Source of the DNA: Promethearchaeota archaeon Loki_b32
GTDB lineage: Archaea > Asgardarchaeota > Lokiarchaeia > Sigyniarchaeales > SOKP01
Length of the DNA: 64,000 bases
Assembly (NCBI GenBank): GCA_005223125.1
Contig: NJBH01000007.1
Span: 62,001 to 126,000 of the forward strand
Reading direction: 5' to 3'
Shown: piece by piece, positions 1 to 64,000 of the stretch
Layout: each line of letters opens with the position of its first letter
Numbering within the stretch: position 1 is the stretch's first letter
Position numbers and translations under genes: made by a program
Notes under the pieces: model-generated
Databases searched by the model: none
What the model was told of the DNA's origin: nothing
Seen by the model: the letters and a program-made list of their open reading frames with translations, nothing else

Positions 1-896
1 AGAAATACAAAATGTTATTTATATACAATTTCAATCCAGCAAGTTCACTACCTAATCAAAATTTATTAAGAAAAGCATTATTAAATAAAGATCTATTTAT
101 AGTGGTATTAGATATGTTTCTAAATGAAACAACGAAATATGCTGACATAGTTATTCCGGCTAAATTTGATTTAGAATCACATGATATTGTATCTCCTTTT
201 TATATACCAAGTCTATCTATAAATATTGGAGGGCCCTGTCCCTATCAAAATTGTATGTCAAATTATGAGTTTTTTCAACAATTAGCATGGAAAATAGGTT
301 ATGAGGATTTATTTTTTCAGGAATCGGAAGAGACAATTTTTGATAATTGTTTAAAAATGTTGCCTTTAAAAATTCAAGAATACATTGATTTACAAGGTTA
401 TTATTTATTATTCGATAATAATTCTGTTCCTTTTAATAATTTAGAATTTCCTACTTCTAATTATCGGATTCAAGCTAGAGGTCCTCATTTTAAATTTGGA
501 AAAAATGAATTAAAGCGTAAATTTAACAAGAAGAAAAATGAATTTCTGCTTATCACACCCTCTCATTATTACTTCTTACATTCTCAATTTGGACAATTAA
601 ACACAAAATATTTAGAAGTATTTAGTAAAATATTTTTAACTTCAGAAGATATTAAAGCATTGGATTTAGTGATAGGAAGTGAAGTGTTGGTTTCTAATGA
701 ATATGGAAATGAAGTATACATCTTAGCAGAATCCCCTAATTTAAAACCGGGAACAGCTTTGATATATTCTGGTTTATCTTCAACTTTAAAGAAGAATCCA
801 AATGTGAATAATTTTATACCTGATGACCCAGAAGAACTGGGATATTCAGGTGCGTATAATTCGGCTATAGTTAAAATTACCAAAGTAAAATCCTAA
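1..896 (+). CDS. Molybdopterin oxidoreductase, C-terminal part (cut by window start)
   Basis: The reading frame is open at the window edge, so only the last ~298 residues are seen; the first ATG, at 12, is internal. The visible part has the cofactor-domain signature NPASSLPN followed by NETTKYADIVIPA, typical of the formate dehydrogenase/BisC-like molybdopterin family. A C-terminal dinucleotide-binding beta-barrel follows (LLITPSHYYFLHSQFG, then GSEVLVSNEYGNEV). Such enzymes carry out two-electron redox chemistry on small molecules. The substrate cannot be told, because the Fe-S and active-site regions lie outside the window. It does not match FwdB/FwdD closely. It converges with MBF1, 14 nt away. 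Confidence 0.8.
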   Translation, partial: KYKMLFIYNFNPASSLPNQNLLRKALLNKDLFIVVLDMFLNETTKYADIVIPAKFDLESHDIVSPFYIPSLSINIGGPCPYQNCMSNYEFFQQLAWKIGYEDLFFQESEETIFDNCLKMLPLKIQEYIDLQGYYLLFDNNSVPFNNLEFPTSNYRIQARGPHFKFGKNELKRKFNKKKNEFLLITPSHYYFLHSQFGQLNTKYLEVFSKIFLTSEDIKALDLVIGSEVLVSNEYGNEVYILAESPNLKPGTALIYSGLSSTLKKNPNVNNFIPDDPEELGYSGAYNSAIVKITKVKS

Positions 897-910
897 TATT
901 AAAAAGTGGT

Positions 911-1444
911 TTACTTCTTCTTTTTAATAAATGCGAGATCACCGAGAGAAGTTCCGCTAGATTTTTTCATGTATTTATTATTAGAAACATCAGCTTCAAT
1001 CTCAGTAACTTTTTTTATGATTTTTATTTTATACACATCTTCTATTTTTTTTGCCAATTTAATTGTAGGTTCTACTTTTCCCGTTTCAATTCTTCTAAGT
1101 AAGGAAGGTTTTTCATTTAACTTCTGAGCAAATTGATCTTGATTAAGGCCTAGTATATTCCTCGCATTTCTTATTTTTTTAGCATAATCTGGAATTATTT
1201 CTAGATCATCGATGCGAGGTTTTTTTAGAGCTTGGCGTTTTGGACGAATTGCTCTATCACGGGAGAATGAGCTTTTAATATATGTACTGGTAGAGTGTTT
1301 TTGAATTTTTACACCATGTTGGGCACAATTATGACAAACTGTAATTTTCGCTCCTTCTAATAGAACTCTTTGCCCCTTACCCCAAATTATACTCCCACAT
1401 ACAGGACATTCTTTATCAATTTCATCGTATTGTGGTTTTGGCAT
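911..1444 (-). CDS. MBF1-type transcription co-regulator (zinc ribbon + HTH)
   Basis: This is archaeal multiprotein bridging factor 1. An N-terminal zinc ribbon (C13, C16, C37, C40) is followed by a basic linker and a Cro/C1-type helix-turn-helix at about residues 85-140 (LGLNQDQFAQKL). In eukaryotes MBF1 bridges TBP and activators; archaeal forms associate with the ribosome and translation. At 177 residues the length is normal. It is divergent from PAN across 243 bp that should hold both promoters. Confidence 0.9.
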   Translation of the reverse strand: MPKPQYDEIDKECPVCGSIIWGKGQRVLLEGAKITVCHNCAQHGVKIQKHSTSTYIKSSFSRDRAIRPKRQALKKPRIDDLEIIPDYAKKIRNARNILGLNQDQFAQKLNEKPSLLRRIETGKVEPTIKLAKKIEDVYKIKIIKKVTEIEADVSNNKYMKKSSGTSLGDLAFIKKKK

Positions 1445-1687
1445 AAAATCATCTCAAATCAGATTTGTTGAAGAAAAGCTTTATATGCATAGAATTTGAT
1501 TAAAAACTCTTATAATTTACGGTTAATTAGGATTATATTTTATAATCTATAAATTTTTTAAAAATTGACATTTTTAAGTAATAGTACAGAAGTAACCTTA
1601 AATTTAAATGATTAAAAGTTTATTAATAAATTAAAGTAATTTCTTAAAAATGTACATTAAAGTGAGAAAAGAAGGGGTACACTTTTT

Positions 1688-2896
1688 TTGACTACGATTA
1701 AAGAAAAAAAGAAGAAAGAAGAAGGTAAAGATGGAGAATATCTTATAACCTATACTAGACACTTAGAGAAGCGCCTTCGAAACTTAGAAACAGAAAAACA
1801 ATTATTAGATGCAGAGCGATTAAGATTAGAACAAGAATTACATAGTCTGAGAAATGAAATTGATAGATTAAGAGAACCTCCATTAGTGTCTGCAACAATT
1901 ATAGATTTCTTAGATGAAAAGGGTAGAGCAATAGTAAAAAGTTCTACAGGACCAAGTTTCGTTGTTAATACTAGTAGAAAAGTTAAAAATGAAAAATTAG
2001 CACCAGGAACGAGAGTTGCTTTAAATCAAAGAACCTTCGCAATTATGGAGGTATTACCTACAAAATTAGATCCTTTTGTTAAAGGTATGGAAGTTATTGA
2101 TTCTATTCCCGATATATCGTATGTAGATGTTGGAGGATTAGAAGAACAATTACTAGAGGTAAGAGAATGTGTAGAACTACCTTTAAAAAAACCTGAATTA
2201 TTTAAAAAAATTGGTATTGAACCACCTAAAGGAGTTTTATTATTTGGTCCCCCAGGTACAGGAAAAACTTTATTAGCAAAAGCAGTCGCTCATGAAACAG
2301 AAGCAACATTTATAAGAATTATTGGATCTGAATTAGTTCAAAAATTTATTGGTGAAGGTGCACGCTTAGTAAGAGAAATTTTTAATTTAGCTAAACAAAA
2401 AGCCCCAACCATATTATTTATTGATGAATTAGATGCAATAGGTTCTCAAAGACTAAAGATAGCTACATCTGGAGATAGAGAAGTTCAAAGAACTCTTATG
2501 CAATTATTAAGTGAATTGGATGGATTTGAAGAAAGAGGAGATGTAAAAATCATTGGTGCAACGAATAGAGTAGATATTTTAGATCCTGCATTATTGAGAC
2601 CTGGTAGATTTGATCGTATGATTGATTTTCCAATTCCTGATGAAGAAGCTCGAGAAGCCATATTTAGAATTCACTCGAGAAATTTGAGTATTGAAGACCC
2701 TTTAGATTTTAAAAGATTAGTAAATCTCACAGAAGGTGCAACAGGAGCTGATATTAAAGCAATTTGTACAGAAGCTGGAATGTTCGCTATTAGAAAAGAT
2801 GCTGAAACGATAATCAATAAAGATTTTTTTGATGCTGTAAACAAAGTTATGAATAAAGTTAAAGACCAGTTTTTAGAATCTAGACTTTATTCTTAA
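1688..2896 (+). CDS. pan: Proteasome-activating nucleotidase PAN (AAA+ ATPase)
   Basis: PAN forms the hexameric unfoldase that feeds proteins into the archaeal 20S proteasome. It has an N-terminal coiled coil (~20-60), an OB domain (~65-125) and an AAA+ module with Walker A GPPGTGKT (~187-194), Walker B LFIDELDA (~242-249) and arginine-finger region RPGRFDR (~304). The C terminus is Leu-Tyr-Ser, the HbYX motif that opens the 20S gate. The start is TTG, preceded by a G-rich Shine-Dalgarno-like stretch (AAGGGG). The 402 residues match the family. Confidence 0.96.
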
Positions 2897-2968
2897 TTTG
2901 TAATATCTATAATTTATTATAATACACTTACTTTTCTTAAATTAAATAATTGCTTTATTAATTCTTTT

Positions 2969-3460
2969 ATGGAAACTGAAATTTTACTAGGTTTAAGGCA
3001 AATTAAAGCAATTTCAGATTATCAATTTGGGAAAGAAATTACTGATATCCTTTTTGATAACTTAGAACAGATTAATTTTAGAAGATCCCCAAAAACAAAT
3101 AAAATTAGGTATGTCTATTATGAGAATAACTTATTGCTTACACTACGACCTACAAATGGGTTTTTTACTTTAACTCTTTATTCAGCCAAAAAATTAATTA
3201 ATAGCACTACTCCTCCAAAATTAAGGGTTGTTGTGTTAAATGAAATTTCAGATTTTATTAAAGAAGGAAGAAACGTTTTTTGTAAACATGTTGTTGATAT
3301 TGATGACAATTTAAGACCGTTAGATGAAGTGATTGTAGTAAATCAAGATGATGAGTTGTTAAGTATTGGCAAATTAAAAATCCCTGTTTCTTATGCAAAA
3401 TCATTCTCTAAAGGCATCGCAGTAAGTGTAAGAAAAGGAATTAATAAAGCAAAAATTTAA
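2969..3460 (+). CDS. PUA-domain RNA-binding protein
   Basis: This 163-residue protein has a pre-PUA alpha/beta region (~1-75) and a C-terminal PUA fold (~78-155). The PUA signature includes GRNVFCKHVVDID followed by DEVIVVNQDDELLSIGK. PUA domains bind structured RNA in tRNA and rRNA modification enzymes. There is no catalytic domain, so it may be a stand-alone RNA-binding adaptor, like archaeal proteins related to the C-terminal part of archaeosine tRNA-guanine transglycosylase. It lies 72 nt after PAN and 54 nt before NAC, all co-directional. Confidence 0.75.
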   Translation: METEILLGLRQIKAISDYQFGKEITDILFDNLEQINFRRSPKTNKIRYVYYENNLLLTLRPTNGFFTLTLYSAKKLINSTTPPKLRVVVLNEISDFIKEGRNVFCKHVVDIDDNLRPLDEVIVVNQDDELLSIGKLKIPVSYAKSFSKGIAVSVRKGINKAKI

Positions 3461-3514
3461 ATCTCGAATTATTATATAATTTTAGAGATATAACAGAATT
3501 TAAAGTGAAGAATA

Positions 3515-3994
3515 GTGGTAAAATTACCAAAAGAAATGCAAAGTAAAGTAAAGAGTAAGCCTAAGCGTCCTCAACCCTCTGTTAAGCGAGATGGACAGCA
3601 ATTTGGTTCAAGACAAATGCGGAGAAGGATGGCACAACAAGGTGTAGATATGGAACCTATCGATGCTACAAGAGTTATTATAGAGGGCCCCGAAAAAACA
3701 ATGGTAATAGATCAACCCGAAGTTTTTCTGATGAAACAAGCGGGCCAAGAAATATATCAGGTAATAGGACAAGGAGAAGAGGTTTCTCCGGAGGATCTTA
3801 CAATTGAAAGTATGGAAGCAGAAATAGATATACCCGCTATAGAAGATTCTGAGATAAAACCTACGATAACAGAAAATGATATAATGCTAGTTGCTGCTCA
3901 AGCAAATGTAGATAAGAAAGAGGCAGAATCTGTTTTGAAAGAATGCAATGGAGACATAGCAAAAGCTATATTATTTTTAAAAAATAGACTTTAG
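3515..3994 (+). CDS. nac: Nascent polypeptide-associated complex protein (aNAC)
   Basis: This is the archaeal homologue of NAC-alpha, which binds nascent chains at the ribosome exit tunnel. The NAC beta-barrel spans about 48-95 (QEIYQVIGQGEE). A C-terminal UBA domain (~117-158) includes LVAAQANVDKKEAESVL. The basic N-terminal extension is longer than in many archaeal NACs and could aid ribosome contact. The start is GTG. With PAN and the PUA protein it forms a protein-fate neighbourhood. Confidence 0.93.
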   Translation: MVKLPKEMQSKVKSKPKRPQPSVKRDGQQFGSRQMRRRMAQQGVDMEPIDATRVIIEGPEKTMVIDQPEVFLMKQAGQEIYQVIGQGEEVSPEDLTIESMEAEIDIPAIEDSEIKPTITENDIMLVAAQANVDKKEAESVLKECNGDIAKAILFLKNRL

Positions 3995-4073
3995 AGTGTA
4001 AACGTAGGTTAAATGATAAAGATTAAGAATTATAGAATTTTTAATATTCAAAAAGCACACAATTAAATTTTAT

Positions 4074-4427
4074 ATGTCAAAAATTAAAAAAAAAAGATTT
4101 GAAACTGCATCTGAGATTTCTGAACTAGATGTGAAATTTTATAAAATTATTCAGTTTTCTGGTTGGTTATTTTTATTTACACTCATTGGATTTATGGGAG
4201 CTTGGATACTCTTAGACTCCATTTTAGAACTAATAGTTTTAGATCTAACGGCCATGACTTTTACTTTTATAATCTTTATCGGAACAAATTCAGCAATTAG
4301 TTTTGCGTTAGCTACAAAGATAAAAAGTAATAAAGCTGAAAAGCGAAAATTCTTTCTTGACTGGTTATTAGGAGAATTCTTATTCTGTACGTTGGCAATT
4401 TTTGCTGTTGCGGCATATGTATGGTAG
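4074..4427 (+). CDS. Small membrane protein, three predicted helices, unknown function
   Basis: I do not recognise a family. The 117-residue product has a basic N terminus (KIKKKRF) and hydrophobic segments at about 27-48, 52-80 and 94-117, with a charged KSNKAEKRK loop before the last. The positive-inside rule puts the N terminus and this loop in the cytoplasm. It follows NAC by 80 nt and is convergent with the cupin gene. Confidence 0.6.
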   Translation: MSKIKKKRFETASEISELDVKFYKIIQFSGWLFLFTLIGFMGAWILLDSILELIVLDLTAMTFTFIIFIGTNSAISFALATKIKSNKAEKRKFFLDWLLGEFLFCTLAIFAVAAYVW

Positions 4428-4477
4428 AAAATTCTTTAAAATTATTCTCTTAATAAATAAGATTAGATTTTTTGTTG

Positions 4478-4804
4478 TTATTTATAGTCTTCTCTACATG
4501 GATTAAAAACATCAATCACTTCAGCAGTTTCTAATATTATTGCTCCATGCTTTTCATTAGAATCAAAAACATAACTATCTCCTTCTTTAACTATAAATTC
4601 GCCATTCTCTGTTATAAATTTAAGTTTACCTTTTATAACATATCCAATTTGGTGTTCCTTATGACTATGGATGGGGACTTCAGCATTTTCTTCAAGTGTA
4701 AAATGACATAACATTAAAGAATCATTATATAATAAAGTTCTTCGAAAAATCCCTTCTAAAGCTTCTATAGGCGGAATATTTTGTTTGCTTTCAAAATTTG
4801 CCAT
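4478..4804 (-). CDS. Single-domain cupin protein
   Basis: A small beta-barrel of 108 residues. Cupin motif 1 appears as HSHKEHQIGYVIKG (two His and a Glu/Gln position for metal) and motif 2 as GDSYVFDSNEKHG. Such stand-alone cupins are metal-dependent enzymes or ligand-binding regulators; the substrate is unknown. It has its own promoter region, shared with no close neighbour. Confidence 0.82.
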   Translation of the reverse strand: MANFESKQNIPPIEALEGIFRRTLLYNDSLMLCHFTLEENAEVPIHSHKEHQIGYVIKGKLKFITENGEFIVKEGDSYVFDSNEKHGAIILETAEVIDVFNPCREDYK

Positions 4805-5170
4805 ATTAAAGGTTCACTTTTAGATATTTCAATCATAATTTTTTATTTAAATATACTTAGTATTACTTCTTATAAAGTTTTTACAGTAAAATCTTAGAAA
4901 AATTGAGAATTTCTTCGACATAAATTTATATCCTTTATAATCACAGAATTAATAAATTAGAAATTGAAATGTCTCCAAAAAATTAAGAACCTCATCGTTA
5001 TTTTTTTAAGCAGCTTTTTAACTAGCAAATAAAGTGTTAATAAAATAAGTTTAAATTGGAAAAACAAATAAATTTTTATATCAAAAGAGGTAAAATATTA
5101 ACGATAATAAACAATTAATAATTCTCTAAATTCAGTTCATATTACCGACAAAACTTTTTAATCAAAATTA

Positions 5171-5180
5171 GTATATAATT
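5171..5180 (+). promoter_or_regulatory. TATA-like element upstream of nrdD
   Basis: The sequence GTATATAATT lies about 55 nt before the TTG start of nrdD. It is the best TATA-box match in the region and is placed to start transcription within the direct repeats that follow. Confidence 0.4.
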
Positions 5181-5184
5181 TCAC

Positions 5185-5211
5185 TATTTAAAAATTAATT
5201 ATTTAAAAATT
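5185..5211 (+). repeat. Two 12-bp direct repeats (TATTTAAAAATT) before nrdD
   Basis: Exact copies of TATTTAAAAATT lie at 5185-5196 and 5200-5211, 15 bp centre to centre, between the TATA-like element and the start codon. Each copy is itself nearly palindromic, as expected for an operator that binds dimers. In a genome this AT-rich, chance is a real alternative. Confidence 0.35.
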
Positions 5212-5231
5212 GATAAAGGGGTATACTTACA

Positions 5232-7367
5232 TTGGTATTGGTATCAAATTCTGAACCTACAAAAGAAAAGGAAGTTAAAAATATAAATCGCAAATATTTA
5301 ACTAAATTATTACCAAAAGTTTTTAGAACAGAAGGTGATGTAGTACCCTTCGATCTTGTTAAAATAGAACAAAGCCTAATAAATGAGACGGGTTTAGACC
5401 AAGATTCAGTTGCTATGATCACTGAATTAGTAGTTAGAAGAATAATCTCGTCTGGAATACGATTTTTATCAGGTCCTCATATAAGAGAGATTGTGTGCTC
5501 TATCTTATCTGAGCAACATTTTGAAGAAGAACGTAAATTATATACAAGGATTGGAATGCCTTTAATGGATTATGAAGCAATTTTAGAGTATGGAGTAGAT
5601 GAAAATGCAAATCAAGATATGAACCCTGAAAGTATTCATCACTGGGCTGCAAATAGAATATCAGATGAATATGCTCTTTTAAGGATATTAAATTCTGAGG
5701 AAGCTCATGCTCATTTGTTTGGTGATATCCATGTACATATGTTAAGATACTTTGATTTAAGACCGTTTTGTCAAGAATGGGATCCACGAATGGTTCTGGA
5801 ACATGGATTACCCCCTGTTGAGAGTTGGGCACACTGTAGTAAATCAGGTCCTGCAGGAAGCTTACGTGTGGCGGTAACTCATCTTGCTAAATGGCTTGGT
5901 ATTATTCAAGGTGAATTTAGTGGCGGACAAGGATATGATTATATAACTACGTTTTTAGCACCATATGCTCGTGGTCTTTCTAATAGAGAAATTGAACAAT
6001 CAATGCAATGTCTAATATTTGAGACAAATCAAATCTTTGCTGCTCGAGGAGGACAGGTACCATTTACTTCAATTTCTTGTACTCCTACTATCCCTGATGG
6101 TCTATTGAATATTCCTGCTGTTGGTCCGCATGGAAATTTAACTGGAACTTATGGAGATTATAAAGAAGAATGCCTTAAACTTTTTGATGCTTTAACTGAT
6201 GTGTATATTCAAGGTGACTATAATGGGAAGCTTTTTGCATTTCCAAAACATGAGATTAAAATTAAGAAGGAATGGTTGCGAGAATTTGAACCATCTTATT
6301 TGAAAATAATGGAAGAAGTAGCAACTATGGGGACGCCATATTTCCTTAACATGTGTCCAGATTGGATGCCAGATGAAATTCACAGTCAATGCTGCAGGAA
6401 ATTTCTAAGTGGAAATCAAATTATTGAACAGTGTATTCTTGATCCTGAAAAACGGAAAAATGCTAACGTTTGGGAAAATTATGTTACCATTGGATCACTA
6501 CAAAGTGTTAGTTTAAATCTTCCTCGGTATGCTTATTTATCTAAAAATGAGGATGATTATTTTACAATATTGGATAAGAAAATTGAACTTTCTGCGAGAA
6601 TTTTACGAAAAAAGTGGAATTTGATGGAGAGAAGATTGAAAACTGGACACTTACCTCTATGTAGTGGTAAAATAAATGGTAAACCGATTTTTAATATAAA
6701 TGATCAGAACCTATCGATAGGATTTACTGGATTAAATGAGGCTGTGAAAAGTCTAACTGGATATGAATTACATGAAACTGATACTTCATATAATTTAGGA
6801 AAGAAAATATTGAATTATATGGTCGCAAAGTGTAATACCATGACAGAAAGAGATAAAAAATATTACTCTCTATGGGAACAGCCAGCAGAATCAACAAGTA
6901 ACCGTCTTGCACGATTAGATTTAAAACATTTTCCTAAAAAAGCCATAGTGCAATCATCTGGTAAATCAGCTTATTACACTAATTCTGACCATTTTAGGTA
7001 TGATGCTGAAATCCCATTATCAGACCGTATTAAGAAACAAGGTGATCTTCATCCAATTGTAAACGGGGGTGTTATTACACATATTTGGTTAGGGGAACAA
7101 AAACCCGATATTAAGGGTTTATGGGAACTTACAAAAAATATTTGTCTTAATACAAACACAGCTTATTTTGCTTATACACCAGATTTTACTTTCTGTCCTC
7201 ATTGCAGAAAGATGTTCAGAGGCGGAAGCTTTATATGTCCTCAATGTAATTCAGGAGATGTAAAAGTATATTCAAGAGTTACAGGATATTATAGTGAAGT
7301 AAATAGATACAATCCAGGAAAAATAGCAGAATGGAAAGCTCGTAAACGAGAAAATTTATTTAATTAG
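5232..7367 (+). CDS. nrdD: Anaerobic (class III) ribonucleoside-triphosphate reductase
   Basis: Converts ribonucleoside triphosphates to deoxyribonucleotides under strict anaerobiosis using a glycyl radical. An ATP-cone regulatory domain comes first (~30-110). The catalytic barrel carries WAHCSKSG and FTSISCTPTIP, whose cysteines match the two active-site thiols. The C-terminal zinc site has CPHC and CPQC. The radical glycine is in RVTGYY at about residue 685, placed as in the E. coli enzyme. The TTG start has a strong AAGGGG Shine-Dalgarno. No NrdG activase gene lies in the window. Confidence 0.95.
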   Translation: MVLVSNSEPTKEKEVKNINRKYLTKLLPKVFRTEGDVVPFDLVKIEQSLINETGLDQDSVAMITELVVRRIISSGIRFLSGPHIREIVCSILSEQHFEEERKLYTRIGMPLMDYEAILEYGVDENANQDMNPESIHHWAANRISDEYALLRILNSEEAHAHLFGDIHVHMLRYFDLRPFCQEWDPRMVLEHGLPPVESWAHCSKSGPAGSLRVAVTHLAKWLGIIQGEFSGGQGYDYITTFLAPYARGLSNREIEQSMQCLIFETNQIFAARGGQVPFTSISCTPTIPDGLLNIPAVGPHGNLTGTYGDYKEECLKLFDALTDVYIQGDYNGKLFAFPKHEIKIKKEWLREFEPSYLKIMEEVATMGTPYFLNMCPDWMPDEIHSQCCRKFLSGNQIIEQCILDPEKRKNANVWENYVTIGSLQSVSLNLPRYAYLSKNEDDYFTILDKKIELSARILRKKWNLMERRLKTGHLPLCSGKINGKPIFNINDQNLSIGFTGLNEAVKSLTGYELHETDTSYNLGKKILNYMVAKCNTMTERDKKYYSLWEQPAESTSNRLARLDLKHFPKKAIVQSSGKSAYYTNSDHFRYDAEIPLSDRIKKQGDLHPIVNGGVITHIWLGEQKPDIKGLWELTKNICLNTNTAYFAYTPDFTFCPHCRKMFRGGSFICPQCNSGDVKVYSRVTGYYSEVNRYNPGKIAEWKARKRENLFN

Positions 7368-7497
7368 CTTTTTTTATTTTATTTTTAATTCTAATTGGAT
7401 TCAATAGTTTTATACTAAATTCTGACCTTAAGAAAGTTAAAAAATATTTTTCTGTTTTTTAATTTGAGTTTTTAAATCATTAAAAAATATTATACTT

Positions 7498-7815
7498 ATG
7501 TCTGAGAAGAGTTCTCTTAAAGATATCCAACGTATTATACATGATTGGATCATCAAACATGGAGGTTACTGGACTCCATTAGCAATGTTATCTGCTGTTA
7601 TAGAAGAAGTTGGCGAATTAGCAAAAGAAATTAACCATCTTGAAGGATATAAACCAAAAAAAAATAATATTAAAGAAGCTAAGGTTGGTGAGGAACTAGC
7701 CGACATTATTTATGCTGTAGTATGTATTGCAAATTATTATAAAATTGATTTAAATACCGAATTAAAGAATGTGATTGAAAAATATTCAGAGAGAGACTCA
7801 AATCGTTTTACTTAA
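7498..7815 (+). CDS. MazG-like nucleotide pyrophosphohydrolase
   Basis: A 105-residue all-alpha NTP pyrophosphohydrolase of the MazG/dCTPase-like superfamily. The metal-binding signature is EEVGELAKEI followed by EELADIIY, i.e. EExxE...ExxD. It hydrolyses (d)NTPs to NMP and pyrophosphate, usually to clear non-canonical nucleotides. Lying 130 nt after nrdD on the same strand, a dNTP-pool cleaning role is a reasonable inference. Confidence 0.88.
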   Translation: MSEKSSLKDIQRIIHDWIIKHGGYWTPLAMLSAVIEEVGELAKEINHLEGYKPKKNNIKEAKVGEELADIIYAVVCIANYYKIDLNTELKNVIEKYSERDSNRFT

Positions 7816-7997
7816 ACGAATGGTTAGTTTATGAGGCAATTAAATATACGAATCATGTATTTCATTAATCCGAAAAAAAAAATTTGTAGTTTTATTATGA
7901 TCATTGTTCTTATTTGAAAAATTTTAATTATTTAGAATGTTCTAATTGTTAAAAAAATCAGAAAGATAATAAACACAAATAAATTAATACAAAAAAG

Positions 7998-9176
7998 ATG
8001 CAGGAAAAGGGTCTAGAGAAACAGGAAATACTTAGGATATTGGAAAAGAAATTGGAGAAAGATTTTTCATATAGCACAGGTTCAGTTTTAGGATCGATGT
8101 GTACTGAACCTTTAGATTTGGGTGTAGAGATTTATATGAAATATATATCTAAAAATCTCGGAGATCCTGGATTATTTTTAGGAACCGCTGCCTTAGAAGA
8201 AGAGTTAGTTTCTGAAATTGGCAAACTATTTAATGAAAAAAACATAATAGGAACCTTCACTACTGGAGGCTCAGAAGCAAACCTAATAGCAATGAGGATT
8301 GCTAAAAAATTAAGACCAGATATCAAAAGCCCGGAAGTTGTAGTTCCTTGTTCTGCTCATATTTCTTTTGATAAAGCAGCAGATTTACTTGGAATTAAGC
8401 TAAGAAAGGCAACATTAAATGATAATTTTGAATTAAATCTAACCCATTTTGAATCACTTATAAATAGAAATACATGTGGTGTTGTAGGAATTGCAGGAAC
8501 TACATCATTAGGCTTAATTGATCCAATAGAAGAGATTGGAACACTTATTAAAGATAAAGATATATTTTTTCATATCGACGCTGCATTTGGAGGATTTATA
8601 TTACCTTTTTTAAAAAAATTGAACTATACAATACCCGCATGGGATTTTTCTGTAAATGCTGTTGATTCAATAACAGCAGATCCACATAAAATGGGATTAG
8701 GAATTATACCTTCTGGAGGATTTTTTTTAAGAGATCCCTCAATTTTACAAAAAATAGGATTTGAAATTCCTTATCTAGCTGGAGGGAATTTTAAGCATTT
8801 CCATATTGTAGGGACTAGATCTGGAGGAACAGTTATAGCATTTTGGGCAATTTTAAAATCATTAGGATTCAACGGTTTTGTAAAAATCGTAAAAAGGTGT
8901 ATGGACAATACGAAGTATTTATCTAGCCAAATCAATGATATTACAGGAATTAAACTTGTAACTAATCCAGTAACTAATGTTGTAGGTATTACAACTGAAA
9001 GTGGTGAGAGTATTTGTAAAATTGATGAGGATTTACGAAAAAGAAATTGGATGTTAGGAAAATTTGAAGAGTTCAATCTAATTAGAGTAGTCATTATGCC
9101 TCACGTCCAAAAATCCCATTTACAAAATTTTATTGAAGATTTAACGAAAATCATAAAAAAGTTGAAAATTACCTAG
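7998..9176 (+). CDS. mfnA: MfnA-type L-tyrosine/L-aspartate decarboxylase (PLP, group II)
   Basis: A group II PLP decarboxylase of 392 residues, the usual MfnA length. The Schiff-base lysine is K231 in ADPHKMG, and the PLP-binding Asp is in HIDAAFGGF. Archaeal MfnA homologues make tyramine for methanofuran or, as aspartate 1-decarboxylases, beta-alanine for coenzyme A; sequence alone does not decide. This window encodes both an MfnB and most of the CoA pathway, so either or both activities would fit. Confidence 0.88.
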   Translation: MQEKGLEKQEILRILEKKLEKDFSYSTGSVLGSMCTEPLDLGVEIYMKYISKNLGDPGLFLGTAALEEELVSEIGKLFNEKNIIGTFTTGGSEANLIAMRIAKKLRPDIKSPEVVVPCSAHISFDKAADLLGIKLRKATLNDNFELNLTHFESLINRNTCGVVGIAGTTSLGLIDPIEEIGTLIKDKDIFFHIDAAFGGFILPFLKKLNYTIPAWDFSVNAVDSITADPHKMGLGIIPSGGFFLRDPSILQKIGFEIPYLAGGNFKHFHIVGTRSGGTVIAFWAILKSLGFNGFVKIVKRCMDNTKYLSSQINDITGIKLVTNPVTNVVGITTESGESICKIDEDLRKRNWMLGKFEEFNLIRVVIMPHVQKSHLQNFIEDLTKIIKKLKIT

Positions 9177-9360
9177 AAGATATTTTTGATATTCATTTGT
9201 TATGTAAAACCCTAATATTTTTCTTCCCTAATCATGCAAAATTCTTAAATTACCCTTTTTACTAGTGTATTTAGAAAAAAAATATATTTAAGACTAATTA
9301 CTATTTAATTATTAGTAAGATTTTTCGGGAGTTTAATTTCAAAAACTTGGAATTAACATT

Positions 9361-10134
9361 ATGGGCAAAGAAAAAAAAACATTAGGAATAAAAACAACAA
9401 GGTATTTTACAAAGAATTGTTCTAAGTGCGATTTTGAATATCCTAATTGGTTTACTAATTGTCCTAAATGCGGAGCAGCTTGGGACGACAGTGAAATAAT
9501 ACCTGCTACAAAAGAAGCTCATAAAAAAACTATTAAAATTGTTGTAAAAATTACTGAAGAGGATTTTAATAAAGCCCTCTCATATGTAAATTTAATTTTT
9601 AGTGCTGATCAAGGTAGATCATGGTATCAAATGGAAATGGATGCGAAATTGGATTATTTTATTGCTGAAATCGCTGAAATTCCCATCGGATCGACTATAA
9701 TCTATTATATTGAAGTTTATTTAGAAAATGGAGAAAAAATCATCGAAAATAATGATGAAAATTACTTCTTTTATAAAGTAGGAGTTCCAATTGGAGAATC
9801 TGAAAAAGAACCTCAAAAACAAGAGAGCAAAGATTTGAATAAAAGGATTAAAGAAACATCTATTAAACCCCAAAAATATCAGAAACCTACATTAGAAGTC
9901 CCAAAACAAAAAAATCATGTTACTCGAGATATGGTTGAACAATCTACTCAAGTTCCTCAAGAAATAATTAAAACTCCAGAACAAAATAGTTCTGCCGGTT
10001 ATGAAACAAATGAATCAACGATATTCGGACGACCACAAACTAAAATTGATCCTGAATTAAAAGTGTGCATTCATTGTAATTCAAAAATTAAAATGATGTG
10101 GAGCACATGCCCTATCTGTGGAAAAAATCTCTAA
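9361..10134 (+). CDS. Double zinc-ribbon protein with Ig-like middle domain
   Basis: The N-terminal zinc ribbon uses C20, C23, C34 and C37; the C-terminal one uses C236, C239, C250 and C253. Between them is a beta-rich domain (~50-140) with alternating strands like an immunoglobulin or early-set fold (SADQGRSWYQMEMDAK). A low-complexity linker rich in Lys, Gln and Pro follows (~145-225). The role is unknown. It is convergent with the long-tailed GTPase at 10229, which ends in a very similar zinc ribbon, so the two may share partners. Confidence 0.65.
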   Translation: MGKEKKTLGIKTTRYFTKNCSKCDFEYPNWFTNCPKCGAAWDDSEIIPATKEAHKKTIKIVVKITEEDFNKALSYVNLIFSADQGRSWYQMEMDAKLDYFIAEIAEIPIGSTIIYYIEVYLENGEKIIENNDENYFFYKVGVPIGESEKEPQKQESKDLNKRIKETSIKPQKYQKPTLEVPKQKNHVTRDMVEQSTQVPQEIIKTPEQNSSAGYETNESTIFGRPQTKIDPELKVCIHCNSKIKMMWSTCPICGKNL

Positions 10135-10228
10135 TTTAATTTATAAAACTTCATAAAATTTCTAATCTTAAAATAATCTTCTTTAAAACAAATTTAAACA
10201 AAAGTATATTTAATTTTAGGATTAATAA

Positions 10229-11869
10229 TCATAATTGAGAACCGCATTTATTACAAAATGTGTAATCAGATGATAATATCGCACCACACTGTTTGCAAAT
10301 TATAATTTCTTTTCCAGAAGCTTTTTGTGCTTTTGGTTGAGCTGGTGCTGTTGTTTGAGTTGAAGTGAAAGTAGTTGGTTTGGACTCTAAATCTGAAACA
10401 TTTGGAATGATTCTCAATTTACTCGTTTCTTGAGTTTCAGTTTCTTTTTGTGCAATAAATGGAACAAAAGCTTCAACAGAAGTTTTTTCTGTGTCATCTC
10501 CTTTTTGGGATAATGTTTGAAAAAGTGAGGGCGTACTAGTCGTTCCTGTTGTTGGAGGGGTTTGTGTTGAAACAGCAGGTTTGGCTTGTATTGGTTCAAC
10601 TTTCTTTTCTTTTTTAGGTTTCTCCTTCTTCTTCTCTTTCTTTACTTTTTTCATTTCCTCCAATAATTTCTCTTGTCTCTCTTTTTCTTCTTGAAGTTTT
10701 TTCTCCTTTTCTTCTTTCTTCTTTTGTTTTTCTAATTTCTTCTTATCTTTCTTGGAATAAATTGGTTCAGGTAGATAGTCCATTAAAGAATCTGATTTAG
10801 TTTCTGTAGTCCCACTTGAAGGAAAATTTTGAGTTGAAGAAAATCCTTGAGTAGATTGAAATTTCTCAGGAGCAGGAGCAGGAACGGGTACATTATTTGT
10901 AAAAGGAATCGCTTTTGGTTTATATGTTTCTTCTCTACTAGGAAAAACAGTTGGCTGAGAGGGAGTGTATTGCGGTTGATCTGGTTTTTCATCAGTTAAT
11001 ATATCCTCAGGTGCCTTAAATTCAAATTCAACAGGTTGTACTGATGATGTGTCGATTTGTGTCTCTGGTAAAGGTATTTCAGGTTCAAATTCGGGTTCTT
11101 GTGATTCCATTTTTACTGGTTCTGGAACGGGAGGAGCCTCATATTCGAATTCAGGTTCTGGTTCAAATGTTGAAGTTGATTTATATATTTGAGAAGATGT
11201 AGGCTCTGGAACGGGAGGAGCAGCATAATCAATTTCAGGTTCTATTCTATGTAAAGAAGTTGGAACTGTTCCTGTAGCCGTAATTGGAATTTGACCAGGA
11301 CTGAATACAATTCCTTTAGAGATTAACTGATCAGGAACTCCTGAACCAATCATTAAACACGCTAAAATGTAAAAGCAATCACCAACACCTTCTCCCGTCT
11401 TTGCTGAAGTTTCCATATAATATAAATTAAAATTACGTGTGAAATTATTTATTTCTTCTAAATTAACAGCTCTTAGATCAATTAAATCACTCTTATTTCC
11501 AACTAATAGTAAAGGGATCTCGGTTTTCACATTTGCTCTAACTTCTTCGATCCATTGAGGTAAATGTTCGAAGCTTGCAGCATTTGTAAGATCAAATATT
11601 AATAGCGTTCCTAAAGATCCTCTATAATACATTGGTCTAATTGAGCTAAATCGTTCTTGTCCACCTGTATCCCATATCTGAAGCTTTGCACGAATAGGAC
11701 CTTCAACAGAATCGATATTAATCGTTTTTACATGAAAATCCACACCTATAGTCATCTTGTAATCTTCAGTGAAAAAGCCTTTAGAAAATCGAAGAGTTAG
11801 CGCTGTCTTACCAACCCCGCCGTCTCCTACGACAATCGATTTAAAGAGGTAATCATATTCTTCAGCCAT
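10229..11869 (-). CDS. Rab-like small GTPase with long low-complexity tail and C-terminal zinc ribbon
   Basis: Residues 1-175 are a complete Ras/Rab-type G domain: P-loop GDGGVGKT (15-22), switch I TIGVDF (40-45), WDTGGQERF (66-74, with Gly where Rab has Ala and catalytic Gln71 kept), NKSD (125-128) and SAK (155-157). A ~340-residue tail follows. It is rich in Pro and Glu, with repeats such as EYEAPPVPEP, and then has a Lys/Glu coiled-coil stretch. The protein ends in a zinc ribbon (C525, C528, C539, C542). There is no prenylation cysteine, so membrane attachment like that of eukaryotic Rabs is not evident. Possibly a scaffolding GTPase. Confidence 0.9.
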   Translation of the reverse strand: MAEEYDYLFKSIVVGDGGVGKTALTLRFSKGFFTEDYKMTIGVDFHVKTINIDSVEGPIRAKLQIWDTGGQERFSSIRPMYYRGSLGTLLIFDLTNAASFEHLPQWIEEVRANVKTEIPLLLVGNKSDLIDLRAVNLEEINNFTRNFNLYYMETSAKTGEGVGDCFYILACLMIGSGVPDQLISKGIVFSPGQIPITATGTVPTSLHRIEPEIDYAAPPVPEPTSSQIYKSTSTFEPEPEFEYEAPPVPEPVKMESQEPEFEPEIPLPETQIDTSSVQPVEFEFKAPEDILTDEKPDQPQYTPSQPTVFPSREETYKPKAIPFTNNVPVPAPAPEKFQSTQGFSSTQNFPSSGTTETKSDSLMDYLPEPIYSKKDKKKLEKQKKKEEKEKKLQEEKERQEKLLEEMKKVKKEKKKEKPKKEKKVEPIQAKPAVSTQTPPTTGTTSTPSLFQTLSQKGDDTEKTSVEAFVPFIAQKETETQETSKLRIIPNVSDLESKPTTFTSTQTTAPAQPKAQKASGKEIIICKQCGAILSSDYTFCNKCGSQL

Positions 11870-12063
11870 TACATATTCCCACTTTACGTTTCAAATAAAT
11901 ATATATTGAGTAGTTTTTAAAAATGTTCGAGCTATTATATATTATAACTATAAATACAAATTTATAATTTTATTTATAAAAATGAAATTCCGTTATTTTA
12001 CTAATAATTAAGTAAGATATCATTATAATATAAATTTTAAAACTAAGAAGATAAGTATAAAAC

Positions 12064-12948
12064 TTAGATTAGTTTATGAGCTTCCTCGCATATATCAATA
12101 TTTTCAAACCATTTATTAATTTTATTTAATTCTTGTTGAGGAAATTCATATGAATGTTCTCGATCAGGGTATATCCCATTTATAACTTCATCTTTGTAAT
12201 TTTTCAAGGCAAGACGAATTGATTCACCGATGTTGCCAAAGTACTTAAGAAATTTGGGTTTAATATCTGTAAAGATACCTAACATGTCGTGAATCACTAA
12301 AATTTGCCCATCACAATACGGTCCAGCGCCAATACCAATAGTTGGGACATTAACGCTACTTGTAATTAATTTTGCTATTTGCCAAGGAATGCTTTCTAGA
12401 ACAATTGAAAAAACACCAGATTCTTCTAAATTTTTTGCATCTAATATTAATTTCTTTGCCGCTTCAATAGTCTTTCCTTGTACTAAAAATCCTCCGAACT
12501 CATAAATAGCTTGAGGCGTAAGACCAATATGTCCCATTACTTGGATATCTGCGTTGATCATTGCATTAATTGTAGGACATATTTCTGTTCCTCCCTCAAC
12601 CTTAACTGCCTCAGCACCACCTTCTTGAATAAATCGTCCCGCATTTTTGATAGCCTCATTAGGATCTATTTTATAGGATAGAAAAGGCATATCTCCAACA
12701 ATTAATGCATTTGATACTCCTCGACTAACTGCTTTAGTATGATGAATCATTTCATCCATAGTCACGGACAAAGTGTTTTTATATCCAAGCATTACCATTG
12801 ATAGTGAATCTCCGACAAGAATAAGATCTATATCACTATCATCAACAATTTTCGCAAAAGAATAGTCATAGGAAGTAATAGTTACAATTTTTTCACTTTT
12901 TTTTTTCTTTTCTAAAATATCTTTTACGGTTATTTTTTGTAAAGCCAT
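12064..12948 (-). CDS. panB: 3-methyl-2-oxobutanoate hydroxymethyltransferase
   Basis: PanB makes ketopantoate from 2-ketoisovalerate and a one-carbon folate or pterin donor, the first committed step of CoA synthesis. The (beta/alpha)8 barrel shows GDSLSMVMLGY, GDMPFLSY and VKVEGG, with the metal-binding Asp residues and catalytic Glu regions present. At 294 residues the length is slightly above the bacterial form. The neighbouring divergent gene encodes a branched-chain aminotransferase, which can supply its substrate. Confidence 0.93.
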   Translation of the reverse strand: MALQKITVKDILEKKKKSEKIVTITSYDYSFAKIVDDSDIDLILVGDSLSMVMLGYKNTLSVTMDEMIHHTKAVSRGVSNALIVGDMPFLSYKIDPNEAIKNAGRFIQEGGAEAVKVEGGTEICPTINAMINADIQVMGHIGLTPQAIYEFGGFLVQGKTIEAAKKLILDAKNLEESGVFSIVLESIPWQIAKLITSSVNVPTIGIGAGPYCDGQILVIHDMLGIFTDIKPKFLKYFGNIGESIRLALKNYKDEVINGIYPDREHSYEFPQQELNKINKWFENIDICEEAHKLI

Positions 12949-13184
12949 ATGTTCAAATAACTAATTAGTTTTGAAAAATTTTATGAAAATTTGATCAATT
13001 TTAAATAATACATTCTCAAATTAACCTTCATTTTAATGATTTTTCCTTCTCGATCATAACAAGTTATTCAATTTAATTAAGATAAAAACAAATTTGGTAA
13101 TTGTAATTAATTTGATTTTCATCAATAAGACTTTTTAATCTTCATATATTAATCCTAATAGTTTAAAAAGAGGTTTATAAAACT

Positions 13185-14213
13185 ATGGTAGATCCGAAGG
13201 ATATTGATTTCTATTCATTAGGTTTTAATTTTATTGAAACAAAGACTATGTTTATGGCTACTCATAAGAATGGGAAATGGAACGAAGGAGAATTAATGCC
13301 ATTTGGAAATTTTGAAATTTCACCAGCATCCTGTGTAATAAATTATGGACAAGGTATTTTTGAAGGAATGAAAGCCTTAAAAGGTAAAAATGGAGAAATT
13401 ACATTATTTCGACCTAAAGAAAATGCGAAGAGATTCAATTTTAGTGCTAGAAGGATGCTAATGCCCGAATATGATGTGGATAAATTTGTTGATACCGTGA
13501 AGAGAGTTGTAAAGGAAAATGAAGAATATATTCCACCTTATGATAGTGGAGGAGCTTTATATATCCGGCCTATTTTATTTGGATATGGGCCAATTCTGGG
13601 AGTACATTCAGCAGAAGAATTTAAATTGATTATTTTTACAGTTCCCGTTGGACCTTACTTTCCAGAAGGCTTTAAAGGAATTAATTTGGAAATATCAAAA
13701 AAATATACGAGAGCCGCTCCGGGAGGGACTGGTTCAGCAAAGACAATATGTAATTATGCTGGGACAATGTTACCAGCAAAAGAATCAAAGGCAAGAGGAT
13801 TTGCCCAAATTCTTTATTTAGATGCGATTCATATGGAATATATCGAGGAAGTCGGTGCTGCAAATTTTTTCGCAATGATTAATGGTAAATTAGCAACTCC
13901 AAGAAAGTCTGGTACGATTTTAGAAGGAATTACAAGAGAATCTATTTTAGAACTTGCATCCAAAAAGCTAGGGATAGAGATTGAAGAACGAGATATGTCT
14001 TATAAAGAACTATATGACGAGTCATGTACTGAAGTATTCTGTGCTGGAACAGCGGCAGTTATAACACCAATTGCATCAGTTACTTTAGAAGGTAAAGAAC
14101 GGATATTTAATAACAGAGAACCAGGCGAAATAACAAATAAAGTATATAAATTATTAACAGGGATTCAAAGATTAGATATTGAAGACGAATTTGGATGGAT
14201 CATAAAAGTATAA
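13185..14213 (+). CDS. ilvE: Branched-chain amino acid aminotransferase
   Basis: A fold-type IV PLP aminotransferase linking Val, Leu and Ile to their 2-keto acids. The PLP lysine is K186 in GTGSAKTICNYA; YGQGIFEGMKAL and EEVGAANFF are family signatures. At 342 residues it resembles the longer BCAT subgroup shared by eukaryotes and many bacteria more than short E. coli-type IlvE. It is divergent from panB across 236 bp, and both use 2-ketoisovalerate. Confidence 0.92.
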   Translation: MVDPKDIDFYSLGFNFIETKTMFMATHKNGKWNEGELMPFGNFEISPASCVINYGQGIFEGMKALKGKNGEITLFRPKENAKRFNFSARRMLMPEYDVDKFVDTVKRVVKENEEYIPPYDSGGALYIRPILFGYGPILGVHSAEEFKLIIFTVPVGPYFPEGFKGINLEISKKYTRAAPGGTGSAKTICNYAGTMLPAKESKARGFAQILYLDAIHMEYIEEVGAANFFAMINGKLATPRKSGTILEGITRESILELASKKLGIEIEERDMSYKELYDESCTEVFCAGTAAVITPIASVTLEGKERIFNNREPGEITNKVYKLLTGIQRLDIEDEFGWIIKV

Positions 14214-14234
14214 TTATTTTTTAATCCAAATTTT

Positions 14235-14744
14235 TTAATTTGAAATCCTATTTAATAAAGAATTAAAAGCCTCTTTAACATTATATCCTGTTTTTGATGA
14301 GATTTTTAAATAACCTATTATGTTATTATATTTATTGATTATTCCAGAAACGTACTCATCAAAAATTTTACATTCGTGAAAATTAATTATATCACATTTT
14401 GTTCCTAATAAAAACACTGAAATTTTTCCATTTTCATTTAATTTCTTTATCCATTCTTCGGCACTTTCAAGAGTATTAAATCGGGATAAATCAAATAAAA
14501 TAAACGCAGCTATAGACCCATCAACGAAATTGGATAATAAATGCTTAAATTGATTTTGACCAGCAAAATCCCACATTACAAAATTATATTCATGCCCATT
14601 TACTGTGAGATTTTTTGAAAAAAAATCAACTCCCTTAGTTAGCTTACTATTATCATCGAAATTATCATGAATTAAACGATTGAGAAAAGAAGTTTTCCCA
14701 ACACCACCATCTCCCGAAACGATGAGTTTTACTGTTTTTTTCAT
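14235..14744 (-). CDS. Minimal Ras-superfamily small GTPase
   Basis: A 169-residue stand-alone G domain. The P-loop is GDGGVGKT (11-18), switch I has TKGVDF, switch II has WDFAGQNQF (catalytic Gln kept), and the NKxD motif is replaced by TKCD, a common Asgard variant; SSKTG serves as the SAK motif. It has no C-terminal tail or lipidation cysteine. Function is unknown. It is convergent with ilvE, 21 nt away. Confidence 0.9.
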   Translation of the reverse strand: MKKTVKLIVSGDGGVGKTSFLNRLIHDNFDDNSKLTKGVDFFSKNLTVNGHEYNFVMWDFAGQNQFKHLLSNFVDGSIAAFILFDLSRFNTLESAEEWIKKLNENGKISVFLLGTKCDIINFHECKIFDEYVSGIINKYNNIIGYLKISSKTGYNVKEAFNSLLNRISN

Positions 14745-14909
14745 ATTAATATTATTTATTTTATTTTAAATTTAAAAAAGTACGATAAAATATGATTTCC
14801 GTAATAATAGAACATAAAAAAATTTTACGAGTTCTTCAATACTTTTCTTACTTAAATGTAAAAAAACTATAATCAAAAAATATGAGAAAAAGAATGAAAG
14901 GCAACTAAT

Positions 14910-15293
14910 TTATTCAATTCTGGAACTTCCTATACAGATAAGATCTCCCTTTTCATTCTATACTTTTGCTTTACAGAAAAAGATATTTTTTCCACTCTTA
15001 ATACATTTTGCTATTGCTTTTAGACGCCCACTAGAAACTGGTTTTAGAAAATCAACTTGTAAATCTATTGTTGTTACATATCCTTTAGGAAGAATCAACG
15101 AAATCGCCGTATATGCACAAATAGAATCAACAAGAGAAGCTAACACGCCACCATGAATTAATCCATACTGGGTTAATTTATCTCTTATTTTGATTTCAAA
15201 AATAGCTCTTCCATTAGAAATCTCTTGAAGCTCAAAACCTAATATTGAATAGTATGGTATTCTATCATAGAGGAGTTTTATTAAATCATCCAT
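14910..15293 (-). pseudogene. PaaI-type hotdog thioesterase with in-frame TAG near the 3' end
   Basis: The open part (15293 down to the TAG at 14960-14958) encodes 111 residues of a hotdog-fold acyl-CoA thioesterase with the signature HGGVLASLVDSICAYTA. It ends early, in the last core strand. The same frame continues after TAG for 15 codons (NEKGDLICIGSSRIE) to a TAA at 14910, restoring the expected final strand. TAG most simply replaces a Tyr codon. The rest of the gene is intact, so it is either a very recent nonsense allele, a tolerated truncation, readthrough or an assembly error. TAG is used as a normal stop elsewhere here (NAC, MfnA). Confidence 0.7.
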
Positions 15294-15393
15294 AATATTT
15301 ATCTTCTATTTTAAAATTTAATTTTAACTATTAAATGAAGTCTGATAATTTTAATAAGACAAAAAAATAAAACATAAGAAATCTAATTAACTT

Positions 15394-16281
15394 TTGATGC
15401 TAAAGTTTACAATAAACAAATTCCTTGACCTTAGATTAGAAGATGGGAAGACGAATGTATATGTAAACAATGAATTATTTATACACTGCAAATATATTTT
15501 ATTGGATATAACTTTAGATAAAATTGAAGAATTCGAACGAATTTATTCGATAGATGAAGCTATAGAAAGATTAAATAAGTATGTTGAAATTCCAAGGGAT
15601 AACAAAAGAAAATTATTTCCAGAAACGATTTTTTGGGCTCATTGTTCAAATTTTCAAGTATGGTATGAAAATGAATATAATACATGTTTGATCCATAGTA
15701 ATTTGGCATTTCCTTTACTTAAAGAATTGACTAAGGCAGGGGATACGCTTGCAGCAAAAGTTTTCAGAGAAGAAGTGGCTAAAAGATTTGAAAAAAGTAA
15801 TATGAATGTGAGACAGTTTTTATTGTATAATCATTATTTGGATTGTCTAAATAAAGAGGAATTAGATATTTTACTAAAACAATCAAAATCTAGTTTAATT
15901 TTCAGTGTTACTACTCAACTCAAAGACTTACTAAATTCCAATCTCGCTAATTTTAAGGAAATAAAAGAACTGATAGATATTATAGTTTTTATCGACTTAG
16001 TTTATAATCGTAATTTGATTATTCACGTTTTAGATAAATTAAATACGAAGAAAAGAAGTCATTTTGCACGTTTTTTAATTTTTCATCTAAATTATAAAGA
16101 GTTTATCAGCTATAAAATACCTTATGGGAGATTTTCAACTTATTTTGAGGATGTTCTTAAGAATATATATGTAAATTATCCAGAAATTAAGGAATTTCTA
16201 AAATCTATCGATTCTGGCTTTTTAAACAACTCTCTTTCTTTAGATGAGAGTCAATCCTATGGTTTTGTATCTTATCTTTGA
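15394..16281 (+). CDS. Conserved Asgard-type hypothetical protein
   Basis: This 295-residue protein has no catalytic motif I recognise. The N-terminal 60 residues look like a beta-rich module (NKFLDLRLEDGKTNVYVNNE). A distinctive segment FWAHCSNFQVWYENEY (about 80-95) and NLAFPLLKELTKAGD follow, then mainly helices. I believe closely similar proteins recur in Lokiarchaeia, but this is from memory and not a search. It is divergent from the thioesterase gene. Confidence 0.6.
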   Translation: MMLKFTINKFLDLRLEDGKTNVYVNNELFIHCKYILLDITLDKIEEFERIYSIDEAIERLNKYVEIPRDNKRKLFPETIFWAHCSNFQVWYENEYNTCLIHSNLAFPLLKELTKAGDTLAAKVFREEVAKRFEKSNMNVRQFLLYNHYLDCLNKEELDILLKQSKSSLIFSVTTQLKDLLNSNLANFKEIKELIDIIVFIDLVYNRNLIIHVLDKLNTKKRSHFARFLIFHLNYKEFISYKIPYGRFSTYFEDVLKNIYVNYPEIKEFLKSIDSGFLNNSLSLDESQSYGFVSYL

Positions 16282-16312
16282 GCTTTTAAAGATTATTAAT
16301 AAAAACTTATTC

Positions 16313-17098
16313 TTATATCACTAAATGTTTTTCAAGATAATAATAACTGTAAGCTTTTTCAAGCCCTAGTTTTGTATACAAATTCATAGCTTCCATATTC
16401 TCAATTTCTACTTGTAGCCAAATTCTTTGAGCTCGGTTTGGTATACCCCATTCATTTATAATTTTGAAAAACATTGAAGTAGCAATTTTTTGCTGTCGTA
16501 TATCTGGATCTACCAGTACCTCAGCTATATATAAAAATCCATGCGAATCTAATACTCCCATCAAAGTTCCTACCACTTTATTTTCATATTCAGCTATTAT
16601 ATAACGTTTTTGTGGAATAATAATTCTGCTCGCTAATCTATTTAAAACATTCTGAGCTTGCAGATCTCGTTTAGAAAATTTTGACAAAAAGGATGAGATT
16701 TTATTTACTCTTTCAGAATAGAAATCATATGAAAATTCATCATTAATTATTTCATTTCTTAATTTTTGGAGAGGAGCTATCATTGTGTGGGTAATACACC
16801 CTAATTGTTGGTATCCATGTTCTATCAATTTAACATCTAGATTGTCTGGTTCAAAATAATCTGGAATTGTAAAAATTGCTGGTAAGTTATAAGCTTGATA
16901 AGCTTTTTCAACAAAAATTATGTCTCTTTCCAAGTTATTCGGGTCACCTGTGTAATTTAGAGGGAAAACAGAATTTGCTCGAGAAGTCACTCCCTCAGTA
17001 AAGCGCATTATCCAACCGTTTAAGAAGTAATAATGATGTGCTGGCCAAGATTTCATTAAAATTTCTTGTAATTTTTTGATTTCTTCTATTTTCAACAT
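16313..17098 (-). CDS. GNAT-family acetyltransferase
   Basis: A 261-residue protein. The C-terminal half has the GNAT core: GTLMGVLDSHGFLYIAEVLVD and the acetyl-CoA loop RQQKIATSMFF, then RIWLQVEIENMEAMNLYTKLG. The N-terminal half (NGWIMRFTEGVTSRANSVFP) resembles that of two-domain GNATs. The substrate is unknown; amino acids, small amines or protein N termini are possible. Confidence 0.85.
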   Translation of the reverse strand: MLKIEEIKKLQEILMKSWPAHHYYFLNGWIMRFTEGVTSRANSVFPLNYTGDPNNLERDIIFVEKAYQAYNLPAIFTIPDYFEPDNLDVKLIEHGYQQLGCITHTMIAPLQKLRNEIINDEFSYDFYSERVNKISSFLSKFSKRDLQAQNVLNRLASRIIIPQKRYIIAEYENKVVGTLMGVLDSHGFLYIAEVLVDPDIRQQKIATSMFFKIINEWGIPNRAQRIWLQVEIENMEAMNLYTKLGLEKAYSYYYLEKHLVI

Positions 17099-17210
17099 TT
17101 ATCTCTCAACCTTCTATTCCATTAAGATTGAATTTTATAAAAAAAAAATTTATTTGTATTTATCTATTTTGTAATTTAAATCAATTATGTACTTTAGATA
17201 ATATAAAATT

Positions 17211-17816
17211 ATGATAAGAAACATAATTTTTGATTTAGGCAATGTATTATTAAATTTTAAACCAGAGAAATTTTTGCTCAGATATACCAAGGACGAAAAT
17301 TATATACAAAATTTTATTTTTAAAGTGATTAGGAATAAAATTTGGTTTAATTTAGATCGTGGTACAATTTCACTTGAAGATGCTAAAGAAGAGTTTCTTA
17401 AAAAATATCCTGAAGATATGAGTTTCATAATTACTTTCTTTGATCATTGGATGGAAATGCTTACCCCTATAGAAGAAAATGTAAAAATTTTACATGATTT
17501 AAAATCTAATGGTTATAATACTTATATCTTGTCCAATTTTATTGAAGAAGCATTTGAAATTATCCAAAAAAAACATCAATTCTTTTCACTTTTTGAGGGG
17601 AGAATTATTTCATGCCAAGAAAAGGTTATCAAACCCGAGATTGAAATTTATCAAAAACTAATTAATAAATATAATTTAGTACCAGAACAATGTGTTTTCA
17701 TTGATGATATTCGTTCATTCTTATCCCGAGCGAGAAAATTAAATATGAAAACGATCTGGTTTTCACCGGATACCGATTTACGTACAGAATTGAGAAATTT
17801 GGATGTAAATATTTAA
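17211..17816 (+). CDS. HAD-superfamily hydrolase (subfamily IA, YihX-like)
   Basis: A 201-residue phosphatase-like protein. Motif I is FDLGNVLLNF, with the nucleophile Asp and Gly at +2 as in YihX-type enzymes. Motif II is ILSNF, the lysine is in VIKPEIEIY, and motif III is CVFIDDI. A helical cap lies at about 15-85. Likely acts on a small phosphorylated metabolite. It is convergent with the AAC(3)-like gene, 8 nt away. Confidence 0.88.
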   Translation: MIRNIIFDLGNVLLNFKPEKFLLRYTKDENYIQNFIFKVIRNKIWFNLDRGTISLEDAKEEFLKKYPEDMSFIITFFDHWMEMLTPIEENVKILHDLKSNGYNTYILSNFIEEAFEIIQKKHQFFSLFEGRIISCQEKVIKPEIEIYQKLINKYNLVPEQCVFIDDIRSFLSRARKLNMKTIWFSPDTDLRTELRNLDVNI

Positions 17817-17824
17817 AAATTTAT

Positions 17825-18664
17825 TTATATTTCTTTTCGGTTTTTCTTAAACCATTCAATAGCGAAATTTACGATTTTTCTTTGTGATATTAATCTAGAT
17901 TCTGCTAATCCTACTTTAGACGGATTATATTTAATTTTTGATTCAAATTCTTTTCCTAATTGCTCAAAATCATCTGTATTAAGATCTAATTCTTTCCACT
18001 TTACCCATTGTCTTTCATTATTTATTAGTATCGCAGACCCATTTAATTTATATTGTTTTCTTAAACTATCACTTCGGTATTCTGCAAGATGTAAGGAAGT
18101 ATTATTTTCATGGGAAACACCTACTATTAATATTTGTCCATCAAGTTCATAGATTCGAGATAATGGAGAATTTTCGCCGAGATCAGCTGTTAAATCATGA
18201 TTTTTTGTAATAAATTCCGCATATTTCCCCCATGCGGCAAATGAAGATGTAGGATGATTACTACGAATAACCTTTGGCCATTTTCTAAATGTTTCTACAA
18301 TAGTTCCCATTCCTCTGGTAGGTGTTATTTTAGGATTATAAGCAGGCATTTCGTTTCGAATAACATCCCACCAACTTTTAGGCACGGGAGGATTTTCCCA
18401 TTGAGATGGATCTGTATTATCACCTGAAAACGTTGGCATAATTAGGGTTCCTTCAGATGTAAGAATTTCCATTAAAGCTTTTATAACAGCAACCGGACCA
18501 CCAACAGTCCACCCGATCTTACTTAATGAACTATGCATGATAACAACTAATCCAGGTCTAATTCCAAGTGTTTTAAAATTATGTTTCAATGTGGTTATTG
18601 TATTAGGATATCGAGTAGATCTAATAACATCTATCTCAGATTTTTTATTATCTTCAGCTTCCAT
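17825..18664 (-). CDS. AAC(3)-family N-acetyltransferase
   Basis: A 279-residue member of the aminoglycoside 3-N-acetyltransferase fold. Signatures include VVIMHSSLSKIGWTVGG, GTLIMPTFSGDNTDP and RSNHPTSSFAAWGKYA, the last with the catalytic His. Homologues are widespread outside resistance contexts and acetylate or ligate diverse amines, so the family name should not be read as drug resistance. It begins with a short charged N-terminal extension. Confidence 0.88.
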   Translation of the reverse strand: MEAEDNKKSEIDVIRSTRYPNTITTLKHNFKTLGIRPGLVVIMHSSLSKIGWTVGGPVAVIKALMEILTSEGTLIMPTFSGDNTDPSQWENPPVPKSWWDVIRNEMPAYNPKITPTRGMGTIVETFRKWPKVIRSNHPTSSFAAWGKYAEFITKNHDLTADLGENSPLSRIYELDGQILIVGVSHENNTSLHLAEYRSDSLRKQYKLNGSAILINNERQWVKWKELDLNTDDFEQLGKEFESKIKYNPSKVGLAESRLISQRKIVNFAIEWFKKNRKEI

Positions 18665-18778
18665 AAAGATATTGAATTTTAAATATTAAAAAAAAATTTT
18701 GATTAAATAACGCCTTCGACAAAAATAATAAATTCATACTCTGTTTTTCTTTAAAAACGAACAACTTATGATATATTT

Positions 18779-19501
18779 ATGGTTGACAATCATAGCTATA
18801 GTTTTTTTGGTCAAAAAGTAGGGTTAATAATTCAAAGTTCTTCTAAAAATGAGCCTTTTATCTTTTTTAGACTCATTAAAAGCAAAAACGATGGGTCTTG
18901 GGAAAAACCTAGTAGTGGAGAAGGCAAAATAATTAAATTCTCATTAGAAGAAATGGTTTGGATTATCCGAGTATTAAATAAAGAAGTAAATTCATGGTCA
19001 AGTTATCATACTTTTAAGGATAATAAAACTCCGATATCTTTCAAATGGGATGATGGAGAAAAAGCGAAATTATGGATTCATATCGGTTCCTATTCAAAGG
19101 TGCTAGAGTATGCTCAATTTAAGATATTAGAAATGCTACTAACACATATACTGAAAGAAAAAATAGAATTTGCTACTGCTCCTAATTGGGCAAAGAAACG
19201 GAATGTCGATACCTTAAGCAATATTGTTATACAGGAGGAAATTATTACAGATAGTAGTAAAAATATTATTAGAAATAACGAATCAAACTCAATCAATAAT
19301 GGAAAACCTAGTGAGATAGAAGACATCGTTGGAACGATTAAAGGCGAAACCAATAAGGCCTTACTCATTCAATTTGAAAATGAAGTAGAAATCTGGATAC
19401 CTAAGTCGACAATTCATTCTGGGTTCAACAATGCTAAAAATTTAGTTCAAAAATTCAGTATTGATAGTTGGATTTTAAAAAAAAACAGAGTATTATCTTA
19501 A
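18779..19501 (+). CDS. Hypothetical protein, possible ssDNA/RNA-binding fold plus C-terminal beta domain
   Basis: This 240-residue protein has two parts. The first 125 residues (WEKPSSGEGKIIKFSLEEM, then KLWIHIGSYSKVLEYAQF) follow the strand-strand-helix pattern of PUR/Whirly/PC4-like single-strand binding proteins; this is an inference from the pattern. After a Ser/Asn-rich linker, residues ~180-240 form a small beta domain (IVGTIKGETNKALLIQFENE, then EIWIPKSTI). A short decayed gene follows directly. Confidence 0.55.
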   Translation: MVDNHSYSFFGQKVGLIIQSSSKNEPFIFFRLIKSKNDGSWEKPSSGEGKIIKFSLEEMVWIIRVLNKEVNSWSSYHTFKDNKTPISFKWDDGEKAKLWIHIGSYSKVLEYAQFKILEMLLTHILKEKIEFATAPNWAKKRNVDTLSNIVIQEEIITDSSKNIIRNNESNSINNGKPSEIEDIVGTIKGETNKALLIQFENEVEIWIPKSTIHSGFNNAKNLVQKFSIDSWILKKNRVLS

Positions 19502-19513
19502 CACTTCACAATA

Positions 19514-19786
19514 ATGCCTGAATCTGGAGAGATTAATGGAGAAAAATATAGGTTTATAATTTATCATGGACATATTCATATATTAGTAAGACAAGAAGAA
19601 AATGAAGATCCAGATAATATCTATGATAAAAAAAATCCTGAATTTTAAACAATTGCGGGATATGAATCAAACCAATTTTCTAAGTGAAAATATCCTGATA
19701 ATCCCAAAGATTTTGAAAATTGAAGATAAAAAAGTCGAGGGATTATAGAGCCCCGTTGAAAAAATGAAATTTACACTTATTTCTAA
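19514..19786 (+). pseudogene. Decayed small gene, several in-frame stops
   Basis: ATG at 19514 opens 44 codons (start MPESGEINGEKYRF, end YDKKNPEF) to a TAA at 19646. The same frame then still reads like protein for ~45 codons, e.g. TIAGYESNQFSK and KYPDNPKDFEN, broken by TGA at 19685, 19721 and 19757 and TAA at 19727, to a final TAA at 19784. The TGA positions would suit Trp, and most breaks are explained by G-to-A or C-to-T changes. The 44-residue piece may still be made. The family is unknown. Confidence 0.4.
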
Positions 19787-19792
19787 AATTTA

Positions 19793-20212
19793 CTAATCTT
19801 TTATACTGCTTTTCCTAACTTTAAAAATTGAGAATGTACCATATGCTTTAGAAACAAGAGTTCCATTATTTAAGATATTTGATTCAAGAATCCCTAAACT
19901 TTTACCTTTATGAATTACTGTTGTATCACAGATAAGGTTTCCTTCTCTAACTGGTTTAAAATATGTTATTTTAATCTCAACGGTTGCACATAATTCGTCT
20001 TTTTCTAAAAGAGAATATAACGCTCCTCCCATTCCTGTGTCCGCCATCGAATATAAAACACCTCCGTGGAGTGTTTTATGAGGATTCATTAATTTTTCTA
20101 CTACGTCTAACACACATTGTGAATCTCCATTACCAAATTTAGTGAACTTTAAACCAATTAAGTCACCAAACGGATGAAATCCTTTTGCTCCAATAGAAGT
20201 CTTTTTAGACAT
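19793..20212 (-). CDS. PaaI-type hotdog thioesterase
   Basis: A 139-residue hotdog-fold acyl-CoA thioesterase. The family core is present: PHKTLHGGVLYSMADTGMGGALYS, here read as HGGVLYSMADTGMG with the catalytic Asp, then ATVEIKITYFKPV. It is likely a housekeeping hydrolase of acyl- or aryl-CoA. It is the second such gene in 5 kb; the other, at 14910-15293, carries a stop, so this copy could cover for it. Confidence 0.88.
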   Translation of the reverse strand: MSKKTSIGAKGFHPFGDLIGLKFTKFGNGDSQCVLDVVEKLMNPHKTLHGGVLYSMADTGMGGALYSLLEKDELCATVEIKITYFKPVREGNLICDTTVIHKGKSLGILESNILNNGTLVSKAYGTFSIFKVRKSSIKD

Positions 20213-20265
20213 ACTATAGATAAAATTTATTGAAATTTAACCTTTATTAGGATCATCTTAGACTT

Positions 20266-20475
20266 TTATTGTTTAGATGAGCAATAACAATACTTCTGAT
20301 GTTTACTTATGCAACAATTACAGAAAGTTTCTCCACATAAGACACAAACGATCTCTTCGTCATTGTGAATATTCAAAGTTATTTCACAACGATTACAATG
20401 CCGATATCTCTCTGAAAATGAATTTTTATATTCTTGAAATTTTTTATCTTTCAGTTTTAAGATAAAACTTAACAT
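20266..20475 (-). CDS. Small cysteine-rich zinc-binding protein
   Basis: A 69-residue product with a basic amphipathic N terminus and a Cys-dense C-terminal half: C27, C30, C44, C47, C52, C54, C55, H59, C63 and C65. The spacing suggests two zinc sites, reminiscent of B-box or AN1-like fingers, but it does not fit either exactly. No function can be given. It lies 53 nt upstream of the thioesterase gene on the same strand. Confidence 0.6.
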   Translation of the reverse strand: MLSFILKLKDKKFQEYKNSFSERYRHCNRCEITLNIHNDEEIVCVLCGETFCNCCISKHQKYCYCSSKQ

Positions 20476-20612
20476 ATTTTAAACTCACATGGATTATATT
20501 TACATTATTTTGAAATTGAGTTTTAAAAACACCGAGTAAATAAAACTAAATTAAAATGATACAGTCATTTTACTAATTCTTAGATATTCCGATACTATTT
20601 CTAAGGTTAGTT

Positions 20613-20906
20613 CTATTTCAAATCATCAACTAATTCAAGAAATTCTGTATAAGGAATGGCCGTCCAACTCTCTGCAAATGAAGCACCAGCAGAACGAGAA
20701 AGCAACGAAACTTTAGTTGCTTCTAATTCGTTTTTTACTTCAAAAATATCAATAAAATCATACGGACCTAATATGGCATAATGGGCAATCCATTTAATAC
20801 TTGGTACTTTTTCTCTGACTAGCTTTAAAAACTTTTCACCTTGTTCCTTCCTTTTTTCAACTAAATCGGGATTTCGAAGTTTAGTTGCGAGTATAAATAT
20901 TGGCAC
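20613..20906 (-). CDS. GYD-domain (dimeric alpha/beta barrel) protein
   Basis: A 97-residue ferredoxin-like alpha/beta fold with the GPYDFIDIFEV motif of GYD proteins. These are small, widespread archaeal and bacterial proteins of unclear function, possibly ligand-binding or monooxygenase-like. Length is typical. Confidence 0.85.
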   Translation of the reverse strand: MPIFILATKLRNPDLVEKRKEQGEKFLKLVREKVPSIKWIAHYAILGPYDFIDIFEVKNELEATKVSLLSRSAGASFAESWTAIPYTEFLELVDDLK

Positions 20907-21437
20907 AATATATGCATGAGTAATCTTTAGCTATAAACATTACTTTAGATCAATTCTAGATGAGGTTTAATTTACTCATGAAATAAGCTGAAATTGATTT
21001 TCATGAACGGAAGAAGAATAAAATGAAAAAAAAAGAAATATTTGTTCTTATCTCATTACTCCTTAAAAGTTCAAAAAGAACGAATCACTATTTACCTTTT
21101 TGTAATAATTATAAATAGGAAATATTTAAATTTAAGCCTTAGAGACTGAGAAAGTACTGAAATTAAAAATAAATAAGTGTAGTATTGTGTGTTATTTTAA
21201 AAGAAATCATTTTAATGAACTTTCTTCTTATTATCTCATATTAAACTATTAGGATAAAGATTTATGAAATTCGTATCTGTACAGATAGAAATTCTAGAAT
21301 CAAGAAAAGATTCTATCATAATTTTTAATATATTAAGATTCAAGATATTCTTAATTTATCAATACAATATAATATACCTTAAATTAAATCATTAAATTAA
21401 TCTTCTAAAATCATTAAAATCGTAATTGTGATGTGTT
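20907..21437. other. Intergenic region, no recognisable content
   Basis: About 530 nt between two divergent genes. It is AT-rich with many stops in all frames and no GC-rich structured segment that would suggest a stable RNA. It must contain the promoters for both flanking genes, but I could not single out a TATA box. Confidence 0.5.
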
Positions 21438-22427
21438 TTGAAAGAAAAAGCTTTCTTAAAATATCTTCTAGACAATAAAGTATCTCAAGAACAAGCCGAT
21501 ATATTTGTTTCCAGGCTCGATGATTTTAATAAATTTCTAAAAACAGAAAATTTAGATGTTGATTCAATTCCTAATGGTAAAATACTCGAATATACAGAAC
21601 ATTTAGTTGAAAGTAAAAGCGATACTATATTGGATTTATTAAGAGCGGTAATCAATTATGCTAATTTCACAAAAAAATATGATTATATAATTGAAGTTAC
21701 TGATATTTCAGAATCGTTTAATGCAATGGATAATCTTTATACCAGACTTGCTGATCAATTCAATGAACAAATTCGAGATGCAATATTTGAGAATGTAAGT
21801 ATTCTTCCTTTAGGAACTGATCCAGATAAAAAACCAGATATAACAAAAGTAGTTATGAAAAGATTAGAAGAAAAGCTTGGGGAAGATAAAACGATAGAAT
21901 TATTAGCACCTTGCTTACACGGTCGTCCTCTTGAACCAATTAAAAAAGATAGAGAGGATTTCATTAAATTAAACGACATTGATGTATTCATAAAACTAAA
22001 GAAACACGAATTCGTTGAACAAGCTCAAAAACACCAAAAAGAGGGAACACTATTGTATGCTCAGTATGTAGATGATGAAGTAGTAGAATATATAAAAAAT
22101 TCTCCAACAATTACTCCCGGAATAAGAAAAGGAGACAAAATAATAGCTACAAAAACACCTTATCAAATTAAAAAATTTCTGAATGCTAAAGAGGAAAAGA
22201 TGAAAAGATATTATAGTTGTTATTGTGCTTGGGTACGTGGTGCAATTAAAAATGGTACTGAAAAAGAAATTTCTCCTAATTTCTGTTATTGCAGCACAGG
22301 ATTTACCAAAAAATATTGGGATATAATTTTCGATCAACCAATAAAGATTGAACCACTTGAAACACCTCTTACTGGAGCATTAGAATGTAAATTTGCTATA
22401 CATATTCCTAAAGAATTTCAAAAATAA
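21438..22427 (+). CDS. Hypothetical protein with CYCAWVR and FCYCSTGF cysteine motifs
   Basis: 329 residues, starting at TTG. Residues 1-125 are helical with no known motif. The C-terminal ~200 residues contain CLHGRP (~165), CYCAWVRGAI (~265) and FCYCSTGFTKKYWD (~285). The repeated Cys-x-Cys arrangement is shared with DUF6144-type proteins and the spacing suggests a metal or cofactor site; the assignment is from memory. It precedes the DUF362 gene by 96 nt on the same strand. Confidence 0.6.
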   Translation: MKEKAFLKYLLDNKVSQEQADIFVSRLDDFNKFLKTENLDVDSIPNGKILEYTEHLVESKSDTILDLLRAVINYANFTKKYDYIIEVTDISESFNAMDNLYTRLADQFNEQIRDAIFENVSILPLGTDPDKKPDITKVVMKRLEEKLGEDKTIELLAPCLHGRPLEPIKKDREDFIKLNDIDVFIKLKKHEFVEQAQKHQKEGTLLYAQYVDDEVVEYIKNSPTITPGIRKGDKIIATKTPYQIKKFLNAKEEKMKRYYSCYCAWVRGAIKNGTEKEISPNFCYCSTGFTKKYWDIIFDQPIKIEPLETPLTGALECKFAIHIPKEFQK

Positions 22428-22523
22428 AGGAAATTATAATATTTTGCAATTTAGGTACTTTTTTAATGTAGCTTCACGTACTGACATGGCTAAAATTCTA
22501 TTTTCCTCTCCAGGTATAAAAAT

Positions 22524-23402
22524 ATGACAAAAGCAGCAGTTATCTACACAAAAGATCGTGTTTATGGTGTAAATAAGTCTTTAAAGTTATTAGCTATCAA
22601 TCCTGTTAAAGATAAAAATGTAATTTTCAAACCAAATTTCAATACTGCTGATCCTCCTCCCGCTTCAAGTTCAATGGAAACTATAAAGCAGCTTATTATT
22701 AAATTAATGGAAATGGGTGCAAAGTCCATCACAGTTGCGGAACGAAGTGGCCCAGCTAATACAGCAAAAGTGTTTAAGAAAAAGGGTTTAAATGAATTAG
22801 CAAAAGAATTAGAATTTAAGGTAATTGATTTAACTGAATTACCTAAAGAAGATTTTATCCTTAAAAAACCTGAAGGATGTCATTGGAAAGAGGGATTTCT
22901 TTTTCCAAAAATATATAATGATGCGGAATGTATTGTTGAAACGTGTTGTTTAAAGACTCATATGTATGGTGGTCACTTTACTTTATCATTAAAAAACGCA
23001 GTTGCTTTAGTACCTAAAAAATTCATGAGTGAATTGCACTCTTCTAAACATCAAAGATTGATGATCGCGGAAATTAATGCTGAATACAAAGCTGATTTAA
23101 TTATCATGGATGGTCTTATTGCCTTTGTAGATCGTGGACCAATGGAAGGTACTCGAAAGGAAGCAAATGTTTTTGTTGCTGGGACAGATAAGATTGCAAT
23201 TGATGCTGTTGGTGTTTCGATATTACGGATTCTTGGAACAACACCAGAAGTATCTAATGGTCCAATTTTTGAGCAAGAACAAATTAAAAGAGCAGTAGAA
23301 TTAGGAGTGGGAATAACTTCATCTGATGAAATTGAATTTATAACTGATTCTGAAGAAGCGGAAAAACTAGTGGCACAAATCAAAGAAAAACTAGATGAAT
23401 GA
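22524..23402 (+). CDS. DUF362 domain protein
   Basis: A 292-residue DUF362 protein without the ferredoxin domain found in many relatives. Family features are VIFKPNFN near the N terminus, TVAERSGP, ETCCLKTHMYGGHFTLSLKN and IIMDGLIAF. DUF362 proteins are common in anaerobes and often near Fe-S or redox genes; their biochemical role is not established. Probably co-transcribed with the upstream Cys-rich hypothetical. Confidence 0.85.
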   Translation: MTKAAVIYTKDRVYGVNKSLKLLAINPVKDKNVIFKPNFNTADPPPASSSMETIKQLIIKLMEMGAKSITVAERSGPANTAKVFKKKGLNELAKELEFKVIDLTELPKEDFILKKPEGCHWKEGFLFPKIYNDAECIVETCCLKTHMYGGHFTLSLKNAVALVPKKFMSELHSSKHQRLMIAEINAEYKADLIIMDGLIAFVDRGPMEGTRKEANVFVAGTDKIAIDAVGVSILRILGTTPEVSNGPIFEQEQIKRAVELGVGITSSDEIEFITDSEEAEKLVAQIKEKLDE

Positions 23403-23473
23403 ATAGAATTTTTTTTATATGAATAAATAAAAACTAAAATTTTTACTTATTTTTATATTCCTTCTTGGCTTTC

Positions 23474-23857
23474 TCATTCTCCTGACAAAGCGGCATGTGC
23501 TTTCTCTAAGTCATCAACTCCGAGAACTATTCTATTATTCTCAGCAAAATAGATTAGATCAATATTAACGCCAGCATCACCTATTTTACGAGCCATATTC
23601 CCCCCTGTGCCAGGTTTTCCCACAATATGACCTAGATCTACAACGAGTACTTCACGCACGGCACGTACTTCAAAACCAGCATCTTCAAGTAACCAGCGGG
23701 TTGTTTCTTCATCTTCAACCAAAATATGGACAAAGGCTTCATTTTTTAAGGGAAATCCACATAACCCTTCCATATTGATGCCATTCTTACCCAGAGTTTC
23801 ACCCATATCCGCTAATGTACCTGGTTGATTTTTTAAAACAACAGTTAAATCCTTCAA
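23474..23857 (-). CDS. Tandem ACT-domain protein
   Basis: A 127-residue protein made of two ACT domains (about 1-65 and 68-127), opening LTVVLKNQPGTLADMGETLG. ACT pairs bind amino acids and regulate metabolic enzymes or transport. The gene is about 45-50% GC in the stretches I counted, while its neighbours are near 30%. It is preceded by a perfect AGGAGG Shine-Dalgarno. Both features suggest recent acquisition. Confidence 0.88.
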   Translation of the reverse strand: MKDLTVVLKNQPGTLADMGETLGKNGINMEGLCGFPLKNEAFVHILVEDEETTRWLLEDAGFEVRAVREVLVVDLGHIVGKPGTGGNMARKIGDAGVNIDLIYFAENNRIVLGVDDLEKAHAALSGE

Positions 23858-24033
23858 TATTTATATCCTCCTATTATTATTTATTTAATTTATTAAATTA
23901 AATCTTATTTCGTTTTCACGAGATTTTTTTGCAATGCTTAATTATGTCTTTTCCCTATTTAAGCTTTCTTTTGAAATTTCTCTTTTATAAATAAATATAA
24001 AAAAAGATATGGAAATAGAGGAGTATTATGTTT

Positions 24034-27000
24034 TTATAGTACTGAAATAAAATCTTCTGAAGACCTATAGATAACAATATCATTTACTATTAAAGTCCAT
24101 TTGAATAGTATGATTATATGTTGTTCTGTACAATTAACAAAGCCATTTAAAATAAGTCCTTCGCCAGAAAAAAGAATATCGTCAATTAGAGTAAAATTAA
24201 TACCAGAAAGGGTTCCGGTGTCGAAAGTATAATTTTCTATTGGATAAAGATACGGTGGTACTAAAATTGAAAAGTCTCCACCATCTTCTCGATACAATGA
24301 AAGATTAACCTTTATATTATAACCCGGAGCAGAAACACTTTCATTGAAATTTTCAAGTTCAATTCTAAAGCCCGCAAGATCGTTTGGCAAAGTCATTGAG
24401 TTATCCATATTAAAATCAAAAGATATGGCAAATATTTTGACTATTATTGTTAAAATATTGGAAGTTGTATTCCCAAATTCATTCGATGCTTTCACGAGGA
24501 ATTCATAAGTTCCAGAAGTTATATCAAAAATTGGATAAGTTGTCTGTGAACTGGGCAGATTTCCGATTAACAAGCTATTATTTCTATAGATTGAATAACT
24601 TTCTGCAAGTTCAGATTCAGTCCAATTTAGTATAAAGGAACCATCAATATCAGGATTATCTGCATCACTTGATAAAATAAATGGTCTTGGCGCGAAATTT
24701 TCTAAACTATCATACGCTTCAAATGCCTCTGATCCATAACCTACCTGTCGTGTGAAAGCATTTACGAATCCTGCTAATTTTAACTGTTGCAACCCTCCAA
24801 CAGAACTATATGTAGGTATGTAATAATAAACTGTTCCTCCAAGGGGATATATAAGGGTATTTCCATTTCTGGCACCGGCAATTAAAGTAATTTCTTGTGT
24901 TGCTTCAGTTACATATGTATCTCTCGCAGTTTTAGGACCAATTAAGTTCTCAGTTGAATTTCTTGTATGATAAAAAATTGCTTCTCCAAAATTATCTCCA
25001 TGCCTTATAACGTACATTCCTGCTAAAGTCCTCGCTTCTGTACCTTTATATTCTACCAAATCTAACCCTATAAATTCTATCCCATCTCCTAGATTTGTTT
25101 CGATATAGAAAAGATCTCCATTTTCCGGTCGTTCATGAAAATCATCTCCTCTCTTCCATTTCTTTAAGTCTTGCACATGATATTTATAATTTGCTTCTAA
25201 TTGTAATTCGAATAAATTTTCAGGATATCTTAATTGAAATTTTAACCATGTAGGAATATCTTGCCAATCGTAAGCATCCATATAGTGCTTCCAAAGTGAG
25301 TATGTTGAATCAATGGTAGATTCTATTAAACTAGGATTTTTATACATAACCATTTCCCCATTTTTCACATCTACTAAACAGATTCCCAAAAATCGCAATA
25401 TTGGAGAACGTGAATATGATCCTATATTTATTGAAGTAAAAATTGAAACTGCATAATACATCTTATTATTATAACTATCAAAAACTAAATAAGGATCATA
25501 ATCTATACTCAATTGAGGTAAAAGTATTTTTCGTACACGACTTTTCACGTTTCTATTAATCAAATAAGAGTATTCACCCCCTTCAAAAACATAACCCCAT
25601 AATCCTAAGTTTACAGTATACCAGAATGCTTCTAAACCTTTAAGTACTCCATCTGGTTCACCTTCGTAAACATATTTATTGTTAGGAATTCCACCTCTCC
25701 AACCTGTATCAAGTAATATCGATTCATCATACGCTCCTAAACCCGGCTTAGAATTTTGTTGTTCTAAAAACTTCTTACTTTCAGATTCTCCAAAGAATAT
25801 TGGATAATCTTCAGAAATGTTAAAAATTGAACTAATATTAACTAACTCTCCTGTGAATGTATCCATTGCTAAGAATCCTTCAATGTGATCATATAATTCA
25901 GTATTAGTTTTGACAGGATCTCCTGAAAATTGAGATAATCTAATAGATTTTGGAGCAACCCAATATTCTGTTCCATCTATATAAACTATGTCAGAATCTG
26001 CTAATCCTTCGAATGTTGTACCTATTTTTGCTGCTAAACTCTGAACAGCAAAATCTTGATCGAATTGTCTTATCTGTGATATCATTTGAGTATCATTCAA
26101 GGGATCTGATGATAAAGTAAAATTTTCTATTGATCGTTCTTCAATCATATCCAGTCCAGCACATGCACGTGTCCAAGAGATTTCCCTATTAATTTTTTGA
26201 GTCCATTCATATTGCGAATAAACAGATGTGTTGCTAATTGTTACTGCTGGACCAATACTAGTTAGAGCAGGTAAGGTTATGAGGAAAATAAGTACACCAG
26301 CTATTATCCCCATTTTAATTCTCTGAGGTTTCAATATCACGTAATTTTTTGGATTTCTTTTTAATTTAATGCGTCCATAAATATACACTGAAATACCTAA
26401 CCCTATTAATCCTATAAAAGCAATAACTAATGACCACATTTGTAATAACTGAATCCCATTTAATGCAAAACTAGGTAAAGAAAAAAATATTATTCCACAA
26501 AAAGAACCAATTATCATCAATGCGTTTGATATTATATTATAATCATTTCTTTTCAAATAAAAATTACTTGCAATGTTTAAAACCATTCTAAAAATTAAAA
26601 TTCCTAAAATATAATAAATTAAGGGTAAATAAAGCCTCGAGTAGATAAAAATAAATTCAATATTGGTATTATTCGGATTTAGCAACACATCAAAAGCGTC
26701 GGTGAATAGTGTAAACGGTGATAGTGTTATTGCACCTTTTTCATACAAATACATAACCCATGAAAACTGACCATCGAAGTCCAATAGCATCCCAATTAAA
26801 TAAAACAGGACGAAACCACCAGTCCACCAAAAAATCAATGATTTTAGCCTAGAGGGTTTACCAAATCTTAGGCGGGTACCAATTATTGTTAATAAATTTT
26901 GATTAGGCGGTAAACTCATTATTATACAGCCAGTAATAGCTCCAATTAAAGCTGTCTTATTAAAAAAGAAATTGATTGACCAGAAATTCAAAAAATAGAA

Positions 27001-27345
27001 TTCATAATAATTAAGCCCCCCGGCTTTATTCTCATAAAGTTGAGCATTTAAGTTAATTGGCCCAAACCAGGCTGGCCAAAACCAGAAGATCGATAAAATA
27101 ACTAAAATTATTACTACAGTGGGTAATAAAATTTTTAAATATTTTTTAAATCTCGGAATTTTTTGAAACACAGAAGCTACAAGTGATTTTCTTGTAGGAG
27201 GCTTGCCAGATCCTTCAATTTTAGCAATATTCCCACGCTCTAGATTTTTTACTTGTTGTTGTACTTCATATTTTCTATTAACTTCCTGGCAATCTTCACA
27301 ATAATAGTTAAACTTCTCGTGTTTTTCGCAAGATCTTTTTACCAT
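24034..27345 (-). CDS. UPF0182-like large membrane protein with N-terminal zinc finger and C-terminal FN3-like domain
   Basis: 1103 residues. The N terminus has a half B-box-like finger (C6, H9, C16, C19). About seven hydrophobic helices span roughly 70-365, and a large extracytoplasmic region follows. That region carries UPF0182 hallmarks: WTRACAGL (~390), PYLVFDSYNNKMYYAV, WLKFQLRYPENLFELQ and YHVQD. From ~905 an FN3-like beta-sandwich appears (SYSIYRNNSLLIG, then YEFLVKASNEFGNTTSN), then a second beta domain. UPF0182 proteins have no firm function. Confidence 0.8.
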   Translation of the reverse strand: MVKRSCEKHEKFNYYCEDCQEVNRKYEVQQQVKNLERGNIAKIEGSGKPPTRKSLVASVFQKIPRFKKYLKILLPTVVIILVILSIFWFWPAWFGPINLNAQLYENKAGGLNYYEFYFLNFWSINFFFNKTALIGAITGCIIMSLPPNQNLLTIIGTRLRFGKPSRLKSLIFWWTGGFVLFYLIGMLLDFDGQFSWVMYLYEKGAITLSPFTLFTDAFDVLLNPNNTNIEFIFIYSRLYLPLIYYILGILIFRMVLNIASNFYLKRNDYNIISNALMIIGSFCGIIFFSLPSFALNGIQLLQMWSLVIAFIGLIGLGISVYIYGRIKLKRNPKNYVILKPQRIKMGIIAGVLIFLITLPALTSIGPAVTISNTSVYSQYEWTQKINREISWTRACAGLDMIEERSIENFTLSSDPLNDTQMISQIRQFDQDFAVQSLAAKIGTTFEGLADSDIVYIDGTEYWVAPKSIRLSQFSGDPVKTNTELYDHIEGFLAMDTFTGELVNISSIFNISEDYPIFFGESESKKFLEQQNSKPGLGAYDESILLDTGWRGGIPNNKYVYEGEPDGVLKGLEAFWYTVNLGLWGYVFEGGEYSYLINRNVKSRVRKILLPQLSIDYDPYLVFDSYNNKMYYAVSIFTSINIGSYSRSPILRFLGICLVDVKNGEMVMYKNPSLIESTIDSTYSLWKHYMDAYDWQDIPTWLKFQLRYPENLFELQLEANYKYHVQDLKKWKRGDDFHERPENGDLFYIETNLGDGIEFIGLDLVEYKGTEARTLAGMYVIRHGDNFGEAIFYHTRNSTENLIGPKTARDTYVTEATQEITLIAGARNGNTLIYPLGGTVYYYIPTYSSVGGLQQLKLAGFVNAFTRQVGYGSEAFEAYDSLENFAPRPFILSSDADNPDIDGSFILNWTESELAESYSIYRNNSLLIGNLPSSQTTYPIFDITSGTYEFLVKASNEFGNTTSNILTIIVKIFAISFDFNMDNSMTLPNDLAGFRIELENFNESVSAPGYNIKVNLSLYREDGGDFSILVPPYLYPIENYTFDTGTLSGINFTLIDDILFSGEGLILNGFVNCTEQHIIILFKWTLIVNDIVIYRSSEDFISVL

Positions 27346-27649
27346 ATCTATTCATCTTATTAATTAAAGTTAAAAATTGTAGTTATATTTAGATTATAAG
27401 ATCTTTTATTTTAAATCTTAGTATAAGGGATTTTAATAAGGAAAAAATTGAGTTAATTCTTTTTTGATGAATTATTATTATTTTATTTTAATTTCGCTTT
27501 TCCTTTTCTTAAAATCTTAAGAATATGGGAGTCACATAAAACCTCCGAGGATCCTATTAATAGTGATACTAATTATTAATTATCCAAAAAAAATAAAATA
27601 ATAAAAAAAGGTATCTATCCATAAAAATTAATCATCTATTAGTATCCCT

Positions 27650-27684
27650 ACTTATAAAATAGCTTCTTTACTTATTTTATAAGT
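27650..27684. repeat. 11-bp perfect inverted repeat
   Basis: ACTTATAAAAT (27650-27660) and ATTTTATAAGT (27674-27684) are exact inverse copies around a 13-nt spacer. It lies ~160 nt beyond the 23S 3' processing arm, so it might be a transcript end or a protein-binding site for the flanking genes. Confidence 0.45.
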
Positions 27685-27807
27685 AAAATTCTTTTTTTCT
27701 ATTATCTGTAAAAATAGTTAAATTTAAGCAGAGAATCAATATCAGATTGGTAAGCTCTTATAAATTTTTATTTTATTTTTTAATTATACTAAAAAAATCT
27801 AATTATG

Positions 27808-27836
27808 GCATAAATAAAAAAAGAAAAAATAAAATC
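27808..27836 (-). terminator. Poly-T terminator of the 23S transcript
   Basis: On the minus strand, several T runs (six and seven Ts) start within ~10 nt after the 3' arm of the rRNA processing stem. Archaeal RNA polymerase terminates at such runs, so this is the likely end of the pre-23S transcript. Confidence 0.5.
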
Positions 27837-27845
27837 TTTGCTCAA

Positions 27846-27857
27846 GAACATACTCCC
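27846..27857 (-). other. 23S processing stem, 3' arm
   Basis: In the minus-strand transcript GGGAGTATGTTC here pairs perfectly with GAACATACTCCC made from 31556-31567. Beyond an internal loop, GAGC (27840-27843) pairs with GCTC (31572-31575). A long stem bringing both ends of pre-23S together is the archaeal substrate for the splicing endonuclease. Confidence 0.75.
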
Positions 27858-27959
27858 TCCCTCTTACCATCTAAAATCTACCATCACTACTTTACCGCTC
27901 CGGACATGCACAATTCCCTCATGCCCTAAGCCTGAACCTTATGGTTCCTCTTTCAACAC

Positions 27960-28235
27960 CACACACTCGTGCTATTGAGAGTGGCGGGCTGAATAGGTCG
28001 CCCGAAAGCTCCCTACGTACACCCCCACCTCACTAACCCCGTCTTATACGGGTGCACTCGTCTCGCATACTCAGTTCGCGTCACCGCGCCCTGATCTCGT
28101 TAACTCGCAAATAATCCATTTAGATTATGATGTATTCTTATGATTAGCTTCTGACGATCACAGGTGTGTCTTACTAACCAACACCAACCTAAATACACCA
28201 CTCACTCATTAACACTCGCTATACGAGATTGGCTG
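27960..28235 (-). other. Enlarged 3' domain of 23S (expansion segment ES39 region)
   Basis: After the conserved hairpin around AAAGCATCTAAGC, about 310 nt remain to the 3' end, roughly twice the bacterial length. This position is where helices 98-101 and expansion segment ES39 lie. Enlarged ES39 in Asgard LSU rRNA is established in the literature; the exact limits here are my estimate. Confidence 0.55.
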
Positions 28236-28417
28236 ACTATTTTCGGGTCCGACTTCGTGCTTAGATGCTTTCAGCACTTATCCGTTGGCGCGTGGCTGCC
28301 CGGCAATACCTTGTCAGATAACCGGTACACTAGAGGCGCCGGCAAAATGTTCCTCTCGTACTGATTTTCCCTTACCCTCAGTCAACCTACAAACCCAGTA
28401 GATAGAATCCGACCTGT

Positions 28418-28576
<159 letters not shown>

Positions 28577-28606
28577 TTAATGGGCGTACAGCCCCACCCT
28601 TGGGAG

Positions 28607-28645
28607 TTATGCGCCACAGCTCCTCTGCGGAACTGCGTATGTGCG
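28607..28645 (-). other. Insertion of ~31 nt in 23S helix 91, possible mini-intron
   Basis: Between GGGAG and CTCCC of helix 91 the loop should be about 8 nt but is 39 nt. The extra sequence folds: CGC pairs with GCG, and CGCAGUUCC with GGAGCUGUG. Five-base bulges (ACAUA and CAUAA) lie on opposite strands, so the shape is a relaxed BHB. It may instead be a retained helix extension. Confidence 0.5.
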
Positions 28646-29236
28646 CTCCCAGGATAGGAAGAGCCGACATCGAGGAAGCAAGCCACGAGGTCGATAGGAA
28701 CTCTTACTCGTGACAACTCTGTTACCCCCGGGGTAATTTTTCTATCACCTTAACCAGCCACACGAGCTCAGTTAAGGATCGCTAGACCAGGCGTTAGCCT
28801 CAGGATTCCTTGGTGATCAGAATCCAGTCAGACCAGCTTTTGCTCTTAAACTCTTCAGCGGATTCCTGACCCGCCTGAGCTGATCATTGGTTACTCTAGA
28901 TATTGTTTCTAGAGTGAGCCGCCCCAGCCAAACTGCCCACCTGCGGGTGTTCGATGCGATTTGCATCGTTAGTGATACCAGAGGGGAAAGCCGGTGTTCC
29001 AATGATGCTCCGCCGTGACCGAAATCGCGGCATCTACGCTCCCGACTACACTCTGTATCCAATCCAGGACCACAACAACAGGCTGCAGTAAAACTCCACG
29101 GGGTCTTCTCGTCCCACTGGGTTTCTCCGGACCGTTCGCCGGAGTGTAATTTCAATCGTCAGAAGGCTGGGACAATGGGGAGAACGTTGGACCATTCATG
29201 CACGTCTGAACTTACCAGACAAGGCATTTGGCTACC

Positions 29237-29266
29237 TTACTCTCGAGAGGTCGAGACGACGTATCG
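29237..29266 (-). other. 30-nt insertion in 23S domain IV, likely mini-intron
   Basis: Archaeal 23S reads CTCTCTTAA|GGTAGCC near E. coli position 1952; here 30 nt interrupt it. Exon ACUCUC pairs with GAGAGU at the insertion's 3' end, then a 3-nt bulge AAG, then exon pairing CUAU with GUAG. An internal hairpin GUCG-UCU-CGAC fills the middle. Removing the 30 nt gives the consensus exactly. The exact junction is ambiguous by two A residues. Confidence 0.65.
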
Positions 29267-31555
29267 TTAAGAGAGTTATAGTTACTCCCGGCGTTTAGCA
29301 GGACTTACTCGGGTTGTAACCCGGATTTATCAGACTGCCACTGGCCAGGTTTCAGCCACTGTAAACAAGTTTTCACTCTATCAGTGACCTATGTTTTTAT
29401 TAAACAGTCGTCCCCCCCTAGTTATTGCAACTTGTGAGCCCCTTCACACTGCCGAAGCTGCGTGAAGAAGTTCGCAAGCAAGCCTTCTCCCAAAGTTACG
29501 GCTCTAATTTGTCGATTTCCCTAGCCTCCTTTACACGAATACGCCTTAGGCTACTCACCTAGGGGCACCTGTGTCGGTTCTGGGTACGATCACGGCATTT
29601 CTTACTTTTGCCTTTTTAATAGGTCCTGGGCTCGGCGGAACCTTCCACAATTGGATGGCTATTCATGGTTTAAGCTGGGTCTAAGTTTTACACTATTCAC
29701 CAGCTTTATGCATTTAAATAGGGAGATATTCGACGGCCCTATTCCACCTACCCTGAACCGTCAGCATAAAGTCGTGCGTCACCGCTATTCGTAGTGCCGT
29801 GGTACAGGAATATAAACCTGTTTCCCTTTCGCGCATACCAGTTAAGGGTACGCTTAGGATCGACTAACTCTTCGCTGACGACGCATTGCAAAGAAACCCT
29901 TGCCCTTTCGGCGGATGGGATTCTAACCCATCTATGCTTTTACTATTACCAGGATGTTCACTCCGGGCAGATCCACAGGAACTCACGCACCTGCTTCTAC
30001 TCTACCCGGACGCTCCCCTACCGGATCACGGGGTTCTTCCGCCCGTGCCCTTGGGTCTCGGTGGCAGATTTAAGCCCCGTCCATTTTCGGGGCTATATTT
30101 CTCGGCAAATGAGTTGTTACACACTCGTTAGGGAATGGCTACTTCTATACCTATCCTTTTGCTGTTTTAGAAATATAACGCCCTTCTGTTTAACACTTAA
30201 CCTGCACTTAGGGACCTTAACCCAAGTCTAGGTTGTTCCCTTCTCGGCGATGGACTTTACGCCCACCAACCCGTTTCCCAGAGTCTGCAGTGCCAGCAGT
30301 TTCGGAGTTTAAGAGCGGGGAGAGGAATTTCTTCCCCATACCACGCAATTAGTGCTCTACGCCACTGGCTGCCTCGTCTGAGACTTGGCTGATACCAACT
30401 TCGGGGAGAACCAGCTATCACCGATCTAGATTAGCCTTTTGCTCCTATTCCCAGTTCATCCAAGCGAATTGCACGTCAGCACTGGTGCAGACCTCCATCG
30501 CCCTTTCGAACGACTTCATCTTGACCAGGAATAGATCGACCGGCTTCGGGTATTATAGCAGAGACTTTTGGCCCTTTGAGACCATTCTCCTGGCCTAATT
30601 CCTTAGAAGGATTAGCTAAACGTTGTTAGAATGGCATAACCACTCGTTAACGAGTAGGTCTTCCTAATGTGATAATTAGGTTGCAAGAATATCGGTTTCC
30701 CTATGCCTACGCGCCGCAAGACGCTTAAGCTTGCCACTACTATAAACTCCCTGGCCAATGATTCCAGACTGATGATGCGACCCTAGTCCTCTGTATTCTG
30801 ATATTCTGTCACCAGAACTCATTCATGCAGAATCTGTCCTTTCAGGCCGCATCCTTAATAAGCTATTTGGTTTCAAGCACTTTTCACAGCCCTTCCGGGT
30901 TACTTTTCATCTTTTGTTCACACTACTACTACGCTATCGGTCTTGGGACATATTTAGATTTGCCAGCGTGTATCTGGCACATTCGTACGAGAAAACCATC
31001 CCGCACTACTCAGGGACTCTTGCAGCAGCCATCTAGATTACGATTACGCGGCTGTCACGCTCTATGGCTCAGCATTCCAGAGGTATTCATCTTCTCTAGA
31101 GAGGCCGTACAAGGCCCATACACCACATTTCCCATAGGTTTCCCTTGGGATTCGGTTTGATCTGTTCCGCTTTCGCTCGCCGTTACTTACGGAATCACTA
31201 TTGTTTTCTTTTCCTCCTGGTACTAAAATGTTTTACTTCCCAGGGTTCCCCTTCCCTGACGGGAATCTTGCGGATTATTAAGCCGCAAGCGGATGTCCTA
31301 TTCGAGAATCTCGGGGTCAGCGTCTTCATGCGACTAACCCGAGCTTATCGCAGCTTGTCACGCTCTTCATCGGTGCCCAAGCCAAGATATTCACCAAATA
31401 GCGGAGGCGTATTGGCGTTTAGTTGAGGAAAGATTCAGATTGCTTGCATAAGGGTTGCATATTCGGAGACGGTAAATGAATTAAGCATTTTTTTAAGCTT
31501 GCTCAATATCCTTAATGACGATTTGAGACGATAATTAGAAGACATAATTTAAAAA

Positions 31556-31567
31556 GGGAGTATGTTC
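31556..31567 (-). other. 23S processing stem, 5' arm
   Basis: Gives GAACATACTCCC in the transcript, pairing over 12 bp with the 3' arm at 27846-27857 (see there). It lies ~115 nt before the estimated mature 5' end. Confidence 0.75.
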
Positions 31568-31588
31568 CTATGAGCATGATTTTCATGC

Positions 31589-31734
31589 TTGGCGTAGCAC
31601 ATCGTTTCCTGTATCATCTCATTCATGGGGTATTTCATGCGCCGTGCTGAAGTTTTTCCTTCATGTTACTATCTTTGCCATCAAATTCTCGCATGTTTCG
31701 CCTTATGAGGTGTACTTCCACGAGGCGTTGCCAA
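31589..31734 (-). ncRNA. Candidate structured RNA upstream of 23S (146 nt)
   Basis: This GC-richer island has nested pairings on the minus strand: UUGGC with GCCAA closing the whole, GUA-CAC with GUG-C-UAC, directly stacked CUCAU with AUGAG, CAUGCG with CGCAUG, and hairpin UGAAG-GAAAAA-CUUCA. Between helices lies ACAGGAAAC. The helix order and the ACAGnAA element recall a stripped-down RNase P RNA (P2, P4, P5, P7), but other conserved blocks are not clear. It could equally be a structured rRNA leader. A small hairpin GCATGA-AAA-TCATGC follows. Confidence 0.45.
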
Positions 31735-31751
31735 TTAAAGGTATATATCAT

Positions 31752-31760
31752 CTATAAAAG
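31752..31760 (-). promoter_or_regulatory. TATA-like element for the 23S/leader RNA transcript
   Basis: CTTTTATAG on the minus strand is centred ~23 nt before the first paired base of the structured RNA, the normal archaeal TATA-to-start distance. It sits in the loop of an inverted repeat (CATC...GATG with flanking ATAT), which could make it a regulated promoter. Confidence 0.45.
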
Positions 31761-32065
31761 ATGAGATATCTTCTCACCAATAATTATCGATAGTAAAACT
31801 ACCATCGACAAAATATTAGAGTAAATACTTGATTAAAAATTTTATGGTCTTATAACATAAACTTTAAAAGGGAAAACAAATAATTTGAGTAATTTTAATT
31901 ATATAGTTAATAATCCTTGTTATTAATGAATGAGGGAAGTAACTGAGAGAGCAAATTAGAAAATATAGTAACTTTTATAGTTTAATTATGAATACCTTAA
32001 ATTATTAATAATAGCCACATAAGATTTCGAAGGGATAGTGGAAAGTTTATTCAGAATAGTAGCTA
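31761..32065. other. Intergenic region between 23S promoter and DUF72 gene
   Basis: About 300 nt of AT-rich sequence. Nothing recognised beyond the likely promoter for the DUF72-panE pair. Confidence 0.45.
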
Positions 32066-32938
32066 ATGACGAGAAAGAAGATTTTAATAGGAACCTCGGG
32101 ATGGGGTTATGATGAGTGGGTAGGCTCTTTTTATCCGAAGAGTATAAGGAAAAAGGATTATTTACTTTATTATTCAGAGATTTTTTATACTAATGAGATT
32201 AATACGACGTTTTATAACATTCCCCCGAGATGGATTGTTGAGAATTGGGTTAGTAAAACACCGAGGGATTTTTTATTTTCAGCAAAACTCCCTCAATCGG
32301 TAACACATGAACATAAATTAGATACAAATCTATGTTTAGATGATTTAGACTATTTTTTAAAAGCAATGGAACCATTGATTGAATCGAAAAAGTTATTGGC
32401 GTTTTTGGTTCAACTACCACCCGTTTTTAAAAAAGACGAGCATTTTAGCAATTTGAAGGAGTTTATTGATAATTGGCCGGGAAATCCTGAAAATGATAAT
32501 TACAATTTAGTTATTGAATTTAGAGATAAATCGTGGATGGATGATGAGGTTTTTCGATATTTAGAAGAGAAATCTTTAACTTATTGTGCGGTTATTGAAC
32601 CCCTATTACCTCCAAGGATGGACGTAACAAATCCGTCTTTTGCATATATCAGATTTCATGGTTATGGTAAGGATATTTGGTTTGACTATTGTTTTACTGA
32701 ACAGGAAATACAAAAATGGGCGGTTCCAATTAAAGAGGTAATTCAGAAAACAGATAAAGTTGGAATTTATTTTAATAATCACTTTTCAGGATATGCAACT
32801 AAGAATTCATTGATGCTAATGAAAGAATTAGATATCAAACCTAAGACTTCGCCAGAAGCTGTAAGTCTTTTAGATATTAAGAAAAAGACAGGAGAATATT
32901 CAAAGGGTCAAGTGGGTTTAGATAAATTTATTAAATAA
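32066..32938 (+). CDS. DUF72 (YecE-like) TIM-barrel protein
   Basis: A 290-residue DUF72 protein. Family features are LIGTSGWGYDEWVGSFYP near the N terminus, YSEIFYTNEINTTFYN, and YIRFHGYGKDIWFDYCF, with NNHFSGYATKNS near the end. Function is unknown; an endonuclease-like TIM barrel has been suggested from structure. It lies 22 nt upstream of panE. Confidence 0.9.
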   Translation: MTRKKILIGTSGWGYDEWVGSFYPKSIRKKDYLLYYSEIFYTNEINTTFYNIPPRWIVENWVSKTPRDFLFSAKLPQSVTHEHKLDTNLCLDDLDYFLKAMEPLIESKKLLAFLVQLPPVFKKDEHFSNLKEFIDNWPGNPENDNYNLVIEFRDKSWMDDEVFRYLEEKSLTYCAVIEPLLPPRMDVTNPSFAYIRFHGYGKDIWFDYCFTEQEIQKWAVPIKEVIQKTDKVGIYFNNHFSGYATKNSLMLMKELDIKPKTSPEAVSLLDIKKKTGEYSKGQVGLDKFIK

Positions 32939-32960
32939 TTTAAATGAGACACAACAAATT

Positions 32961-33968
32961 TTGACTAAACAAAACATAAGAATTGGTTTTATTGGAGCTG
33001 GTTCTATAGGAAGTCTATTTGGAGGGTATTTAGCAAAAATCCAATCTGATAATTATTCATTAGAAGTGATTTTTTTTAATACTAAACCTTTTGTTGATGT
33101 AATAAACGAGGAAGGGTTAAAGTTGTTTAAAGATCAAGAGGTTATAATGATAAAGAATATAATAGCATATGAAAGTGAGAAATCTCTTGAAGAATTAATA
33201 AATCAGGATTCCTCTTTTCAATTTGATTTTTTGTTTCTTACAACAAAAGCGTATGATAATGAAAAAGCGATGCTCCAGTATAAGAAATTTTTTAATGCGA
33301 GCAAATATTTAGTGATATTGCAGAATGGGATTGGAAATGAAGATATTGCAATACAATTTATTGAAAAAGCTAGAATTATAAGAGTGGTGACTACAGAAGG
33401 GGCTTTATTGGATAAACCGGGTCATTTGTATCACACAGGTGAAGGAATAACTAAGATAGGATTTCCATTTCTTAATGATCTTAATTTAAAACCTAAAGAA
33501 TTAGAGCAGGCCGAATCAGATTTAAATTTATTGAACGACATTTTGAATTTAGCTGGTTTTGAAACAATTGTAGTAAGAGATATAATTATGGAAAGCTGGG
33601 AAAAAGTTTTTGTGAATATTGGGATCAATGCCGTTGGGGCTCTATCCCGTTTACCTAATGGAAAATTACTGGAAAATGAAGGATTGAGGTATTTACTAGA
33701 ACAAGCAGTAATAGAGTCAGTCAAAATCGCAAAGATGAAAGGTATTAAGCTTCCTGAAAAAGATTATATCTCAATAGCCTATGATGTTGCTGAAAAAACC
33801 GCAGATAATAAGAATTCGATGTTACAAGACATATTAAATAGAAAATCGACTGAAATTGATTTCATGAATGGGAGAATCTTAAAATACGCAATAGGGTTGG
33901 GTGTTAAAGTACCAGTTAATGAAATTTTAACATATTTAATAAAAGGGTTAGAACAATCAAAAAATTAA
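32961..33968 (+). CDS. panE: 2-dehydropantoate (ketopantoate) reductase
   Basis: Reduces ketopantoate to pantoate with NADPH, the step after PanB. The N-terminal Rossmann motif is GFIGAGSIGSLFGGYLA, the active-site region is ILQNGIGNED, and the C-terminal helical domain has WEKVFVNIGINAVGALSRL, with the catalytic Lys and conserved Asn. At 335 residues it is of usual length. The TTG start is 22 nt after DUF72. Its 3' end overlaps the convergent rimI by 4 nt. Confidence 0.92.
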   Translation: MTKQNIRIGFIGAGSIGSLFGGYLAKIQSDNYSLEVIFFNTKPFVDVINEEGLKLFKDQEVIMIKNIIAYESEKSLEELINQDSSFQFDFLFLTTKAYDNEKAMLQYKKFFNASKYLVILQNGIGNEDIAIQFIEKARIIRVVTTEGALLDKPGHLYHTGEGITKIGFPFLNDLNLKPKELEQAESDLNLLNDILNLAGFETIVVRDIIMESWEKVFVNIGINAVGALSRLPNGKLLENEGLRYLLEQAVIESVKIAKMKGIKLPEKDYISIAYDVAEKTADNKNSMLQDILNRKSTEIDFMNGRILKYAIGLGVKVPVNEILTYLIKGLEQSKN

Positions 33969-34489
33969 ACCGCTAAAGTCATAAAATAAGCATTTTCGCC
34001 GTCTCGATAATAATTTTTTTTAATATTTTCAATTTTATAATCTAATTTTTCATATAATCTAATTGCTGTGTAATTAGATACTCTAACTTCTAAGACATAT
34101 TCATGGATTTTGTATTTTTTAATTGCTTTCATACTATTTGATAATAATATCGTAGCAATTCCTCTTCTTCTATAGCTTTCAGAGACGGCTATTGAAACGA
34201 GATGTGCTTTATTTATATATTTTAAACTGTTTATAGAAGGAGCTTTTTCCACCCTCCACATAATGTATGCTACAATTTTCCCGAGTTTATTTTGAGCTAC
34301 TAAAAAGCATTCAGGAAAATTATCAAGTATACTTTTATAGAAAAAGAAAGGATAATCTTCGGGTAGTTCTCTTTCATTTACTTCAATTACTTCATCTATA
34401 TCATCTAAAATACATTTTCTTATTAAAAATTCTTGTTCATTTGTTGTAGGATTGAAGATTTTTGTCTCTGTTTCTTTATTTGCAGTCAT
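33965..34489 (-). CDS. rimI: RimI/Ard1-type N-terminal acetyltransferase
   Basis: A 174-residue GNAT enzyme. The acetyl-CoA loop is RRRGIATILLSNSM and is followed by VLEVRVSNYTAIRLYEKL, the signature of protein N-alpha-acetyltransferases. Archaeal Ard1/RimI acetylates N termini of many proteins. It has a short N-terminal extension of about 20 residues. Confidence 0.87.
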   Translation of the reverse strand: MTANKETETKIFNPTTNEQEFLIRKCILDDIDEVIEVNERELPEDYPFFFYKSILDNFPECFLVAQNKLGKIVAYIMWRVEKAPSINSLKYINKAHLVSIAVSESYRRRGIATILLSNSMKAIKKYKIHEYVLEVRVSNYTAIRLYEKLDYKIENIKKNYYRDGENAYFMTLAV

Positions 34490-34594
34490 CGTTATTGTTA
34501 TTAAAGAATTTTTATATGAAAAATAGCCTTATTGATATATGGAATATAATATTAACTACTTTTAAGTTTTTATGAATCAAAAATTCAGTTAAAA

Positions 34595-35392
34595 TCAAAA
34601 CTTAAGTATTTCAAATGCCTTTTTTTTTTGTATTTCAAGGTATTTAATAATTAAATCTAGAGTTTTTTGTATATTTAATTTATTATTAAAATTTTGAACG
34701 ATTTCTTTTATTTGTGTATTATTCAATTTTTTTAATTCTTGTGTTAATTTTATCATTTCTGGTACTACTCTTACGATGTTATCAACAATCGTAATATCTG
34801 CCCATAATGCTGTTCTACTTAATGGATTTAAATCAACTGCGATAATTTTTTTATTTAATTTTTTCAGAGCTTCCGTCCTATCTCCATCTTCTAATGGAAC
34901 CATAACTATATCAGCATCAGCAATTAGTTCTACCTTTCTTCTATTACTTTTAAGACCCTCAAGCTCAATCATTTTATGTGTATCAATACCATGAATTATA
35001 GTTGCACCAGCTTTTTGTAGAACATTTTTTATTGCTTCAATTCTTCCTTCTTTTGGGTAAAACAAATTGATTTCAAGTGGAGCAGGTATGATTTTCGATA
35101 AAGTCGCTAGTTCCTCTGGCACTAAAGCTGCAACATTTCCATTTACACTGATCACCGGCTTTTCAGCTAATAATAAAGCAGCTACAGCCGTTCTAATCGC
35201 TTTTTTTGCGAGTAGAGTTGTTTTTTCACCTAAGATATAATCAAAACATTCACCCCTCCCATGTGCTATTAAACCTGCTTCAGCAACTACTAGATTTTTC
35301 ATACCTTCAATAATTTTATGACGATATTTTAAACTTTCATAGCGTGGGTGAGTTTTAGGGACAGAATGATCTTGGTTTTCATTCGAAGTCAT
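34595..35392 (-). CDS. 4-phosphopantoate--beta-alanine ligase (archaeal PPS)
   Basis: Archaea-specific phosphopantothenate synthetase (DUF137), joining 4-phosphopantoate and beta-alanine with ATP. Recognised by the HPRYESLKYRHKIIEGM opening, GLIAHGRGECFDYILGE and ALKKLNKKIIAVDLNPLSRTA. At 265 residues it has the usual length. With pantoate kinase (57524) it replaces the bacterial PanC/CoaA route. It is divergent from aRF1 with 88 bp between starts. Confidence 0.93.
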   Translation of the reverse strand: MTSNENQDHSVPKTHPRYESLKYRHKIIEGMKNLVVAEAGLIAHGRGECFDYILGEKTTLLAKKAIRTAVAALLLAEKPVISVNGNVAALVPEELATLSKIIPAPLEINLFYPKEGRIEAIKNVLQKAGATIIHGIDTHKMIELEGLKSNRRKVELIADADIVMVPLEDGDRTEALKKLNKKIIAVDLNPLSRTALWADITIVDNIVRVVPEMIKLTQELKKLNNTQIKEIVQNFNNKLNIQKTLDLIIKYLEIQKKKAFEILKF

Positions 35393-35480
35393 AATCTTTC
35401 AAATCCTTTAATATTGTTCTTTATATAGATTGATATAAAGAAAAACTATTAATCTTTTATAAAATTTTTAAAATTTGTAG

Positions 35481-36761
35481 ATGCATATGAGTTCTGATGT
35501 GAAAAAGAAACCTAATGATTTGAAAGTCTATAAAACAAAACAATTATTAGAAAATCTTAGGAGCAAGAGGGGTTTTCATACTGAGTTAGTTTCGTTATAT
35601 ATTCCTCATGATAGAAAGATTTCAGATGTAACAAATCATCTAAAAAATGAAATTAGTGAAAGTCAGAATATAAAATCAAAACTAACACGAAAAAATGTAT
35701 TAGATAGCATATCTAGTCTTTTAGGGCAACTGAAAAATATTTCAAAAGTTCCTGAAAATGGGTTAGTAATGTTTTCAGGCGCAATTCCACAAAGTAATAC
35801 CCCCGGTACAGAGAAAAATGAAATGTATATTGTTGAACCTCCTGATAGAGTAGTTACATTTAGATATCATTGTGCCAGTGAATTTCTATTATGGCCTTTA
35901 GAAGAAATGCTTACACCTAAAGAAACATATGGATTATTAGTTATTGGTAGAAAAGAATCAGCAGTAGGATATATTAAAGGAAATAAAGTTGAAATAATCA
36001 GAGAATTTACTTCTGGTATTCATGGTAAACATCGAGCCGGTGGTCAATCTCAAAAAAGGTATGAAAGATTAATTGAGGAAGGAGAAAAACTTTTTTATCG
36101 AAGAATTTCATATACCGTAAATGAACTTTTTCTACCTATGGAAGATTTACAAGGTATATTTATTGGTGGTCCAGGTCAATCTAAAGAAAAATTTGTTAGT
36201 GATGAGAGTTTAGATTATAGATTACGAGAGAAAATTTTAGATGTGGTAGATCTTGGTTATGGAGGAACAGAAGGAATTCGAGTATTAATAGAAAAGGTTA
36301 AAGATCAGATGAAGGATGTGAAATATATCCGAGAAAAGCAGGTTATGCAACGATTTATGAAAGAAATTTCTATTGACTCGGGTTTAGCTTCCTATGGTTT
36401 AGAAGCTATACAAAGAGCTTTAAATTATGGGGCTGTAGATACCCTAATTCTTTCAGAAAAACTAGATTTATATAAAATCAAGTTAGAATGCTCAAATTGT
36501 GAATTTACTGAATCCAGAACGATAAAAGAAAAAGATCTTAATAGAGTTAAAGCAAGGATTCAAGATGAATCTTGTCCTAAATGTTCTTCAAATGCATTTA
36601 ATATTGTAGAGGAAATATCAATTATAGAAGAATTAGGGGAAACCGCTGAAGCAACTGGAACTTCTATTGATATTATATCTACAGAAATCGAAGAAGGAGA
36701 AATGCTTTATAGTACATTTGGAGGAATTGCGGCAATCCTCCGCTATAAGATTGATTATTAA
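35481..36761 (+). CDS. prf1: Peptide chain release factor aRF1
   Basis: Archaeal/eukaryotic-type class I release factor reading all three stop codons. Domain 1 has NIKS (62-65); domain 2 has the catalytic GGQ (187-189, in HRAGGQSQKRYERL); domain 3 carries a Cys4 zinc minidomain (CSNC...CPKC). At 426 residues it is standard. Start MHMSS; a second ATG lies two codons downstream. Confidence 0.97.
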   Translation: MHMSSDVKKKPNDLKVYKTKQLLENLRSKRGFHTELVSLYIPHDRKISDVTNHLKNEISESQNIKSKLTRKNVLDSISSLLGQLKNISKVPENGLVMFSGAIPQSNTPGTEKNEMYIVEPPDRVVTFRYHCASEFLLWPLEEMLTPKETYGLLVIGRKESAVGYIKGNKVEIIREFTSGIHGKHRAGGQSQKRYERLIEEGEKLFYRRISYTVNELFLPMEDLQGIFIGGPGQSKEKFVSDESLDYRLREKILDVVDLGYGGTEGIRVLIEKVKDQMKDVKYIREKQVMQRFMKEISIDSGLASYGLEAIQRALNYGAVDTLILSEKLDLYKIKLECSNCEFTESRTIKEKDLNRVKARIQDESCPKCSSNAFNIVEEISIIEELGETAEATGTSIDIISTEIEEGEMLYSTFGGIAAILRYKIDY

Positions 36762-36816
36762 ACGAAAAAAGAACCTATAAAATTTCATAAATTATTAAAA
36801 AGGTTTTGAAGACAAA

Positions 36817-37809
36817 ATGGAATTAAGAGAACTGTTATTGAACCTAAAAATCATAATGTTTGGTGGGAAAGGAGGAGTTGGAAAAACATGTTGTGCTACA
36901 AGTTCAGCAATATGGGCAGCAGAACAGGGAAGAAATACATTAATCATAAGTACTGACCCTGCGCATTCTTTAGGGGATAGTCTTGGAATTGAATTGGCTC
37001 CTGGTATCCCTACCCCTATTGAAAATATAGATAATTTGACCGCTTTGGAAATAAATCCAAAAGCTAATATGGCAGAATTTAGGGGATTAACGGGGATGAA
37101 TCCTTTAGAAGAAATGGGAATGGGGGATATAATGGAAGGAATGCCCTTATTAGGTGATCTCGAAGATTTAGCTTCAATAAATCCTCCCGGAATTGATGAA
37201 GCATTAGCTTTTGGTAAGATTTTAGAATTTATTGAGACAGAACACGACTATGATTTAGTAATTTTTGATACAGCACCTACTGGACATACACTAAGATTTT
37301 TAGGACTTCCAGAGACCCTATCTGGGTGGATTGGTAAGCTTATAAAAATGAGAATGAAATTAGGAAATATGTTTGGTGCTCTAAAGAGAATGTTCACTCG
37401 TGAAGAGAAGAAATCAGATGATTCTTTAGAAATGTTAGAGAGATTGAATCAATCAATTTTAAACGCGAGAGAAGATCTGACCAATCCAACTAAAAATTCT
37501 TTTGTAGTTGTAATGATACCGGAAGAAATGGCGATTTTAGAAACGGGTAGATTGCTGAATGAGCTGATTAAGTATGATATTCCCGTTTCCAATATTGTTG
37601 TGAATCAATTATATCAGGATACAACTGGGTTATGTGATTTTTGTAAGAGTAGGCGTGAAATGCAACAAAGAAACCTTACTAAGATAAAGGAAATATTTAG
37701 GGAAAAATTGCTCAAAAATCTGATTGAAGTTCCATTATTCAAGGAAGAAATAAGAGAATATGATAAACTGAAGGAAATGGGCGAATATTTGGTTAAGGAA
37801 TCTTATTAA
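36817..37809 (+). CDS. Get3/ArsA-type ATPase
   Basis: A single-domain, 330-residue ATPase with deviant Walker A GGKGGVGKT (16-24), STDPAHSLGD (switch I) and FDTAPTGHTLRFL (switch II). CxxC at about 272-275 (LCDFCK) is the zinc site that holds Get3 dimers together. The hydrophobic Met-rich region (MNPLEEMGMGDIMEGMP) resembles the client-binding segment of tail-anchored protein targeting factors. Likely inserts membrane proteins; arsenite export is less likely, since no arsB is nearby. Confidence 0.92.
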   Translation: MELRELLLNLKIIMFGGKGGVGKTCCATSSAIWAAEQGRNTLIISTDPAHSLGDSLGIELAPGIPTPIENIDNLTALEINPKANMAEFRGLTGMNPLEEMGMGDIMEGMPLLGDLEDLASINPPGIDEALAFGKILEFIETEHDYDLVIFDTAPTGHTLRFLGLPETLSGWIGKLIKMRMKLGNMFGALKRMFTREEKKSDDSLEMLERLNQSILNAREDLTNPTKNSFVVVMIPEEMAILETGRLLNELIKYDIPVSNIVVNQLYQDTTGLCDFCKSRREMQQRNLTKIKEIFREKLLKNLIEVPLFKEEIREYDKLKEMGEYLVKESY

Positions 37810-38780
37810 GAAAATTCTAGTAAATAGCTACAATAAGAACAAATTTTCCCATTCCCGCATGGATACCCACATTTTTGACATAGACTGTGATTTTTTTTTT
37901 TTCGATGGTAATAGAGTGTTTTAGATAATTCTAAAAATCCATTGAGAAGGTTAAATTCAATTTCTGGGCTATATTTTTTGCATTCTTGAATAAAATCTAA
38001 TACTCTTTTTCTTATGATTGGGTCTTTTTCTCTATAAGGACAATGAGAAGGATAATAATCGAGTTTTTTAATATTTGCATATAAAAAGATTTCTTCTTCT
38101 GGAATTCTTATTAGTGGTGAAATTTTTTTAATATAAAACTGGTTTATTTCATCGTTCTCTTCCTTAAAAAAATACTGATTTGCTATAATATCCAAACGTT
38201 TGTAGAGAATATTCATCAAGTAAGTTTCTGCGAAATCGGTAAGATTGTGCCCCATTGCTAAAATATTGCCTCCTAATTCTTTAGCACCATCATTTAATAA
38301 TCTTCTTCTTATTGTAGCGCAATAATTACAAGCATATTTGTAATCTGGGGTTTCTCTTTTCATATTAATTATTTCATCTAATGTTTTCCCTATTTTATCT
38401 TTAAAAGAAATAATCTTATACTCAATATTATATTTATTACAGAATTCCTTGGCTTTTTTAATACTTTTTTCTCTATATTCTTTTATTCCCTCATCGATAA
38501 TCAAAGCGATTATTGGTTTCGAGTTGTGTGTTCGATTTTGGATGATATTTAAATTATAGAGTAGACTAATTGAATCCTTTCCCCCAGATAAAGCAACTAT
38601 AATTCTATCTTTTGATTTTAGCATCTCATACTTGGAAATCGTTTTATAAATATTTTTTTCAATATTTTTTTGAAAACACTCGGGACATAAATTTTCTCCT
38701 GAATGTTTTCTTTGGATTACAATGGAATTATTACAATATGAACAAGTACCTTGTTTCAAAAATATATTGAAATTACTCAT
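37806..38780 (-). CDS. tRNA 2-thiolation protein (TtuA/Ncs6 family)
   Basis: A 324-residue adenine-nucleotide alpha-hydrolase. An N-terminal zinc finger (CSYC...CPEC) leads to PP-loop SGGKDS (~65-70), and CNYCATIRRR with the upstream region supplies the Fe-S cysteines. A C-terminal zinc finger (CQKCGYPCGNG...CSYC) follows. These proteins thiolate U34 or U54 of tRNA using a ubiquitin-like sulfur carrier. Convergent with Get3, overlapping 4 nt. Confidence 0.92.
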   Translation of the reverse strand: MSNFNIFLKQGTCSYCNNSIVIQRKHSGENLCPECFQKNIEKNIYKTISKYEMLKSKDRIIVALSGGKDSISLLYNLNIIQNRTHNSKPIIALIIDEGIKEYREKSIKKAKEFCNKYNIEYKIISFKDKIGKTLDEIINMKRETPDYKYACNYCATIRRRLLNDGAKELGGNILAMGHNLTDFAETYLMNILYKRLDIIANQYFFKEENDEINQFYIKKISPLIRIPEEEIFLYANIKKLDYYPSHCPYREKDPIIRKRVLDFIQECKKYSPEIEFNLLNGFLELSKTLYYHRKKKNHSLCQKCGYPCGNGKICSYCSYLLEFS

Positions 38781-38812
38781 TAGAGATATATAAAAAAAAT
38801 ATTAGTTAAAAG

Positions 38813-40627
38813 TTAAATCCAAAACTTAATACCACCAAATTTTATAAAAGATAAAATAAAATTACCAGCAATAATGAACAATGTGAAGTATCGTATAATA
38901 TTTAGAATTGAATTTTTAACTTTTCGTTTTTCATCATACCAATATTCATAATTAATCTCGATTAATGAACCTTCTTCTAATTGTGTTTGTTCAGGAAGAT
39001 TTAATGCTACAGTATCTTTAAATCCATCACCAATTTTATCTATTAAAATATACTTATCTTCAGATAATATTATTTCACTTTGCTCTCTTACTCCGCTTTT
39101 TTCTTCGATTATTATTTTAACATTATCAACTTTCTCTACTCTATATTCTGATAAATTGAGATCTGTCTCATCTTTTTTGAATCTAACTTTATCTTTTTTT
39201 TTCCTTGTTGTTTTGTATTCTTCTCCAAAACCCCAATTAAGCAATTCTTTCACTATTCTATCTCCATCGAATATAGGTAAGGGTAACATATTAAACAGAG
39301 TAATACTGAAAGCGATAATAAAAAGCCATATAATTTCTCTTAACCAAAATTCTGGCCAAAAAGGAGTAAAGAATTTTGCAAAATCATTTTTATGCATAAA
39401 GTATGAAGTACTATATATGCCAATTTTTACTCCTATTGTATCAACATCTAAGAAATAAGTGTAAGAAGCTGTACTTAAATTAATAATATTTAGATTTAAA
39501 TTCGTTAATTCTTTCTCTAATGTAACTCCGCTTATTCTATTAATTGATTTATTATTTATTTTGGTAATATTTAATCCAACAGTCAAACCCTTATCATAAT
39601 TATTTCCGTCTTCATCCTTAGTATAAATTTTAGTAATTTGTAGTTCAGTATTAGAGATATATTCAAATTCGATTCCAATAAAATAAAGAGGACCTAAGGT
39701 TACATTTTTTTCTGAATAACTGTCAGTGGAAGGATTATATATACTAAATGTTAAATTGTCTCCTATGGAGGTTATTAAACTAGTTTTATTATTTAAGATA
39801 TCTGAAAGAGTTCTTCCCTCATAATTATTAAGAGCCACATAGTCTTCATCTTCAGCACCTTGTTTTTTAATTGCTAAAATAACATCGTTTTTTGCTAGAT
39901 TTCCTTCATTAATTCCGCCTTCTACTTCTGGTACTACACTATAAACTTGGCCAACTTGACGGTAAAAGGGAGAGATAATGAGCGGAAAACTTAACAGTAG
40001 TATAAAAGCAATTCCTGCCGTAATTCCATTCACATATGTCCCTGCAGCTGCAATTCGTAATCTCGTATTTCTATGATATTTTTGAGAATTTAGCTCTCTT
40101 TCATCGACTTCAACAAAGGCTCCAAAACCGATAATAAAAAAAAGGCCTGCTCCGAGAACTCCAGTAGATTTAACATCCACACCGTCAGCACCAGCTGCAA
40201 TTCCATGAGCAAATTCATGCGTAGTTATGATGAATAATAATGGAAGAATTAAATAAAAGAGCAGAGGTAATTCGATATTTACACCCGGAATAAGAGGAAC
40301 TATGGCTTGTTCAAAACTAGGTCTAATTATCAAATTGAGAAAGTTTGTAAAAAAGAAATAAAGCGCATATATAGTAAAACCAAATGAAATGAATATCCCT
40401 ATAGTCCAAAAAATTTTCCAAAATTTAGGAGCTTTTCTTGAGACTTTCTTTATGAATTTATTTAATTTTCTAGTTTTTAACATTGCCAGAAATGGAAACC
40501 AGAAATAGTATGCGTCTTTTTTATTTCTTAACAAGTATTTTAAGAGATATACAAAACCCCAAAATAATAAAGACAATATGAACCATGGATTTAAAATGAA
40601 ATCTATAATTATATCAAACAAAGGCAT
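38813..40627 (-). CDS. Site-2 protease-type membrane metalloprotease (M50) with PDZ-like region
   Basis: A 604-residue membrane protease. Zinc ligands are in HEFAH (137-141) and in LPLPIFDGD (~452). About six hydrophobic segments surround these. The part between (about 215-400) is soluble and contains PDZ-like elements (ITKINNKSINRISGVTLEKE). A C-terminal segment after ~460 faces the cytosol and ends in one more helix. Such proteases cut membrane-bound regulators within the bilayer. Confidence 0.88.
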   Translation of the reverse strand: MPLFDIIIDFILNPWFILSLLFWGFVYLLKYLLRNKKDAYYFWFPFLAMLKTRKLNKFIKKVSRKAPKFWKIFWTIGIFISFGFTIYALYFFFTNFLNLIIRPSFEQAIVPLIPGVNIELPLLFYLILPLLFIITTHEFAHGIAAGADGVDVKSTGVLGAGLFFIIGFGAFVEVDERELNSQKYHRNTRLRIAAAGTYVNGITAGIAFILLLSFPLIISPFYRQVGQVYSVVPEVEGGINEGNLAKNDVILAIKKQGAEDEDYVALNNYEGRTLSDILNNKTSLITSIGDNLTFSIYNPSTDSYSEKNVTLGPLYFIGIEFEYISNTELQITKIYTKDEDGNNYDKGLTVGLNITKINNKSINRISGVTLEKELTNLNLNIINLSTASYTYFLDVDTIGVKIGIYSTSYFMHKNDFAKFFTPFWPEFWLREIIWLFIIAFSITLFNMLPLPIFDGDRIVKELLNWGFGEEYKTTRKKKDKVRFKKDETDLNLSEYRVEKVDNVKIIIEEKSGVREQSEIILSEDKYILIDKIGDGFKDTVALNLPEQTQLEEGSLIEINYEYWYDEKRKVKNSILNIIRYFTLFIIAGNFILSFIKFGGIKFWI

Positions 40628-40823
40628 AAATATCCATCAGTTATGTTCTTTTTTTATATCTAATTTACATTAGAAGTTAAACTTATTGGTTGCATTCAGA
40701 ATTCTTTTATATAAGAAGAATACATGCTAATTAAAAATCGAAAAAGATTAAATTGTTAGTTTATAATGATATATATATAATTAGTATATATTGCATAGGA
40801 ATCAACCCTATAAATACTTACAT

Positions 40824-40968
40824 AGCGGGGTGGGCTAGCCTGGTTTATGCCGCAGGGCTCATAAGTTATGGAACTTGTACACCTCTTATTGAGAAACCCT
40901 GAGATCGTTCGTTCAAAAGCTAGTAATTACTGATCTCCAGTAAGCTGAGAGTCGAACCCCCGCTACCA
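40824..40968 (+). tRNA. Initiator tRNA-Met (CAT) with two introns
   Basis: The acceptor AGCGGGG pairs with CCCCGCT; the discriminator is A and CCA is encoded. The anticodon stem CAGGG/CCCTG has the three G:C pairs typical of initiators; the anticodon is CAT at 40860-40862. Intron 1 (40864-40895, 32 nt) is at 37/38: exon CUCA pairs with intron UGAG, with bulges UAA and AAA. Intron 2 (40918-40951, 34 nt) is in the T loop at 59/60: exon UUCA pairs with UGAG, bulges AAA and AGU, flanked by T stem GTTCG/CGAAC. Both are canonical BHB. It opens the aIF2-beta region. Confidence 0.93.
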
Positions 40969-41113
40969 TTATCATTTATTATCCTTTTCGGTAAAAACTT
41001 TTACATTACAAATAATTTAAGAAAAGAGAATCATAAATATTACTAGCTTAATAGATATTTCTATATTGAAAACCATTTAATTTTTAAATATTAAATTAAG
41101 AGAAAGGTATGAG

Positions 41114-41854
41114 ATGGAAAGAATAAAACGTTTTAAGAGAAATCCCGCAGTTCAATGTTGGATTAAACATATTTTTGAGGGGCAATACGATGAAAGTGAG
41201 AAATTTTTTTATACAATTTTTGGTCATGTTAAGCGTGTTAGAATTATTGGAACAATTATTAATAAAAGGGAACAATTAATTCAGCCAAGTGAAGTAGATA
41301 TGGGATTATCAGAAGAACTTGATTCAAATTTAAGATTTGATTTAGATGATAGCACTGGAATGATCAGAGCAACGATTAGGAATATGATCCCAGAAAAGTT
41401 TAAAACATTTAATAAGGGTGATATTGTAGAAGTTATGGGGAGTGTTAAAAAATATGGAGATTATATTTCTTTATGGATAGAAATTATAAGAAAAGTGGAT
41501 GACCCTAATCTTATTTTACTAAGGAATGCTGAAATAGTTAATAAAATAAAACATGGTGAAATACATGAAATTCCCGAATTTAATGACATAAATAATAACA
41601 TTGAAGATTTCTCAGATGAAATAGATGTTAATACTCTATTTGAAAGTGAAGGTGTTGCTTCTGAGCATGATGAAATAAAGGAAAAGGTGTATTTAATTGT
41701 TGAAGAGTATTCTGCAAGAGGAGATGGAATTAATTTTGAAACATTGAAAAAAGAAGTTGGTATCCCCGATCATAAATTGAGAAATATGGTTAAGGATTTG
41801 ATCTTAGAATCACGCATTTATGAATCTGATAACGATAATTTTGAAGCATTTTAA
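41114..41854 (+). CDS. RPA-like OB-fold protein with C-terminal winged helix
   Basis: 246 residues. A single OB fold (~30-125) has FDLDDSTGMIRATIRN and GDIVEVMGSVKKYGDYISLW, the strand pattern of RPA32-like single-strand DNA-binding proteins. An acidic linker leads to a C-terminal winged-helix region (~185-240), again as in RPA32. Likely works in replication or repair, perhaps with the larger RPA-type protein at 61974. Confidence 0.82.
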   Translation: MERIKRFKRNPAVQCWIKHIFEGQYDESEKFFYTIFGHVKRVRIIGTIINKREQLIQPSEVDMGLSEELDSNLRFDLDDSTGMIRATIRNMIPEKFKTFNKGDIVEVMGSVKKYGDYISLWIEIIRKVDDPNLILLRNAEIVNKIKHGEIHEIPEFNDINNNIEDFSDEIDVNTLFESEGVASEHDEIKEKVYLIVEEYSARGDGINFETLKKEVGIPDHKLRNMVKDLILESRIYESDNDNFEAF

Positions 41855-41952
41855 TTTTGATTTATATTGCTAATTTCTTTGATAATAAAGGAAAACTATT
41901 TTTCTTATAGATGATTCCATATTTATAAAACTAGTAAATGTGGATGATAATT

Positions 41953-42366
41953 ATGGATATAAATAATTACGATGAATTATTGGATAAAGCTTATGAAAAG
42001 ATTCCAGAAAATGCAAGAAAATTATCTAGATTTGAAATTCCAAAAGTAGAACTTCGTATTGAAAGTAGGAATACATTTATTACAAATTTCAACAAAATCA
42101 TTAGCACCCTTAATAGAGACAGAAAACATTTTCTAGGGGTCTTCTTGAAAAAAGCAGGAACTATGGGTGAAGTTAGAGGACAACAATTATTCTTAAAAGG
42201 TCAATATAAAGATCAAGTCCTAAATAAATTGATCGAAAATTATACGAAAATGTATGTTTTATGCCGTATTTGCAATAAACCGGATACTCAAATTCAAAGA
42301 GAAGGGAAAAAATTATATCTAAAATGTACTGCGTGTGGAGCTAGAGAAGAAATTAAAGAAAAATAA
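41953..42366 (+). CDS. eif2b: Translation initiation factor 2 subunit beta (aIF2-beta)
   Basis: Part of the heterotrimeric aIF2 that delivers initiator tRNA. Conserved central alpha-beta domain (KHFLGVFLKKAGTMGEVRGQ) and C-terminal zinc finger (CRIC...CTAC). I chose ATG 41953 (MDINNYDELL) because it aligns with family N termini; an ATG five codons upstream at 41938 is possible. First gene of an operon with DUF424, Nmd3, RIO1 and KH, close to the initiator tRNA gene. Confidence 0.95.
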   Translation: MDINNYDELLDKAYEKIPENARKLSRFEIPKVELRIESRNTFITNFNKIISTLNRDRKHFLGVFLKKAGTMGEVRGQQLFLKGQYKDQVLNKLIENYTKMYVLCRICNKPDTQIQREGKKLYLKCTACGAREEIKEK

Positions 42367-42387
42367 GTAAAAATTAATAGCGATAAA

Positions 42388-42687
42388 TTGATGAAAGTAT
42401 ACCTTAAAGTACATATTAAAGAAGAGTTTGAAATAATAGCCTGTTGTGATGAAGAATTATTAAATCAAGTTTTTAAAGAGGGAAATTTAAGAATTGAAAT
42501 TTCTAACCAATTCTTCGAAGGAAAGTTAATAGCTCTAGAAGAAGCAATTTCGATTTTAAAATGTGCCTCATTTTTCAATATTGTTGGAGAAAAAATAATT
42601 AATGAAGCAATTAATTGTAAACTCCTAATAAAAGAAGGAATAAGATTCATAAATGGGATTCCTATGGCTTTAAAGATGATGTTTTAA
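42388..42687 (+). CDS. DUF424 protein
   Basis: A 99-residue archaeal protein with the family pattern VYLKVH, CDEELLNQVF, FNIVGEKIINEAI and ending in GIPMALKM. DUF424 genes usually sit in translation operons, as here: 21 nt after aIF2-beta, and its stop overlaps the Nmd3 start by one base. A role in translation or tRNA handling is inferred from this context only. Confidence 0.88.
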   Translation: MMKVYLKVHIKEEFEIIACCDEELLNQVFKEGNLRIEISNQFFEGKLIALEEAISILKCASFFNIVGEKIINEAINCKLLIKEGIRFINGIPMALKMMF

Positions 42688-43601
42688 TGCCTAATCGATT
42701 TTGTGCGATATGTGGAATAAATTTAGGAAAAGAAGATCCTCATTTTGGAATGTGTCTTGAGTGTTATTTAAAAGAACATCCCTTATTCGAATTACCTGAT
42801 CATTTCGCATTAAATGTCTGCCTTGACTGTGGTAGTTTCTCTAAAAAAGATGTATGGATTGAACCTACAGAAAATGAGTTATTTACTATCATAGAACAAG
42901 CGCTTCAAAGATTCTTATTAAAATCATTTTTAAAGAGAAATAATATTGATTTCACATTCTCTTTAAATGAAGAGAGTTTTATGTATTCTTCAAAAGATTT
43001 AGTAACTTCACTAGAAGTATTAATTAAAGGTATTTTAAAGAAGGATTATAATATAAAGCATGAACAAACAATAAAATTAAATTTAAATCATGAGTTATGC
43101 AAAAATTGCTCGAATTTAAGAGGAGGAACATATTTTTTGTCTATTCTTCAATTACGAGTTAAAGACGAAGAGCAATTCGATTTAATTAAACAAGTTTTAA
43201 ATGAAGTTAACGAATTTGTGGAACGAACGTTTGAAAAAGACCATAAGCAATACATATCAAATTTAGAAGATCAAAAATACGGTGTTGATTTATATCTTAG
43301 TACCAATGAATTAATGAATTATTTAATCAAGTTTTTAAAGGCAAAATATAATTTTCTATTAAAACGATCTAAAAAATTAGTCGGGAGAGATTCTCAAAGA
43401 GGTAAAAACCTTTATAGATTTAAAGGGTTGATAAAATTCTTACCAGTAAATAATGGTGATATTATTACCATTGAAGATCAAAATTTTAGTGTAGAAAATA
43501 TTACTAAAAATAAAGTTGTTCTTAGAAGTGACAATAACACTAAATTGATAAAAGGCTATTCTTATTTCTTTAATGAAAAAATAATTAAAAAAAATCCATA
43601 G
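42687..43601 (+). CDS. nmd3: Nmd3 family protein
   Basis: The 304-residue archaeal counterpart of the eukaryotic 60S export adaptor. Its N-terminal zinc domain has FCAICGINL, CLECYLKEHPLFELP and LNVCLDCGSF. A further Cys pair (CKNCSNLRGG) and an eIF5A-like C-terminal barrel (~240-300) follow. In archaea it probably acts in large-subunit assembly. It overlaps DUF424 by 1 nt and RIO1 follows 11 nt later. Confidence 0.9.
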   Translation: MPNRFCAICGINLGKEDPHFGMCLECYLKEHPLFELPDHFALNVCLDCGSFSKKDVWIEPTENELFTIIEQALQRFLLKSFLKRNNIDFTFSLNEESFMYSSKDLVTSLEVLIKGILKKDYNIKHEQTIKLNLNHELCKNCSNLRGGTYFLSILQLRVKDEEQFDLIKQVLNEVNEFVERTFEKDHKQYISNLEDQKYGVDLYLSTNELMNYLIKFLKAKYNFLLKRSKKLVGRDSQRGKNLYRFKGLIKFLPVNNGDIITIEDQNFSVENITKNKVVLRSDNNTKLIKGYSYFFNEKIIKKNP

Positions 43602-43612
43602 AGGAAAAGTTA

Positions 43613-44461
43613 TTGGATGATAATAACAAGGATACTTCCGAAGAGTATGATGAAATCTTAGATATCGAAACAGATAAAGAATTCGATACAAAGATCGATG
43701 AAATACAAAGAAGACAAATCGATACTAAAAGAATTAAGAAGATAGATCAATCAAAAAAAAGAGCAGCAATAGAATCTGTTTTTGATGAAAGGACTATTTT
43801 TACATTAAGTAAATTATTACGAAATGGACCGTTAGAACGAGTAGAAGGAATTATTTCAGCGGGAAAAGAGGCAAATATTTATTTAGCATATGATTTGTAT
43901 GGAAAAGAGGTTGCTCTCAAAATCTATAAGATTGATAGTAATACTTCAAAATGGATGCGAAATTATATTATCGGAGATCCTAGATTTAAGAAAATTCCTC
44001 ATAATATTTCAAAAGTTATATTTTTGTGGGCCAGTAAAGAGTATAAAAATCTTAAACGAGCATATAAGGTTGGTTTAAAAGTTCCAAATCCTTTAAGAAT
44101 TAAAGATAATATTTTAATCATGGAATATATAGGGTTTGGATCGATCCCCGCTCCTCTCTTAAAAGACATAAAATCACCTAAGGAACCTATATCTTTAATG
44201 AATGAAATATTAACTTTTATAAAAGACCTATATCAGAAAGCTAAATTAGTTCATGGAGATCTAAGTGAGTTTAACATATTATATCATAATCAAAAACCAG
44301 TAATAATTGATATTTCTCAAGCGGTATCTATTCACCATCCAAAAGCAGAAGTATATTTAGTAAGAGATATAAAAAATATTTTTAAATACTTTGAAAAATT
44401 AGGAATAGAAACACCAGATCCTAAAGATTTTTATTATGAAGTCATAAAAACAGATAATTGA
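43613..44461 (+). CDS. rio1: RIO1-type serine kinase/ATPase
   Basis: Needed for late 30S/40S assembly. An acidic N-terminal tail (to ~60) precedes the kinase: P-loop-like SAGKEANIYLA, lysine in VALKIYKID, catalytic loop VHGDLSEFNILY and metal-binding IIDISQAV. 282 residues is usual for archaeal Rio1. Start is TTG, 11 nt after nmd3, with a GAGG Shine-Dalgarno. Next in the operon is the KH protein, the archaeal partner of Rio in pre-rRNA processing. Confidence 0.94.
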   Translation: MDDNNKDTSEEYDEILDIETDKEFDTKIDEIQRRQIDTKRIKKIDQSKKRAAIESVFDERTIFTLSKLLRNGPLERVEGIISAGKEANIYLAYDLYGKEVALKIYKIDSNTSKWMRNYIIGDPRFKKIPHNISKVIFLWASKEYKNLKRAYKVGLKVPNPLRIKDNILIMEYIGFGSIPAPLLKDIKSPKEPISLMNEILTFIKDLYQKAKLVHGDLSEFNILYHNQKPVIIDISQAVSIHHPKAEVYLVRDIKNIFKYFEKLGIETPDPKDFYYEVIKTDN

Positions 44462-44502
44462 TAGATAAAAGATAAAAAAAATCTGTACGGTTTAGCAATA
44501 AA

Positions 44503-45060
44503 ATGAAAATTGGAAAAAATAGAATTGCTGTTTTAATTGGTCGAGAAGGAGAAGTAAAAAAAGCTATTGAAAATAAATTAGGAGTTAAAATTAATTTAGA
44601 TAGTAAATCAGGAAATTGTGAGATATTACCAAACCTAGATCATCCGAATTATTTACCTTTAAATGATTTTATAGCTCAAAAAATAGCAGATGCGATAAAT
44701 AGAGGTTTTAATCCTATAAAAGCTATGAAATTATTAGAAGATAATTATGATCTTGAGATATTTAATTTATTGAAAATTGTTGGAAAATCTGATAAAAGAC
44801 TTAAACGCGTAAAGGGACGAATAATTGGAAGAAATGGAGAAATGCGAAAAGAAATTGAAAGATTTTCTGAAAGTTTTATCTCAGTTTATGGAAAAACTAT
44901 CTCTATTATCGCTTCTTATGATAACTTACAGATTGCGAGAAAAGCAGTAAGTATGTTAATTAATGGAACGCCCCATCATGTAGTTTTAAGATTTTTAGAA
45001 AATAGATATAATGAAAAGAAAAAAGAAAAATTCAGAGAAATGTATAAACCTGAATTTTAA
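44503..45060 (+). CDS. KH-domain protein, Dim2/Pno1 homologue
   Basis: Two KH domains in 185 residues: KIGKNRIAVLIGREGEVKK (first) and VKGRIIGRNGEMRKEIE (second, with the GxxG loop). Archaeal Dim2 binds the 3' end of 16S rRNA during small-subunit maturation. It follows RIO1 by 41 nt, a pairing conserved in archaea. The aIF1A gene often found beside them is not here. Confidence 0.92.
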   Translation: MKIGKNRIAVLIGREGEVKKAIENKLGVKINLDSKSGNCEILPNLDHPNYLPLNDFIAQKIADAINRGFNPIKAMKLLEDNYDLEIFNLLKIVGKSDKRLKRVKGRIIGRNGEMRKEIERFSESFISVYGKTISIIASYDNLQIARKAVSMLINGTPHHVVLRFLENRYNEKKKEKFREMYKPEF

Positions 45061-45063
45061 TTT

Positions 45064-45432
45064 TCAGTTTAAGAATGTATTATTGTAAAGTTTTGAAGCC
45101 TCTTGAATTAGATCTTTTCCATATATAATATCTTTTAATTCTTTTAATAAATCATTTTTAGTGCTAATATTATCAATAGAGTATAATTCTTTGAATTCTT
45201 CTTTTTGGAAATCTTTAAGATAAACTTCAAAGCTTTTAATTGAAAAAGTACGTGTTTTATAAGATTTAAAAATTGTAATATAACGAGGATAAGCATTTTT
45301 TTCTCTTAAGAAAATCGCCCAACCATCAAAATAAAATTCGATTTTATAATTAAAAAAATTTTTCCAGTTCTGAATTTTACTTATAATATCATTTATTTCT
45401 GCTTGAATTTCTGGGGAAAACTTATTATTCAT
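45064..45432 (-). CDS. Hypothetical protein
   Basis: 122 residues with no recognised motif. Alternating strands and basic and aromatic residues (KIEFYFDGWAIFLREKNAYPR) suggest a compact alpha/beta domain. It is convergent with the KH gene (3 nt apart) and 47 nt upstream of ftsZ's 3' side in the same direction as ftsZ. Confidence 0.5.
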   Translation of the reverse strand: MNNKFSPEIQAEINDIISKIQNWKNFFNYKIEFYFDGWAIFLREKNAYPRYITIFKSYKTRTFSIKSFEVYLKDFQKEEFKELYSIDNISTKNDLLKELKDIIYGKDLIQEASKLYNNTFLN

Positions 45433-45479
45433 ATATGATAGTCGAGAAAGAATTATAAAAAGGAAGACTAAAAAATTAC

Positions 45480-46598
45480 TTAATCAAAGGCAATTTCTCC
45501 AATATTAAAAATCTCGTCAGATAACCCTAACTTTGAAGACTTTTTAATTTTAGAATTATAAAGAGTTTGTTTGAATGAAAATCCATTACCAAAAATTTGA
45601 GGAGATTTTATGCCAGTTATCAAAAGCATAACTCTTAAAAGACCATCAAATTCATCTGAAACTCGAGCACCCCAAATTACCATTGAATCGTTCATATCCA
45701 TTTTTTCTGAAATTTTCTTAGCTACTGAATTTGCTTCTGCTAATGTCATATCATTTCCTCCACAGATATGGATTAAAGCACCTTTAGCACCATTAATACT
45801 TACATCTAATAATGGAGTATTTAGGGCATCATTAATAGCTTCCTCAACTCTATTTTCTTTTCCACTAGATTCACCAACACCCACAATTGCTACACCTCCT
45901 GTACTTAAAATAGTTCTAACATCGGCAAAATCCAAATTAATTAGAGAAGGTAAAGAAATAGTTTCTGTGATACCTTTAACCATGGTAGCTAGAACTTCAT
46001 CTGCTACACTGAAAGCTTCGATAATTGGTAAATTCGGAGCGATTTGTAGTAATCGATTGTTATCTATTACAACTAAAGTATCTACATAACGTTTTAATAG
46101 ATTTAACCCCATTTTGGCTTTATCAATACGTCCAATTTCAGTATCAAATGGCAACGTCACTACACCTACTACGATTGCACCTTCTAATTTTGCTATTTCA
46201 GCAATGATAGGAGCACTTCCAGTACCTGTCCCTCCCCCCTCTCCACATGTTATGAAGACTAAGTTTGATTCTCTTAAAATTTTAGTTAAATCCTCTCGAG
46301 ATTCTTCCGCTGCTGCTCTACCTATTTCTGGGTTTCCTCCGGCTCCCAGACCTTTTGTTAAATTCTTTCCAATTAATATTTTGATATGAGATTCAACACT
46401 GTCTAAATGTTGACAATCAGTATTGATAGCAACGCATTTAGCTCCCTTTATTCCTATTTTCATTAGTCTATTAATTGTATTATTTCCGGCACCACCACAT
46501 CCAATTATTTTAATATTAGCATAACCAAATTTGTCTATCTGTGGTCGAATTATTTCTCTATTGCGTGCATTTTTTATAAATGATTCCATATTCATCAA
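45480..46598 (-). CDS. ftsZ: Cell-division GTPase FtsZ
   Basis: A tubulin-superfamily GTPase forming the division ring. The nucleotide-binding GCGGAGNNT motif is near residue 33, the tubulin signature GGGTGTGSAP at about 120-129, and the T7 loop catalytic region VDFADV appears as NLDFADVRTIL. 372 residues with a short C-terminal tail (KIKKSSKLGLSDEIF), which may bind a membrane anchor. Asgard archaea encode both FtsZ and ESCRT; no ESCRT gene is in this window. Confidence 0.96.
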   Translation of the reverse strand: MMNMESFIKNARNREIIRPQIDKFGYANIKIIGCGGAGNNTINRLMKIGIKGAKCVAINTDCQHLDSVESHIKILIGKNLTKGLGAGGNPEIGRAAAEESREDLTKILRESNLVFITCGEGGGTGTGSAPIIAEIAKLEGAIVVGVVTLPFDTEIGRIDKAKMGLNLLKRYVDTLVVIDNNRLLQIAPNLPIIEAFSVADEVLATMVKGITETISLPSLINLDFADVRTILSTGGVAIVGVGESSGKENRVEEAINDALNTPLLDVSINGAKGALIHICGGNDMTLAEANSVAKKISEKMDMNDSMVIWGARVSDEFDGLLRVMLLITGIKSPQIFGNGFSFKQTLYNSKIKKSSKLGLSDEIFNIGEIAFD

Positions 46599-46696
46599 AT
46601 TTTATTATAATTTGAAAAAAGAATCATAATGAAAAAATTAGAATTAATGTAATATCGAAATATTACATAACCAGACTATTAAATTTAGATTTGAAA

Positions 46697-47917
46697 TTAA
46701 TTTATAGAAAAATCTCCATCGATTTTGGGATCAAAGATTTGCTTATAACCGTTATCATTTATAAGAAGAATTTTTGGCAAAGAATATGGAAATCTGTTTG
46801 AAAATGTAAGACAATAAGCCCCTGTATTTGTGACTAATACTTTATCTCCTTCGTTTAAATTATCAGTGAAAAAGTAATCTTTTGCTAAAACATCTTGATC
46901 AGTTGGAATTATACCCGCAATTGAAGTTTTAACCTTATGTGGTTCATTAATTTGAGAAGCATTATAAAACCTTAAGGAACATTTAGCAAATTTTGGGCAT
47001 ATATGATTTCCAATATTTAAAAATATCCATCGATTTTCGCTAACTTTTACAATTTTTGATATAAATAATCCAGTGTCTCCTATAAAATACCTTCCAGGTT
47101 CAAAAAATATATTGTTATACTTAATTCCTAACCTTTTTAATTCCAATTTTATTTCGTTAGCTATAATTCTTAATTGTTTATAAGGCATTACAGTAGCCTC
47201 TGGAAAACCGCCTCCAAGATTGATATTGTCAATACTTATACCCACCCCTGAAAAAAGTCTTAAATTGTATGTTATTGCTTCAATATTATCTCTGAATTGT
47301 CTGAAATTGTTCATTTGAGAGCTATGATGTGAGAGTATCGTTTTTATATTGACATTTTTACAATTTCTTAGTGTTTCTTTAAAGATTGCCACTTTTTTTT
47401 CATCCAATTTAATACCTAATTTGCTATTATATTTCTGAGAATTAACTCTGATGCAAATATCCTGAATATAGTCGAACTTTTTTGCAACTAAATTAATTTT
47501 TTTTAAATCGCTTAAGTTGTATAGTACAACTTCTTTTACCTTGTTTTTTATACTTGATTCGATTAATTCTTTTGATAAATAAGGTCCGCCTACAATTATT
47601 TTATTAGAAGGAAAACCGAGTTTTAATGCTAGTTTCAACTCGGGTAATCCTATAATTTCTGCTCCAATTCCTTCAGAATGTACAATTTTACAGATTTCTG
47701 AAAGATAATTAGCTTTAAATGAGTAAAAACAATGGAAATTTTCAAATTCAGAGCGAAATATATCAGTAAACGTTCTTATATTGGCTCTAATTCTATTTTC
47801 CAAGAATATCATTAATGGTGTTTTAAATTTATTAAGGATTTCATCAAGTGGTACTTTATCAATAAAAATTTTACCACTTTCTTTTTTTAGAAATGGATTT
47901 CCAGAGATATTTTTCAT
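46697..47917 (-). CDS. Diaminopimelate/ornithine decarboxylase-like PLP enzyme (fold III)
   Basis: A 406-residue alanine-racemase-fold decarboxylase. The PLP lysine is K68 in YSFKANYL, the HHSSQMNNFRQF segment and NLGGGFPE bind cofactor phosphate, and FEPGRYF closes the site. The substrate is uncertain: DAP, ornithine, or a carboxylated nucleoside/sugar amine, since related enzymes sit in natural-product and cell-surface clusters. It is 7 nt downstream of the glycosyltransferase, so a glycan- or secondary-metabolite role is possible. Confidence 0.87.
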   Translation of the reverse strand: MKNISGNPFLKKESGKIFIDKVPLDEILNKFKTPLMIFLENRIRANIRTFTDIFRSEFENFHCFYSFKANYLSEICKIVHSEGIGAEIIGLPELKLALKLGFPSNKIIVGGPYLSKELIESSIKNKVKEVVLYNLSDLKKINLVAKKFDYIQDICIRVNSQKYNSKLGIKLDEKKVAIFKETLRNCKNVNIKTILSHHSSQMNNFRQFRDNIEAITYNLRLFSGVGISIDNINLGGGFPEATVMPYKQLRIIANEIKLELKRLGIKYNNIFFEPGRYFIGDTGLFISKIVKVSENRWIFLNIGNHICPKFAKCSLRFYNASQINEPHKVKTSIAGIIPTDQDVLAKDYFFTDNLNEGDKVLVTNTGAYCLTFSNRFPYSLPKILLINDNGYKQIFDPKIDGDFSIN

Positions 47918-47924
47918 AGCACAA

Positions 47925-49226
47925 TCATCTAAATTTTGTTAATAAATTTTGATATGTATAATGTGTTTCTTTTGCAACAATATCCCATGTATACTTTTGA
48001 GATACCTTTAATTGTCCAGCTGAACCATATCTTTTTCTTAAATTGTTGTTCTTTAGGAGAAAAATAACTTTTTGAGCGATATCTTTAGGTTTATCAAATT
48101 CAACTAGCAATCCGTCAATATTTTCTCGTATCACTTCTGGAGTCGCACCAATTCTTGCTCCAATAACTGGTTTTCCCATAGACCATGCCTCTAAAAATGA
48201 GATTCCAAATGCGTCACTCCGACTGGGCATTAAATAAATATCTGCTTCTTTAAATGCCGCTAATTTTTTTTTATCAAAATATCCTGTTAAATTTCCGGGA
48301 GAAAAATTAATAATTCTAACTTTTTCTAATTTGTTAATTTTAGATAGTTCACGATTAAAAGCAACTGTTGAGGGTCCTATAAATACAAAATAAACTTTTT
48401 TTATTTTTTTAAGAATGTAAGGTATTGATTTCAGAATTGAAAGAGCTCCCTTTTCATAGTTCTTATATCCACAAAATAATATTAGTTTGTATTTCTTTTC
48501 ATTTTTATTAAAAAATTTCTCCTTAAATGATAAATTGGATAGAGGCTTTTTATTAACCTTCTGAAATTTTGTATAATCTACACCCATTGGAATAACTGTG
48601 ATTTGACCTGGTTGAATTTTGCATTTTTGAACTAAAAATTCTTTCTCAACATTTGTACAGGCAATTAATAAATCAAATTTTTTTAACAAATCAATTACCT
48701 TCAAGTCTGTATATCGAGGATTCGAAAAATGAAAAAATGGAGTGCAAATTGTTGGTTTCTTTATAAAATTTCCAATTATTAAACTAATAATGCAATTAAA
48801 GTAAGGAAAATAAGTAGTATGAATTAAATCGTAATTTAAATCTTGCTTTTTTAATAAATAATCTAATAAATCACCCAAATATGGGCCATTTCTAACAATC
48901 CTTTCAAGAACATCATCGTGGAGATTTAGTGCATTATATGAGGGAATTACTTTCAAAATTTTTAGAATCTCTTTATTTGAGATGTTGTAATTAACTGGGA
49001 ATCTGTTAACCTTCAAACTATTTACTTCATAAAAATATTTATTATCAGGAGTTAATATTTTTCCTGAGGAATTTCTTAAAGCTTTAAAATCAATAGCATT
49101 AGAAGTATATATCTCTATATTGTAATTATATTTTGTAGTCAATAGCTCTGCCATCCTTTGAAAATAAAATTCAGCGCCAGAGATTGAAGGAAAATATCTA
49201 GTTGGAAGATATAAAATATTATTCAA
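47925..49226 (-). CDS. Glycosyltransferase family 4 (GT-B fold)
   Basis: A 433-residue GT-B enzyme. The N-terminal acceptor domain starts YLPTRYFPSISGAEFYFQRM; the C-terminal donor domain has the retaining-GT4 motif SFLEAWSMGKPVIGARIGATPEVI, seen as FLEAWSMGKPVIGA with its EX7E glutamates. It transfers an activated sugar to a lipid, protein or glycan; the acceptor is unknown. Part of a four-gene minus-strand operon running from 49957 to 46697. Confidence 0.9.
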   Translation of the reverse strand: MNNILYLPTRYFPSISGAEFYFQRMAELLTTKYNYNIEIYTSNAIDFKALRNSSGKILTPDNKYFYEVNSLKVNRFPVNYNISNKEILKILKVIPSYNALNLHDDVLERIVRNGPYLGDLLDYLLKKQDLNYDLIHTTYFPYFNCIISLIIGNFIKKPTICTPFFHFSNPRYTDLKVIDLLKKFDLLIACTNVEKEFLVQKCKIQPGQITVIPMGVDYTKFQKVNKKPLSNLSFKEKFFNKNEKKYKLILFCGYKNYEKGALSILKSIPYILKKIKKVYFVFIGPSTVAFNRELSKINKLEKVRIINFSPGNLTGYFDKKKLAAFKEADIYLMPSRSDAFGISFLEAWSMGKPVIGARIGATPEVIRENIDGLLVEFDKPKDIAQKVIFLLKNNNLRKRYGSAGQLKVSQKYTWDIVAKETHYTYQNLLTKFR

Positions 49227-49260
49227 AGAGTTATAAATCCTTTTTATTTATAGATTATAA

Positions 49261-49464
49261 TTAACAAACTTTTGAATTTTTTGCTTTTTTCTTCTCTACT
49301 TCAGTTTCAATAACTTTGGTAATCTTATCTCTAATTTCCTCTTTATTGTTATCATAAACGGTTTTAGCTATTCGAAAGGTAATTACTTTGCTCTCTTCGT
49401 CTCCGAATTTCTTTTTTCGATGCCCACGCTCTTTTACTTTTTTTTCACTTTTAATTTCCGACAT
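49261..49464 (-). CDS. Small basic protein, possible ribbon-helix-helix
   Basis: 67 residues, very rich in Lys and Glu. The middle (SKVITFRIAKTVYDN) followed by a helix resembles the strand and helix of RHH DNA-binding proteins; the match is weak. It lies 1 nt after the zinc-motif gene at 49466 and 34 nt before the glycosyltransferase, all on the minus strand, so it may regulate this small operon. Confidence 0.5.
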   Translation of the reverse strand: MSEIKSEKKVKERGHRKKKFGDEESKVITFRIAKTVYDNNKEEIRDKITKVIETEVEKKKAKNSKVC

Positions 49465-49465
49465 A

Positions 49466-49957
49466 TTATATTCTCTTTTTTATTTCAAATTTATTTGTCT
49501 TCGGCTTTATAGAAAAAAATATGCATTTATTACATAAAATTAATTTTCCCATTTCACACTTAAAACACTTTTCAACAGTTGTGTTATTTTTAGAAAGGCT
49601 ACAAATGAATTCAGTCTTCGTAGTTCTTTTTATATCTTTATAAACTAAAAAATTTCGTACTTCGCTTAAATCATCTTCAAAATCTGTTTCAAATCCCTGA
49701 TCCATTGCCATTTTTAGTTCTTGTTCAAATTCACAAATTGGTTGTTTTGCAAATTTCTCAATCTTTCTATCATTTTTATTTTCAAAATAATTGTTTAATG
49801 TTTCTAAGAAACATTTAAAATGTTGAAAATGAAAGAATAATAGAGTTGGTGGTACGGTATTTACTTCTAGAATTACATGAATTTTATCGGAATCAACATA
49901 TTCATTACATATCGAACAAATACGTTTTTTATTTTTAGTTTCAAAAAATTTTAACAT
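49466..49957 (-). CDS. Hypothetical protein with two Cys-pair zinc sites
   Basis: 163 residues. N-terminal CSIC (14-17) with His/Cys in HFQHFKC makes one likely zinc site; C-terminal CFKCEMGKLILCNKC makes a second. The central part is helical and charged. I do not recognise the family. It is first in the minus-strand operon that includes the glycosyltransferase and the PLP decarboxylase. Confidence 0.5.
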   Translation of the reverse strand: MLKFFETKNKKRICSICNEYVDSDKIHVILEVNTVPPTLLFFHFQHFKCFLETLNNYFENKNDRKIEKFAKQPICEFEQELKMAMDQGFETDFEDDLSEVRNFLVYKDIKRTTKTEFICSLSKNNTTVEKCFKCEMGKLILCNKCIFFSIKPKTNKFEIKKRI

Positions 49958-50095
49958 AATTCAATTCAAATTTTCTCATTCGTATTACAATTCACTCTTT
50001 TTTCAAATATATAAAGTCCTAAAAATTGCAATTTTAATAGAAATGTTTTTTTTTCCTATGGATAATAATATATTTAACAGAAACAAATCAATAAA

Positions 50096-50488
50096 ATGTC
50101 CAAAGATTTATTGTTTCAAGTTTTTAGGAAAGCTAAGAAAAAGCAACTGATCGATGAGGAATTCATATCCTTTTTAGAAACAATTTTTCCTGGTAGATCT
50201 ACAAATGTAATTGATGTTTTAAAAAGGGGCATTATTAAATATATATATAAACCTTCAGATAGAGTTGTATGGGTGGCGAAAGGTGAAAATCAGGAGCATT
50301 TAATCTTTCCTAAATTGTATTGTTCATGTCAAGATTTCTATAAGAATGTTGTTGTAAAGAGAAATCATAATTTTTGTAAGCATATTTTAGCCCAGATAAT
50401 TAGTGAAGCTTTAAATAAATTTAGGACCGTAAAAACAGAAGATAATAAATTTAAAGCGTTAGTTAGAGAGTTAAAACTTGAAATATAA
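50096..50488 (+). CDS. SWIM zinc-finger protein
   Basis: 130 residues with one SWIM finger: YCSCQDFYKN then HNFCKHIL (CxC...CxH). In archaea and eukaryotes small SWIM proteins (Shu2/Sws1-like) partner with RadA/Rad51 paralogues in recombination. No RadA gene is nearby, so the role is an inference from the domain alone. Confidence 0.8.
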   Translation: MSKDLLFQVFRKAKKKQLIDEEFISFLETIFPGRSTNVIDVLKRGIIKYIYKPSDRVVWVAKGENQEHLIFPKLYCSCQDFYKNVVVKRNHNFCKHILAQIISEALNKFRTVKTEDNKFKALVRELKLEI

Positions 50489-50505
50489 AAACCTTTTTCT
50501 AATTA

Positions 50506-51099
50506 TTAGACTGAAATATCTTCTCTTTCCCACTTTTGTAAATATATATTAAATTCTTCTAAATTTATTTGACATGGAATAAGTATCTTTTTCAACGCTT
50601 CTAATTTCTTTATTTTAAATATTAATTTCTTATTCTTATGGTAAAAATTTTCGGCTTTTGGATACTCTTCTTTAAAAACTTCTTTCAAATGTCCGAGATC
50701 CATTTTTTCTAATTCACTATAATGTTGAATTACAAAATTGCATAGAGGATCAATTGAGATCTCAAAATTAAAAGCATCGACACGCTTCAGTGCAAGTGGA
50801 TATGCTTGACATGCTAAAGGTTTATTTTCATGAACCCTACAACCATTATGTTCATTATAAAATGGGCATCCTTGATTTTCATTATCTAATCTTATTCGAT
50901 AGGTTAACACTAATATTTTTTCATTTTTAATATCCGGAAACACTAGATCTTCGATTATTTTAAATTCAATATCGCGTTCCTTCGCGATTTCTATTAAAAT
51001 GTCGGCTTCATCTGGATAGAGAGGAATTCTTTTTACGTAATCTCCAGGAACCTCATGACAACAAGTACCACACATTCTACATTTATAATTTATAGACAT
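50506..51099 (-). CDS. YkgJ-family cysteine cluster protein
   Basis: 197 residues. The N-terminal cluster CRMCGTCC (C7, C10, C13, C14) and downstream CPFYNEHNGCRVHENKP and ACQAYPL form the eight-Cys pattern of the YkgJ family, thought to bind zinc or an Fe-S cluster. Possibly an oxidoreductase or methyl-lysine-related enzyme; function is not established. Confidence 0.85.
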   Translation of the reverse strand: MSINYKCRMCGTCCHEVPGDYVKRIPLYPDEADILIEIAKERDIEFKIIEDLVFPDIKNEKILVLTYRIRLDNENQGCPFYNEHNGCRVHENKPLACQAYPLALKRVDAFNFEISIDPLCNFVIQHYSELEKMDLGHLKEVFKEEYPKAENFYHKNKKLIFKIKKLEALKKILIPCQINLEEFNIYLQKWEREDISV

Positions 51100-51278
51100 C
51101 CTAACAATTGTTCTTTGTTACTAAGGAGAATAAGAGTTTAGTCTAAATTTAATTTTTTGATAATATGATTATATTACTTTTACAGTAAATCTTGTGTCTA
51201 CTAGGATAATACATCGTTTTTAAACTGATAAAATCACCCTATTAATAGAGCTGTATTTTAATAAATAAGGTTTAAGTT

Positions 51279-52088
51279 ATGGAAGGAATAAGAACTATAA
51301 AACATGAAAATATGGATGGAAAAGACTTTATAAGGCCCATTTGTATTTTAGGAATGCCGGGGATTGCCGATGTTGGAAAATTTGCTTTAGATTCTCTTAT
51401 AGGTCAACTTAACGCTTTAAATTTAATTGATATTATTTTTGATGATTATCCCGCTGGAGCAATTGTGGATGACAGTTTATTATCTGCTCCTAAAGCTGAA
51501 ATTTTATATTGGAAAGATCCAAATGAATTAAGAGATATAGTGTTAATAACTGCTGATGCACAAAGTCTTACTCCAAAAGGAATATATAAAATATCTAATT
51601 TTCTTACAGAAATTATAAATCAATATGGGATAAAATTAATAATTGCTTTAGGTGCGTATCCTGTAAACAGCAGAAAAATTACCTCAAAACTCCCTAAAAT
51701 CTATCTTAGTTCAACTAATCGAGATTTATTAAAGCATTATCTAGTTGAAAATAATTGCCAGAAGATTCAGAAGGGAGTAATAATTGGCGCAAATGGTTTG
51801 ATTCCAACATTAGCTAAAGCAAGATTTGACATTGATGGATTGGTTTTTCTTGCCGAGACAGATAATCTTGCCATGATTAATGAAGATATTACTGATCTTA
51901 AGGCTTCAATCACTCTTTTAGAAATGCTTATAAAATCCTTTACGTTACCAATTAAAAAGAAATATTCTTTGGAAAATATTGAAGAAATTACAAAAAACCT
52001 TCAAGTTAAGAGAGATCAATTAGAAAAAGATCTCGATTCACTCCAACTTGTTGATACAGATGATAAACGAAAATCATTATATATCTAA
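51279..52088 (+). CDS. PAC2-family protein (proteasome assembly chaperone-like)
   Basis: 269 residues with the PAC2 fold: LGMPGIADVGKFALDSLIG near the N terminus, then DDYPAG and IIALGAYP, VIGANG. It resembles archaeal PbaA/PbaB homologues of the PAC1-PAC2 chaperone of 20S proteasome assembly. The C-terminal ~45 residues look coiled-coil. The window also encodes PAN and a possible PAC4-like protein (55793). Confidence 0.88.
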   Translation: MEGIRTIKHENMDGKDFIRPICILGMPGIADVGKFALDSLIGQLNALNLIDIIFDDYPAGAIVDDSLLSAPKAEILYWKDPNELRDIVLITADAQSLTPKGIYKISNFLTEIINQYGIKLIIALGAYPVNSRKITSKLPKIYLSSTNRDLLKHYLVENNCQKIQKGVIIGANGLIPTLAKARFDIDGLVFLAETDNLAMINEDITDLKASITLLEMLIKSFTLPIKKKYSLENIEEITKNLQVKRDQLEKDLDSLQLVDTDDKRKSLYI

Positions 52089-52187
52089 GTTAAATTCTTT
52101 TTTAATAATCTCTTTTTACTTGTATTATACTTTTACTTAAAAGAATCAAGCAAAAAGTATTTTAATTATGGAGAATTTAGAATAATT

Positions 52188-52337
52188 ATGAGTTATGTGT
52201 GTGCTAGGAAGAGTTGTGGCAAAGAAGTTAGTAAAAAAGAATTAAGTGCTCTTCCAGGTATCAAATGTTCTCACTGTGGCTTTCGAATCTTATATAAAAA
52301 ACGTCCAGACGTTATAAAACGTATTAAAATTCGTTAA
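52188..52337 (+). CDS. rpoP: RNA polymerase subunit Rpo12 (RpoP)
   Basis: A 49-residue protein with zinc ligands in VCARKSCGKEV and CSHCGFRILYKKRP, the archaeal Rpo12 / eukaryotic Rpb12 pattern. It reads MSYVC at the start and ends KRIKIR. Length matches the family exactly. It lies 99 nt after the PAC2 gene and is convergent with tfb. Confidence 0.93.
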   Translation: MSYVCARKSCGKEVSKKELSALPGIKCSHCGFRILYKKRPDVIKRIKIR

Positions 52338-52405
52338 ATCTAATTCTTTATCCAAAATATTGATAATTTATACTGATTTTTCATATTCGATAAGATTATA
52401 ATTTA

Positions 52406-53344
52406 TTATATTCTAATTTCGAATTTTAAATGATCAATTATTTCTTTGTATCGATTCCTGATAGTTGCTTCAGTAACTCCCGCAGCCATTGATATTTCTT
52501 TTTGTGTACGCCGTTCTCCTTCTTGTATAGCAGCAACATATAATGCTGCACCTGCTAATCCTGTTGGTGCTTTCCCTGCAGTGATACGATATTTTTTTGC
52601 AAGTTTTAAAATTGAAGCCGCCCTATTTTGAGTTTTTCCAGAGAGTTTTAATTCGGCGCAAAACCGTGGTATGAAATTTATTGGAGAGGAAACTTGAATA
52701 TTTAATTTAAGCTCTCTTAGAATTAACCTGTAGCAGCGAGCGACTTTCTTCTTATCTACTGAAGCAAATTCTATGAAATCATCTAAAGTCTTAGGAATAC
52801 TATTCAATCTACAAGATAAATAAATTGATGCAATCAGCATTGCTTCAATAGATCTACCTCTAATTAAATTCTTATTAGCCATTTTTCTATAAATGTGTGC
52901 AGCTGATTCTTTCAAATCTTTTGATAGGTTTAGTTGAGAAGAAAATCTATCCAATTCATTCATTGCATAGGCTAAATTTCTATCAATCGACTTATTTGTA
53001 CGCGTCCTTACATGCCATTTTCTTAACCGATAAACTTCCGCCTTCATTTTAGGGCTTATTGTCTTTCCAAACGCGTCTTTATTCTTCCAACCGATCATAG
53101 TACTTAAACCCTTATCATGAAGAGTTAGGGTTGTAGGGGCTCCTACTCGCACTTTTTTCTTTGCCTCTTCTGATGTAAATGCTCGCCATTCGGGCCCAGA
53201 ATCTATAAGTCTTTGACTTAAAACTAATCCACATATGCTACAAATTATCTCACCACGAGATTCATCTGAGATTAAATTTTTGTTACCACATTCTGGACAT
53301 AAATTGAAATTTTTTTGAGAGAATGAAAGATCCAATAATGCCAA
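52406..53344 (-). CDS. tfb: Transcription initiation factor TFB
   Basis: The archaeal TFIIB. An N-terminal zinc ribbon (C16, C19, C35, C38) recruits polymerase; the B-finger/linker region has GPEWRAF. Two cyclin-like repeats follow (~115-205 and ~215-305); the second ends with the recognition helix VTEATIRNRYKEI that binds the BRE upstream of TATA. 312 residues is standard. Confidence 0.97.
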   Translation of the reverse strand: MALLDLSFSQKNFNLCPECGNKNLISDESRGEIICSICGLVLSQRLIDSGPEWRAFTSEEAKKKVRVGAPTTLTLHDKGLSTMIGWKNKDAFGKTISPKMKAEVYRLRKWHVRTRTNKSIDRNLAYAMNELDRFSSQLNLSKDLKESAAHIYRKMANKNLIRGRSIEAMLIASIYLSCRLNSIPKTLDDFIEFASVDKKKVARCYRLILRELKLNIQVSSPINFIPRFCAELKLSGKTQNRAASILKLAKKYRITAGKAPTGLAGAALYVAAIQEGERRTQKEISMAAGVTEATIRNRYKEIIDHLKFEIRI

Positions 53345-53503
53345 CCCATTAAAAATTCTATACTTTAATTTTCATAATTAATCTTGCACATTTAAATGTT
53401 TGCGTTTTAAGGATTTGTCCATTAATAATAATCTCAGTTTACAATTTTTGATTTTTGGATTATATCGAAACATTTTTATAAGTTCATTCTTTCTCTTATT
53501 ATA

Positions 53504-53977
53504 ATGCGACATTATTACAAGACCCATGGAAAACATTGCTATCTCCGATCTTTTCAATCAAAATGTCCAAAATGTAATGCTAGTGTATTATTTTGGGAAT
53601 GTACCCACGGAAGTAAAGTTTTTTTTGAGTATCCCCCTTACGGAAAACTGGTAAGGCATTTTTGTCGGTATCATAAAGGGGCATTTAATGTAAAGAAAAA
53701 ATTTCAAATTATTGTTAAGAAACCAAAAGGACTTTTAGATTATCAATCTCCAAGTTGTCCGGTGTGTGGGAAATTATTTAAAAATATTAGTAGTTTAGAA
53801 GATCATCTGGAGATTTTAAAAAAAAATGATATTTATCATAAGCTTTTTTTTGATAATAAAATTTCATTTGAAGATAAGTTTGTAGAAAATATACACAAAA
53901 ATTCAGATCAGACCAAATTGCGTGAACAACCAGAATTTGGGAAAATTAACATAAAAAAAGAGAAAAAAATTGATTAA
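53504..53977 (+). CDS. C2H2-type zinc-finger hypothetical protein
   Basis: 157 residues. Cysteines C12, C21, C24, C33 and C54 with nearby His form an N-terminal zinc domain (CPKCNASVLFWECTHG). A classic C2H2-like finger follows: C85, C88, H101, H112 (CPVCGKLFKNISSLEDHL). The C terminus is a charged tail. A nucleic-acid-binding role is likely; the target is unknown. Confidence 0.6.
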   Translation: MRHYYKTHGKHCYLRSFQSKCPKCNASVLFWECTHGSKVFFEYPPYGKLVRHFCRYHKGAFNVKKKFQIIVKKPKGLLDYQSPSCPVCGKLFKNISSLEDHLEILKKNDIYHKLFFDNKISFEDKFVENIHKNSDQTKLREQPEFGKINIKKEKKID

Positions 53978-54088
53978 ATTAGGTTTTCGATAAATTTTTA
54001 ATAAATTAGTATATAATTATTTTATAACAAATTAAATGACTTTAGAGATTATTTTATTTATTAAATCCCAGAAGAGATAGGAAAAAAA

Positions 54089-54724
54089 ATGCCATTAGAC
54101 ACACAAACCGTTGTTAATAATTTAATGCAAAACGATCCCCACATTATCGCCGCAGCTGTGCTTAAAGGCAAAGAAATCATTTATACAACAGATAATTGGG
54201 ATATTAGTGCAGATGTTGACAGAGTAGTATCAAGTTGGACTGGACAAAATGCCCAGTTTATCATGGTTTCTGGTGTAAAATATTCTGTACTGCAAATTGG
54301 AGCTGAACGATTAGTGGCTATGTCTTATAAAGGTGAGGGATCTATAGTAGCAGCGAAAGACGATGAGCATAAATTAATTACTTATTTGGATCCCGATGGA
54401 TATGGCATTGGCGCTGCAATGGAGGTTCAAAGAGCTTTAGGGGATTTGAGTACCAAAACATCTTATTTAGATTCAAATATTCAATTAGGTCAAGCGGGAG
54501 CTCAAGTGGGGGGTGCGGTATCTGCAGGAGTTGCACCTTCAGCTGGTGCAGGTCCAAGTGTAGATCCTCAACTTAAAGGTGAGATTCAATCTTTTCTGGA
54601 TTGGATTAAAGATACTGAGGGTTTATCAGGTTATATTAATTACTATCTTCAGCAAAATAATGCTCAAATAATATCTGAGTTGTCAAAAATTTATAATGAA
54701 CTGAGACAAATTTTTGGTGTCTAA
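54089..54724 (+). CDS. Roadblock/longin-like small-domain protein
   Basis: 211 residues. Residues 1-125 have an alternating strand-helix pattern (IIAAAVLKGKEIIYTTDNWD, then YSVLQIGAERLVAMSYKGEG) like roadblock/LC7 or longin modules, which in eukaryotes and Asgards regulate small GTPases. A Gly/Ala-rich linker (~140-165) leads to a helical C-terminal domain. I assign the fold by pattern only. It lies 154 nt upstream of the protein at 54879. Confidence 0.55.
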   Translation: MPLDTQTVVNNLMQNDPHIIAAAVLKGKEIIYTTDNWDISADVDRVVSSWTGQNAQFIMVSGVKYSVLQIGAERLVAMSYKGEGSIVAAKDDEHKLITYLDPDGYGIGAAMEVQRALGDLSTKTSYLDSNIQLGQAGAQVGGAVSAGVAPSAGAGPSVDPQLKGEIQSFLDWIKDTEGLSGYINYYLQQNNAQIISELSKIYNELRQIFGV

Positions 54725-54878
54725 AGAACTAATTTATCAGTGTTTGTATTTCAATTCATAAGTAAATAGACGATATTTTCGATATACTAATCATATGAAA
54801 TAATTATTCATGTTTTTATAAGTACAGACAGAAATAATAATTTACAATTCACAATATATAAATTTTTTATAAATTTAG

Positions 54879-55421
54879 ATGATCTTAAGAATTAGATATT
54901 TCAATAATTCAACAATTGTGAGATATTTGGCTAAAAAAGATAAAAATCAAGAAAACAAAACTTCAATTATCAAAAAAATTAAAAGCAAGATTGGTGGGGG
55001 AGAGATAGAAACAAAGGAAACTGAAACAACTAGTTTGAAATTTGAAAAAGAAATAAAAAAAGAATATTTATCAAGTGAAGATCTAGAATTAGATATTCCA
55101 GTTGTTCCTGAAGTGCCTAAACAAACAGAAAAATTTACTTTAGATACCTCAGATTTATCTTCTGATGTTTTAGAAAGAATGAAAAAATTCGAATCTTCCA
55201 AGGTTAAAGTAGTAATAGTAAATTGCCAGCGATGTAAAGCAGTTATCCCTGTTCCAGTTCCAAAAAAAGCTGTACTGGACTCAGAATTACCTGTAGTTCC
55301 TATTAGTTATGTTCATAAAAATCTGCAGAAAAAAGATCAACACTGTTTAACTATCCATCTTGATCATGATTTTGATATTCGAAGACAGAGAATATCTGAT
55401 GTAGTTCTATCTCCTGATTAA
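54879..55421 (+). CDS. Conserved hypothetical with CxxC and IHLDHDFDIRRQR motif
   Basis: 180 residues. A charged, disordered N-terminal half contains VVPEVPKQTEKF. The C-terminal ~70 residues are compact: CQRCKAVIPVPVPKK, VVPISYVHKN, then HCLTIHLDHDFDIRRQR, with Cys and His suited to a metal. A TTG 16 codons in (54927) is an alternative start. A TATA-like TATATAAAT ~25 nt upstream would give a leaderless mRNA at the ATG. Likely linked to the upstream roadblock-like gene. Confidence 0.6.
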   Translation: MILRIRYFNNSTIVRYLAKKDKNQENKTSIIKKIKSKIGGGEIETKETETTSLKFEKEIKKEYLSSEDLELDIPVVPEVPKQTEKFTLDTSDLSSDVLERMKKFESSKVKVVIVNCQRCKAVIPVPVPKKAVLDSELPVVPISYVHKNLQKKDQHCLTIHLDHDFDIRRQRISDVVLSPD

Positions 55422-55435
55422 AACTAAATAAAATA

Positions 55436-55660
55436 TTAAAAGATAAAATTAATCAGGAAAGCAATAAAAAAAGGTATAACACATAGACAACACAAAAATC
55501 CATACCAACTTTTCTTCCAATTAATATATGTATTAGGGTTCAATATTACTTGACAATTTGGACAAAGTTTCTCTTTATGATCATCAACGTGAAATCCACA
55601 ATTATAGCAAATAAGTATTTCATCATTGACGTTATTATTTTTAACCTCGATTTTTGACAC
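55436..55660 (-). CDS. Zinc-ribbon protein with one membrane helix
   Basis: 74 residues. A zinc ribbon (C18, C21, C33, C36) is followed by a hydrophobic helix at about 53-74, so the finger is held at the membrane, most likely on the cytoplasmic side. Function unknown. Convergent with the gene at 54879. Confidence 0.65.
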   Translation of the reverse strand: MSKIEVKNNNVNDEILICYNCGFHVDDHKEKLCPNCQVILNPNTYINWKKSWYGFLCCLCVIPFFIAFLINFIF

Positions 55661-55792
55661 TTTAGACTTTCGATAGATATAAGCTATTTTATTATAATTT
55701 TTAAATATAATTAAACAATATAAGCATTGTTATAACAAAACATCATTTTACTAATATAAAATTAAATTTTAAAAACTAAATCATAAATAGAA

Positions 55793-56149
55793 ATGAAGAT
55801 CTTAGCTGAAGACAAGATAAAAATTGAGGATGTTACAGTTTATTTGAATCTGTTTAGGTTACATAAGAGTTTTCTTTTGTTAATTTCTGATCACCCCGAT
55901 ATGGGGATAGGTAACGTAACATTAGGGAGTCCACCAATTATTGAAGGTATTAAATCGCCAACAGCATCTTATAACCTATTTGGCATGAGAACAAAATTAT
56001 TAAGTACAATTATTGCAGAAAGAGCTTCAAATAACCTAAAAGCACCAGTATTACTCCTCTTATTTTTAAAATGTAAAAAGAATGATGAAGAGATAATAAA
56101 ACCTATAGTTAATTTTCTGAATAAAGTCCTTAAAGATATATCAGAATAA
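55793..56149 (+). CDS. Possible PAC3/PAC4-like proteasome assembly chaperone
   Basis: 118 residues. The strand-helix pattern and key turns (FLLLISDHPDMGIGNVTLG, then SYNLFGMRTKLLSTIIAERA and APVLLLLFLK) resemble PAC4 (PSMG4) in layout, including a glycine-rich loop before a helix ending in a conserved basic/acidic pair. Sequence identity to the human protein is low by eye, so this is a suggestion. If true, the organism has more of the eukaryotic assembly set than PAC2 alone. Confidence 0.45.
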   Translation: MKILAEDKIKIEDVTVYLNLFRLHKSFLLLISDHPDMGIGNVTLGSPPIIEGIKSPTASYNLFGMRTKLLSTIIAERASNNLKAPVLLLLFLKCKKNDEEIIKPIVNFLNKVLKDISE

Positions 56150-56158
56150 TAATTAAAA

Positions 56159-56320
56159 TGCAGGGAGTGGGATTCGAACCCACGAAGAGCTATCTCACCG
56201 GATATCTCATTAATTATTACGTTAATCAACGGCTAACATAATAATCTGATCTTGAGTTCGGTTATTGAAAATCAATTTCCAATAAAGTCCGGCACCGTTG
56301 ACCAACTTGGTTATCCCTGC
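56159..56320 (-). tRNA. tRNA-Leu (CAA) with two introns
   Basis: Acceptor GCAGGGA/TCCCTGC with A73; T arm GTGGG-TTCGAAT-CCCAC; a long variable arm with GAG/CTC stem marks a class II tRNA, and A73 favours Leu over Ser. Anticodon stem CCGGA/TCCGG encloses loop CTCAAGA, anticodon CAA. Intron 1 (56257-56287, 31 nt) breaks the 5' side of the loop at about 31/32; its core is a 10-bp hairpin. Intron 2 (56204-56250, 47 nt) is at 37/38, with exon CUCA pairing intron UGAG and bulges AGA and AUA. CCA is not encoded. Confidence 0.92.
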
Positions 56321-56432
56321 TTGAAAAATTTTGAAATTTTTTATTTAATCTTAAACGAATTTACTTAATTAATTTTTTTAAAAAATATAATAGAAAATCT
56401 AATTATAAAAAGATCTAATCTTTCTTTAAAAT

Positions 56433-56672
56433 TTAGCCTCCAAACATTGGAAGTACAACCATCACTAGCATCATTACTACAAGCATCCCAATTAAAAATA
56501 CGCATTGTAGCCGTCCTTTTTTCTTCTGTTTCCTCTCTTGATTAAGATAATTATCCTTACACGGTTGGCTACAAAATTTTTTATCTGTTGACATCGCTTT
56601 ACCGCATATTGAACAATGACTATGAGGTCCCCATTTTTTCTTAATTTGATCTTTCCATGAAGATTGAGACAT
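56433..56672 (-). CDS. DUF2116-type zinc-ribbon membrane protein
   Basis: 79 residues. CSICGKAM...FCSQPCKDNY gives a zinc finger (C20, C23, C34, C38), and residues 55-77 are a single membrane helix. Small archaeal proteins of this type are common but uncharacterised. Confidence 0.75.
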   Translation of the reverse strand: MSQSSWKDQIKKKWGPHSHCSICGKAMSTDKKFCSQPCKDNYLNQERKQKKKGRLQCVFLIGMLVVMMLVMVVLPMFGG

Positions 56673-56746
56673 TTTTAAACTTATTTCTAAAAAGGTTATA
56701 TTGGGATAAGTAAATTTTGAAGATTAAAATAATTTATTAAATCTTT

Positions 56747-57454
56747 TTAATCTGAAATAACAGTGCAAGTAATATCTTTTTCTCCTTTCCAATATTTTTC
56801 AAATTCTTTTAGATCTTTACCAGACATAACACTGATTTTGATCTTACTTCTTTTTAATATTTGCAATGAGACCGCGTCAAATATACGGTATTCTCCTGCT
56901 GCTGCTTGATTATCTCCGGAGGAATTAAGAACTATTTCTTGTAAACCTGCATAATTTAAGGTTTTTATCAATTTAGCATCCCCAAATTTCTTTGGATCTT
57001 TATCATATATCCCTTCAACATCTGTAAGAATCACAAGTTCATCTGCTTGTATGAATTCTGCTACTTCGAGAGCTACAGAGGTTGTAGACTGCCCTGGTTG
57101 TAAACCTCCCATGACAACTATCTTACCAAAAAGTAATGCTAATGAAAGTTCTTCTATTGTTTTTGGAACTAAAGGATAGGAAAAATCTTGAAAAGAAGTA
57201 ATTAATAATTTTGAATTTATACGAGACAGATCTATACCAAATGTATCACATAATGCTTCATTTCCATGAAATGATCTCACTGCATCTATATATACTCTTG
57301 CAATTCTTCCCCCGCCACATACAATAACATGAGTTCCAGAACGATTTACATTTTTAAAGATTTGACAGAATTTTTGAATCTTTTCTTTATCTAATTCATT
57401 ATCCTTAGTAAATAGTAATGACCCGCCAATTTTTATTACACTTTTTCCTTTCAT
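56747..57454 (-). CDS. pyrH: UMP kinase (archaeal PyrH)
   Basis: An amino-acid-kinase-fold enzyme of 235 residues making UDP from UMP. KIGGSLL binds phosphate, GGLQPGQSTTSVA is the substrate loop typical of archaeal PyrH, and LTDVEGIYDKDP holds the Asp residues. MfnE of methanofuran synthesis belongs to the same fold, but the GxQPGQ loop favours UMP kinase. It is divergent from pantoate kinase with 69 bp between starts. Confidence 0.88.
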   Translation of the reverse strand: MKGKSVIKIGGSLLFTKDNELDKEKIQKFCQIFKNVNRSGTHVIVCGGGRIARVYIDAVRSFHGNEALCDTFGIDLSRINSKLLITSFQDFSYPLVPKTIEELSLALLFGKIVVMGGLQPGQSTTSVALEVAEFIQADELVILTDVEGIYDKDPKKFGDAKLIKTLNYAGLQEIVLNSSGDNQAAAGEYRIFDAVSLQILKRSKIKISVMSGKDLKEFEKYWKGEKDITCTVISD

Positions 57455-57523
57455 AATATTTTCATTCTATTTATCTTTGTAATAATATATAATCGATTAG
57501 ATAAATTAAGTTTCATTTGATTT

Positions 57524-58486
57524 ATGTCTAAAAGAATTAAAAAAGTTATAGTTAAGGTACCTCATAGAATATCTGGATTTTTTGAGATTGTTGATAAAAT
57601 TAACGGAGTTAAAATCAAAGATCCAGAGAAAATAGGTTCTAGAGGTGCGGGTTTTTGTGTTAATGCTGTAGGGAAAACAGAAATTATTCTACGATTTCTT
57701 GACAAAAGTAGTGAGTTTGAAATCGAGATTTATATTAATGGTAAAAAAATGAATCAAAGTGCCGAAACAACATATTATGTAATCGATTATATCAAAAATT
57801 ATATTAGAAAATCTTGTAAAATAAGAGTCAACCATTTTTTTGATTTACCTGTAGGATGTGGATATGGTGCGAGCGGATCAGGGGCACTAGGAACTATTTT
57901 TGGTTTAGATGCATTGTTTAATTTAAATTTATCTCTTCAAGAAAAAGGTAAGATAGCTCATATCGCAGAAGTTGTAAATAGAACAGGTTTAGGAACAGTT
58001 TGTGGTCAATTGAATGGAGGAATTGGTATTTTGAAAGAACCAGGGTTCCCCTGTATCTATGAAAGGATAAAAATACCACAAAATTTAAAAGTTATCTGTG
58101 GTTCATTTGGAGTCATCCATACAAAATCTATATTGACAAATCCGGTCTTAAGTCTAAAAATAAAAGAAGCGGGCAAAAAAGCTTTAAAGAGGTTAATCAA
58201 AGAACCAAATATTAAAATGTTTATTAATGAATCTATTGAATTTGTAAAAAAAACCGAAATTCTTGAAATTCTGGAATTATATAAAGTAAAAAATCTAATG
58301 GATGATTTAAACAAAACAGATATTATAGGAGCCAGTATGAATCAATTAGGTCGTTCAGTTTATGCAATATGTCTAAAAGAGAATGAAAAGGAAGTATTAG
58401 ATATTTTTGAATCATATAAACCTGACATTGAACCATTTATTACATCCATCCTTGAAGGAAAATCTGTATTTTTTAAAAATACGTAA
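57524..58486 (+). CDS. Pantoate kinase (archaeal PoK, GHMP family)
   Basis: Phosphorylates pantoate with ATP, the archaea-specific step before phosphopantothenate synthetase. GHMP motif 2 is LPVGCGYGASGSGALG; the PoK N-terminal signature VPHRISGFFEI is clear, and TGLGTVCGQLNGG is the motif between domains. 320 residues is usual. Together with the gene at 34595 it confirms the archaeal CoA route. Confidence 0.92.
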   Translation: MSKRIKKVIVKVPHRISGFFEIVDKINGVKIKDPEKIGSRGAGFCVNAVGKTEIILRFLDKSSEFEIEIYINGKKMNQSAETTYYVIDYIKNYIRKSCKIRVNHFFDLPVGCGYGASGSGALGTIFGLDALFNLNLSLQEKGKIAHIAEVVNRTGLGTVCGQLNGGIGILKEPGFPCIYERIKIPQNLKVICGSFGVIHTKSILTNPVLSLKIKEAGKKALKRLIKEPNIKMFINESIEFVKKTEILEILELYKVKNLMDDLNKTDIIGASMNQLGRSVYAICLKENEKEVLDIFESYKPDIEPFITSILEGKSVFFKNT

Positions 58487-58512
58487 TGATTTTTTATAAA
58501 CTCTGTATAAAT

Positions 58513-59328
58513 TTATTTTGAAGAGTTCAAAGAGGCTGATTTAATCGTTGCGGCTTCTACAGCTCTGATTAATGTTGCTCTTAATTTTGCTGATTCAATT
58601 TCGTGAATTGCTGTAATTGTTGTTCCTCCTGGTGTAGCAACCATATCTTTCAATTCTCCTGGATGTTTATTTGTCTCTAATAATAATTTTGCCGCACCTA
58701 GAACAGTTTGAGCTGATAATTTTTGTGCTATATCTCTTGGCAACCCCATTTTTACACCCCCATCAGCAAGAGCTTCAATTATAATAAAAATATATGCGGG
58801 ACCGCTTCCAGATAATCCTGTTACTGCATCTAAATGTTTTTCCTCAAGATCTACCACCATCCCTACTGCATTAAAAATATCTCGTACAAACTTTAATTCT
58901 TCATCATTTACATTATTATTATGAGCGATTGTGGTGGCAGCAGCTCCTATTAGAGCAGGAATATTCGTCATAATCCTTATCAACCCTATTTGCTTATCAA
59001 TAAATTTATTAATGTGACTTAACGTAACTCCTGCTGCTATTGAAATTAAAATTTGTTCTCTTGTTAAGACAGAACTTATTTCAAGTAAAATTATATCTAT
59101 TACTTGTGGGATAACTGCGATTAATATATATTGAGAAGACTTAACTAAATCAATAATGTTCTTTGCTATATCTACATTAAATTCAAGGGATCGATCTTTA
59201 AGTCGATTTTCATCAATATCATAAATTATAATGTTATTTTCATTGACAGCTTTCGTAGTTATTAGCCTTTTTAAGAGAGTAGAACCAATTTTTCCGACTC
59301 CTATTATTCCTAATTCTTTATTATACAT
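58513..59328 (-). CDS. proC: Pyrroline-5-carboxylate reductase
   Basis: The last step of proline synthesis. The N-terminal Rossmann fold has GIIGVGKIGSTLLKRL, here GVGKIGSTL; the C-terminal helical domain has VTGLSGSGPAYIFIIIEAL and MVATPGGTTITAI, the active-site signature. 271 residues matches the family. Convergent with pantoate kinase. Confidence 0.95.
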   Translation of the reverse strand: MYNKELGIIGVGKIGSTLLKRLITTKAVNENNIIIYDIDENRLKDRSLEFNVDIAKNIIDLVKSSQYILIAVIPQVIDIILLEISSVLTREQILISIAAGVTLSHINKFIDKQIGLIRIMTNIPALIGAAATTIAHNNNVNDEELKFVRDIFNAVGMVVDLEEKHLDAVTGLSGSGPAYIFIIIEALADGGVKMGLPRDIAQKLSAQTVLGAAKLLLETNKHPGELKDMVATPGGTTITAIHEIESAKLRATLIRAVEAATIKSASLNSSK

Positions 59329-59482
59329 AATTCTAAACTATTGTGAAAACCAAAATATGTTTATTATTGATTTTCAATAAAATTTTTAAACTTCGATATT
59401 AATTTAATAATCTAAATATGATTAACATAACCTAGGTTTTTAGAATATAATCTTGTCTTCAAGAACCCTTTATATTAAATTA

Positions 59483-60217
59483 TTAATTTTTGTACAATTC
59501 CCTTTTTAACTCTACAATAAGATGAGATTTAATTGATCCATTGTTTCTATCATATCCTTCGCAAACAACTGATCTAACCCCAATTATATTTGGTGAAACA
59601 TCATAAATTAAAGGTATATCTTTTTTCCTTAGATTTCCAGCTAAAGCTACTTCAAGATCATAAAGCTCAGCTTCATGTTTAAATTGAATCAATTGATCGA
59701 TTGTAAGAAAATCGAAAAGCCCTTTATTATCTTTAATATAGGTATCGAGCATAACTATATCAGAACCAGATTCTGAAGCAATTATAGGGAGTTTCATAAA
59801 TTCTGGTGATGAATTCATTCTTGATTGATCAGCATATCCCGCAGTAACTACTTTGGTTTTATCATTATAATCTTTTACTGCTTTAACAACATTTTTCATT
59901 AATTTTATTGCCGATTTCTCGTCTTTCGGGCCTTTTAATCCAACTTTTATAATATCTGCTCCAGATACAGCAGCACCTAGAGCTGCTAACGACGCTGAAC
60001 CGGGTAGATTTGGAAAGTCACCAATTGTAGCACTCAATAACTGAGGACTATTAGAAGGAATTAAACCTTTCATTTCTTTAATGATCCATGGAAAATTGGC
60101 TCCTAGTGACCCTTCTTCAGGATTTTTGCAATCAATATAATCTATTTGATTATTTATAACAATTCTAGCTTCTTCAACCGTTCTAGGGCTGATTAAAAGT
60201 CTGATTTTATGCGACAA
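59483..60217 (-). CDS. mfnB: MfnB, (5-formylfuran-3-yl)methyl phosphate synthase
   Basis: A TIM-barrel enzyme that condenses two glyceraldehyde-3-phosphates into the furan precursor of methanofuran. Signatures: RLLISPRTVEEA, DIDCKNPEEGSLGANFPW-like segment (YIDCKNPEEGSLGANFP) with active-site Lys and Asp, IKVGLKG, and DTYIKDNKGLFDFL. 244 residues is typical. It lies with proC on the minus strand. MfnA at 7998 could supply tyramine. Confidence 0.92.
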   Translation of the reverse strand: MSHKIRLLISPRTVEEARIVINNQIDYIDCKNPEEGSLGANFPWIIKEMKGLIPSNSPQLLSATIGDFPNLPGSASLAALGAAVSGADIIKVGLKGPKDEKSAIKLMKNVVKAVKDYNDKTKVVTAGYADQSRMNSSPEFMKLPIIASESGSDIVMLDTYIKDNKGLFDFLTIDQLIQFKHEAELYDLEVALAGNLRKKDIPLIYDVSPNIIGVRSVVCEGYDRNNGSIKSHLIVELKRELYKN

Positions 60218-60480
60218 AGTCCATCAATTATAATATAAAATTATTAAAAAACTTATTTAGGATTTATTTTCACAAAATTAATTCATTTTGATAAATTAAA
60301 AAGACTATATCATTAATTTCTAATTAAATTCAGTGTACTAAACAAAAATAATTATTATTCAAATTTTTATTTTCCCAATAAGAACCAAGAAATCCAAAAC
60401 ATTTATTTTTGTATAATTTTATGTAAAAATTTAAATTAAATCGTTTTTATTAAATATAAAAAAACTAGCAAGAGTTTATC

Positions 60481-61008
60481 ATGTCACCAAAAGAAATTAC
60501 GAAATTGGATATAACGAATGAAGTATTTAAAGAACCAATAGAAGTAGTTAAACAGTTATCATCAAATTTAGATTTAAAATATACTAAAGTTATACAAACA
60601 TATGTAATGGAAGATAGACGACTGAACTTAACTTTAGAGGATCAGGGCTCTAGTTATTTCAAAGGTAAAGTAGTCTGGATTGGTAATAAGAAGGATGATA
60701 CAGAAGGGTCAATATTTTGCGTAGATACAAGAGATGAATTAAGGCAAATTAATCCTACTGCCGAAAACACTGATAAGGTAACATTAGATATAAAAAAAGA
60801 ATTAATAAAAATATCTACTGCATCAAAAACCAAATGTTCTGTATGTGGAAAAAATATAGAAATTTTTGATGAAGTTACTGGCTGTCCAATATGCGAAGCA
60901 AAAGCACATAAAGATCATTTAACGGATTGGGTTAGAATGAAACACACTTGCCCCGTATGTAAGAAATCCCTGAATGTATCAAGTACTGGCGTAATTTTTA
61001 TAGATTAA
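60481..61008 (+). CDS. RING-like zinc-finger protein
   Basis: 175 residues. The C-terminal 60 carry eight ligands in RING-like order: C119, C122, C135, C138, H143, H146, C157, C160 (CPICEAKAHKDHL, then TCPVCKKSL). The spacing fits a treble-clef RING/H2 fold, as in E3 ubiquitin ligases. The N-terminal part (~25-110) is an unknown beta-rich domain. No ubiquitin, E1 or E2 gene is in this window, so an E3 role is only a possibility. Confidence 0.65.
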   Translation: MSPKEITKLDITNEVFKEPIEVVKQLSSNLDLKYTKVIQTYVMEDRRLNLTLEDQGSSYFKGKVVWIGNKKDDTEGSIFCVDTRDELRQINPTAENTDKVTLDIKKELIKISTASKTKCSVCGKNIEIFDEVTGCPICEAKAHKDHLTDWVRMKHTCPVCKKSLNVSSTGVIFID

Positions 61009-61018
61009 AATCTTATAA

Positions 61019-61756
61019 TTAATCAAAATATCTTAAATTTTCAATCTCTATTGTTCCATCATATAATGCTGTGGCTATTAATACCCCAGAGAAATTTTGT
61101 TCTTTAATATTTAAGATATCAGTATAATTTTTTATCCCCCCGCCCACATAAACATCTCCATTAAAATTATGTAAAATATCCAGATATAGTTGTGGAATTC
61201 CTCCAATTTTCTGACCTACTCTAAATAAATCTAAAAGAATAATTTTTTTAATACCTAGAGATTCAAATTTTTTTATGAGTTTTATGGGGCTTTGAGTCTT
61301 TATATCTTTCGCATTTGATAAAATTTGTCCATTATACATATCAATGCTGATAATAATATTGTTTTGATTTAAGATTTGTAAGCTTTGAATAATTGTCTTA
61401 AAATTTTTGATTGTCTCTAATCCTAAAATTAGATTTTTAATTCTAAATCTTAAGAAATTAGTAATATCTTCAAGATCAACAATTCCAGGATCTAGAATGA
61501 AATCAATATTTGATATTTTTGAAATTTCTTTTAATATTTGAAAATTTGGGGCTTTCTTTATAATGGAATCTAAGTCTGCGATATAAAACAATTCAAAATT
61601 ATATTTTTTTCTAAGGATTCTAATAATTTCCACTGGGTTGGATGATTGAAATAAATATGATTTTAAGGGTTTGTATTTAGTTCTTTCTCCCTTTTTAGCA
61701 TGGACGGCTTTAGAATTTAAAATATCTATTACAGGTATTATTTTAAATCTTTTCAT
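61019..61756 (-). CDS. HisA-like TIM-barrel protein (hisA/hisF-related family)
   Basis: A 245-residue barrel with the HisA opening IPVIDILNSKAVHAKKGERT and phosphate-binding VYVGGGIKN near the C terminus. It is closer to the archaeal hisAF-related family than to true HisA: the N-terminal GERTKYKPLKS segment is its mark. In methanogens such genes accompany methanofuran and other C1-cofactor genes. Near MfnB here. Confidence 0.85.
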   Translation of the reverse strand: MKRFKIIPVIDILNSKAVHAKKGERTKYKPLKSYLFQSSNPVEIIRILRKKYNFELFYIADLDSIIKKAPNFQILKEISKISNIDFILDPGIVDLEDITNFLRFRIKNLILGLETIKNFKTIIQSLQILNQNNIIISIDMYNGQILSNAKDIKTQSPIKLIKKFESLGIKKIILLDLFRVGQKIGGIPQLYLDILHNFNGDVYVGGGIKNYTDILNIKEQNFSGVLIATALYDGTIEIENLRYFD

Positions 61757-61973
61757 TTATAACAATATAAAATAATTAATAGAATTCATAAAAACAATTT
61801 GAAAATTAATTATCTCCCTGTAATAGACTTAATTAGATCTACTTGAAAAATTACCTTTATTTAATACTCTTTAATTTTATAAGAAGATCTTTTTTTAATT
61901 ACAATTAAATAATTTTTTTTTTAAATGATATCAAATAAAATATTTTTAATACTTAAATATTTTTTTTTGTGAT

Positions 61974-63698
61974 GTGATTGAAGTGAAAACAGAAGTTTAT
62001 ATTAATAAGATCATTGAAGATACTGGTTTAACGCGAAAAGAAATTCAAAACTTAGTTGGAGATAAGAAAAATGAATTAAAAGGTTTAATATCTGACGAAG
62101 GTGCTTTATTTATTATAGCAAAAGAATTAGGAGTTGATATAAAAAGTGAAAATAAAGAACTTTTAAAAGATATTGAAATATCTATTACTGATATTACTCA
62201 AAATATGAAAAATTTGACTTTATTTGGTAGGATCAAAGAAATCTATAATACTAATAACTTTAAAAAAAATGATGGAACAAATGGATTTGTTGGTTCTTTT
62301 CTGTTGCAGGATAGTACTGGAGATGCTCGGATTGTACTTTGGGATGATCAAGTAAAGATTTTTAATGAACCTAATTTTGAAAACAATGAACTTGTTAAAA
62401 TTATTAATGGTAATGCAAAAAAGGGAAGATATGGAGATATCGAGATACATGTGGGAAGATACGGAAAGGTTATATTGTCTCCTGACGATGTAGACTATAA
62501 GAAATATCCCAAAATTTCATTTAAATCGATTAATATAAATGATATTAATTTAAATCTAAAATCGATCTCGTTAGAAGGAAAAATAATTCAAATATCCCCA
62601 ATAACGGAATTTATCAAAAAAGATGGTGGATCTGGAAGAGTAAAATCTTTAACATTATTAGACTCTACAGGATCAATAAGAATTACATTTTGGAATGAAG
62701 ATACAAAAAAATTAAAAACATTAGAAGTCAATGATGTCATATCAATTACTAATTTAAATCCTCGATTGAGCACTTTGGATAATAGAACTATTGATCTGAC
62801 AGCAAATAAAAACACAATTATGACAAAGAAAAAAATTGAGCTCGATATTAAAGGAGAATTTATAAAAGACATAAAAAGTCTTCAGAAAAATAAAGGAGTT
62901 GTTTCCTTTGAAGGAATTATAACTTCAGTTGATAATTTAAAAACAATATCCTTAAAATCTGGTGAAGACGTTTCTTTATTAGGATTAATAGTAAGTGATG
63001 ATACCGATGGTATTCGAATCACATTATGGAGGGATAATGCAGAAGAATATTCAAAATTATTAAATGCAGGACATGGATTATCGTTAAAGAATGTACTAGT
63101 AAAATACAGTAATTTTTCCAATAGAAATGAAATCTCTTTAATTAAGGAGTCAATACTCGAGTTAAAAGACCTAGAAATTAAAAATCTTAAGAGTATTAAT
63201 TTCACTAAACAAGAGAATGTTGCAAGTTTTTCTGGTAATTATATCAAAATCGAAAAAATTAAAACATCAGGTCCCATCGAAATAAAAGGATTTATTGCAA
63301 AAGATCTTAATAATATAACTATTTATGAAGCATGCAATAACTGTTATAAGAAAGTTGAAAATTGCACATGTGGGAAAGGTGATAATACTGAATTTAGGAT
63401 GATTCTTAATCTTATAATTGATGACGGAACTGGAACTATTAGAACTACATTTATAGGAAACCAAGCAGAGAAATTAATAGGAATAGAAACTGCTAAAGTA
63501 GTACAACTAAAAGAAACCCCAGAATTTGAGAAATTTTTAGAAAAGAAATCATCCGAGTTTTTAGGGAAAGATATTGTTATCAAAGGTAGAGCTAAATTCA
63601 GTGATTTTTCAGAACAATTTGAGATATCTGTATATGATTTCAAAGATATTAATATTAATGATGAATTAGAACGAGTAATGAACAAGATTGAAATCTAA
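61974..63698 (+). CDS. Large RPA-type single-strand DNA-binding protein (multi OB-fold, zinc finger)
   Basis: 574 residues. After a ~60-residue helical N-terminal part come at least three OB folds (~70-170, ~195-285, ~300-405), each with the xxDDTDGIRITLW-type strand (LLQDSTGDARIVLW; LLDSTGSIRITFW; VSDDTDGIRITLW). A fourth OB contains a zinc site CNNCYKKVENCTC (~455-467), as in RPA70/RPA41. GTG start. The protein at 41114 would be the smaller partner. Confidence 0.9.
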   Translation: MIEVKTEVYINKIIEDTGLTRKEIQNLVGDKKNELKGLISDEGALFIIAKELGVDIKSENKELLKDIEISITDITQNMKNLTLFGRIKEIYNTNNFKKNDGTNGFVGSFLLQDSTGDARIVLWDDQVKIFNEPNFENNELVKIINGNAKKGRYGDIEIHVGRYGKVILSPDDVDYKKYPKISFKSININDINLNLKSISLEGKIIQISPITEFIKKDGGSGRVKSLTLLDSTGSIRITFWNEDTKKLKTLEVNDVISITNLNPRLSTLDNRTIDLTANKNTIMTKKKIELDIKGEFIKDIKSLQKNKGVVSFEGIITSVDNLKTISLKSGEDVSLLGLIVSDDTDGIRITLWRDNAEEYSKLLNAGHGLSLKNVLVKYSNFSNRNEISLIKESILELKDLEIKNLKSINFTKQENVASFSGNYIKIEKIKTSGPIEIKGFIAKDLNNITIYEACNNCYKKVENCTCGKGDNTEFRMILNLIIDDGTGTIRTTFIGNQAEKLIGIETAKVVQLKETPEFEKFLEKKSSEFLGKDIVIKGRAKFSDFSEQFEISVYDFKDININDELERVMNKIEI

Positions 63699-63784
63699 TT
63701 TATGCAGATTTCCTAAATTATCTTCTATTATATAATTTAAATATCTTTAAATAGATGCTTATTCTAATTATATTTAGTATAAAC

Positions 63785-64000
63785 ATGAATAATGTAGATA
63801 TTGTTGGTTTAGGAGAGGTTGTGGTAGATTGGGTTACAGAGATACCTAATTTTCCTAAGCCAGATGAGAAGATTAATGCTATTTCCGAAAACTATTTCTC
63901 TGGAGGTGGAACACCCAATTATCTAGTTGATGTAGCGCGTCTTGGAGTTTCTTGCGGATTTATTGGGGCTGTTGGGGATGACCCATACGGAGATTTTTTA
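63785..64000 (+). CDS. PfkB-family carbohydrate/nucleoside kinase, N-terminal part (cut by window end)
   Basis: Seventy-two codons are seen before the window ends. The start VDIVGLGEVVVDWVTEIPNF and FSGGGTPNYLVDVARLG match the PfkB/ribokinase N terminus, including the conserved GG(G)xxN site; FIGAVGDDPYG follows. The substrate cannot be decided. Preceded by an AT-rich 86-nt gap. Confidence 0.85.
   Translation, partial: MNNVDIVGLGEVVVDWVTEIPNFPKPDEKINAISENYFSGGGTPNYLVDVARLGVSCGFIGAVGDDPYGDFL

Follow-up and report, generated by a model that had tools for sequence, protein, structure and literature searches.

The interrupted gene at positions 40824-40968 (forward strand) of the window is very probably a functional initiator tRNA gene, and probably the only one its genome possesses, with two introns that EndA would cut out before RtcB joins the exons. 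By the window we mean the entire 64,000-nucleotide stretch analyzed, C48:62001-126000 of a Lokiarchaeial genome (G000) that comprises 4.13 Mb in 71 contigs, at 95.5% completeness and 4.6% contamination. The three exons and two introns, as read from the sequence, are laid out in Table 1 along with the other loci considered.

Table 1. Positions of the initiator tRNA gene, its parts, and the loci related to it. Numbers that carry no contig or locus label are positions in the window.
Feature	Location	Strand	Remarks
Probable TATA element TATATATATAAT	40770-40781	+	AT-rich block upstream of the gene, about -54 to -43
Exon 1: tRNA positions 1-37; anticodon CAU at 40860-40862	40824-40863	+	40 nt identical in all genes that the 5'-half pattern detected in the window's family
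Intron 1 (37/38), 32 nt	40864-40895	+	missing in L067 and L086; G118, G119, G121 and G125 have introns of 32 nt at this site
Exon 2: tRNA positions 38-59 (3' anticodon strand, V loop, 5' T strand, T loop to A59)	40896-40917	+	
Intron 2 (59/60), 34 nt	40918-40951	+	covariation, 19 distinct homologues
Exon 3: U60, 3' T strand CGAAC, 3' acceptor strand CCCCGCU, A73, encoded CCA	40952-40968	+	pairs with the 5' T and 5' acceptor strands
Catalytic EndA subunit (L181)	G000 C18:184510		catalytic Y, H and K conserved
Second EndA subunit (L182)	G000 C2:78506		catalytic His of M. jannaschii EndA replaced by Ser
RtcB ligase	G000 C48:37255		same contig as the initiator gene
Initiator genes with D-arm introns	L209 (G126), L204, L205, L211, L212		
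Initiator tRNA gene of G174, 193 nt	L210, about 1413-1605	-	read from sequence

The gene has the marks of an initiator: besides the CAU anticodon, there are three G-C pairs adjoining the anticodon loop (GGG CUCAUAA CCC) and the pair A1-U72. When the two introns are removed in silico, what is left matches letter for letter the intronless 79-nt gene of a relative in the same genus (L067 of G123), and an identical 79-nt intronless gene is carried by a member of the same family (L086 of G146). By sequence, the exons make up one standard archaeal initiator tRNA, intact once both introns are excised. The earlier note had named the gene as an initiator tRNA with introns of 32 and 34 nt in the anticodon and T loops, and both the identity and the lengths are borne out. 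A TATA-like block is kept upstream of all 14 initiator genes examined within the genus, the intronless one included, and the block upstream of this gene probably serves as the TATA element of its promoter.

The genome was searched for initiator genes with sequence patterns and by inspection of individual loci. Three patterns found no second initiator gene in the 95.5%-complete assembly: the pattern for the 5' half and that for the V and T arms each match 40824-40968 alone, and the other near-matches to the anticodon arm (19/19) lack a tRNA context. Conventional tools pass over the locus. ARAGORN called no tRNA at 40824-40968, nor was the gene reported by the Rfam tRNA model at E values up to 10, and since both overlook it, they are unusable for counting tRNAs in this genome. 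Because the only detectable initiator gene is doubly interrupted, the start of translation probably requires RNA splicing, as the earlier note supposed. All translation initiation in this organism appears to hinge on the removal of two introns, one of which blocks the T loop.

One might object that what we see is a pseudogene, or a copy in decay, and that the few percent of sequence lacking from the assembly include an intact initiator gene. Within the genus, 4 of 18 relatives yielded no initiator gene by any pattern used, so genes of this sort can be missed in assembly or in the search. However, in each relative of the genus where a gene was detected there is a single one, and exons identical to those of an intronless orthologue, together with a T-loop intron whose structure covaries, are the opposite of decay. 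We consider a decayed copy improbable, and continue with the locus as a functional gene.

Among other RNA genes of this genome, those for Pro(GGG), Asn(GUU) and Thr(GGU) tRNAs seem by eye to bear inserts in the T arm (the group of L026, L027, L019 and L018), and L018 is a gene resembling that of elongator tRNA-Met with further inserts. The window also contains, on the reverse strand (27955-31418), an archaeal 23S rRNA gene that exceeds the Rfam model by about 480 nt; 16S rRNA has no match elsewhere in the window.

The T-loop intron lies within what is, by its sequence, a canonical and covarying bulge-helix-bulge (BHB) motif. The central helix pairs exon UUCA (40912-40915) with intron UGAG (40946-40949), and the T stem serves as the exon helix, just as the earlier note had drawn it. 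The bulges are of 3 nt each (AA/A and AG/U, the slash marking the exon-intron border), and the intron helix GCU/AGC leads to the hairpin UACUG-AUCUC-CAGUA. The 17 pairs of this structure were counted over an alignment of 19 distinct homologues. Overall, 95% of the cells are paired (100% in the T stem and in the central helix, 93% in the intron helix, and 87% in the hairpin). There are 31 two-sided changes, and nine pairs are altered on both sides; because the structure was drawn from the same sequences, it is the two-sided changes that provide the stronger evidence. The covariation score is 0.338, as against 0.159 +/- 0.015 for shuffled alignments, none of 500 shuffles reaching the observed value, and it falls to 0.033-0.103 when the structure is shifted by 1-3 columns. 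The four pairs of the central helix are standard in 19/19 sequences, where variation is one-sided only (U-A to U-G).

In its fold the insert prolongs the T arm, and perhaps it is never spliced but is retained in an enlarged arm. But with the insert retained, neither the conserved loop UUCAAAU nor the contact that it makes with the D loop would survive, the constancy of the central helix is what splicing demands, and the insert is wholly missing in some relatives, all of which makes a retained insert highly improbable. Still less credible is a circularly permuted gene broken at 59/60, for although Thermofilum pendens offers a precedent in its own initiator tRNA, at both of these positions (PMC3218864), the present gene runs from 5' half to 3' half and closes with the encoded CCA, so that gene order refutes permutation and the insert at 59/60 is a cis intron.

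Within the T-loop introns of the window's family, the core of the hairpin (UG-NNNUC-CA) is nearly invariant, even though it lies outside the splice motif. Perhaps the core binds a protein, or perhaps it reflects common origin. An origin of the hairpin from a C/D box was considered and rejected, as CUGA is not conserved. As for spread of the intron to other tRNAs, which has been reported for Thermoproteales, a covariance model run on the genome gave the gene itself as the sole good match among the 150 scored of 6051 first-look candidates; two weak matches (E values of 0.08 and 6.4) proved to be non-tRNA sequence.

The earlier note had given both introns canonical central helices and 3-nt bulges. 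The word canonical holds for the T-loop motif but only partly for the other. In the anticodon loop, the exon helix is CAGGG/CCCUG, all four pairs of the central helix form (CUCA at 40858-40861 with UGAG at 40890-40893), and the bulges are nominally of 3 nt (UA/A and AA/A), but the helix on the intron side is weak. The isolated region, folded without constraint, reaches -11.9 kcal/mol, versus -8.5 kcal/mol when constrained to the BHB, and in the unconstrained fold UAAG pairs with CUUA across the 5' bulge. Constrained folds of the 32-nt introns of G118, G119, G121 and G125 likewise have no helix directly beside the bulge. The folding thus suggests a motif closer to the relaxed than to the strict form of the BHB, and it is better called relaxed.

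What might cut such motifs? The genome carries two genes of the EndA family (PF01974), as do most Asgard genomes. The first (L181) finds its best PDB matches in chains of Aeropyrum pernix EndA (3p1z, E = 2e-35, and 3ajv, E = 6e-34), while the best match of the second (L182) is EndA of M. jannaschii. With two paralogous subunit genes, one having the Y-H-K triad and one not, we infer an endonuclease of the (alpha-beta)2 type rather than epsilon2, which answers the earlier note's call to identify the type. The segment FFGSPLGISKPRLEYF of the catalytic subunit aligns with YYGQPLDVEKPRGADF of A. pernix (alignment to 3p1z), placing K60-P-R in the loop described as specific to Crenarchaea, where Lys is followed by Pro or Val and then by Arg or Lys (K44-P45-R46 in A. 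pernix; PMC12397907). K44 is the key residue of that loop, which allows cleavage of non-standard introns (PMC6379350, PMC12397907). Both sources describe the loop as crenarchaeal and leave Asgard archaea unmentioned. Yet K-P-R or K-P-K occurs in 31/31 aligned Asgard catalytic subunits, a set made up of L181 and the 30 best-scoring Asgard matches (L151-L180). The EndA heterotetramer predicted for this genome would, judging from its loop, accept a broad range of substrates. In particular, the Lys-Pro-Arg loop would explain the tolerance of introns beyond the anticodon loop as well as of the relaxed motif within it.

The pathway that we propose would begin with transcription from the conserved upstream TATA element. 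The (alpha-beta)2 EndA would then cut each 3-nt bulge between its second and third nucleotides, and RtcB would ligate the exons. Archaeal EndA recognizes the local BHB and not the body of the mature tRNA, and so splicing could take place before the tRNA folds. Indeed, the T-loop intron presumably must be removed before RNase P and the enzymes of T-loop modification encounter the L-shaped fold, because the intron prevents the T loop from forming and hence the contact between T loop and D loop. Splicing would therefore probably run ahead of end processing and T-loop modification.

To place the gene among its relatives, the 5'-half pattern, which assumes that the 5' half is uninterrupted, was run on 228 Asgard genomes and found initiator genes in 74. 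Of these genes, 14 are intronless, while a single intron is found at 37/38 in 21 (including three that the script could not parse and that were assigned by eye), at 59/60 in 13, and in the V loop in one. Two introns are present at 37/38 and 59/60 in 16 genes, in the V loop and at 59/60 in five, and at 37/38 and in the V loop in four; all three together occur in 0/74, these counts being uncorrected for relatedness. The window's own family is represented by 47 genes with an uninterrupted 5' half. The 59/60 intron is found in 27 of them, 15 of which combine it with an intron at 37/38 and five with one in the V loop. Doubly interrupted initiator genes are therefore common in this lineage, not unusual, contrary to the earlier note's view of such genes outside Thermoproteales. 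Across the family, exon identity averages 97% (positions 1-43 and 49-72), with five distinct versions, and mean intron identity is 55% at 37/38 and 63% at 59/60. Exons nearly fixed amid the turnover of introns are what splicing predicts, and so the anatomy of the gene goes beyond chance. The family amounts to a natural experiment, in which a nearly invariant tRNA carries 0, 1 or 2 introns at three sites. It permits direct tests of the way an essential gene gains and loses introns, and of the way a single endonuclease loop sets the range of substrates, and this in the phylum closest to eukaryotes.

Initiator genes with introns in the D arm, missed by the 5'-half pattern, were found in G126 (of the same genus), G088, G077, G181 and G183. 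Since several such cases are accounted for by an intron in the D arm or by an altered acceptor stem, failure to match the pattern was not scored as absence of the gene. By the same token, where Asgard genomes seem to have no initiator tRNA, its gene may have been passed over by tools not designed for more than one intron.

The most heavily interrupted gene belongs to G174. A protein of this genome matches the tubulin-like protein of PDB entry 7evb, which we take to be OdinTubulin, across all 425 residues, and so the genome is that of Odinarchaeum or a very close strain. If the product is assumed to be a tRNA-shaped molecule of 78 nt, then at least five introns (28, 14, 17, 26 and 30 nt, 115 nt in total) are needed, two of them in the D loop, followed by one each in the anticodon loop, the V loop, and the 3' acceptor strand. 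By eye, two fit a BHB: that of the acceptor strand (CCCC (GC/A) CAGAAU ... AUUCUG GGGG (AA/U)) and that of the V loop (CCCG (AG/G) CAAG ... CUUG CGGG (AA/A)). The Odinarchaeum initiator gene thus appears to hold five introns. Putting these observations together, we lean towards the view that the initiator gene is a hot spot for introns throughout the Asgards, with at least five sites (D loop, 37/38, V loop, 59/60, and 3' acceptor strand) and up to five introns in a gene, that the so-called Crenarchaea-specific loop is general in Asgard catalytic subunits, and that the last common ancestor of the Asgards already possessed a permissive endonuclease.

The gene described here is genuine and clear-cut, and other archaea have already furnished examples of its kind. 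Closest to home, 92-95% of the tRNA genes of Atabeyarchaeia and Freyarchaeia, of the same phylum but of different Asgard classes, have introns, often at non-canonical sites, and more than half have several, according to the part of a 2024 report drawn on here (PMC11291895), in which analysis of the initiator tRNA or of the endonuclease was not encountered. These intron-rich tRNAs also speak against calling such genes unusual outside Thermoproteales. In T. pendens, the initiator tRNA is permuted: its ends lie at 59/60, and it has an intron at 37/38 (PMC3218864); there the halves are reversed, whereas here their order is the normal one and a 34-nt intron separates them. The likeness to Thermoproteales such as Pyrobaculum and Thermofilum extends to tRNAs that each hold several BHB introns, both at 37/38 and at non-canonical sites, and to an (alpha-beta)2 endonuclease with the Crenarchaea-specific loop (PMC4033280, PMC3218864, PMC6379350), the counterpart of which is predicted here from its genes. 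Unlike them, the present organism belongs to a different phylum and has an AT-rich genome. And while the tRNA genes of Thermoproteales have at most three introns apiece (PMC4033280), an Asgard initiator gene, that of Odinarchaeum (L210), appears to reach five.
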